DNA from: Actinomycetota bacterium
Lineage (GTDB): Bacteria > Actinomycetota > Thermoleophilia > Gaiellales > F1-60-MAGs149
Length of the DNA: 32,073 bases
Direction of reading: 5' to 3'
NCBI GenBank assembly: GCA_009885805.1
Contig: VFJZ01000033.1
Span: forward strand, 1 to 32,073
The notes beneath the pieces were generated by a model. The model did not search any database. It was not told where the DNA came from and saw nothing but the letters and a program-made list of their open reading frames with translations. Positions within the stretch are counted from its first letter, which is position 1. Every line of letters starts with the position of its first letter. Made by a program: the position numbers and the translations under genes. Below are positions 1 to 32,073 of this stretch, piece after piece.

Positions 1-354
1 AACGTGTTCCACGCCGGCGACGGCAACCTCCATCCGCTCGTGCTCTACGACCGGGCCGAGGCGGGCGCATCCGACCGTGCGCTCGCCCTGGCCAACCGCA
101 TCCTCGAACTGTGCGTCGCGGCGGGTGGATCGATCACCGGCGAGCATGGCGTCGGCCACGACAAGGCCTGCTCGATGCCGCGGATGTTCACCGGTGCTGA
201 CCTGACCGTGATGGATCGCCTCAGAGCCGCCTTCGATCCCGCCGGACTCGCGAACCCGGGCAAGCTCCTGCCGACGCCGCGCCTCTGCGGCGAGGTGCCA
301 GGCTTCCATCGCACCCACCCGCTCGAGGCGGCCGGCCTCGCGGAGCGCTTCTGA
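1..354 (+). CDS. glcD: Glycolate oxidase subunit GlcD, C-terminal fragment (cut by window edge)
   Basis: The frame is open from the first base, so the gene begins before the window and only about the last 117 residues are seen. They match the C-terminal half of the FAD-linked oxidase family (GlcD, D-lactate dehydrogenase type). NVFHAGDGNLHP is the conserved substrate/flavin-side motif, GEHGVGHDK follows at about residues 47-55 of the fragment, and the usual ending FDPAGLANPGKLLP comes near the C-terminus. GlcD is the flavoprotein subunit that oxidises glycolate to glyoxylate together with GlcE and GlcF. The stop codon overlaps the start of glcE (TGATG), which implies translational coupling. 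The identity as GlcD rather than another FAD-linked dehydrogenase rests on the glcE-glcF neighbours. Confidence 0.93.
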   Translation, partial: NVFHAGDGNLHPLVLYDRAEAGASDRALALANRILELCVAAGGSITGEHGVGHDKACSMPRMFTGADLTVMDRLRAAFDPAGLANPGKLLPTPRLCGEVPGFHRTHPLEAAGLAERF

Positions 355-1430
355 TGCTGCGCCCGACCGATGAGGCGGAACTCGCCGACCTGCTGGCCGC
401 GGCCGACGCCGCAGGGCGACGGATCGCCGTGCGCGGCGGTCGCACGAAGGCGTCGTTCGCGGCCGACGCCGACGGTGAACCACTCGTCGTCAGTGCCCTC
501 GATCGTCTCGTCGCGCTCGAGCCCGGCGACTTCGTCTGCGTCGCCCAGGCCGGGATGCGGCTCGCCGATCTCCACGCCCGGCTCGACGCCGAGCCGGGGC
601 ATCGCCAGCGGCTGATGCTCGACCCGCCCCACGGCGCCGATGCGACGCTCGGTGGGATCCTCGCAACGAACGTCAGCGGTCCCCTGCGGCATCGCTACGG
701 GGCGCCGCGCGACCTCATCATCGGCGCGCGCTTCGTCCTCGCGGATGGCACCAGGGCGAAGACTGGCGGTCGCGTCGTGAAGAACGTCGCCGGCTACGAC
801 CTGGCCCGCCTGCTGTGCGGATCCCGGGGCTCGCTGGCGGTGCTGACCGAGGTCGCTTTCCGGCTGCACCCGGTCGCGGAGGCATCCGTCACAGTCGTCT
901 GCGAGACGCGCGACGCCGACCGTGCGGCCGCGTTCGCGGCGACGGTGAGGACTGACCCGCTGACGCCGACCGTCCTCGACGCGCACTGGCCCGAGGGAAT
1001 CGTCGTCGTCCGCTTCGACTCGACTGCTGATGGCGCACGCCAGCAGGCGGCGCTCGTCGACGGCGGGCGGATCCTCGATGAGAGCGAGACGCGCCTGCTC
1101 GCGTCGCGTTTCGCGGGGCGACCGTGGCAGGGAGCGGGAACGGTGGTCGGGATCGGCGTCCCACTGACGGCCGTCCCCGAGGTGCTGCGGCTCGCCGAGC
1201 GGCACTGCGCCGACCTCGCGCTGCGCATCGGCGTCGGCGTCGGCGAGGCGCGCCTGCACCCCGGCGAGGAGACGGCGTTCGTCGACGGCGTCGTGGCGCT
1301 CGGCGGCCACATCTCGCAGCGGCGGGGCGCCGTGAGCGTGCCCCGCCCGGACCCGGTCGCGCTCGACCTCATGCGCGCCGTCAAAGAGCGGTTCGATCCG
1401 CGCGGCACGCTCGGGCCGGTGGCGGCGTGA
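354..1430 (+). CDS. glcE: Glycolate oxidase FAD-binding subunit GlcE
   Basis: This 358-residue protein has the PCMH-type FAD-binding fold without the full GlcD C-terminal domain, as expected for GlcE. Visible motifs are GGRTK at about residues 28-32, the pyrophosphate-binding segment TLGGILATNVSGP near 98-110 followed by RHRYGAPRDLI, and KTGGRVVKNVAGYDLARLLCGSRG near 135-158. It acts with GlcD and GlcF as the membrane-associated glycolate dehydrogenase. The ATG overlaps the glcD stop by one base, and the end overlaps the GTG of glcF as GTGA, so the three subunits are coupled. The length is typical of the family. It could pair with a related 2-hydroxy acid such as D-lactate, since substrate cannot be read from sequence. 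Confidence 0.93.
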   Translation: MLRPTDEAELADLLAAADAAGRRIAVRGGRTKASFAADADGEPLVVSALDRLVALEPGDFVCVAQAGMRLADLHARLDAEPGHRQRLMLDPPHGADATLGGILATNVSGPLRHRYGAPRDLIIGARFVLADGTRAKTGGRVVKNVAGYDLARLLCGSRGSLAVLTEVAFRLHPVAEASVTVVCETRDADRAAAFAATVRTDPLTPTVLDAHWPEGIVVVRFDSTADGARQQAALVDGGRILDESETRLLASRFAGRPWQGAGTVVGIGVPLTAVPEVLRLAERHCADLALRIGVGVGEARLHPGEETAFVDGVVALGGHISQRRGAVSVPRPDPVALDLMRAVKERFDPRGTLGPVAA

Positions 1431-2578
1431 CGTCCGCCGAGATCCGACCGCTGCTGGACGACTGCGTGCACTGCGGCTTCTGCCTCACGACGTGCCCCAC
1501 CTACCGGCTGTGGGACGCCGAGCCCGACTCGCCGCGCGGGCGCATCCTGCTGATGGACCTTGTCGAGCGCGGGGAGCTCGCCCTCACCGACACCGTCGTC
1601 GAGCACTGGGACAACTGTCTCGGCTGCCTGGCGTGCGTGACGAGTTGTCCGTCCGGCGTGCAGTACGGGCGGCTGATCGAACACACCCGGGCGATGGTCG
1701 AGCGGGAGCACCGACGCGGCCTCGCCGATCGCGCCCGCCGGGCGGCGCTGTTCGCCGTGCTGCCGCACCATCGCCGGCTCCGGCCTGCCGCGTACGCGCT
1801 CGCGCTGCGGCTGCCGGCACCGCGTCTCGCGCCGCGGTTGACGCTCCGCGGCATTCGCGAGCGTCCGCCGACGCGGACGCAGGCGGCGGGCACGCGCCGT
1901 CTTCGCGTCGTGATGCTGCTCGGCTGCGTGCAGCGTGCGTTCTTCGGTGACGTGAACGCGGCGACGGCCCGCGTGCTCGCTGCCTTCGGCTGCGACGTGC
2001 TCGCCCCGACCGACCAGGGGTGCTGCGGCGCGCTCGAACTCCACGCCGGGCGGGCCGCCGCCGAGGGTCGGCGGAAGGCGCTCCTCGACCGGCTGGCGGC
2101 GAGCGGCGCCGACCGCATCGTCGTCAACTCGGCCGGGTGCGGTTCCGCCATGAAGGACGCCGACCACCCGGCGGCGCGGCGCGTGCGCGACGTCCACGAG
2201 ATCCTCGCCGAGCTCGGCCCGCCACCCGGCCTGCACGCGCTGCCGCTGCGCGTCGCCTACCACGACGCCTGCCACCTCGCCCACGGACAGGGGGTGCGCG
2301 ACGAGCCGCGGGCGCTCCTGCGGGCGATTCCAGAACTCGAACTGCTGGAGGTACCGGACGCCGACATCTGCTGCGGGTCAGCCGGCGTCTACAACCTGCT
2401 GCGCCGCGACGCCGCTGCGGAGCTGGGCCGTCAGAAGGCCGCGGCGATCTCGGCCCTCCAGCCGGACGTGATCGCCGCTGCGAATCCCGGCTGCCTGATC
2501 CAGATCACAGCTCACCTTCCGAAACGGGTGGAGACGGTGCATCCTGTGCAGCTCCTCGACCGGGCGCTCCGTGGCTGA
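1427..2578 (+). CDS. glcF: Glycolate oxidase iron-sulfur subunit GlcF
   Basis: The 383-residue protein starts at a GTG that overlaps the glcE stop; an in-frame start further upstream at 1124 lies inside glcE and is rejected. Two ferredoxin-like 4Fe-4S clusters are seen at the N-terminus: C13-x2-C16-x2-C19-x3-C23-P and C64-x2-C67-x2-C70-x3-C74-P. Two CCG-type cysteine-rich domains follow, with GCCGALELHAGRAA and later DICCGSAGVYNLL. This is the standard GlcF/heterodisulfide-reductase-like layout, which passes electrons from the GlcD flavin to the quinone pool. It overlaps the next gene by eight bases, so the downstream FMN oxidase is very probably in the same operon. Confidence 0.94.
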   Translation: MTSAEIRPLLDDCVHCGFCLTTCPTYRLWDAEPDSPRGRILLMDLVERGELALTDTVVEHWDNCLGCLACVTSCPSGVQYGRLIEHTRAMVEREHRRGLADRARRAALFAVLPHHRRLRPAAYALALRLPAPRLAPRLTLRGIRERPPTRTQAAGTRRLRVVMLLGCVQRAFFGDVNAATARVLAAFGCDVLAPTDQGCCGALELHAGRAAAEGRRKALLDRLAASGADRIVVNSAGCGSAMKDADHPAARRVRDVHEILAELGPPPGLHALPLRVAYHDACHLAHGQGVRDEPRALLRAIPELELLEVPDADICCGSAGVYNLLRRDAAAELGRQKAAAISALQPDVIAAANPGCLIQITAHLPKRVETVHPVQLLDRALRG

Positions 2579-3647
2579 CCTCATCAACGTCCACGACTGG
2601 GAACGGGAAGCGGTCGCGCGCCTCCAGCCCGACGTCGTCGGCTACCTGACCGGGGGCGCCGGCGACGAGCGCGCGCTGCGTGGGAACCGCGAGGCCTTCG
2701 AGCGCTTGCGGTTCGTCCCGCGCGTCCTGCCCGGCGTGGAGAGGGCTGACCTCGCCACGACGGTGCTTGGCGCCGCCGTCTCACTGCCCGTGCTGGTCGC
2801 TCCGGTCGGCCACCAGCGGCTCTTCCACCCGGAAGGCGAAGTGGCGTCCGCCCGAGCGGCGGCCGCCGCCGGCACCCTGTTCTGCCTCTCGACCATGGCG
2901 AACGCGTCCGTCGAGGAACTCGCGGCGGCCGTGCCGGAGTGTCAGCGCTGGTTCCAGCTCTACGCGCGCCGCGACGTGGCGCAGCGGCTGGAGATCGTGC
3001 GACGCGCGGAGGCGTCCGGGTACGCGGCGATCGTGCTGACGGTCGACCTCGTCTCGCACGGCCGGCGTGAGCGCGACCGGCGCACCGCGTTCCGGCTACC
3101 ACCGGGCCTGCCGGTCCCGAACCTGCTGAACCCGGACGAGACGGTCGGCACGATCGACGACACCGCCGACCTGCTCGAGCATGGCCTCGGCTGGCACGAC
3201 GTCTCCTCGCTGATCGCTGCGACGACGCTGCCGGTCGTCCTGAAGGGGATCCTCCACCCGGCCGACGCGATCCGCGCCGCGGACGAGGGCTGTGCCGGCG
3301 TCATCGTCTCGAACCATGGCGGTCGGCAGCTCGACGGAGCGATCGCGCCGATCGACGCGCTGCCGGCGGTCGCGGCGGCGGTCGGCGACCGGCTGGAGGT
3401 GTACCTCGACTCGGGCGTGCGGCGCGGCGAGGACGTGGTCGCGGCGCTCGCGCTGGGGGCGCGGGCGGTGCTCATCGGGCGAGCGGCGATGTACGGGCTG
3501 GTGGTCAACGGCGAGGCGGGCGTCGCGGCGGTCCTCGACCTGCTGCGAGCAGAGGCCGCGAACGCGCTCCATCTCGGCGGCGTCGCGTCGGCGACGGCAG
3601 TGCCGCGCGACCTCGTCTACAGGCCGACCGGCAGCTCCGCGACGTAG
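2571..3647 (+). CDS. FMN-dependent alpha-hydroxy-acid oxidase/dehydrogenase
   Basis: This 358-residue (beta/alpha)8 flavoprotein is of the glycolate oxidase / L-lactate dehydrogenase / mandelate dehydrogenase family. The family residues are in place: Y25 in GYLTGGAGDE, Y131 in WFQLY, TVD at 157-159, an arginine in SHGRRERD, K225 in VVLKGI, and the catalytic pair H249 and R252 in SNHGGRQLD. They are followed by the FMN phosphate-binding region YLDSGVRRGEDVVAALALGARAVLIGRAAMYG. It oxidises a 2-hydroxy acid to the 2-oxo acid. The GTG start lies inside the end of glcF. It converges on the intradiol dioxygenase gene, and the two 3' ends overlap by 31 bases. Whether it uses glycolate, lactate or another acid cannot be decided here. 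Confidence 0.93.
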   Translation: MADLINVHDWEREAVARLQPDVVGYLTGGAGDERALRGNREAFERLRFVPRVLPGVERADLATTVLGAAVSLPVLVAPVGHQRLFHPEGEVASARAAAAAGTLFCLSTMANASVEELAAAVPECQRWFQLYARRDVAQRLEIVRRAEASGYAAIVLTVDLVSHGRRERDRRTAFRLPPGLPVPNLLNPDETVGTIDDTADLLEHGLGWHDVSSLIAATTLPVVLKGILHPADAIRAADEGCAGVIVSNHGGRQLDGAIAPIDALPAVAAAVGDRLEVYLDSGVRRGEDVVAALALGARAVLIGRAAMYGLVVNGEAGVAAVLDLLRAEAANALHLGGVASATAVPRDLVYRPTGSSAT

Positions 3648-4168
3648 CCGGCGGCTGCGGCGGCGTGCGGGGGGAAGGCGAGCCGTGAGGTCGCGATCGG
3701 CGCCGCACCCGCGCTCGCATCGGCGAGACTCGCGTACACCTCGAAGTGGATGTGCGGCCAGCGCCGCGGGTAGCAACCGGGGAAGCTGCTCCGGAACGTC
3801 GCAACACCGTCCGCGCCGGTCTCCTGGACGCCGCGCAGAAACGTCTCGTCGGTGACGCCGTCGGAGTACATCGAGTAGCGGCCGTCCCGGTCGCAGTGCC
3901 ACACGTCGATCGCGGCGTCGGCGCGCGGCGGGCACAGGGCGAGCCGGAACTCGAGCGGCACGCCCTCGGCGCCGCCCGTTGCGGGCGCCAGACTCGCGCG
4001 GATATCGCTGCGGACGGCGCCAGCCTGCGCCAGGAGGTTCGGGCCGTTCGAGCCGTCCCCGGGGAACGGGCCGGCCGTCTCGGCGGGGATCGGCGCACGG
4101 TCTACCGGCGCGAACCCGGTCGGCGTGACAAGGTCGTCGTGCCGACAGCCGGCGAGCGCGTCAGCCAC
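3617..4168 (-). CDS. Intradiol ring-cleavage dioxygenase-like protein
   Basis: The 183-residue protein has the C-terminal core of the intradiol (protocatechuate/catechol 1,2-type) dioxygenase family. The four Fe(III) ligands are recognisable: a tyrosine in WHCDRDGRYSMY (Y98 or Y101), Y133 in FPGCYPRRWPHIHFEVY, then H139 and H141. AETAGPFPGDG near residue 29 is the usual N-terminal strand. Many actinobacterial homologues carry a Tat signal and are longer; this one starts at a GTG overlapping the end of the upstream phytanoyl-CoA dioxygenase gene by eight bases and has no signal peptide. LAGC at residues 5-8 resembles a lipobox but has no hydrophobic segment before it. It is the last gene of a three-gene operon. 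Substrate unknown. Confidence 0.85.
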   Translation of the reverse strand: MADALAGCRHDDLVTPTGFAPVDRAPIPAETAGPFPGDGSNGPNLLAQAGAVRSDIRASLAPATGGAEGVPLEFRLALCPPRADAAIDVWHCDRDGRYSMYSDGVTDETFLRGVQETGADGVATFRSSFPGCYPRRWPHIHFEVYASLADASAGAAPIATSRLAFPPHAAAAAGYVAELPVGL

Positions 4169-4946
4169 ACAGGAGCGGAAAGAGGCGATCGACTGCCATC
4201 GCGTCGCCCGGCTCCAGTTCGTCCTCGATCCCGGGAAACGGCGGCGACGTCCGGTGCGGGCGCGGTGCGTAGGTGACGTCGTCGCCGATCAGCCGGAACG
4301 AGACGGCGCGGCGGCGCGTGTCCGCCGGACCGGCGGCGTGCAGCGTCAGCATGTTGAACGCAACCGCATCACCGGGCTGCATCTCCCAGCCGAGGATCGG
4401 CCAGGCCGAGCGATCCGCCTCGACGTCGGGCACCTCCTCGAGCGCCCCCTCGTCGAAGACGAGCGCCGAGCCGGCGAGGAACGAGCGCGGCATGAACCAC
4501 GGCCCGCCGTGCGTGCCGGCCACGAACTCCGGTGCAGCCGTCCGCGAGACCGGGTCGAGCGGGATCCAGAACGACACCGTCTGCGACCCGTCGATGCAGT
4601 AGTACGGCTGGTCCTGGTGCCACGGCGTCCGGATCGAGGAGCCTGCCTCCTTCACGAGCATGTGATCGTGGAAGAGGCGCACCTGGCGCGACGCCATCAG
4701 GTCGGCCGCCACTGCGCCCATCCCGGACGCCTCGGCGACGTGCCGGTACTCGGGGATGTCCACCCAGCGGCAGAAATCCTCGACAAAGCGGCCCGAGCCG
4801 TCGTCCGGAGCCATCGAGATCGCCAGCGGGCCCGGCTCGGCGAGGTCGCGCTCAACGCCCTCCGCGAGGGTCGCGACAAGCTCCGGCGTCAGAAAGCCGG
4901 GGAGGTGGACGACCCCGTCGCGGGCGTAGCCGGCGGCGGCGCTCAC
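4161..4946 (-). CDS. Phytanoyl-CoA dioxygenase (PhyH) family protein
   Basis: This is a 261-residue Fe(II)/2-oxoglutarate-dependent dioxygenase. The metal ligands are H110 and D112 in PWHQDQPYY and H203 in NMLTLHAAGPADTRRR, with the 2-oxoglutarate-binding arginine about eight residues later, followed by AVSFRLIGDD. The N-terminal DGVVHLPGFLTPE is the usual family opening. The chosen GTG start overlaps the stop of the upstream PPOX gene as GTGA; the same frame stays open further upstream, but that part lies over the PPOX gene and is a shadow. It overlaps the intradiol dioxygenase start by eight bases. The family hydroxylates diverse lipids, ectoine and small molecules, so substrate is open. 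Confidence 0.9.
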   Translation of the reverse strand: MSAAAGYARDGVVHLPGFLTPELVATLAEGVERDLAEPGPLAISMAPDDGSGRFVEDFCRWVDIPEYRHVAEASGMGAVAADLMASRQVRLFHDHMLVKEAGSSIRTPWHQDQPYYCIDGSQTVSFWIPLDPVSRTAAPEFVAGTHGGPWFMPRSFLAGSALVFDEGALEEVPDVEADRSAWPILGWEMQPGDAVAFNMLTLHAAGPADTRRRAVSFRLIGDDVTYAPRPHRTSPPFPGIEDELEPGDAMAVDRLFPLLCG

Positions 4947-5368
4947 GTCTTCCCCGGCGATCCCCAGATGTGGTCGACGTTCCAGCCATGCCAGGACTCG
5001 ACCTTCATCAGGGCGCTGACCGAGTCGCGCACGCGCGCCTCGAACGTGTAGCCCTGGTAGCGGAGCGCGAGCTTGTCGATGTCCGCCAGTTCCGTGTCCG
5101 GCACGAACCGCTCGATCCGACCGAGCAGGGTGACGGAGCGCCCCCAGTTGTCGCCGTCGAGCACGGTCAGCGCAATGCGCGGCTCGGCCTCCATGTGGGC
5201 GAGCCGCGTGCGGCCGCGGTCCATGTTCAGGAGCACGTGCTCGCCGGTCCACATGTACCAGGTGGTGGCGGCGTGCGGCGAGCCGTCGGGGCGCACGGTC
5301 GAGACGATCCCCGGCCGGCGTTCCTTGATGAAGTCGATGATCTCCCGCGGGAGAGGCGCGTTCGGCAT
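4943..5368 (-). CDS. PPOX-class (FMN/F420-type) oxidoreductase
   Basis: The 141-residue split-barrel protein is of the pyridoxamine-phosphate-oxidase-like class, close in style to actinobacterial F420-dependent Rv1155-type enzymes. It shows the family pattern PGIVSTVRPDGSPHAATTWYMW at 17-38, then LNMDRGRTRLAHMEAEPRIALTV and RSVTLLGRIERF. The ATG at 5368 fits the family N-terminus (PLPREIIDFIKERRPGIVSTV); an alternative ATG at 5395 would add nine residues. A weak -10-like AATCCT lies six bases upstream of 5368. It is the first gene of a tight operon with the PhyH and intradiol dioxygenase genes. It may reduce an unsaturated or nitro-type substrate or bind heme; cofactor (FMN or F420) cannot be fixed by eye. 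Confidence 0.85.
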   Translation of the reverse strand: MPNAPLPREIIDFIKERRPGIVSTVRPDGSPHAATTWYMWTGEHVLLNMDRGRTRLAHMEAEPRIALTVLDGDNWGRSVTLLGRIERFVPDTELADIDKLALRYQGYTFEARVRDSVSALMKVESWHGWNVDHIWGSPGKT

Positions 5369-5409
5369 CCCCGTAGGATTGCCGATCAGGCACATCCTGC
5401 ACGTCGCCG

Positions 5410-5415
5410 TACACT
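5410..5415 (+). promoter_or_regulatory. -10 box of a leaderless promoter (TACACT, 7 nt before GTG 5423)
   Basis: TACACT ends seven bases before the GTG at 5423, so transcription would start at or within a base of the start codon. No Shine-Dalgarno sequence is present. The same hexamer and spacing recur on the other strand before the gene starting at 9765. Confidence 0.7.
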
Positions 5416-5422
5416 GGAACGT

Positions 5423-7228
5423 GTGAAACGCTTCCTCTGGCTCGTGGTGGTCTCGGTCGCCATCACCCCGCTGGCCGCGACGCCACCCGCGGCCGCAGCG
5501 GCGTGCAAGGCCGGGACGATCGCGTGGAAGATCAACGGCAAGCGCGTCTGCATGAAGAAGCAGGCGATCCGGCCGGCGGTCAAGCCGCCCGGCGGCGAGG
5601 CGCTCGTCACGCTGCTGCTCCGCGAGCAGACGCGATCCGTACGCGGCGCCCCTTCGAGGTTGCCGCGCCGGATCCGCCTCGCGATGCCGGCGATCGCCAG
5701 GCACGTGGCGCGGACGGTCGGGCCGTTGCTGGCAAACATTCGGACACCGGCCGCACGCAGTTCGAGGGCGCCGATAGCGTCGGTGGACATCCCGTCGACG
5801 ACGGTCGGCGGCACGACCATCTCGGGCACGGCGACCGCGTTACTGACGGCGGACGGCACCGCCAGCCTCTCCCTTGCCCTGGACGCGAAGGCGGCGGCGG
5901 ACTCCGCCGCGATGCAGATCACGATCGAGCTCGACGCGACGAAATCCCCGGGCTGCCCAGGACCTGACGGAGTCATCGCGCCTCTCCGCTCGATCAGCGG
6001 CGGGTCGCTGACGACCATCGTCAGGAAGGGTAACCGCGTCGTCTCGGCGTCGACGGGGCGGGTCCGGACGGTCGAGACAGCACGCCTGCGCGTCGGCGTC
6101 GACGCTCGCCTCGAACGCGTCGATCTCGACACGACGCAGACCGTCGAGGCTGCATCCGGGGGCACCGTGCTGGTGGTGACGACGACGACGCGGGTTCGGA
6201 TCCCACGCAGCGGCAGCGCACTCCTGACGGGCGCGCCGAGCGCGACCGCGTCGTACCGTTCCGCCTCCCTGTCGGCGGCCGGGGAACGCGCCGTCGGCGC
6301 AGAGATTGCGCGAAAGTTCGCCAGCGAGGGACCGCGCGACCTCCAGGGAGCCGCCGGTCGCGCGCGTGACGCGGCGGTCGGCGCCGAGCCGACGTGGTAC
6401 GCCTTGCCCACGAACAAGTGCACCTCGTTCGAGTGGAATCCCGAACCCGGAGCCGAACTGGCGCCGGGCGACTCGATGGCCGTCAAGGCGACGCTGACGC
6501 GCAGGGAGGACGGCGCCCACGGGTCGGCCCGGTTCACGATCCTCGAACCGGCCGTTCTCGGATCGTTCGGCCCGACGAACACGCAGGGCGACCCGGGTGT
6601 GTTCACGGCGGTGGGAGGCGAGGTGAACGACACCGACGACACGCTCTTCCAGCCGGAGGTTCGTGCGGTGGGCCGCATCGGCCGCGCCCAGCGTTCGTGG
6701 TTTGCCAAGTTCCACGGCTTCCCGCCCATCTACACGGGGCCGGTCTCACAGACGATGACGTTCAGCACGGCAACGACGACGTTCGCTGGCACCGCCACCT
6801 ACACGAGAACATCGCAGCAGACGAATCCGGATGGCTCGCGCCAGGCGCTCTACGTCCTATCGTCGATCACGGTCGATTCGTACTCCCTGACCGACTCCTT
6901 CACTGGCTGCGAGTTCACCGGCAGCAGTCTTGGCGCAGCCACCATCCGCGCTGGCGACCTGGAGATCCAGGTCGACACGGTCGGCGCGTGGACGTCGGCG
7001 ATCCTGGTCGACTTCTCACTCGGCCAGCGGCTGTTCGCGTGCCCGATGCCGTTCCCCTCGGAGATGCACGAGATGACGGCGCTTCTCAACACGCGTACGG
7101 TCGGCGGCGGCCTCCGTCCCATGCCGGCGGGCGGGGCCATCACCGCCACCAACGTCGGCGACGTGACCTCGATCGCCGGCACCGGCGCGACGGGGTCGGC
7201 GTCGTGGCAGCTGGCGCCGCCACCGTAG
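5423..7228 (+). CDS. Large secreted protein of unknown function
   Basis: The 601-residue product begins with a clear Sec signal peptide: MKRFLWLVVVSVAITPLAATP followed by an Ala-rich cleavage zone near residues 24-27. Directly after comes a small two-cysteine motif, CKAGTIAWKINGKRVC, of a kind I associate with secreted actinobacterial proteins. The remainder is rich in Thr, Ser, Val and Ala with predicted beta strands; long stretches such as residues 430-600 have no recognisable domain. Two later cysteines (TGCEFTG, LFACPMP) may form a disulfide. The GTG start is fixed by the leaderless -10 box at 5410 and by the signal peptide; the frame is open far upstream, but that part is a shadow of the genes on the other strand. 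It stands alone, divergent from the PPOX operon. I do not recognise a family. Confidence 0.8.
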   Translation: MKRFLWLVVVSVAITPLAATPPAAAAACKAGTIAWKINGKRVCMKKQAIRPAVKPPGGEALVTLLLREQTRSVRGAPSRLPRRIRLAMPAIARHVARTVGPLLANIRTPAARSSRAPIASVDIPSTTVGGTTISGTATALLTADGTASLSLALDAKAAADSAAMQITIELDATKSPGCPGPDGVIAPLRSISGGSLTTIVRKGNRVVSASTGRVRTVETARLRVGVDARLERVDLDTTQTVEAASGGTVLVVTTTTRVRIPRSGSALLTGAPSATASYRSASLSAAGERAVGAEIARKFASEGPRDLQGAAGRARDAAVGAEPTWYALPTNKCTSFEWNPEPGAELAPGDSMAVKATLTRREDGAHGSARFTILEPAVLGSFGPTNTQGDPGVFTAVGGEVNDTDDTLFQPEVRAVGRIGRAQRSWFAKFHGFPPIYTGPVSQTMTFSTATTTFAGTATYTRTSQQTNPDGSRQALYVLSSITVDSYSLTDSFTGCEFTGSSLGAATIRAGDLEIQVDTVGAWTSAILVDFSLGQRLFACPMPFPSEMHEMTALLNTRTVGGGLRPMPAGGAITATNVGDVTSIAGTGATGSASWQLAPPP

Positions 7229-7279
7229 CCGTTCGACACGGCGATGGCGTCGTCGTGGTTGAGGTCCCTGGAGCAATCG

Positions 7280-7302
7280 GGAGGCCCGATCCAGGGGCCT
7301 CC
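7280..7302. terminator. Hairpin between convergent genes
   Basis: GGAGGCCC (7280-7287) and GGGCCTCC (7295-7302) form a perfect 8-bp stem with a 7-base loop, in the 103-base gap between the secreted protein gene ending at 7228 and the convergent gene ending at 7332. There is no U tract, so a bidirectional GC-rich terminator or mRNA 3'-end stabiliser is inferred. Confidence 0.5.
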
Positions 7303-7331
7303 GACCACCGCGCCACTGCCGTGGCGCACCA

Positions 7332-8942
7332 CTAGGAGCCGTCGATGCCCCACGCGCTGGCGAGCCCCTGTGGGAGGAGCCACGGACCGATCTCGGTCAG
7401 CACGCCGTCGTTGTCGATCGCGCCGGCAAACCGCCACGCGGCGGTCACGGCCGGGTCGGTCGTCCGGCGCTCGACGCGGCCGCTGCGGATGGTGTCGGCG
7501 ACGAGGCGCTCCCACCGTGCGACGTCGCGGTCGTCGACGGCCGGGGCGCCGGCGAACGCGGCCAGCATCCGGTCGTCTCGGCTCGGCAGCCGGCTGCGGT
7601 CCATCCGCCCGCGCAGATCGACCGCGACCGGGTCGCGGTCCCGGTAGCGCGCGCGGGCCGCCGCCGCCGCCCGCGCGAGGGTCGCCTCGCCGGGTCTTGT
7701 CGTACCCGGCAGGCGCATGAGCCGCGCGATGGCCTCGTCGCGCTCCGCGCGGCGCTCGAGGTCGGCCGCCATGCCCTCGAGCAGGTCGGCCACGAACGCG
7801 GGATCCGCGAAGGGCGATGCGGTATCGCCTCCGGCGAGCATCTCGGGCGCGAAGACGTCGACCGCCGCCAGCGTCTCGTCGATGAGGTCGGACGAGACGC
7901 CGCGCTCGCGTCCGGCGAAGCGGATGAAGGCGCGCAGCACGTCCGGTACCCGCCCGTAGTAGCCCTGGTCCGCCATCACCTTCCGCCGGATCCAGCCGGC
8001 GAGGAACGCCTCGACGACGACGGGGCTCCATCGCAACGGCCCGCCGATGTTGTAGTCGGCCCCGAACCACACGATCGCGTCGGCGATGTCCCGGACGAGT
8101 CCGCCCCCGCCGAGTGCCTTCGCCTCAGGGGTGCGGCGGAAGCTGGCCAGGATCCGCCGGCACTCGATCTCGCTCGGCGGCTCCTCGACGTCCGCCTCGC
8201 CGGGCGGGAGCAGTCGCAGGTAGGCGTCGATGAGCGGCATCAGGTCGAGCGCGTCATCGCTCAGGGGCGCCCCGATCGTCATCCGGAGCATCGTGCGCGC
8301 CCGCCGTAGGTCGGCCGCCGCCGCCGCGGGGTCGACGAACTCGAAGTGCAGCCGAGCGCCGGCGCTGCGTCGCAGCTGCTGCTCGATGTCTTCGAGCGAG
8401 TGGGCCGGGAAGGCGTCCTTCGGCACCCCGCCGATGTTGTTGTCGACGTACACGGCGAGCACGTGCCGCCCGGACGGGCGTTGCACCTCGAGCCCGTACG
8501 TGCGCCCGTCCTCGAAGGCCGGGTCGCTGACGACGAGGACCCGCTCGACGTGTCCGGTGCCGACCTCGGCCGCCCACGCGGGCGCCGGTGTCGCGGTCGC
8601 CAGCCGCGAGACGCCTGCCAGGGCCCGCGCGGCGAACGCCTCCGATCCGACGCCGGCGAACGCGCTCAGGGCGAGGAGCGCCCCGGGGCGTGCGCTGGCG
8701 GTGATCGCATCGAGGATCGGGATCCCGAACAGCTCGTCGGGATCGTCGCGGTCGAACGGGTCCTGCCGCGACCGCATCGCCGCGACGAAGGTCGACGCCC
8801 ACAACTCGGCCTCGAAGGCCGTGACGCCTGGCTGACCGAGCTCGTCGCGGGCCGCGCGGCAGAGCGACCGCGTGAGGTCTACGGGCGGCGGCGGCGGACG
8901 GTCGGGTCGGCGCGGTGCGCGCCGCTTCTTCGCGCCGCTCAT
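7332..8942 (-). CDS. Conserved-looking cytoplasmic protein of unknown function
   Basis: The 536-residue protein starts at an ATG one base after the stop of the DUF427 gene (stop 8944, start 8942), so the two are co-transcribed. The N-terminus is basic and proline-rich (MSGAKKRRAPRRPDRPPPPP). There is no signal peptide or clear membrane segment. A stretch near the middle with conserved-looking aromatic and glycine residues (WFGADYNIGGPLRWSPVVVEAFLAGWI, then VPDVLRAFIRFAGRERG) resembles segments I have seen in unannotated actinobacterial proteins, but I cannot name the family. The second half is rich in Asp/Arg helices. The frame continues upstream to 9161, but that part overlies the DUF427 gene and is excluded. 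Confidence 0.75.
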   Translation of the reverse strand: MSGAKKRRAPRRPDRPPPPPVDLTRSLCRAARDELGQPGVTAFEAELWASTFVAAMRSRQDPFDRDDPDELFGIPILDAITASARPGALLALSAFAGVGSEAFAARALAGVSRLATATPAPAWAAEVGTGHVERVLVVSDPAFEDGRTYGLEVQRPSGRHVLAVYVDNNIGGVPKDAFPAHSLEDIEQQLRRSAGARLHFEFVDPAAAAADLRRARTMLRMTIGAPLSDDALDLMPLIDAYLRLLPPGEADVEEPPSEIECRRILASFRRTPEAKALGGGGLVRDIADAIVWFGADYNIGGPLRWSPVVVEAFLAGWIRRKVMADQGYYGRVPDVLRAFIRFAGRERGVSSDLIDETLAAVDVFAPEMLAGGDTASPFADPAFVADLLEGMAADLERRAERDEAIARLMRLPGTTRPGEATLARAAAAARARYRDRDPVAVDLRGRMDRSRLPSRDDRMLAAFAGAPAVDDRDVARWERLVADTIRSGRVERRTTDPAVTAAWRFAGAIDNDGVLTEIGPWLLPQGLASAWGIDGS

Positions 8943-8943
8943 G

Positions 8944-9765
8944 TCACGACCAGCGTGTCCGCGGCCGCTCCTGGCGGACGCCGTCGAGGTCGACGTCGAC
9001 CTTCTCGTCGAAGAAGGCGAGGCGGTCGCGGATCGTCTCCATCCCGGGCTCCGGCTCGGCGTAGGACCAGGCGACGTCCTCGACGACGTCGGAACCGACC
9101 CGCGCCGAGCGGTACGCGGCGACGCCCTTGTAGGCGCAGATCGTCTCCTTGCCAGTTCCATCGACCATCGCAGCCGTGAGACTGTCGGCCGGCAGGTAGA
9201 AGCGGCGCGGCAGCCCGGCTTCGCAGAGCATCACGCTCGAGGAGGAGTCGGCGAGCACGGTGCCGTCCAGCGAGACGACGACGTGTCGCGTCGTCGGGAA
9301 CAGGTCGATCCGGTGGTAGGGGTCGCGTGCGTGGCCGACGATCTCGGCCTCTTCCGCGAGCCAGCGATCGACGCGGTCGAACGCGAGCGCGGCGAGCGGT
9401 GCGAGGAAGGCGGCGGAGTCGATCGGCTCGGGGTAGGCCCACATCACGTCGTCGGCGACCCGATCGCCGGCGCGTACCGACCAGTAGCGGGCATCGCCCT
9501 TGAACGGACAGTGCGTGACCGTGTCCGACGGCTCGAGCAGGTCGGCGCAGAAGTCCGCGACGGGCGCGTAGAACACCGGGAGATACCCGCCCTCGTGGAG
9601 CAGACTGGCGCGGTCCGAGTCGAGGACGATCTCGCCGCCGATGAACGCGCGAACGCGATAGGGCAGCGGATCGAGGAACAGCACCCGCCCGGGCGGGTCG
9701 GGCGTGAAGTTGAAGGTGCCGGCTGCCGTCTCCGAGAGCGGCCCGGTGCCGATCGTGAGCGTCAT
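8944..9765 (-). CDS. Tandem DUF427 domain protein
   Basis: The 273-residue protein contains two DUF427 repeats. The first (about 35-115) reads RVRAFIGGEIVLDSDRASLLHEG, then HCPFKGDARYWSV and DDVMWAYPEPI. The second (about 158-240) reads HVVVSLDGTVLADSSSSVMLCEAG, then ICAYKGVAAYRSA and EDVAWSYAEPEPG. DUF427 proteins are small beta proteins of unknown biochemical role, often single-domain; the doubled form is common in actinobacteria. The ATG at 9765 is set by a -10 box TACACT seven bases upstream with no room for a leader. The gene is followed after one base by the 536-residue unknown, suggesting a joint function. Nothing catalytic can be stated. Confidence 0.88.
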   Translation of the reverse strand: MTLTIGTGPLSETAAGTFNFTPDPPGRVLFLDPLPYRVRAFIGGEIVLDSDRASLLHEGGYLPVFYAPVADFCADLLEPSDTVTHCPFKGDARYWSVRAGDRVADDVMWAYPEPIDSAAFLAPLAALAFDRVDRWLAEEAEIVGHARDPYHRIDLFPTTRHVVVSLDGTVLADSSSSVMLCEAGLPRRFYLPADSLTAAMVDGTGKETICAYKGVAAYRSARVGSDVVEDVAWSYAEPEPGMETIRDRLAFFDEKVDVDLDGVRQERPRTRWS

Positions 9766-9772
9766 GCTCGAG

Positions 9773-9778
9773 AGTGTA
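9773..9778 (-). promoter_or_regulatory. -10 box of a leaderless promoter (TACACT, 7 nt before ATG 9765)
   Basis: Read on the minus strand, TACACT is followed by seven bases and the ATG. It sits in the 25-base gap between the PIN remnant stop (9791) and the DUF427 start, so the DUF427 operon has its own promoter. Confidence 0.7.
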
Positions 9779-9790
9779 GGCGCGTGCCGA

Positions 9791-10063
9791 TCAGGTGCGG
9801 GGCGCGACGACGGGCAGACCGGCGGCGCGGGCGGCCTCGGCCAGGCGGGCGTCGTAGCAGACGAACGCCCGCAACAGGGGGCGGCAGACGAGCGCGCTGC
9901 CGAGGTGGATCGCATCGAGCGCGCCGAGCCCCGACTCGACGGTGACGGCGCGACCAACGGCCAGCCCGTCCAGTTCGATCACCGTCAGGCTCGCCGCCAG
10001 CGCGTCGGACTCGGCCTCGCGACGGACGAACTTGACCGCAGCGGAGGTATCGAGGTAGAGCAC
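9791..10063 (-). pseudogene. PIN-domain toxin remnant with internal deletion (VapC-like)
   Basis: The 90-residue frame begins with the PIN opening LYLDTSAAVKFVRREAESDALAA, including the first catalytic Asp, and ends with the PIN C-terminal half LDAIHLGSALVCRPLLRAFVCYDARLAEAARAAGLPVVAPR, which contains the other two acidic positions. About 35-45 residues that normally lie between them are missing, including the helix with the conserved Glu (usually within a VELLRA-like segment). PIN toxins of this type are about 130 residues. The frame itself stays open, so this is an in-frame deletion, probably giving an inactive protein. It follows the antitoxin remnant after a two-base gap. An unusually short but active PIN protein is possible but unlikely. 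Confidence 0.75.
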
Positions 10064-10065
10064 CG

Positions 10066-10347
10066 TCAGCGTCCGCGGTCGGCCTGGCGCTCCGCCGCGA
10101 GCAGTTCGCTCAGAGTCGGCTCGCCAGCCTCGCCCGCCGGCACGGCGCCGAGCGATGCGAGGTCGAGACTCGGCGGCGTGACGACCACGCCGAGTGCTGC
10201 CAGCGGGTCGGCCTAGCGGGACGACGGCACGAGCGCCGCAACCGGGCGGCCGTGCTCGGTCACCTCGATCGTCTCACCCGCATTGACCCGGTCGACGTAC
10301 CGCGAGAGGTACTGGCGCAGCTTCCGGATACCTGCCCGCTCCGACCT
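10066..10347 (-). pseudogene. Phd/YefM-type antitoxin remnant: no start codon and an in-frame TAG
   Basis: Translation of this frame gives SERAGIRKLRQYLSRYVDRV, then NAGETIEVTEHGRPVAALVPSSR: the typical DNA-binding half of a Phd-family antitoxin. It is followed by a TAG (10213-10215) and, still in frame, a plausible toxin-binding tail (ADPLAALGVVVTPP to LSELLAAERQADRGR) ending at 10066. The family normally starts M-S-E-R-A-G-I-R; here the codon where ATG is expected (10345-10347) is AGG, and no other ATG, GTG or TTG precedes the domain in frame. The frame is therefore damaged twice, and its toxin partner carries a deletion. A read-through or CTG-initiated product cannot be excluded. Confidence 0.75.
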
Positions 10348-10825
10348 AGCTCGCGCTGACCCGCAGCCGGGCGCGGAGCACCCAGGCCATCAGCGCGACG
10401 CTCGCGACACCGAGGAGCGGCTGTACCGGTGCGAACCACGACAACGCGCCGGCCGAGCCGAGCACGAGCACGACCACGTGGTTGCAGACGGGGCAGCCGA
10501 CAGCGAACACGCCGAGCAGGCTGGCCGCGAACCCGCCGCGCGTCTCCGAGTTCCGCACCGGACAGGCCGCGGGCGCGGTGAACGCCGCCACGAGGAGCCC
10601 GCCGACGGCGGACGTGGCCGCGAGCACGGCGTAGTCCCACCAGCGTACGCCGACGGTGCGTGAGAAGATCGGGTTCGCGACGACGTCGGTCGGAAGCCCG
10701 ATCGCGAGCGCGATCACCGCGGCCGCCACGAGCGCCAACGCGAACCTGCGCGCCGGCCACCGACGCAGCGCCGCCAGCGCGGGCGCATGCGCCGGGGCGG
10801 TGATACCGGGGGCGGTCGCGTTCAC
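10346..10825 (-). CDS. Small integral membrane protein with CPVCN motif
   Basis: The 159-residue protein has four likely membrane segments (about 28-46, 64-84, 99-123 and 130-150). A CPVCN dicysteine motif (C111, C114) at the start of the third segment's core and another Cys at 88 (ACPVRNSE) suggest thiol redox or metal binding, and FAPVQPLLGVASVALMAW follows. I have seen this pattern in uncharacterised actinobacterial membrane proteins but do not know a function. The GTG at 10825 is preceded, six bases upstream, by TACGCT (10832-10837), so it probably has its own leaderless promoter although it follows the LLM gene by only 17 bases. The stop overlaps the first codons of the antitoxin remnant. 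Confidence 0.8.
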   Translation of the reverse strand: MNATAPGITAPAHAPALAALRRWPARRFALALVAAAVIALAIGLPTDVVANPIFSRTVGVRWWDYAVLAATSAVGGLLVAAFTAPAACPVRNSETRGGFAASLLGVFAVGCPVCNHVVVLVLGSAGALSWFAPVQPLLGVASVALMAWVLRARLRVSAS

Positions 10826-10831
10826 GGGCCC

Positions 10832-10837
10832 AGCGTA
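10832..10837 (-). promoter_or_regulatory. -10 box of a leaderless promoter (TACGCT, 6 nt before GTG 10825)
   Basis: The hexamer fills most of the 17-base gap after the LLM oxidoreductase gene. It fits the TAnnnT pattern seen at other starts in this window, giving an internal promoter inside an apparent operon. Confidence 0.55.
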
Positions 10838-10842
10838 GATGG

Positions 10843-11724
10843 TCAGAGGGCGGCGCGGTAGATGGCGGTCGCCTCGGCGAACGCCGCGAGCGTCGCCGGC
10901 GTCGCCGGTTCCAGCACCGCGATCGCATGGTCGGCGCCGGCCGCGGCGTGCGCCGCGAGGCCGTCGGCGACCTGAGCCGGCGTCCCGGTCAGTGCGGGCC
11001 CCTCCACCGACGCCGGGGCATCCGGGTAGCGGACCGTGACGCCGACGGTGATCGCGACTGCGGCCGGATCGCGCCCGGCCGTCGCGCAGGCCGTCGCGAG
11101 ATCGGCGCGAATCGTCGCCAGTCGCTCGTCGGGCTCCCCGAACCAGGCGATGTTCCAGGCGTCGGCGTGACGAGCCGTGAGGTCGAGCATCCGCGGCTTC
11201 TCGCAGGCGACGAGAATCGGCAGGTCTGGTCGCGCGGGTGGTACCAGCACCGCGTCGCGGACGGTCACGAATCGCCCGTCGAGGTCGGCGCGGCCCTCCC
11301 GGATCAGGGAGCAGATGACGCCGAGCGCCTCCTCGAACCGGCTTACCTTGTAGTCGGTCGGGTAGCCGAAGGCCTCGTACTCGGGGTCGTGCCAGCCGGC
11401 GCCGACACCGAGAATCAGCCGGCCGCCGCTGACGTGGTCGAGCGTCGCGGCCATCTTCGCGAGCAGCGCCGCGTTGCGAAAGCCGGTGCACATCACGATC
11501 GTGCCGAGTTCGACGCGCTCGGTCGCCTCGGCGATCGCCGAGAGGATCGTCCAGCACTCGTGGATCCCGGTCGTCTCGCCGTCGAAGCGGAACAGCAGAT
11601 GGTCGAACACCCACACCGAATCGAGCCCCGCCGCCTCCGCCTGTTGCGCCAGGTCGCGAATCGCCGGGTAGCCCGGCGTGACGCCACCCTCCTCGAAGAT
11701 GGGGAGCACGACGCCGATCTTCAC
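10843..11724 (-). CDS. LLM-class (F420- or FMN-dependent) oxidoreductase
   Basis: The 293-residue TIM-barrel protein belongs to the luciferase-like monooxygenase family. It opens with KIGVVLPIFEEGG, followed by AEAAGLDSVWVFDHLLFR, the strand ERVELGTIVMCTGFRNAALLAKMAATLDHVSGGRLILGVGAGWHDPEYEAFGYP, the typical RFEEALGVICSLIREG, and PILVACEKPRMLDLTARHADAWNIAWF. The WHDPEYEAFGYP pattern is common in actinobacterial F420-dependent members. The start is the GTG at 11724, supported by GGAGG six bases upstream; a -10-like TACGCT lies at 11754-11759, so unlike many genes here it has a leader with a Shine-Dalgarno site. It is divergent from the HNH nuclease gene. The substrate is unknown. Confidence 0.92.
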   Translation of the reverse strand: MKIGVVLPIFEEGGVTPGYPAIRDLAQQAEAAGLDSVWVFDHLLFRFDGETTGIHECWTILSAIAEATERVELGTIVMCTGFRNAALLAKMAATLDHVSGGRLILGVGAGWHDPEYEAFGYPTDYKVSRFEEALGVICSLIREGRADLDGRFVTVRDAVLVPPARPDLPILVACEKPRMLDLTARHADAWNIAWFGEPDERLATIRADLATACATAGRDPAAVAITVGVTVRYPDAPASVEGPALTGTPAQVADGLAAHAAAGADHAIAVLEPATPATLAAFAEATAIYRAAL

Positions 11725-11753
11725 AGGAGGCCTCCGCGGGCGATGGTGGCGAG

Positions 11754-11759
11754 AGCGTA
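11754..11759 (-). promoter_or_regulatory. -10-like box (TACGCT) for the LLM oxidoreductase gene
   Basis: On the minus strand TACGCT lies 29 bases before the GTG at 11724, leaving a leader of about 22 bases that contains GGAGG. It shares the divergent intergenic region with the plus-strand box at 11771. Confidence 0.45.
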
Positions 11760-11770
11760 GCGAGCGCGAG

Positions 11771-11776
11771 TAGCAT
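11771..11776 (+). promoter_or_regulatory. -10 box of a leaderless promoter (TAGCAT, 6 nt before GTG 11783)
   Basis: TAGCAT followed by CACGCC leads straight into the GTG of the HNH nuclease gene, leaving no space for a ribosome binding site. Confidence 0.6.
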
Positions 11777-11782
11777 CACGCC

Positions 11783-12664
11783 GTGCGGGATGACCTCCTC
11801 CGCTCGGCCTGCTTCGCGGCGCTCGACCGGCTGCGGGCGCGATTCGGCGAGGAACTCCCGTACGCCGAGGCGCTCGCGCCGGGGTTCCAGTTCGACGGCC
11901 GGCGCGTGCCGTTCCTGAACTATCAGAAGGGCATCTACCGCGCCGCCGCGCAGACCGGGCCGGCCGCACTGTCGATCAACACGTCGGCCAACTCGCCGTA
12001 CGACGATGCAGCAACGGAGGCCGGCCTGGTCTACGCCTACCGCGCCGGCAGCATCGACCAGGCCGATAATCGAGCGCTCCGAGCGGCGTTCGACACCGCC
12101 GTCCCGCTCGTCTACTTCGTGAGTCACCGCCCTGGCTGGTATCAGCCGGAGTACCCGTGCTACGTCATCGAGGACGATCCACACGCGCGGCGCGTGCTCG
12201 TCGCACGCGGCACGATCCGCCTGCTCGAGCCGTACCTGAGCGACGATCCGCTCGACCGTGCCTACGCCCTCCGCGAGGCGCGCGTCCGGCTGCACCAGGG
12301 CCGCTTTCGCGGTCTCGTGCTGCCGGCCTACCGAGACCGCTGCGCAATCTGCAGCCTGCGCGAGTCCCGCCTTCTCGACGCGGCGCACATCACCGCGGAC
12401 GCAGATCCAGGCGGTGCGGCCGAGATCCGCAACGGCGTCAGCCTCTGCTCGATCCATCACCGCGCCTACGACAACGACCTCGTCGCGATCGATCCTGACT
12501 ACCGCGTCCACATCGCCCCTCGCCTGCTCGAAGACGAGGACGGGCCGATGCTCGAGCTGCTGAAGACCTTTCAGGGACAGAGGATCATCCTCCCCACCCG
12601 CGTCAACGCGCGTCCGGATCGCGAGCGTCTCGCGGCCCGGTTCGAGCGGTTCAGCGCAGCCTGA
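11783..12664 (+). CDS. HNH endonuclease, stand-alone predicted restriction enzyme
   Basis: The 293-residue protein has a C-terminal HNH nuclease domain: CAIC at 187-190, the catalytic-site histidine in LDAAHI (H202), then EIRNGVSLCSIHHRAYDNDLVAID at 215-238, giving the Cys pairs, Asn and His of the beta-beta-alpha metal fold. The N-terminal half (FLNYQKGIYRAAAQTGPAALSINTSANSPYDD, then GLVYAYR, DNRALRAAF, VPLVYFVSHRPGWYQPEYPCYVIEDD) is a conserved recognition-like domain found in actinobacterial HNH proteins of the COG3440 predicted restriction endonuclease type. It may read modified DNA. No methyltransferase lies nearby, which fits a modification-dependent (type IV-like) enzyme, an inference only. 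It is followed after six bases by the ADP-ribosylglycohydrolase gene, probably the same mRNA. Confidence 0.87.
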   Translation: MRDDLLRSACFAALDRLRARFGEELPYAEALAPGFQFDGRRVPFLNYQKGIYRAAAQTGPAALSINTSANSPYDDAATEAGLVYAYRAGSIDQADNRALRAAFDTAVPLVYFVSHRPGWYQPEYPCYVIEDDPHARRVLVARGTIRLLEPYLSDDPLDRAYALREARVRLHQGRFRGLVLPAYRDRCAICSLRESRLLDAAHITADADPGGAAEIRNGVSLCSIHHRAYDNDLVAIDPDYRVHIAPRLLEDEDGPMLELLKTFQGQRIILPTRVNARPDRERLAARFERFSAA

Positions 12665-12670
12665 CTGGGG

Positions 12671-14032
12671 ATGACTACCCTCGACCGCAGCCGGTTCCGC
12701 GGCGCACTGCTCGGTCTCGCCGCGGGTGACGCCGTCGGCGCCGCCGTCGAGTTCTCGCCGCCCGGCACCTTCCCGCCGCTCACGGACATGGTCGGCGGCG
12801 GGCCGTTCGGACTCCGGCCTGGCGAGTGGACCGACGACACCTCGATGGCGCTCTGCCTCGCCGAGAGCCTCGTCGAAGCGGGCGGCTTCGACCCGGTCGA
12901 CCAACTCGACCGGTACGTCTCGTGGTGGAAGGAGGGGCACCTCAGCTCGACCGGCCGCTGCTTCGACATCGGCGTTCACACACGCGCCGTGCTGGGCGGC
13001 TACCTGCGGACAGGCGCGATCGAGCCGCCGCTGGACGAGGAGGCCGCCGCGAACGGCTCGATCATGCGGCTCGCGCCGGTGCCGCTCCGCTACGCCGGGG
13101 ACGTGAGCCGCGCGGTCGCGTTCTCGGCGCGATCCTCGCGCACGACGCACCCGGCCGCGCGCCCGGTCGACTGCTGCCGCCTCCTCGGATCGCTCGTCGC
13201 GGGCGCCGTTCGCGGTGTGCCGAAGGCCGACCTGCTCGCGCCCGGCTGGTGGCGGTTCGGTGACCTGCACCCCGCAGTCGCGGCCATCGCCGCCGGCTCG
13301 TACCTCGCCAAGGCCCCGCCGGAGATCCGCGGCACCGGCTACTGCGTGGCGTCACTCGAGGCGGCGCTCTGGGCGCTCGCGACGACCGACACGTTCCGCG
13401 ACGGCGCACTTGCCGCTGCCAACCTCGGTTAGGATGCCGACACGACCGCCGCCATCTACGGGCAGCTCGCCGGGGCGCTGTACGGCGACGACGGGATTCC
13501 GCCGGAGTGGGGCGAGCGGCTCGCGCTCCACGACGAGATCGTCGCGTTCGCCGACGCGCTCCACGCCGCCGCGCACCTGCCCGACCACTACCGCGTCGAG
13601 GAGCGGCTCCTCGCCGGCGAGTATCCCGGACGACCCGAGGCGCTCGTCGCCCTCGCCGCGCTCGGCGTCAGCGCGTACGTCGACCTGACCGGCGAAGGCG
13701 AGCTTTCCCCGTATGCCGAGCTCCTCGGCGACGGCGTCTTGCACCACCGCCGCGCGGTTGCCGACCTCGGCGTCCCGACCTCCGACGGCCTCGCCGGCAC
13801 GCTGGCCCTCCTCGACGCTCTCCTCGCCAACGGTGAGACCGTCTACGTGCACTGCCGGTTCGGCATCGGCCGGACCGGGACGCTGATCGCCGCGCGCCTG
13901 ACGCGACAGCTGGGCGATCCGGACGGCGCGCTCGATCGCCTCGCGGTCCTCCGCCGCGCGAGCGCGTGGCACGCCGAGGCGTCGCCCGAGACGGCCGCGC
14001 AGCGGTCGCTGGTGCGCCGCGCCGCGGGATAG
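12671..14032 (+). pseudogene. ADP-ribosylglycohydrolase - tyrosine phosphatase fusion interrupted by an in-frame TAG
   Basis: A single frame of 454 codons encodes two domains. The N-terminal part is a DraG-type ADP-ribosylglycohydrolase: GALLGLAAGDAVGAAVEF, the metal motif GEWTDDTSMAL (T54, D55, D56), ANGSIMRLAP and SSRTTHPAARPVDCCRLLGSLVAGAVRG. The C-terminal part is a dual-specificity phosphatase-like domain with the P-loop HCRFGIGRTG (nucleophile C395 by codon count). The second DraG metal motif should read NLG-x-DADTTAAIYGQLAGA; the x codon is TAG at 13430-13432, after 253 residues. Codons after it stay in frame with normal composition, so the lesion is recent or a sequencing error. As it stands the product loses the second metal motif and the phosphatase. 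Reinitiation at TTG 13739 could give a separate phosphatase. Confidence 0.8.
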
Positions 14033-14036
14033 GTGC

Positions 14037-14050
14037 CCGCCGCGCGGCGG
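14037..14050. terminator. Perfect 14-bp GC palindrome after the phosphatase frame
   Basis: CCGCCGCGCGGCGG begins five bases after the TAG at 14030-14032 and can fold as a 5-bp stem with a 4-base loop. There is no U tract. A terminator or 3'-end structure between the phosphatase and the MMPL gene is plausible but weakly supported. Confidence 0.35.
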
Positions 14051-14115
14051 AGCGCAGTTCCGCCGTTCGGGCGAGACGGATCCACCGTAAGAGCGACGGC
14101 AGCGGCCTCGGTGCT

Positions 14116-14143
14116 CCGTAGCTTCCTCCGTAGAGAGATACGG
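14116..14143 (+). promoter_or_regulatory. Putative operator/promoter of the MMPL gene (CCGTA repeats)
   Basis: CCGTA occurs at 14085, 14116 and 14128, and the last copy forms an inverted repeat CCGTA-GAGAGA-TACGG (14128-14143). The copies at 14116 and 14128 are 12 bases apart, roughly one helical turn. The cluster lies 30-60 bases before the MMPL start, where a repressor would act. It may also contain the -10 region (TAGAGA). No regulator gene is adjacent. Confidence 0.35.
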
Positions 14144-14173
14144 CGGCGTCCGCCCGCCCGGAGGAGGAACGGC

Positions 14174-16342
14174 ATGACCGGTACGACCAGGAATCTCGCC
14201 CACCGCATGGGTCGCTGGAGCGGGCTGCACCCGTGGCGCGCCATCATCGGCTGGGTTACGTTCGTCGCGCTCTGCATCGGGCTCGGCTCCGCCGTCGGCA
14301 CGACCGAGATCGATGAAGCGCGCGGCGGCGCCGGCGAGTCCGGCGAGGCGGCACGGATGATCGACGACGCCGGCTTCAACGACCGGCCGGGTACGGAGAT
14401 GGTCATCATCCAGGCGCGGTCGGGTGCGCTCGGTGACGCGGCCTTGACGACGGCCGCCGCCGACGTGACCGCGCGGCTGGACGCCGTTGATGACGTCGCG
14501 GCGATCCGCGAGCCGGTCCGCTCCAGTGACGGCCGGTCGGCGATGCTCGAGTTCGACATCGCCGGGCCCGCCGACGGCGCCGGCGACAAGGTCGGCCCGA
14601 TGCTCGACGCCGTCGCCGCGTCGGCTGCAGCCCACCCGGATCTGCGCGTCGAGCAGTTCGGCGACGCCTCGGCCGGCCGGGCGCTGGACGACGCCCTCGC
14701 CTCGGACTTCCAGAAGGCCGAGTTCCTCTCGATCCCGATCACGCTCGTGATCCTCATCGTCGCATTCGGCGCGCTGCTCGCCGCGGGCATCCCGGTGCTG
14801 CTCGGCCTGACGTCGGTCTTCGCCGCGATGGGCCTCGTCTCGCTGACGTCGGCGCTCGTCCCGACCTCGTCGGGCGCGCCGATCCTGATGATGCTGATCG
14901 GCATGGCCGTCGGCGTCGACTACTCGCTGTTCTACCTGAAGCGCGAGCGCGAGGAGCGTGCCGCCGGCGCCGGCAAGATGGCTGCACTCGAAGCGGCGGC
15001 CGCCACGAGCGGACACGCGGTGCTGATCAGCGGCCTGACCGTGATGACGTCACTCGCCGGGCTGTTCTTCATGGGTGACGCGGACGGCACCGCGATGGCG
15101 ATCGGCTCGATCCTCGTCGTCGGTGTCGCCGTGCTCGGCTCGCTGACCGTACTCCCGGCCGTGCTCGCGAAGCTCGGCGACCGCGTGCACCACAGCCGCC
15201 TGCCGCTCCTGCGCCGCGTCGGCCGCACCCAGCGGGACTCGCGCCTGTGGGGGATCGTGCTCGGCCACGTGCTGCGGCGCCCAGCGGTCTCCCTCGCCGC
15301 AGGTGTTGCGATCCTCGTCGCCCTCGCGCTACCCGCACTCGGCATGGACACGAAGGTCACCGGCATCGCCGACCTGCCGCGCGACGCCCTCCCGGTCCTA
15401 CAGACCTACGACCGGATCGACGCCGCGTTTCCGGCGGAGGCCGCCTCGGCACAGGCCGTCGTCCGCGCCCCCGATGCGGGCGCACCGACCGTCACAGCGG
15501 CGATCGCGACGCTGTCGGAGCGCGCGCTGGCCGAGGGCGTCATCACCTCGCCCGCGACCACGGAGCTGAACGACGACAAGACGGTCGCGATCGTCTCGCT
15601 CCCGCTCGTCGGCGACGGCTCGGACGCCACGTCGAGGAGCGCCCTCGCAACGATGCGCGATGACCTCATCCCGGCCACGCTCGGCGCCGTCGCCGGCACG
15701 ACGTTCGCCGTCGGCGGCGAGACCGCACAGACGGTTGACGAGGGCATCGCCTTCTCGGAGCGCGCACCGCTCGTGTTCGCCGCCGTGCTCGTGATGGCGT
15801 TCGTGCTGCTGCTCGTCTCGTTCCGCTCGATCGTGATCCCGATCAAGGCGATCATCCTCAACCTGCTGTCGGTGGCGGCGTCGTTCGGCGTGCTGACGCT
15901 CGTATTCCAGCACGGCCTCGGCGAGCCGTTCGGGCTGACAGCGACCGACGGCATCGTCTCGTGGTTGCCGATGTTCCTGTTCGTCATCCTGTTCGGGCTC
16001 TCGATGGACTACCACGTGTTCATCCTGAGCCGCGTCCGCGAGGGCTGGCAGTCCGGCCTCACCACCACGGCGGCGGTCGAGCGTGGCATCCGCTCGACGG
16101 CCGGTGTCGTCACGGCCGCCGCCCTCGTGATGGTGGCGGTGTTCTCGATCTTCGCCACGCTGACGCTGGTCGACCTGCAGCAGTTCGGCGTCGGGCTCGC
16201 CGTCGCCGTGCTGATCGACGCGACCCTCGTGCGTGGTGTCGTGCTCCCTGCGGCGATGCAGCTGCTCGGACGCTGGAACTGGTATCTGCCGCGCGGCCTC
16301 ACCTGGCTGCCGGCGCCGCGCGAGGTGCGAGAGTCGGCCTGA
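14174..16342 (+). CDS. MMPL/RND-family transporter
   Basis: The 722-residue membrane protein has the duplicated MMPL layout. A first membrane helix (about 23-42) is followed by an external loop with FNDRPGTEMVIIQARSG. A helix block follows (LSIPITLVILIVAFGALLAAGIPVLLG to ILMMLIGMAVGVDYSLFYLKRERE), then a second helix and loop, and a second block (VFAAVLVMAFVLLLVSFRSIVIPIKAIILN to VILFGLSMDYHVFILSRVREGW). GVDYSLF and SMDYHVF are the paired family motifs in the proton-relay helices. Such proteins export lipids or small hydrophobic molecules with proton motive force. The ATG at 14174 has GGAGGA seven bases upstream. The frame extends back to 14033, but without a better start. An operator-like repeat lies upstream; the gene is alone and convergent with DUF2237. 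Confidence 0.94.
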   Translation: MTGTTRNLAHRMGRWSGLHPWRAIIGWVTFVALCIGLGSAVGTTEIDEARGGAGESGEAARMIDDAGFNDRPGTEMVIIQARSGALGDAALTTAAADVTARLDAVDDVAAIREPVRSSDGRSAMLEFDIAGPADGAGDKVGPMLDAVAASAAAHPDLRVEQFGDASAGRALDDALASDFQKAEFLSIPITLVILIVAFGALLAAGIPVLLGLTSVFAAMGLVSLTSALVPTSSGAPILMMLIGMAVGVDYSLFYLKREREERAAGAGKMAALEAAAATSGHAVLISGLTVMTSLAGLFFMGDADGTAMAIGSILVVGVAVLGSLTVLPAVLAKLGDRVHHSRLPLLRRVGRTQRDSRLWGIVLGHVLRRPAVSLAAGVAILVALALPALGMDTKVTGIADLPRDALPVLQTYDRIDAAFPAEAASAQAVVRAPDAGAPTVTAAIATLSERALAEGVITSPATTELNDDKTVAIVSLPLVGDGSDATSRSALATMRDDLIPATLGAVAGTTFAVGGETAQTVDEGIAFSERAPLVFAAVLVMAFVLLLVSFRSIVIPIKAIILNLLSVAASFGVLTLVFQHGLGEPFGLTATDGIVSWLPMFLFVILFGLSMDYHVFILSRVREGWQSGLTTTAAVERGIRSTAGVVTAAALVMVAVFSIFATLTLVDLQQFGVGLAVAVLIDATLVRGVVLPAAMQLLGRWNWYLPRGLTWLPAPREVRESA

Positions 16343-16356
16343 TCGACGTTCTTCGG

Positions 16357-16740
16357 TCAGTTCGACCCAGGCGCGACCGCGAACGCGGTGAGGAGATCGA
16401 TCGGCACGATCTCCGTCACCCGTTCGTGCGTCGCGCCCAGCACGACCGGCGCCGCACAGCCGGCGCGGTGCGCCTCGAGCCAGCGCGCGGCGCAGACGCA
16501 CCAGTGGTCGCCCGCCTGCAGACCCGGGAAACCCCACTCCGGCCGTGGCGTCGTCAGATCGTTGCCCGCCATCTGGCTGAAGGCGAGGAACTCCTCCGTC
16601 ATGACGACGCAGACGGTGTGGCTGCCGACATCCTCGGGGCCTGTGCCGCAACAGCCGTCCCGGTAGAAGCCGGTCAATGGGTCGTGCGAGCAGGGGAGCA
16701 GGTCCCCGCCGACCACGTTCACGTCAGGATCACGCGTCAC
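16357..16740 (-). CDS. DUF2237 family protein
   Basis: The 127-residue protein is a full-length DUF2237 member: NVVGGDLLPCSHDPLTGFYRDGCCGTGPEDVGSHTVCVVMTEEFLAFS at 8-55, then GNDLTTPRPEWGFPGLQAGDHWCVCAARW and PVVLGATHERVTEIVP. The Cys-rich pattern (C17, C30, C31, C44, C81, C83) is part of the family signature and may bind a metal or cofactor; its function is not established. The GTG at 16740 is six bases after a TACGAT -10 box, so the mRNA is probably leaderless. It is monocistronic and convergent with the MMPL gene (14-base gap). Confidence 0.93.
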   Translation of the reverse strand: MTRDPDVNVVGGDLLPCSHDPLTGFYRDGCCGTGPEDVGSHTVCVVMTEEFLAFSQMAGNDLTTPRPEWGFPGLQAGDHWCVCAARWLEAHRAGCAAPVVLGATHERVTEIVPIDLLTAFAVAPGSN

Positions 16741-16746
16741 GCCTCG

Positions 16747-16752
16747 ATCGTA
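16747..16752 (-). promoter_or_regulatory. -10 box of a leaderless promoter (TACGAT, 6 nt before GTG 16740)
   Basis: TACGAT followed by CGAGGC precedes the GTG directly on the minus strand. The pattern matches the other leaderless starts in the window. Confidence 0.6.
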
Positions 16753-16811
16753 GCGGCCCGAACGGGTCAGCGACGGACGTGAACGAGTGCCGCCCGCGCG
16801 GCTTGATGGCA

Positions 16812-16817
16812 TAGACT
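16812..16817 (+). promoter_or_regulatory. -10 box (TAGACT) of the phoX-like gene, with leader
   Basis: TAGACT lies 29 bases before the ATG at 16847. The leader carries AAGGAGG just before the start codon, so this gene uses a Shine-Dalgarno site, in contrast to the leaderless genes around it. No good -35 element is visible. Confidence 0.5.
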
Positions 16818-16846
16818 CGCCGTAGGGACATTCCGAAGGAGGCAGG

Positions 16847-17989
16847 ATGAGGACGACTCGGGCAGAACTTCTGCGCCGCGGCGCCGGCGGCGCTGCACTC
16901 CTCGCGCTGGGCGTGACCGGGCTCGGACGCCCACGCGCCGCGCGAGCCGCCGTCGGCGGGCCGTACGGCCCGCTCGGGCCGGCCGACGCCAACGGCCTGC
17001 GACTGCCGGCCGGATTCAGGTCGCGCCTGATCGCCGTCACCGGCCAGCCGGTCGCGCCCACGTCCTACGTCTGGCACGAGCAGCCCGACGGCGGGCAGAC
17101 GTTCGCGCTCCGCGGCGGCGGCTGGCTCCTCGCCCAGAACGGCGAGGACAACGGTCAGCGGGGCGGGACGTCGGTGCTGCAGTTCGACCGCGGCGGCGCG
17201 GTGGTCGATGCCTACCGGATCCTCATCGGGACGAAGTGGAACTGCCATGGTGGCGCAACGCCGTGGGGGACGTGGCTGTCGTGCGAGGAGTACCCGGACG
17301 GGCTCGTCTGGGAGTGCGACCCGTACCGCCCGGGGCAGGGGGTTGCACGGCCGGCGCTCGGCGCGTTCATCCACGAAGCCGCGCCGGTGCACCCGCGCAG
17401 CGGATTCGTCTACCTGACCGAAGACGCGAACGACTCGCGCCTGTACCGGTTCCGGCCCACGAGGCCGGGCGACCTCACGGCCGGGCAGCTCGAGGCGGCG
17501 TCGGTCGCGACGTCGGGCGCGGTGACCTGGGTGAAGGTGTCGCCGAAGAACGCCTACCGCGGTCGCGACACGACCGAGTTCAAGCGGCTCGAGGGCGCCT
17601 GGATCTCGCGCGACGTCCTCTACTTCACGACGACGACGGACGACCGCGTGTGGGCCCTCGACCTGCTCGGCATGCGGATGTCCGTCCTCTACGACGGCGT
17701 CGCTACCGGCGGCCCGCTGCACAACCCCGACAACATCACGGTCCACGAGCCGACCGGCCACCTCTACGTCGGTGAGGACGGTGACGACCTGGAACTCGTG
17801 CTGTTCGCGCGTGAAGCGGTCGGCTGGGCGCCGTCGCCGTTCCTGCAACTCGTCGGGCACGGCGGGTCCGAGGTGTGCGGTCCGGCGTTCAGCCCCGACG
17901 GTCGCCGCCTCTACGTGAACTCGCAGCGCGGGATCGACGCGCACCACGGGCGCACCTACGAGATCACCGGGCCGTTCGCGAGCGGGTAG
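16847..17989 (+). CDS. PhoX-like alkaline phosphatase family protein (DUF839), Tat-exported
   Basis: The 380-residue protein begins with a Tat-like signal: R10-R11 followed by GAGGAALLALGVTGLG and an Ala-rich cleavage area near residue 35. The body follows the PhoX/DUF839 pattern: NCHGGATPWGTWLSCEE, HEAAPVHPRSGFVYLTEDANDSRLYRF, FKRLEGAWI, NPDNITVHEPTGHLYVGEDGDD and CGPAFSPDGRRLYVNSQR. PhoX enzymes are Ca/Fe-dependent phosphatases with a six-bladed propeller; this protein is shorter than classical PhoX (about 600 residues), so true phosphatase activity is uncertain. The ATG is supported by GGAGG six bases upstream. It converges with the cupin gene after six bases. Confidence 0.88.
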   Translation: MRTTRAELLRRGAGGAALLALGVTGLGRPRAARAAVGGPYGPLGPADANGLRLPAGFRSRLIAVTGQPVAPTSYVWHEQPDGGQTFALRGGGWLLAQNGEDNGQRGGTSVLQFDRGGAVVDAYRILIGTKWNCHGGATPWGTWLSCEEYPDGLVWECDPYRPGQGVARPALGAFIHEAAPVHPRSGFVYLTEDANDSRLYRFRPTRPGDLTAGQLEAASVATSGAVTWVKVSPKNAYRGRDTTEFKRLEGAWISRDVLYFTTTTDDRVWALDLLGMRMSVLYDGVATGGPLHNPDNITVHEPTGHLYVGEDGDDLELVLFAREAVGWAPSPFLQLVGHGGSEVCGPAFSPDGRRLYVNSQRGIDAHHGRTYEITGPFASG

Positions 17990-17995
17990 CGACGA

Positions 17996-18337
17996 TCAGG
18001 CCGACGCGAAGACGGCGGTCAGGTCCTCGCTGACCGTGTAGCGGCAACGCGCGCCATTGCGCACCAGGACAAGGTCGCCGGCACCGAGGCGCGCAGGTGC
18101 GCCGTCGTCGATCGCGAGCTCGACCGTCCCGGCGACGACGTAGATCCCCTCGTCACGCGTCGGCGTCACCTCGACCGTCAGCGGCGGGCAACGCCAGATG
18201 CCGAAGATCACGCGCGGGGCGTCGCCGCCGTCGAACTCGAGCAGGTGCAGCGACCCGAACGGATCGCGGTCGCCGTTGACGGCGAACGGCGTGTACGTCC
18301 CGGCCTGGGCGCTGGAGATGCTGTGCGTGTCGGTCAC
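17996..18337 (-). CDS. Small cupin-domain protein
   Basis: The 113-residue protein is a single cupin: VIFGIWRCPPLTVEVTPTRDEGIYVVAGTVELAIDDG forms the first conserved strand set and RLGAGDLVLVRNGARCRYTVSED the second. The usual metal-binding histidines of motif 1 are mostly replaced (only the Glu of DEGIYVVAG is obvious), so it may bind a ligand without a metal. The GTG at 18337 is chosen because a -10 box TATCCT lies seven bases before it; a GTG at 18358 is also in frame but falls upstream of that box. It is divergent from the MFS gene with 23 bases between start codons. Function unknown. Confidence 0.82.
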   Translation of the reverse strand: MTDTHSISSAQAGTYTPFAVNGDRDPFGSLHLLEFDGGDAPRVIFGIWRCPPLTVEVTPTRDEGIYVVAGTVELAIDDGAPARLGAGDLVLVRNGARCRYTVSEDLTAVFASA

Positions 18338-18344
18338 GGCGGGA

Positions 18345-18354
18345 AGGATAGAGT
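18345..18354. promoter_or_regulatory. Bidirectional promoter: two overlapping -10 boxes for cupin (-) and MFS (+)
   Basis: On the minus strand TATCCT (18350-18345) is seven bases before GTG 18337. On the plus strand TAGAGT (18349-18354) is six bases before GTG 18361. The boxes share the TA at 18349-18350. Only 23 bases separate the start codons and no Shine-Dalgarno site fits, so both transcripts are expected to be leaderless. Confidence 0.7.
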
Positions 18355-18360
18355 CCACCC

Positions 18361-19485
18361 GTGGTTTCGCCCGTTCGCGCCTGCTCGACCGGGCTGTTCA
18401 CGTTCGGGCTCGCGGTTGCCATGCTCGGGCCGATCCTGCCCGGGATCCGCGCTGATCTGGGCGCGGGCGACATCGCCTCTGGCGGATTCATCGCCGCCGG
18501 CGGCGCCGGCTGGGGACTCGGCGTGCTGTCCGCCGGGCGTCTGTCGCAGCGGCGGGGTCGCCGCGCGTCGTTCGGTCTCGGGACGGCCGGGCTGACGGCA
18601 GGCCTGGTGGTCCTCGCAGCTGCCCCGGCCGTTGCGATCGCGATCGGCGCGGTCTTCGCGCTCAGTCTCGGCGGCGGTCTCATCACGGGCTCGGCCAACG
18701 CCGCGATGGCCGAGACGGGTGACCGGGCACTGGCGATCGCCAATGGCTTCTTCGCGATCGGCGCGATCACCGGCCCGCTGCTCGCGAGCGCGCTCGTCGG
18801 GCTCGGCCCGGGCTGGCGCGCGGCTCCTGCGCTGGCCGCCGTCCTGTGCGCCGCGACCGTGCCGCTCGCGCGAGCGCTGCCTGCGGGCCTGCCAGCGACA
18901 GCCGGCGCGCGCCACGGGGCGGGCGGCCTGATCCGCCGCCCGCTGTTCATCGGGCTCGCGGCGGTGATGGCGATCGACGTTGCCGCGGAGGCCGGCTTCG
19001 TCGGCTGGGTGGCAACGTACGCCACGGAGGAACGGGCGATCGCGGACTGGCTGGCGGCGCTGGCGCCGATGGCGTTCTGGACCGGCGTCGCCATCTCGCG
19101 GTTCACCGCGGCGCGATGGCCGGTCGGTCCTCGTGCGCTCGCGCCGATGATCGCCTGCGCGAGTGTCGGCACGCTGCTCGTGCTGGCCCTGCCGGGCGCA
19201 GCCGGCGTTCTCGGCGGATCGCTGATCGTCGGGCTGGCGGCCGGCCCGGTCTTCCCGATCGTCATGACGGCCGTCGGCCGGCTGTTCCCGAACGACCTCG
19301 ATGTCGCGGCCGGCCTGATCCTCGGCGCGACCGGGGCCGGCGAGATGCTCGTTCCGCTCGCCCTCGGCACGGCAGCGGCGGTGTCGGGAACGACCGCCGC
19401 GGGACTCGTCGTCGTCGCGGTGACGTTCGCCATCGCGACGGTCGTGGCGCTCGCGGTGCAGTCGCGGCGCCCCGCGTACGCCTGA
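18361..19485 (+). CDS. MFS transporter
   Basis: This 374-residue major facilitator protein has about 12 predicted membrane helices and almost no long loops. The helix 2-3 loop reads GRLSQRRGRRASFGLG, the family A-motif position (G-x-x-x-R-x-G-R-R). Other hydrophobic segments are TGLFTFGLAVAMLGPILPG, LGGGLITGSANAAMAE, LAIANGFFAIGAITGPLLASALVGLG and the C-terminal AAGLILGATGAGEMLVPLALGTAAAV. It likely exports or imports a small solute; the substrate is unknown. The GTG is fixed by the -10 box six bases upstream. It is followed after 24 bases by the ATP-grasp gene, which also has its own -10 box. Linkage with the ATP-grasp and C45 genes suggests it may export their product. Confidence 0.9.
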   Translation: MVSPVRACSTGLFTFGLAVAMLGPILPGIRADLGAGDIASGGFIAAGGAGWGLGVLSAGRLSQRRGRRASFGLGTAGLTAGLVVLAAAPAVAIAIGAVFALSLGGGLITGSANAAMAETGDRALAIANGFFAIGAITGPLLASALVGLGPGWRAAPALAAVLCAATVPLARALPAGLPATAGARHGAGGLIRRPLFIGLAAVMAIDVAAEAGFVGWVATYATEERAIADWLAALAPMAFWTGVAISRFTAARWPVGPRALAPMIACASVGTLLVLALPGAAGVLGGSLIVGLAAGPVFPIVMTAVGRLFPNDLDVAAGLILGATGAGEMLVPLALGTAAAVSGTTAAGLVVVAVTFAIATVVALAVQSRRPAYA

Positions 19486-19493
19486 TCTCGCGG

Positions 19494-19499
19494 TATCGT
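19494..19499 (+). promoter_or_regulatory. -10 box (TATCGT) before the ATP-grasp gene
   Basis: TATCGT ends ten bases before the ATG at 19510, so the leader would be about 3-4 bases. A GTG at 19498 is in frame but overlaps the box, which favours the ATG. Confidence 0.5.
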
Positions 19500-19509
19500 G
19501 GCGCGCACG

Positions 19510-21078
19510 ATGAAGAAGCTCGCCGCCCTTCTCGCCGCGCTCGGCGCGGCGACGCTCGCCGCCGCGAAGTTCCGGCGCCGGTCCGTTCCCGCCCCGCCTG
19601 TGCCGGCGCCGGCACAGGCCGACGGCGTGCTTCGCGGCATCTCCGAGATCCGCAATTTCTTCCGCCGCAACGAGACGCCGATCTACTTCGTCTCGGCGAC
19701 CGCGTTCAACCTGCTCGGCATCGACCGCTGGGTCCGCAACTTCACGTTCGTCAACTGGTACGACTCCTTCGACGGTCGGCACCCCAACGTCTTCGTGCCG
19801 ACCGAGCGCGCCCGTCACGAGTTCGAGTCGATCGAGGAGATCGTCAACCACCTCCTCGGCCACAAGGAGGTCGCCGACCTCGTCGAGCGACGCGGCGGCA
19901 CGGGCAAGGCGTGCTTCCTGATGTTCGACGCGGAGACCGAGGCGAACCTCGCCGCGCTCGGCCTCGACCTCGCCTTCCCGTCGAGCGAGTTGCGCACGCG
20001 GCTCGACTCGAAGATCGTCACGACGCAACTGGGCAACGAGGCGGGCGTTCCGAGCGTGCCGAACACGCTCGGCGAGGCGTCCAGCTACGCCGACCTCGTC
20101 GCGCTCGCCGACGGCGCCGGGCTCGGCGCGGACCTCGTCGTCCAGACGCCGTACGGCGACTCCGGCCAGACGACCTTCTTCATCGCCAGCGAGGACGACT
20201 GGGACGAGCACGCGTCGAAGATCGTCGACGAGCCGATCAAGGTGATGCGGCGGATCGACCCGCGCGAGGCGGCCGTCGAGGGCGTCGTCACCCGGCACGG
20301 CACGCTCGTCGGCCCGGTCATGACGGAGCTCGCGGGCTTCCCGGAGCTGACGCCGTACGGGGGCGGCTGGTGCGGCAACGAGGTGCGCGCGGGACTGTTC
20401 TCCGACGAGCACCGTGAGCTCGCTCGGCGCTACACGCGGCAGCTCGGCGACCGCCTGCGCGACGAGGGCTACCGCGGCTACTTCGAGCTCGATTTCCTCG
20501 TCGACGCCGCCAGCGGTGAGCTGTACCTCGGCGAACTCAACCCGCGGGTCACCGGCGCCAGTTCGATGACGAACGTGACCGCGGTCGCGTACGGCGACAT
20601 GCCGCTCTTCCTCTTCCACCTGCTCGAATTCATGGACGTCGACTACGAGATCGACGTCGACGAGCTCAACGAGCGCTGGGCGAGTCCGCAGAGCGTCGAT
20701 GCCTGGAGCCAGTTCATCCTCAAGCAGGTCGAAGACGAGGTCGGGCTGATCACGGCGGCGCCCGAGTCGGGGATCTGGCGGATGGGCGCCGACGACACCA
20801 TCGCGTTCGTCCGACACGACACCGACTGGCACACCGTCGCGGACGAGAGCGAGGCGTTCTACCTGCGGATCGCCCAGGCAGGCGGCTACCGCTACCCGGG
20901 TGCCGACCTCGGCATCCTCGTCACCCGGGGCGCCTTCATGGACGACGAGCACGAGCTCGGCGACCGCGCTCGGCACTGGATCGAGCAGATCAAGGCGCAG
21001 TTCTCGTCCGTGCCGCTCCCCGACGACGAGAAGGTCGAGGCACCCACGCCGGAGCCATTTGGCTTCAAGATGCTGTAG
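19510..21078 (+). CDS. ATP-grasp ligase with N-terminal membrane anchor (biotin carboxylase/CPSase-like fold)
   Basis: The 522-residue protein starts with a hydrophobic helix (MKKLAALLAALGAATLAAAKFRRRS) and a Pro/Ala linker to about residue 38, so it is probably membrane-anchored. The body is an ATP-grasp enzyme: K168 in RLDSKIVTTQLGNEAGVPSVPN, the glycine-rich lid loop YGDSGQTTFF at 215-224, YFELDFLVD at 324-332, and LGELNPRVTGASSMTN at 340-355, whose Glu and Asn coordinate Mg-ATP. The region after 360 is specific to this subgroup. ATP-grasp ligases activate a carboxylate as acyl phosphate and join it to an amine or thiol; there is no biotin-carboxylase companion here. The C45 gene follows after two bases. 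The substrate is unknown. Confidence 0.87.
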   Translation: MKKLAALLAALGAATLAAAKFRRRSVPAPPVPAPAQADGVLRGISEIRNFFRRNETPIYFVSATAFNLLGIDRWVRNFTFVNWYDSFDGRHPNVFVPTERARHEFESIEEIVNHLLGHKEVADLVERRGGTGKACFLMFDAETEANLAALGLDLAFPSSELRTRLDSKIVTTQLGNEAGVPSVPNTLGEASSYADLVALADGAGLGADLVVQTPYGDSGQTTFFIASEDDWDEHASKIVDEPIKVMRRIDPREAAVEGVVTRHGTLVGPVMTELAGFPELTPYGGGWCGNEVRAGLFSDEHRELARRYTRQLGDRLRDEGYRGYFELDFLVDAASGELYLGELNPRVTGASSMTNVTAVAYGDMPLFLFHLLEFMDVDYEIDVDELNERWASPQSVDAWSQFILKQVEDEVGLITAAPESGIWRMGADDTIAFVRHDTDWHTVADESEAFYLRIAQAGGYRYPGADLGILVTRGAFMDDEHELGDRARHWIEQIKAQFSSVPLPDDEKVEAPTPEPFGFKML

Positions 21079-21080
21079 GG

Positions 21081-22070
21081 ATGCAGTCGTTTCCGCTCAC
21101 GTTGCAGGCGTTCGCCGAACCCGAGCCCGGGGATCGCTGGCGCGCGCTGTTCACGGCCGCATGGCCGTCGTATCAGCGCTGGTTCCTCCGCCAGGGCGAC
21201 GCGGCACGACCGAACTACGTCACGTCACGGCGAATGGTGCGCGAGCACCTCCCGGAGTTGGCCGGCACGTACGACCGCGTCGTCGACCTCGCCGGCGGCG
21301 GCGACCAGGCGGCGCGGATGCTCTCGCTCTGGCGCCCGACCCCGTACCTGGCCGGCTGCTCGCAAGCAGCCCTGACCGACGCGGAGCCGGCCCTCGTCCG
21401 CAACTACGACTACGCGCCCGACCGCTTCGAGGGCACCGTTGTCGAGACGAGGTGGAGCGGCCGCCGCGTGATCGGTATGAGCGATTGCCTGTGGGGCCTC
21501 CTCGACGGCATCAACGACGACGGGCTGGCGGTGTCGCTGACGTTCGGCGGGCGGCAGGTGGTCGGCGACGGCTTCGGGATCCCGATCGTCGTGCGCTACC
21601 TGTTGGAGACGTGCTCGACGGTGAGTGAGGCACGCCGCGCGCTCGAGCGGATCCCGGTCAATCTCGCGCACAACCTCACGCTCGTCGACGCCAGGAACGA
21701 GGCGGCGACCGTCGAGGTCGGACCCGACCGCCGACCGCGCTGGCGAGCGACGCCGGTCGCCACCAATCATCAGGGCGTGATCGACTGGCCGGAGCACGCC
21801 CACTTCACGCGGACGATCGATCGGGAGCGGTGCCTGACCGATCTGATCGCCTCGCCGGCAACGACCGCCGAGACGCTCTCGGCTGCGTTCCTCGAACCGC
21901 CGCTGCACTCCGCGGCCTACTCGCGGGGCTTCGGCACCCTCTACACGGCCTGCTACGAACCGCTCACCGGCAGCGCCACGTACCGCTGGCCCGCCTCCAC
22001 CTGGCGACAGGCGTTCGACGCCTTCCACGAAGGCATTCACACGACCCACCTGGTGGAGCAGGCCGCGTGA
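21081..22070 (+). CDS. C45 family Ntn hydrolase/acyltransferase (penicillin acyltransferase-like)
   Basis: This 329-residue protein is of the C45 autoproteolytic acyltransferase family. A propeptide of 92 residues precedes YLAGCSQAAL, where C93 after Gly would become the N-terminal nucleophile on self-cleavage, as Gly-Cys does in acyl-CoA:6-APA acyltransferase. The following family motifs are present: VRNYDYAP, GMSDCLWGLLDGINDDGLAVSLTFGG, IVVRYLLETCSTVSEAR and NLTLVDARNEAATVEV. Such enzymes cleave or transfer amide-linked acyl groups. It lies two bases after the ATP-grasp ligase and overlaps the next gene as GTGA, so it is co-transcribed. There is no signal peptide, so action is cytoplasmic or at the inner face. 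Confidence 0.9.
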   Translation: MQSFPLTLQAFAEPEPGDRWRALFTAAWPSYQRWFLRQGDAARPNYVTSRRMVREHLPELAGTYDRVVDLAGGGDQAARMLSLWRPTPYLAGCSQAALTDAEPALVRNYDYAPDRFEGTVVETRWSGRRVIGMSDCLWGLLDGINDDGLAVSLTFGGRQVVGDGFGIPIVVRYLLETCSTVSEARRALERIPVNLAHNLTLVDARNEAATVEVGPDRRPRWRATPVATNHQGVIDWPEHAHFTRTIDRERCLTDLIASPATTAETLSAAFLEPPLHSAAYSRGFGTLYTACYEPLTGSATYRWPASTWRQAFDAFHEGIHTTHLVEQAA

Positions 22071-23776
22071 GAGCGTTCGCGACGGGGCTCCTCGCCCTGC
22101 TCGCGATGCCAGCCGTCGCGCTCGCCGTCGCCGTGCCCGACGTCTCGTTCGAGGGTATCGGGGGCGGGCCGTTCCCGCCGGCCGACCCGAACATCGACGT
22201 CTCGGCGACCCAGGTCGTCGAGATGACCAACGGCGGCTACGCCGTGTTCACCAAGGCGGGCGCGTTGATTCAGCGCGGTACGCTGGGGAGCATCTTCGCG
22301 GCGGCGGGCGACACGCCGTGCTCGTCCGAGGCCGACGGCGATCCGATCGTCATCCACGATCGAGCGGCCGATCGCTGGCTGCTCTCGTTCTTCTCGATCT
22401 CCTCCGGTACGGGGTCCTACCAGTGCATCGCCGTCTCGCAGTCCCCTGACGCGACCGGGCCGTACCACCTCTACCAGTACCTCCTGTCGTCGACCCGGCT
22501 GCACGACTATCCGAAGCTCGTCGTCTGGGGTGACAGCTACCTCCTGGCGACGTTCGAGTTCGCGGTCACGGGCACGGGCGAGAGCGCGGTCGGGCCGGCG
22601 CTGTTCGCCTTCGATCGCACGAAACTGCTCGCCGGCGACGGCGGCGTCGCCGTCCCGGTGCCGGTTCCGGACTCGCTGCGCGACGTCGTGCTGCTGCCCG
22701 CCCACGCCGACGAGGCGGTTGCCGCGCCACCCGGCGAACCCGCATACGTCCTCGGCGCCAACGACCTCCGCAACCGCCTCGAGGTCCTGCGCGTCGCCGT
22801 CGCGTGGCCAGCCGGCACCGTCACCGTCAGCGGGCCGCAGCGCGTCCCGGTGCCGGCGTTCGACGGCGAGATCTGCACGAATGCGTTCCTGCATTGCGTT
22901 CCGCAGTTCGGGACGACCGCGCGACTCGACTCCCTCTCCGACCGGCTGCTCTGGCGCGTGCAGTACCGCCGCCGACCGGACGGTGCTCCGACGCTCGTCG
23001 CCTCCCACACGGTCGACGCCAACGGGCAGGGCCGGGCGGGCGTTCGCTGGTACCAGCTCGAACCATCCGGTCCGTCGCTCCGCATCGTCCAGTCCGGGAC
23101 GTTCGCGCCGAACGGAACGCAGCGCTTCATGGGCTCTGCGGCGATGAACGCGACCGGCGATATCGCCCTCGGCTACTCGGTCGCCGGCAGCCAGGTGCGA
23201 CCGGGCATCCGCTACACGGGGCGGCTCGCGAGCGATCCGCCGGGGACGATGCCGCAGGGCGAGGGCGTCATCCTCACCGGTGGCGGCGTCCAGACGAGGC
23301 GCTTCGATGAACCCGGCTTCACGCGGAGCGCGCGTTGGGGGGACTACTCGACGACGGTGATCGACCCGGTCGACGGCTGCACGTTCTGGCACGTCAACCA
23401 GTTCCTCCGGCGTAGCGACGCAGAGCCGCAGACGCGGATCGCCGCGTTCCGCCTTGCCGGCTGCGCGCCACCGCCGGGCCCCGACGTGACGCCGCCATCC
23501 GATCCGCCGGTCATCGCGCCGATTCTCACTCCACGACGGCCAGGGGCGTACTGGTTCCGGTTCCCGGGCGCCGCCGACCCGAGCGGCATCGAGGGCTACT
23601 CCATCGTCGTCGACCACGTCGCCGACACGGTCCCGGACGCGACGATCGACACACGGCGCTCGCGCTCCCGCCAACGCCTCGGACGCGGCACGTGGTACTT
23701 CCACGTCCGCACGCTCGACCGGGCCGGGAACTGGTCGGCCACGGCCCGCACGGCTGGTCCCTTCCGGCTGCGCTGA
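22067..23776 (+). CDS. Secreted propeller-like protein with C-terminal FN3/Ig-like domain
   Basis: The 569-residue protein has a Sec signal peptide (RAFATGLLALLAMPAVALAV, cleavage near 20-23). The central 400 residues show repeating beta-rich segments: DPIVIHDRAADRWLLSFFS, YQCIAVSQSPDATGPYHLY, DYPKLVVWGDSYLLATF and RWGDYSTTVIDPVDGCTFWHVNQFL, typical of exported bacterial sialidase-like beta-propellers of unknown role. After a Pro-rich linker (PPPGPDVTPPSDPPV, about 465-480) comes an FN3/Ig-like module with GTWYFHVRTLDRAGNWS. The GTG start overlaps the C45 stop as GTGA, tying an extracellular protein to a cytoplasmic ligase/acyltransferase pair. It converges on an SDR gene after four bases. 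It may bind or present a product at the cell surface (inference). Confidence 0.82.
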   Translation: MRAFATGLLALLAMPAVALAVAVPDVSFEGIGGGPFPPADPNIDVSATQVVEMTNGGYAVFTKAGALIQRGTLGSIFAAAGDTPCSSEADGDPIVIHDRAADRWLLSFFSISSGTGSYQCIAVSQSPDATGPYHLYQYLLSSTRLHDYPKLVVWGDSYLLATFEFAVTGTGESAVGPALFAFDRTKLLAGDGGVAVPVPVPDSLRDVVLLPAHADEAVAAPPGEPAYVLGANDLRNRLEVLRVAVAWPAGTVTVSGPQRVPVPAFDGEICTNAFLHCVPQFGTTARLDSLSDRLLWRVQYRRRPDGAPTLVASHTVDANGQGRAGVRWYQLEPSGPSLRIVQSGTFAPNGTQRFMGSAAMNATGDIALGYSVAGSQVRPGIRYTGRLASDPPGTMPQGEGVILTGGGVQTRRFDEPGFTRSARWGDYSTTVIDPVDGCTFWHVNQFLRRSDAEPQTRIAAFRLAGCAPPPGPDVTPPSDPPVIAPILTPRRPGAYWFRFPGAADPSGIEGYSIVVDHVADTVPDATIDTRRSRSRQRLGRGTWYFHVRTLDRAGNWSATARTAGPFRLR

Positions 23777-23780
23777 CCCG

Positions 23781-24542
23781 CTACCAGACGCCGCCGGCGG
23801 CGACCGTGATCGCCTCGCCGTTGATGCCGCTCGCAGCGTCCGAGCAGAGGAACGCGATCGTCTCGCCGATCTCGTCGGCCGTCAGCGACCGGCCCCGCGG
23901 ATAGCCGGCGTCGCGCTCGGCCCAGACGGCCTCCCGCGTCTGTCCGGTCCGCCCCATCTGGCGAGTCGCCGACCGCTCCGCCATCTCCGTGTACACCCAG
24001 CCCGGCAGCACCGCGTTGCAGGTCCCACCGAACGTGCCGACATCCTGCGCCGTTGCGCGCATCAGCCCGATCAACCCGTGCTTGGACGTCGTGTAGGCGA
24101 TGTTGCGCGGCGAGCCCACCTGCCCGCTCGTGGACGAGACCATCACGATCCGCCCCCAGCCGGCGGCCCGCATGTCCTCGCTCGCGGCGCGCGTGAGCAG
24201 GAACGGCGCCTCCAGGTTGAGCGCCATCGTGGCGCGGAAGCCCTCGGCGGTCTGGTTCCAGATCTCGCGGTCGTCGGCCGAGCCGACGCCGGCGTTGTTG
24301 ACGACGATCGCGATCGGACCGAGCCGCTCGCGGGTGACGGTGATCGCCTCGTCGCAACCGGACTCGCCGTCGAGCGAGACCGCGTGCCAGGCGATCGACG
24401 GCTCCTCGGCCGCCAGGGACTCCAACGCGGCCGCCGTCCGCGCGACCGCCATCACCCGCGCACCGCGACGGGCGAGTAGCAGCGCGGCGGAGCGGCCGAT
24501 GCCGCGGCCGGCGCCCGTGACGAGCGCCACTCGGCCCTCCAT
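23781..24542 (-). CDS. Short-chain dehydrogenase/reductase (SDR 1)
   Basis: This 253-residue classical SDR has the cofactor motif TGAGRGIG at 9-16, NNAG at 82-85, the catalytic Ser around 136-137 in VSSTSG, and Y150-x3-K154 in YTTSK. It ends with the usual LCSDAASGINGEAITVAAGGVW. Arg35 after the second strand (VMAVART) suggests NADP(H) preference. The ATG overlaps the stop of SDR 2 by one base, so both are translated from one mRNA starting at 25306. The context of sugar-acid genes suggests a polyol, sugar or hydroxy-acid substrate, but SDR sequence does not tell. It converges with the secreted protein gene. Confidence 0.92.
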   Translation of the reverse strand: MEGRVALVTGAGRGIGRSAALLLARRGARVMAVARTAAALESLAAEEPSIAWHAVSLDGESGCDEAITVTRERLGPIAIVVNNAGVGSADDREIWNQTAEGFRATMALNLEAPFLLTRAASEDMRAAGWGRIVMVSSTSGQVGSPRNIAYTTSKHGLIGLMRATAQDVGTFGGTCNAVLPGWVYTEMAERSATRQMGRTGQTREAVWAERDAGYPRGRSLTADEIGETIAFLCSDAASGINGEAITVAAGGVW

Positions 24543-25306
24543 CAGATCTCCAGCTCCTGGTAGGCGTAACAACGAGAGATCGCCGCGCCGTCGACGGGCA
24601 GTGCAACGCCGGAGACGTAGGAGGCATCGTCGGACAGCAGCCAGGCGATCGCGGCAGCGACCTGGTCGGGCTGACCGATCAGTCGCGACGGGCTCAGGAG
24701 CCCCTCGCGCACGAGTTCCTCGGCGAGCGGCCGGTCCGGATCGAGAACGGAGATCGTCATCGGCGTCTCGATCGAGCCGGGCAGGATCGCGTTGCAGCGG
24801 ATGCCATGCGGGCCGTACTCCATCGCGACCGAGCGAGCGGTCTGGATCAGGGCCGCCTTCGCCGCGCCGTAGACGAAGTAGCGGGGGAACGCGACGACGC
24901 CCTGGATCGACGACAGCTGCACGATCGAGCCGCCGCTGCCGGACAGCATTCGCCGGACCGCGGTTCGGGTGCCGAGCATCGGGCCGATCAGCAGCACCCG
25001 GAGGCCGCCCTCGATATCGTCGTCGGAGACCTCGTGTGCCGCGCCCTGGACGTCGATCGCCGCGTTGTTGACCCAGCCGGCGAGGGGCGCCAGCCGCTCG
25101 GCGGCGTCCGCCGCCGCCTCGTGCGCGGCCGGATCGACGATGTCACCCTCGACCGCGACGAACCCGACCTCGGCGGCCGCCGCTCGCAGCGCCGCCCCGT
25201 CCCGGTCGAGGCCGACAACGGCCCAGCCGTCTCTCGTGAGGCGCGCGGCCGTCGCCCGGCCGATCCCCATTGCCGCTCCGGTCACCACGACTGATGTCGG
25301 TGTCAT
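24542..25306 (-). CDS. Short-chain dehydrogenase/reductase (SDR 2)
   Basis: This 254-residue classical SDR has TGAAMGIG at 9-16, NNAA at 80-83, Ser 132/133 in LSSIQG and Y146-x3-K150 in YGAAK, followed by the usual RCNAILPGSIETPM and WLLSDDASYVSGVALPVDGAA. D34 in VVGLDRD favours NAD. It is the first gene of the minus-strand SDR pair and is divergent from the mutarotase-like gene; the ATG at 25306 lies ten bases after a TATATT box. It is distinct enough from SDR 1 (different cofactor residue) that the two may catalyse successive or opposite steps. Confidence 0.92.
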   Translation of the reverse strand: MTPTSVVVTGAAMGIGRATAARLTRDGWAVVGLDRDGAALRAAAAEVGFVAVEGDIVDPAAHEAAADAAERLAPLAGWVNNAAIDVQGAAHEVSDDDIEGGLRVLLIGPMLGTRTAVRRMLSGSGGSIVQLSSIQGVVAFPRYFVYGAAKAALIQTARSVAMEYGPHGIRCNAILPGSIETPMTISVLDPDRPLAEELVREGLLSPSRLIGQPDQVAAAIAWLLSDDASYVSGVALPVDGAAISRCYAYQELEI

Positions 25307-25316
25307 CCCGGACGCG

Positions 25317-25324
25317 AATATACT
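25317..25324. promoter_or_regulatory. Bidirectional promoter with shared TATA core (SDR 2 / mutarotase-like)
   Basis: On the plus strand TATACT (25319-25324) is 11 bases before ATG 25336. On the minus strand TATATT (25322-25317) is ten bases before ATG 25306. The two boxes share TATA at 25319-25322. The start codons are 29 bases apart, so both mRNAs would have leaders of only a few bases. Confidence 0.65.
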
Positions 25325-25335
25325 CGTCCGCGCCG

Positions 25336-26196
25336 ATGGCCGTCGTCCTTCACCACGGGCCCGTCCGCGCCGTCGTCGCGCCCGAGCGCGGCTGCGAGGT
25401 GCAGTCGCTGACCTGGCACGGCACCGAGTTGCTGTTCCAGGCGCACTGGAATCCCGCCCCGCTGCCCTCCCCGCCGGCGTCGGCGGCCTCCTGGGAGGCG
25501 GCGTGGCACGGCGGCTGGCAGATCGCACTGGCGAACGTCGGCGAGCCGTGCATCGTCGGCGAGCGGGCACACGGCTTCCATGGCGACGCTTCGATCGCGC
25601 CCTTCGAGCTGCTCGGCTCCTCCGCGACGACACTCGGCGCCGCCTGGCGCGATCCGGACGGTCTACTGATTGAGCGCCACCTCGACGTCGCACCGTCGGG
25701 CATCCGCGCGCGCACCGAGATCCTCAACACCGCCGCCACGCCGCAGCCGCTCCTTGCGATGGAGCATCTGATCCTCGGCGGCCCGCTCGCCGACGAGGAC
25801 GCCGTCATCGAGTTGGCCGGCGGCACCGTGCAGCCGCAGACGTGGGCCGGCGAGTTCGACGGCCCGCCGGTGCCTTGGCCCACCGGCCACGACGCGCTAT
25901 CCGGCCGGCCGCTGTCCCGCTTCGCCGTTGTGCAGGACCTCGGGGAACGCTCGGCCGTCGTGCGCGGCGGCGGCGTCCGCGTGACGCTCTCCTTCACGCA
26001 CCCGCACCTGTGGCTGTGGCAGGAGGGCTGCGCGTCGACGGCGCCGCCCTGGGACGGGCGCACCGCCTGCCTCGGCATCGAGCCGTCGACCGCTCCCCGC
26101 GCGGACGGGCTGCGGGCCGCGATCGACCGTGGCGAGGCACTCTGGCTCGAGCCGGCGGCGTCTTTCGTCACCCACCTCGAGCTGGAGATCACATGA
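25336..26196 (+). CDS. Aldose 1-epimerase (mutarotase)-like protein
   Basis: This 286-residue beta-sandwich protein resembles the galactose mutarotase superfamily: VRAVVAPERGCEVQSLTWHGTELLF at the start, GGWQIALANVGEPC, the conserved HGFHGDAS (a mutarotase-type His motif, near residues 78-85), ARTEILNTAATPQPLLAMEHLILGGPL, and a late CLGIEPST where the Glu corresponds to the general base region. It would interconvert sugar anomers or act on a related sugar derivative. It is the first gene of a plus-strand operon; its TGA overlaps the ATG of the enolase-superfamily gene. The exact subfamily (aldose epimerase or a DUF4432-like member) is uncertain. Confidence 0.8.
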   Translation: MAVVLHHGPVRAVVAPERGCEVQSLTWHGTELLFQAHWNPAPLPSPPASAASWEAAWHGGWQIALANVGEPCIVGERAHGFHGDASIAPFELLGSSATTLGAAWRDPDGLLIERHLDVAPSGIRARTEILNTAATPQPLLAMEHLILGGPLADEDAVIELAGGTVQPQTWAGEFDGPPVPWPTGHDALSGRPLSRFAVVQDLGERSAVVRGGGVRVTLSFTHPHLWLWQEGCASTAPPWDGRTACLGIEPSTAPRADGLRAAIDRGEALWLEPAASFVTHLELEIT

Positions 26197-27356
26197 CGGC
26201 GGCGACGATCGCCGGCGTCGAGACGATCGCGCTCGCCGCGCCGGCGGCCGACCCGGACGACCTCGACGCGTCGCGCGAGACGATCGTCATCGCGATCACC
26301 GACATCGAGGGTCGTACCGGTATCGGGGAGGCCGACGCGCCAGCGCGGGTCGTGCGGGAACTCGTGGAGATGGACGACCTGTTCGCGTGGAGCCGCGGTC
26401 TCGCGAACGTGCTGCGCGGCCGCGATCCCTTCTGCCTGCGCGCGCTCCACGCCGAACTCAATGCCGCGACCGTCTACCACGGCCGCCGCGGGCTCGGCAT
26501 CCACGCCCTGTCAGGCGTCGACGTCGCGCTGCACGACCTCGCAGGGCTGCAACTCGGCCGGCCTGTCTACGAACTCCTCGGCGGCGCCCGGCGGGACGCC
26601 ATCACGCCGTACGCGACGATTTGGCCGGGCGCCGTGAAGGGTCGGACGATCGACGCGATGATGGCCGCGATCGGCGAGCAGGTCGCCGCGGCGCTCGCGA
26701 TGGGCTTCCGGGCACTGAAGGTCGAGGTCGTGTTCGGCGACCTCGTCGGCGACCGAGTACTTGCGGAGTGCATCCACGAGGCGCGCCGCCTCGCAGGTGC
26801 CGACACGATGCTCGCGATCGACTTCGGCTACCGGTGGGCGGACTGGCGCGACGCGCAGCGCCTGCTCGATCGCTGCGTCGACGACGACCTCCACTTCGCC
26901 GAGGCCTGCATCCAGCACGACGACGTCGCCGGCCACGCGAAGCTCGCCGCGCGGGTCGCGACCCGCATCGGCGCCGGCGAGTTCGCCGCAACGGTGCACG
27001 AGTGCCGCGAGTGGCTCCAGGCAGGCGTGGATGTCCTGCAGCCCGATGTCTCCCGTTGCGGCGGCCTCACCGAACTCGCGCGGATCGCTGAGCTCGCGGC
27101 CCACCACGGCGCGGTGGTGATTCCGCACGGCTGGAAGACAGGCATCACGGCGGCGGCGCAGCGGCACTTCCAGGCGGCGACGCCCAATTGCCCGTACGTG
27201 GAGATGTCGGTGCCTGCGCTGTGGGACTCGCCGCTCCGAGCCGACCTCGTTGCGCCCGATCCCGCCGTCGCCGACGGCAGGATCGCGCTGCCGACCGCCG
27301 CGGGTCTCGGCGTCGCGCTGCGCCCCGAGACCGTCGATCGCTACCGTCTCGCCTGA
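26193..27356 (+). CDS. Mandelate racemase/muconate-lactonizing enzyme family protein (sugar-acid dehydratase-like)
   Basis: This 387-residue enolase-superfamily protein has an N-terminal capping domain (to about 130, with GIHALSGVDVALHDLAG and PVYELLGG) and then the barrel. Mg ligands are D210 in LAIDFGYRW, E237 in HFAEACI and E263 in GAGEFAA. Acid/base candidates are K176 in ALKVEV and the D285/H312 pair in QPDVSRCGG and IPHGWKTGI, the arrangement of mandelate racemase and sugar-acid dehydratases. The KxK motif is here K176-V-E178. Likely reaction: dehydration or epimerisation of an aldonic-type acid. It overlaps both neighbours (ATGA and TGATG), so it is fully coupled with the mutarotase-like and FAD oxidoreductase genes. 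Confidence 0.92.
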   Translation: MTAATIAGVETIALAAPAADPDDLDASRETIVIAITDIEGRTGIGEADAPARVVRELVEMDDLFAWSRGLANVLRGRDPFCLRALHAELNAATVYHGRRGLGIHALSGVDVALHDLAGLQLGRPVYELLGGARRDAITPYATIWPGAVKGRTIDAMMAAIGEQVAAALAMGFRALKVEVVFGDLVGDRVLAECIHEARRLAGADTMLAIDFGYRWADWRDAQRLLDRCVDDDLHFAEACIQHDDVAGHAKLAARVATRIGAGEFAATVHECREWLQAGVDVLQPDVSRCGGLTELARIAELAAHHGAVVIPHGWKTGITAAAQRHFQAATPNCPYVEMSVPALWDSPLRADLVAPDPAVADGRIALPTAAGLGVALRPETVDRYRLA

Positions 27357-28687
27357 TGTCACGAAGCGTGATCGTGATCGGCGGCGGCGTGATCGGTGTC
27401 GCGTGCGCCTGGTCGCTGCGCCAGGCGGGCTGCGACGTCGTCGTGGTCGAGGGGGGCGAGCTGGCCGGCGGCGCATCGCACGGGAACGCCGGCTGGCTGA
27501 CGCCGAGCCTTGCGACGCCGCTCGCCGCGCCGGGCATCCTCCGCACCGGCCTTCGCTCCGCGCTCGACCCGCGCGGCGCGCTCGTCATCCGCCCGACGCT
27601 CGACGCCGCGTGGCTGCGGTGGCTGTGGCGGTTCAAACGGGCCGCCTCGGCAGAGCAGTTCAGTGCCGGCATCGCAGCGCTGCTCGGCCTGACGCGGCGA
27701 ACGCTGGCGCAGCTCGACGCCTACCGCAGCGCCGGCGTCGAGTTCGAGATGCATGCCGACGGGATCATCGCCGTGGCGCGCAGCCGGGAGGCGTTCGCCT
27801 GGTTCGACGCGACGTTCGCGGAGCTCGACCGGCACGGCTTCGAGGGCGACCTCGTCCACATGACCGGCGACGAGGCACGGGCCGCCGAGCCCGCCCTCGG
27901 TGACGCGGTCGGCGCCGCGACGCGGCTGACGATCGACTGCCACGTCGACCCGGTGAGCCTCGTCCGCGGCCTGGCGGCACAGGCCGGCGAGATCCGTGAG
28001 CACGCGCCCGTCACCGCGATCGCGGCGACCGCGTCGGGCTGGCGCGTCCGCGCCGGCGCCGACTCCCTCGCCGCCGAGCATGTCGTCGTCGCCACCGGCA
28101 CCGCGGCGCCGGCACTCCTCATGCCGTTCGGCGTCGACCTGCTGATCGTCGGCGCGAAGGGCTACTCCGTCACCGCGAAGGGCACCGGCACGCAGCCGTC
28201 GAGCGCCCTCTACCTGTGCGAGCCGAAGCTCGGGCTGTCGGCGCTCGACGCCGGCCTGCGCATCGCCGGGATGTTCGAGCTCGGCGGCAACGATGCGGCG
28301 ATCGATCCCGCCCGTGTCCGACAACTCGTGGACGACACGCTGCCGTTCCTGCGCGACTGGCGGCCGGCGCCGGGCTGGGAGGCGACCGCTTGGGTAGGGT
28401 TCCGCCCGGCGACGCCCGACAGTCTGCCGGTGATCGGCGAGGTGCCGGGCGCGGCCGGGCTGTACGTCGCGGCCGGGCACGGCATGCTCGGCGTGACGCT
28501 CGCGCCGGCGACCGGCCTCGCGATCGCGGAGATGATCGCGGGCGGCGCGGTGCCCGAGTGGGCGGCGCCGTTCGCGCTGGAACAAAGAGGTCAGGCCCCT
28601 TTGTTCCACCGATCAGCCTGCGGTGCTCGGGGAGCGGATCGAGCGAAACCGCCCCGCGGCCGCCGAGCGGCAGCGCGCCGGCGATGA
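27356..28687 (+). CDS. FAD-dependent amine/amino-acid oxidoreductase (DadA-like) with altered C-terminus
   Basis: This 443-residue DAO-family flavoprotein has the dinucleotide motif VIVIGGGVIGVACAWSL at 5-21 (G9-G14), GGASHGNAGWLTPS after the second strand, HADGIIAVARS, the FAD-binding VVVATGTAAPALL, and a C-terminal GFRPATPDSLPVIGEVPGAAGLYVAAGHGMLGVTLAPATGLAIAEMI. It would oxidise a D-amino acid or secondary amine, or a hydroxy acid in this context. Normal members end just after the segment PEWAAPFAL. Here a palindrome at 28578-28608 follows immediately and the frame runs on for 35 basic, low-complexity residues to 28687. The natural stop was probably displaced. The ATG overlaps the stop of the dehydratase gene. 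Confidence 0.88.
   Translation: MSRSVIVIGGGVIGVACAWSLRQAGCDVVVVEGGELAGGASHGNAGWLTPSLATPLAAPGILRTGLRSALDPRGALVIRPTLDAAWLRWLWRFKRAASAEQFSAGIAALLGLTRRTLAQLDAYRSAGVEFEMHADGIIAVARSREAFAWFDATFAELDRHGFEGDLVHMTGDEARAAEPALGDAVGAATRLTIDCHVDPVSLVRGLAAQAGEIREHAPVTAIAATASGWRVRAGADSLAAEHVVVATGTAAPALLMPFGVDLLIVGAKGYSVTAKGTGTQPSSALYLCEPKLGLSALDAGLRIAGMFELGGNDAAIDPARVRQLVDDTLPFLRDWRPAPGWEATAWVGFRPATPDSLPVIGEVPGAAGLYVAAGHGMLGVTLAPATGLAIAEMIAGGAVPEWAAPFALEQRGQAPLFHRSACGARGADRAKPPRGRRAAARRR
28578..28608. repeat. REP-like palindrome inserted at the end of the FAD oxidoreductase gene
   Basis: TGGAACAAAG (28578-28587) and CTTTGTTCCA (28599-28608) are perfect inverted arms, continued by GG/CC pairs around one mismatch to a TCAGG loop. 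The core (AGGTCAGGCCCC) resembles the GGGGTCAG-type palindromes dispersed in several bacterial genomes. It is strikingly AT-rich in its arms compared with the flanking DNA. It is a possible REP/MITE-like unit that may also act as a terminator. Confidence 0.6.
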
Positions 28688-28700
28688 CGGCGCCGTCCGA

Positions 28701-29402
28701 CTAGCGCTCGCCGGACAGGGTGAACCCGCCGTCCACCGTCAACGTCGCGCCGGTCGTGAACGTGCCCTCCGCGCAGAGGAAGAGGCACGCCGCCGCGACC
28801 TCCTCCGCACGCCCGAGACGACCGAGCCGATGCCGTGCGATCAGCGCCGCGCGCTCCTCGTCGCCGACGGCGTCCGTCATCCCCGCGTCGATCACGCCCG
28901 GCGCGACACAGCACGCCCGCACGCCGTCGCGGCCGTACTCGGCGGCGATCTGCCGGATCAGCATCTCGACGCCCGCCTTCGCCGCCACGTAGGCGGCGTC
29001 GAGCTCCCACACGCGCAGGCCGGCGACCGACGTGATCGCGACGATCGTGCCACCTCCGCCCGCCACCAGGTGCGGCAGCACGGCGCGCGCGACGTGGAAC
29101 GTCCCGTTCAGGTCGCAATCGATCACACGCCGCCAGTCGTCCGGGTCGAGATCGGCAACGCGCGCCCACGCGGACTGGTCGACCGCCGCCGCGTGCACGA
29201 CACCGTCGAGACCGCCGAGGTGCCCGACGGCTGCCGCGACGGCTTTCTCGACTGCCGCGACGTCGGTCACGTCGCACGCGAACGGCCCGCTGCGCGACAG
29301 CCCGGCGACGGTGGCGCCGGCGTCCTCGAACGCGGTGACGATCGCCGACCCGATCCCGCCGGTCGCACCGGTGACGATGACGCGGCGCCCGCCGAGTCTC
29401 AC
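28701..29402 (-). CDS. Short-chain dehydrogenase/reductase (SDR 3)
   Basis: This 233-residue classical SDR has TGATGGIG at 11-18, HAAA replacing NNAG at about 70-73, catalytic S125 in ITSVAG and Y138-x3-K142 in YVAAK, then CCVAPGVIDAGM and FTTGATLTVDGGFTLSGER at the C-terminus. The short cofactor-binding region (AGLSRSG then ACDVTD) is typical of compact members. The GTG at 29402 overlaps the MBL-fold hydrolase stop as GTGA; the same frame continues upstream but only as a shadow of that gene. It is the second gene of a two-gene minus operon. It probably oxidises a sugar or hydroxy compound linked to the hydrolase. Confidence 0.9.
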   Translation of the reverse strand: MRLGGRRVIVTGATGGIGSAIVTAFEDAGATVAGLSRSGPFACDVTDVAAVEKAVAAAVGHLGGLDGVVHAAAVDQSAWARVADLDPDDWRRVIDCDLNGTFHVARAVLPHLVAGGGGTIVAITSVAGLRVWELDAAYVAAKAGVEMLIRQIAAEYGRDGVRACCVAPGVIDAGMTDAVGDEERAALIARHRLGRLGRAEEVAAACLFLCAEGTFTTGATLTVDGGFTLSGER

Positions 29403-30145
29403 GGGCCGGTCGCCCGCCAGACCGGGCCCGGTTCGATGTACCCGGGCGTCTTCACGTGGGAGAAGACGACGCGCGTGCCGCTCACGGCGAGACGGTCGAG
29501 CACGGCACGTCGGGTCGCCAGCGCGAGCGGCACGTCGCTGTCGTAGTAGGCGTCCCAGGTCGGCTCGGCGATGTGCTCGACCGCGTGGATCACATCCGCG
29601 CCGTCCAGGAGGTCGTCGCCGACCCACACCATCGCGTGGCCCGGCCGGTGACCCGGCGCGCCCTCGAGGCGCACGTGCGGCGCGAACTCCATCCCGTCAG
29701 CAGCTGGCGCGAGCGACCCCGACGCATGCAAGGTGCGGAACACGACGGCGGCGATGCCCTGGTCGGTCCGCGCCGCCCACCAGTCGATCGACTCGTCGAG
29801 GAGGACCGTCCGCGGGAACACCGGTCGCAGGTCATCCGGCCACGTCCCGTCCACCGCGCCGCCGGCATGGTCGTCATCGAGATGGGTCAGCACGAGGGTG
29901 TCGACCGACGCGATGTCGCAACCGGCGGCGCTGAGCGCCGTTGCGAGCCCCGTCGCACCGGCCATCTCGGCGTCATAGGAGCCGGCGCCGGCGTCGATCA
30001 GGATCGTCCGGCCGTGCCCGCGCAGGAGCAGCGCGTTGACGTCGATCGTCAGGGGCCGGTCGGGGACGAAGATACCGGGCCCGAACGTCAGGTCGCCGAG
30101 CCGCAGGAGGTCGACCCGGTAGCCCGCTGCATCGGCGATCCGCAT
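29399..30145 (-). CDS. MBL-fold metallo-hydrolase (lactonase-like)
   Basis: This 248-residue metallo-beta-lactamase-fold protein belongs with the N-acyl-homoserine lactonase-like group. The motif VLTHLDDDHAGG (H88, D90, D92, H93) stands where HxHxDH is usual, so the second His is Asp. Further ligands are GHRPGH (H166/H170), D184 in LLDGADVIH and H230 in VVFSHVKTPG. HIAEPTWDAYYDSDVPLALATR follows the family pattern in this group. It probably hydrolyses an ester or lactone; with sugar dehydrogenases next door a sugar lactonase is a reasonable guess. The ATG at 30145 lies nine bases after a TATACT box shared in part with the divergent SIS gene. Confidence 0.87.
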   Translation of the reverse strand: MRIADAAGYRVDLLRLGDLTFGPGIFVPDRPLTIDVNALLLRGHGRTILIDAGAGSYDAEMAGATGLATALSAAGCDIASVDTLVLTHLDDDHAGGAVDGTWPDDLRPVFPRTVLLDESIDWWAARTDQGIAAVVFRTLHASGSLAPAADGMEFAPHVRLEGAPGHRPGHAMVWVGDDLLDGADVIHAVEHIAEPTWDAYYDSDVPLALATRRAVLDRLAVSGTRVVFSHVKTPGYIEPGPVWRATGP

Positions 30146-30154
30146 GGCCCGACG

Positions 30155-30164
30155 AGTATATGGT
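30155..30164. promoter_or_regulatory. Bidirectional promoter: overlapping -10 boxes for MBL (-) and SIS (+)
   Basis: On the minus strand TATACT (30160-30155) is nine bases before ATG 30145. On the plus strand TATGGT (30159-30164) is six bases before GTG 30171. The boxes overlap at 30159-30160. Start codons are 25 bases apart, so both transcripts are expected to be leaderless or nearly so. Confidence 0.65.
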
Positions 30165-30170
30165 CCGCGC

Positions 30171-31154
30171 GTGGGCGACTGGCGCGACTCCGGGCTCTGG
30201 CAGGACCAGATCGAGGTCCCGGCCGCGCTGCGCGCGACACTCTCGGCCGCGGCGGGCTTCGACGACGCGGCCGCAGCACTCGGCGGCGCGCACCGGGTCG
30301 TGGCGACGGGGAACGGCGCCGCCTACTACGTCGCGCAGGCGCTGTGGCTCGCGTCGCTCTCGACGCCCGGCGGCCCGCCGGTGGCGGCGGTGCCGGCCGG
30401 TCTGATCGCGCACGGCGGCTTCCGCTGGCAGGCGGGAGACCGGCTACTCGCGATCTCGTCGTCGGGCGAGTTCCGCGACGTCCTCGCGGCCTTCGACGGC
30501 GCGACGCCGCGCCCTGCGGCGTGCATCACCGCCACCGCCGCCTCGTCACTCGCGCAGCGGGCCGACGCCGTGGCACTGCAGACGGTGCTGCACCAGCGCG
30601 CCGTCACGCACACGCAGGCGTTCTGCGGCGGAGTCCTCGCCGCTCTGGCGATCTGGGCGCGCATCACGGGCGACGGCGACCTCGCGGCGGCCGTCGCCGA
30701 CGCGCCCGCCGCGGTGGAGCGAGCCCTCGCCGCGCTCGTGGTTCCCGACCTCGCCGAGCCCACCGCCGCGGTCGTGTTCGGCTCCGGTTGCGCGTGGGCC
30801 GCCGCGCTCGAGGGCGCGCTGCTCCTGAAGGAGGTGCCGCTGATCCCGACCGAGGGCTGCGAGTTGCGCGAAGGAGCGACGACCGCGATGTACGCGCTGC
30901 GGCCCGGCCACCTCGTGCTGACGGTCCCGGTCCGCGGCGAGACCGGCCTCGACGAGGCGGAGGCGCTGTGCGCGGCGCGCGGCGCGACCGTGGTGCGCGT
31001 GCCCGGCTCGGACCTCGCCGACGCGCGCTTCGCGCCGATCACGGCGATGCCGGCGCTCGTCGCCTTCGCCGCGTCGCTCGCCCACCGCGCGGGGCACGAC
31101 ATCGACCACCCCGCCTGGGAGGCGGCGTACTACCAGACCGCGAGGAACCCGTGA
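30171..31154 (+). CDS. SIS-domain sugar isomerase/deglycase-like protein
   Basis: This 327-residue protein has two SIS domains. The first has VVATGNGAAYYVAQAL at 43-58 and LLAISSSGEFRDVLAAF at 92-108. The second has VVFGSGCAWAAALEGALLLKEVPLIPTEGCELREGATTAMY at 201-241, with E214 and the LKE motif as in the isomerase half of GlmS. Such stand-alone proteins interconvert aldose and ketose phosphates, deaminate amino-sugar phosphates or remove fructosamine adducts. There is no glutaminase domain. The GTG at 30171 follows a TATGGT box by six bases; the frame is open back to 30144, where an ATG overlaps the divergent MBL start, and is less likely. The stop overlaps the bicupin start as GTGA. Confidence 0.87.
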   Translation: MGDWRDSGLWQDQIEVPAALRATLSAAAGFDDAAAALGGAHRVVATGNGAAYYVAQALWLASLSTPGGPPVAAVPAGLIAHGGFRWQAGDRLLAISSSGEFRDVLAAFDGATPRPAACITATAASSLAQRADAVALQTVLHQRAVTHTQAFCGGVLAALAIWARITGDGDLAAAVADAPAAVERALAALVVPDLAEPTAAVVFGSGCAWAAALEGALLLKEVPLIPTEGCELREGATTAMYALRPGHLVLTVPVRGETGLDEAEALCAARGATVVRVPGSDLADARFAPITAMPALVAFAASLAHRAGHDIDHPAWEAAYYQTARNP

Positions 31155-31984
31155 CGACCTACAGCCCATCGCCCCGGCCGACGTTCGACGGCCCCGCCGC
31201 AATCCCGTACGCGACCGTCACCCGGCACGTCTGGGGCGACGACGAGGCGGGCCAGGTGGCGGACTGGATCTACGCCTCCACCGGGCAGATCCACTGCCTC
31301 GTGTTCGGCCTCGGCGTCGGTGGCGCGTTCCGTCACTCGACCGAGTTCCGCACGGTCTTCGGCGCCGACGAGTGGCTGCTGGTCCTCGAGGGCGTCATGG
31401 CCCTCGCGAATCCCGAGACCGGCGAGGTCGAGCGCGTCCCCGCCGGCGGCAGCGTCTTCTTCCGCAAGGACACCTGGCACCACGCCTTCGCCTGCGACGG
31501 CGAGCCGCTGCGGGTCGTCGAGTTCTTCGCGCCGCCGCCGTCGACCGGCTCGTCCGGCGCCCACGCCCGTACGCGCCCCTACCTGGAGACGTCGCGCTAC
31601 GCCGACGACGCGCTGCTCGGCCGACTCGTGCCGGGTGAGCCGCGCCCGCGGACGCTCCACCGCGTCACCGACGCCGACCTCGTCTGGCGTCGCGATCTCG
31701 GCACCCTGGTCGGGCTCGCGTGCTCGACCGAGCACCTCACCGCCGGACATCTCGAGGTCCAGCCCGGCGAGGCGGCCACCGTCCACAGCCACGGCGGGGA
31801 CGAGGTGCTGTACGTGACCGAGGGCGTGCTGCACGTCCGCGCGTGGCACGGCGAGGAGACGCGCGTGTTCGAACTCGGCGCCGATGACGCGTGCTACCTG
31901 CCGGCCGGCTGCCGGCACGAGTACCGGAACTACGGCGCCGCGACCGTGCGCGCGGCGTTCGGCGTCGCACCGTCGTACACGTGA
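31151..31984 (+). CDS. Bicupin protein, possible sugar-phosphate or sugar isomerase/dioxygenase
   Basis: The 277-residue protein has two cupin domains. The N-terminal one (about 50-130) reads GGAFRHSTEFRTVFGADEWLLVLEGVMAL, then VPAGGSVFFRKDTWHHAF; the candidate ligands are H62, E74 and H110/H111. The C-terminal one (about 198-275) is clearer: EVQPGEAATVHSHGGDEVLYVTEGVLHV with H212, H214 and E218, then YLPAGCRHEYRNYG with H256. The second domain has the complete metal set. The GTG overlaps the SIS gene stop by four bases, so the two products probably serve one pathway. Function unassigned. Confidence 0.86.
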   Translation: MTTYSPSPRPTFDGPAAIPYATVTRHVWGDDEAGQVADWIYASTGQIHCLVFGLGVGGAFRHSTEFRTVFGADEWLLVLEGVMALANPETGEVERVPAGGSVFFRKDTWHHAFACDGEPLRVVEFFAPPPSTGSSGAHARTRPYLETSRYADDALLGRLVPGEPRPRTLHRVTDADLVWRRDLGTLVGLACSTEHLTAGHLEVQPGEAATVHSHGGDEVLYVTEGVLHVRAWHGEETRVFELGADDACYLPAGCRHEYRNYGAATVRAAFGVAPSYT

Positions 31985-32073
31985 GCAGGCAACGGTCGGA
32001 GCGAAGCGGCGGCCCTTGCCGGCGGTGGCGAACGCCGTGCGATGCTCCGAAGGAGCGCACGGCGTGAGCAGGC
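31981..32073. repeat. Direct repeat and hairpin at the window end
   Basis: GTGAGCAGGC occurs at 31981-31990 (overlapping the bicupin stop) and again at 32064-32073, 83 bases apart, perhaps the start of a tandem array cut by the window edge. Between them, ACGCCGTGCG (32032-32041) and CGCACGGCGT (32056-32065) form a 10-bp stem, extended by CTCC/GGAG with a GAA loop and a three-base bulge. It is probably a terminator or repeat unit after the operon. No gene is seen in this 89-base stretch. Confidence 0.5.

Follow-up and report, generated by a model that had tools for sequence, protein, structure and literature searches.

The closest described counterparts of the locus reported here are the gamma-glutamyl-putrescine (Puu) pathway and the GlnA2/GlnA3 gamma-glutamylpolyamine synthetases, with which it would share ATP-dependent ligation of an amine, oxidation of the free end, hydrolysis of the amide, a GABA aminotransferase and SSADH. 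The regulator of the Puu pathway is of the XRE-cupin PuuR type. The window analyzed here, a 32,073-nucleotide stretch of DNA from an Actinomycetota bacterium, contains a pair of genes encoding an ATP-grasp ligase and an amide hydrolase which, with a likelihood somewhat better than even, represents a comparable amine-masking route for diamine catabolism, assembled from unrelated enzymes. In the papers searched, the ligase family (PRK06524) was not found by name and no match linked the ligase to polyamines or to C45 enzymes; an earlier mention in the 2009 amidoligase survey by Iyer et al. is possible.

In the window, the pair is flanked by two other genes, the four being arranged head to tail:

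18361..19485, plus strand: MFS transporter (PF07690, E 2.7e-17), adjacent here, non-conserved part of the locus
19498..21078, plus strand: putative ATP-grasp amide ligase of the PRK06524 family (NF005096; ATP-grasp fold model), core of the module
19501..19572, plus strand: predicted N-terminal hydrophobic helix of the ligase (residues 2-25), possible membrane anchor, modeled with low confidence
21081..22070, plus strand: C45 Ntn amide hydrolase/acyltransferase (PF03417, NF040521, fold model), core partner of the ligase
21357..21359, plus strand: codon of the catalytic Cys93, with predicted self-cleavage at Gly92-Cys93 (invariance and structural alignment)
22067..23776, plus strand: secreted protein of unassigned fold, adjacent only in the window and in the sister genus, non-conserved part of the locus

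This gene order and its junctions, already outlined in a preliminary description, were confirmed: 2 bases separate the ligase from the C45 gene, which overlaps the gene of the secreted protein by GTGA. The MFS gene lies 12 bases upstream of the ligase, and a second copy of the ligase-C45 pair is present in the same genome.

Using ligase queries alone, 70 non-redundant ligase loci were retrieved. A C45 gene is located at most 3 kb from the ligase in 58 of them, while a NylB-type amide hydrolase takes its place in 11; the remaining locus is truncated at a contig edge, and no orphan ligase was found among the 70. All 20 Rhodobacteraceae loci read have a C45 gene. The pair occurs in marine roseobacters (18 percent of the sampled Rhodobacteraceae), Bacteroidota and Actinomycetota, and since ligase and hydrolase are adjacent in three phyla, their association exceeds chance. 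The proposal of an amide-chemistry pair was to be abandoned if ATP-grasp and C45 genes proved mostly unlinked in relatives; the linkage is instead nearly absolute and this objection therefore fails. The conserved unit is composed of two genes, the ATP-grasp ligase and the amide hydrolase, not of four.

The C45 protein is recognized by PF03417 (E 1.8e-31, 110 bits over a cut-off of 23.2) and by NF040521 (163 bits, cut-off 85). Its AF2 model (pLDDT 95.6) superposes on isopenicillin N acyltransferase (2x1c) with a Z score of 29.3 across 301 residues. The protein shares the C45/Ntn fold and the catalytic cysteine with this enzyme, NAAA, acid ceramidase and penicillin V acylase, although its identity to isopenicillin N acyltransferase and other Ntn hydrolases is about 16 percent. 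Unlike in the isopenicillin N acyltransferase setting, no NRPS context was noticed and the gene adjoins an ATP-grasp ligase. Self-activation is predicted at Gly92-Cys93, the position correctly assigned in the preliminary description: C93 is invariant in 32 homologues and structurally matches the Cys1 residue of penicillin V acylase and of bile salt hydrolases. Four further loci encode this type of C45 enzyme without a ligase; their neighbors, a PHB-depolymerase-like gene or others, give no hint of the substrate.

NylB has replaced C45 twice on the ligase tree, as expected if the role of the second enzyme is amide cleavage. The NylB-type partners are serine hydrolases and occur in other actinobacteria. 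The mycobacterial one matches 6-aminohexanoate-dimer hydrolase (E 2.9e-63) and retains both the SxxK and YxS motifs, its SVSK and YRS being aligned with SVSK and YCS of 3vwm.

The ligase itself is a member of NF005096/PRK06524 (745.1 bits, over the curated cut-off of 684 bits) and has no match in Pfam. Its AF2 model (pLDDT 87.5) adopts the ATP-grasp fold, with Z scores of 22-23 to PurK, biotin carboxylase and PylC. The start codon is ambiguous (GTG 19498, ATG 19510 or GTG 19627), and initiation at the internal GTG 19627 would remove the N-terminal anchor previously proposed for this protein. The anchor is only weakly marked in the window, where the 19-residue Kyte-Doolittle maximum reaches 1.53, but more hydrophobic N-termini (1.8-2.8), with little sequence identity among them, recur in seven related ATP-grasp loci.

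In Rhodobacteraceae, the pair is associated with polyamine genes. A PuuR-like gene, scoring below the curated cut-off, is present in 22 of 34 genomes of this family with the ligase, never more than one per genome, against 6 of 34 genomes lacking the ligase (Fisher p 8e-5). In 18 of the 22 genomes, it is no more than 15 kb away from the ligase. Neighbors of the pair in this family comprise an Rv2531c-type decarboxylase, class III/GABA aminotransferases, a semialdehyde dehydrogenase, polyamine transporters, a glutarate CoA-transferase and a glutaryl-CoA-dehydrogenase-like enzyme (ACAD). The GABA transaminase and SSADH neighbors score over the cut-off. Matches of the operon decarboxylase to Rv2531c (E 1.5e-248) and of other neighbors to PuuC-like ALDH (575 bits), succinate-glutarate CoA-transferase (533 bits), PotG (500 bits), PotF (385 bits) and PuuR either fall short of equivalog cut-offs or lack substrate specificity. 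Rv2531c-type decarboxylases have no assigned activity (PMC12910592). The order nitrilase-decarboxylase-ligase-C45 is common to Rhodobacteraceae and Bacteroidota, and a copper amine oxidase adjoins the ligase in three actinobacteria. The amine genes are found mainly in Rhodobacteraceae and in part in Bacteroidota and these three actinobacteria. The commonest transporters of the pair operons are TRAP transporters of unassigned substrate.

We infer the reactions, substrates and masking acid of a proposed four-step route. In the first step, the ligase would spend ATP on joining a carboxylic acid (glutamate in the Puu pathway) to one of the amino groups of a diamine or similar amine, such as cadaverine or putrescine, thereby masking this group. 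The free amine end would then be oxidized by a class III aminotransferase, a copper amine oxidase or an FAD oxidase, and a dehydrogenase would convert the aldehyde into an N-acyl omega-amino acid. Cleavage of the amide by NylB, or by the C45 enzyme once self-activated at Gly92-Cys93, would release 5-aminovalerate or GABA together with the reusable acid. Finally, GabT/DavT, a semialdehyde dehydrogenase, glutarate CoA-transferase and glutaryl-CoA dehydrogenase would complete the breakdown. A glutamine-synthetase-like ligase is also encoded elsewhere in the genome of at least one pair-bearing roseobacter, so the masking route would not be the sole one there.

Beside the pair, the Thermoleophilia-type lineage of the window has an M20 deacylase or nothing diagnostic. 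No diagnostic polyamine gene adjoins the window's own pair and no PuuR-like regulator was seen in the window; a DadA-like FAD oxidoreductase (27368-28687) comes nearest as a candidate but is not co-operonic with the pair. The single Orn/Lys/Arg decarboxylase match in the genome is located on a different contig, and its open frame spans 483 aa vs 915 aa for the operon type. Because the immediate neighbors lack genes for the second and fourth steps, we can only infer that the window's copy runs the same route as the Rhodobacteraceae copies.

The preliminary description had viewed the four genes as one system for synthesis and export or surface display of an amide product, with the MFS and secreted proteins as working parts. 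Their tight, co-directional spacing in the window and the occurrence of both genes within the sister-genus neighborhood agree with such a system. However, the sister genus has the MFS gene two genes upstream of the ligase instead of adjoining it, and this gene was not found beside the ligase in the other loci compared. Of 129 genomes from the order, 21 encode homologues of the secreted protein, and most of these 21 have no ligase. This distribution led us to reject the four-gene reading, which is highly improbable, and the neighborhoods elsewhere indicate amine catabolism rather than export. The "propeller" assigned to the secreted protein found no Pfam or meaningful PDB match and was left unconfirmed. 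The NCBI name of PRK06524 is "biotin carboxylase". In favor of this identity are the NF005096 score and the closest solved relatives by sequence, which are biotin carboxylase domains. In biotin carboxylase, the glutamate of QVEH following E-x-N-x-R is the catalytic base; the ligase reads ELNPRVSGASS in place of EVNPRIQVEHT, and across its homologues this glutamate is replaced, G353 being invariant and A354 present in at least 90 percent. Moreover, the fold matches PylC, an amide ligase, equally well, and no BCCP or carboxyltransferase partner was recognized among the compared neighbor genes, part of which were classified. The name therefore looks wrong even though the fold fits, and we rejected this identity as extremely improbable.

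Alternatively, the pair could make and recycle a stored or signaling amide (a small conjugate, an osmolyte or a natural product) which the hydrolase breaks or re-acylates, the nearby amine genes supplying or using the amine. An amine could indeed come from the decarboxylase encoded just before the ligase, true acyltransferases are found in the C45 family, isopenicillin N acyltransferase among them, and the window's copy has no adjoining oxidation genes. Yet the PuuR-like regulator, the GABA/5-aminovalerate aminotransferase, SSADH, glutarate CoA-transferase and glutaryl-CoA-dehydrogenase-like genes are catabolic, and no conserved exporter or tailoring enzyme accompanies the pair, making this alternative rather unlikely. 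The same regulator and downstream enzymes, of the diamine-catabolism type, weigh against a hydrolase acting on exogenous nylon-like or N-acyl amides, with the ligase as a detoxifying conjugase, or against xenobiotic or antibiotic acyl exchange. Such functions would suit the NylB and penicillin-acylase-type folds and the peptide/TRAP importers near some loci, but conservation in three phyla suggests a common metabolite, and we regard them as very unlikely.

We thus favor the amine-masking route. It is conceivable, with a likelihood just short of even, that it reflects a widespread and undescribed module in which an ATP-grasp enzyme protects one diamine end and an interchangeable hydrolase (C45, NylB or perhaps M20) releases it, independently of the glutamine-synthetase-based gamma-glutamyl route. 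If so, a second, non-homologous protect-oxidize-release route for diamines has been hidden by a biotin carboxylase name, and it would place the Rv2531c-type decarboxylase within a pathway. Similarly to PylC and other ATP-grasp amino acid ligases (Z 22.3-22.8), the ligase would form an amide, but it shares 12 percent identity with PylC and belongs to a different pathway. NylB 6-aminohexanoate-dimer hydrolase, of the same family as the C45 substitute, also frees an omega-amino acid from an amide; while NylB-like hydrolases are known from nylon oligomers and nylon waste, their linkage to the ligase points to a natural role which could be tested. Compared with the Puu pathway, an ATP-grasp ligase stands in place of the glutamine-synthetase-like PuuA, and C45 or NylB in place of PuuD, which is of the class I glutamine-amidotransferase type.

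The window is the entire contig C51 of a 3.56-Mb actinobacterial genome (95 percent complete), placed as Thermoleophilia-type by its closest named relatives. Its sequence confirms the head-to-tail arrangement and the junctions of the four genes as reported in the preliminary description.

16847-17989: secreted, PhoX-like protein whose N-terminus is of the RR type; lies just 5' of the four genes
18361-23776: the four genes, encoding an MFS transporter, an ATP-grasp ligase, a C45 Ntn hydrolase and a secreted protein
19498-21078: ATP-grasp ligase
22067-23776: secreted protein, fold unknown

The ATP-grasp protein is a clear member of NF005096 (PRK06524), an NCBIfam family named 'biotin carboxylase' (745 bits against a cut-off of 684), and has no Pfam match. 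Neighborhoods were surveyed with this protein as the only query, the accompanying genes being read afterwards, among 61 near relatives and 31 loci of the GTDB contig collection. Genes in other loci were called by a simple script and neighbors classified via representative members; the suffix 'like' denotes an equivalog name scoring under its cut-off. NF005096 was found over its cut-off in 15 of 396 genomes of the phylum, while ATP-grasp-positive genomes account for 6/129 in the order and 36/198 in Rhodobacteraceae. Among 70 non-redundant loci, which do not represent 70 independent events because many are close relatives, a C45 gene lies within 3 kb of the ligase in 58, mostly at 600 bases or less and co-directional, a beta-lactamase-fold serine hydrolase replaces it in 11, and one locus is interrupted by a contig end. 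With the ATP-grasp protein alone as query, no orphan was found among these 70 loci. The pairing occurs in Actinomycetota, Bacteroidota and Alphaproteobacteria, and the suspected co-occurrence of ligase and C45 homologs is thus upheld. In one roseobacter (L141, 11166-13553), about 2.4 kb separates the two genes, which normally touch, and in one Flavobacteriales MAG (L045, 8573-8639) the ligase gene is split into two calls, possibly by a stop or an assembly error.

Export or surface display by a four-gene system, as initially proposed, was not borne out. In the sister genus, two genes intervene between the ligase and the MFS gene 5' of it, and no MFS gene adjoining the ligase was found in the other loci compared. 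Of the order's 129 genomes, 21 carry the secreted-protein family, and most of these lack the ligase; in G050 and G052, two genomes outside the two sister genera, both are present on different contigs. Neither gene is a conserved part of the system, and the export or display proposal therefore loses both. In some genomes of the order the secreted family occurs in several copies, with as many as six matches, and internal stops are present in some cases.

The ligase model has an ATP-grasp fold (pLDDT 87.5), fits biotin carboxylases, PurK and the amide ligase PylC equally well (Z 22-23), and its profile search retrieves biotin carboxylase domains. After an E-x-N-x-R motif, it carries VSGAS where biotin carboxylases have IQVEH, a motif containing the catalytic base of their reaction. 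Because of this replacement the ligase lacks that base, and 'biotin carboxylase' is probably a wrong annotation spread over many genomes. The predicted N-terminal membrane anchor fared less clearly: a hydrophobic segment does precede the conserved core in the window, but its function as an anchor is uncertain there. Seven related loci carry a more strongly hydrophobic segment at low sequence identity; a second copy (contig C64) and most other members lack it. Such a segment may bring the ligase to the membrane.

The partner protein satisfies the C45 family models, as first assigned, and its structural model (pLDDT 95.6) superposes on isopenicillin N acyltransferase (Z 29.3 over 301 residues), with C93 in the nucleophile position. 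The replacement hydrolase of mycobacteria and other actinobacteria is a relative of NylB, the 6-aminohexanoate-dimer hydrolase (E 2.9e-63), and it retains the SxxK and Tyr residues. Well-supported branches of the ligase tree force two changes for the NylB label. That a single slot is filled by either of two unrelated amide hydrolases argues that its role would be to cleave the amide formed by the ligase. Several Thermoleophilia-type loci have an M20 deacylase immediately 5' of the ligase, possibly a third enzyme of this kind.

The window's genome (G000) also contains a second, diverged pair (G000:C64:30363-32794; L049 8295-10705), whose ligase is 57 percent identical and which is shared by a sister genome. 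This pair adjoins an allantoate-amidohydrolase-like M20 gene and ornithine-cyclodeaminase-like genes. Two more distant C45 genes of the same genome (G000:C5:55114 and C35:18673) both have acyl-CoA dehydrogenase genes nearby. Solo C45 genes of roseobacters (L086, L088 and L033 12606-13703) adjoin a ribbon-helix-helix-type regulator. In L086 and L088, a PHB-depolymerase-like gene is also present, and the L088 locus continues with a GS-like gene and one for an FAD oxidoreductase.

Rhodobacteraceae possess two types of operons containing the pair. The first comprises a nitrilase, a 915-residue Orn/Lys/Arg-type decarboxylase, the ligase and C45, to which a TAXI-TRAP transporter and a class III aminotransferase are often added; the order of the first four genes is kept in two Flavobacteriales genomes, and the loci with the decarboxylase form a single clade of the ligase tree (100/100). 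This decarboxylase (e.g., L127 6435-9185 and relatives) is of the Rv2531c type (E 1.5e-248), and the activity of Rv2531c is unknown (PMC12910592); the conserved operon provides a clue to the substrate of such enzymes. The second type comprises the ligase, C45, a nitrilase and a divergent DctPQM TRAP transporter. Single loci add PotF/PotG polyamine transporter genes, a GABA/5-aminovalerate aminotransferase, a succinate-glutarate CoA-transferase, a glutaryl-CoA-dehydrogenase-like enzyme or a PuuC-like aldehyde dehydrogenase. In Ruegeria pomeroyi, PotFGHI has been shown experimentally to import cadaverine, putrescine and spermidine (PMC10130141). A PuuR-like XRE-cupin regulator is encoded, at most once per ligase-positive genome, in 22/34 ligase-positive and 6/34 ligase-negative Rhodobacteraceae (Fisher p 8e-5, a value which ignores genome relatedness), and is no more than 15 kb away from the ligase in 18 of these 22 genomes, where well under one would be expected. 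A copper amine oxidase adjoins the ligase in three actinobacterial loci.

As the substrate class of the module, C5 chemistry, in which cadaverine would be converted to 5-aminovalerate and then to glutarate, is favored over C4 because of the glutarate genes and NylB's taste for omega-amino acid amides. Beside either copy of the pair in the window's genome, no diagnostic amine genes were found; we infer from its family that the window's own pair may act in amine catabolism. The gamma-glutamylation route proceeds through a ligase, an oxidation, a hydrolase, an aminotransferase and SSADH (PMC5403932). The same logic fits the parts of the ligase-C45/NylB module, whereas both signature enzymes are swapped for unrelated ones.
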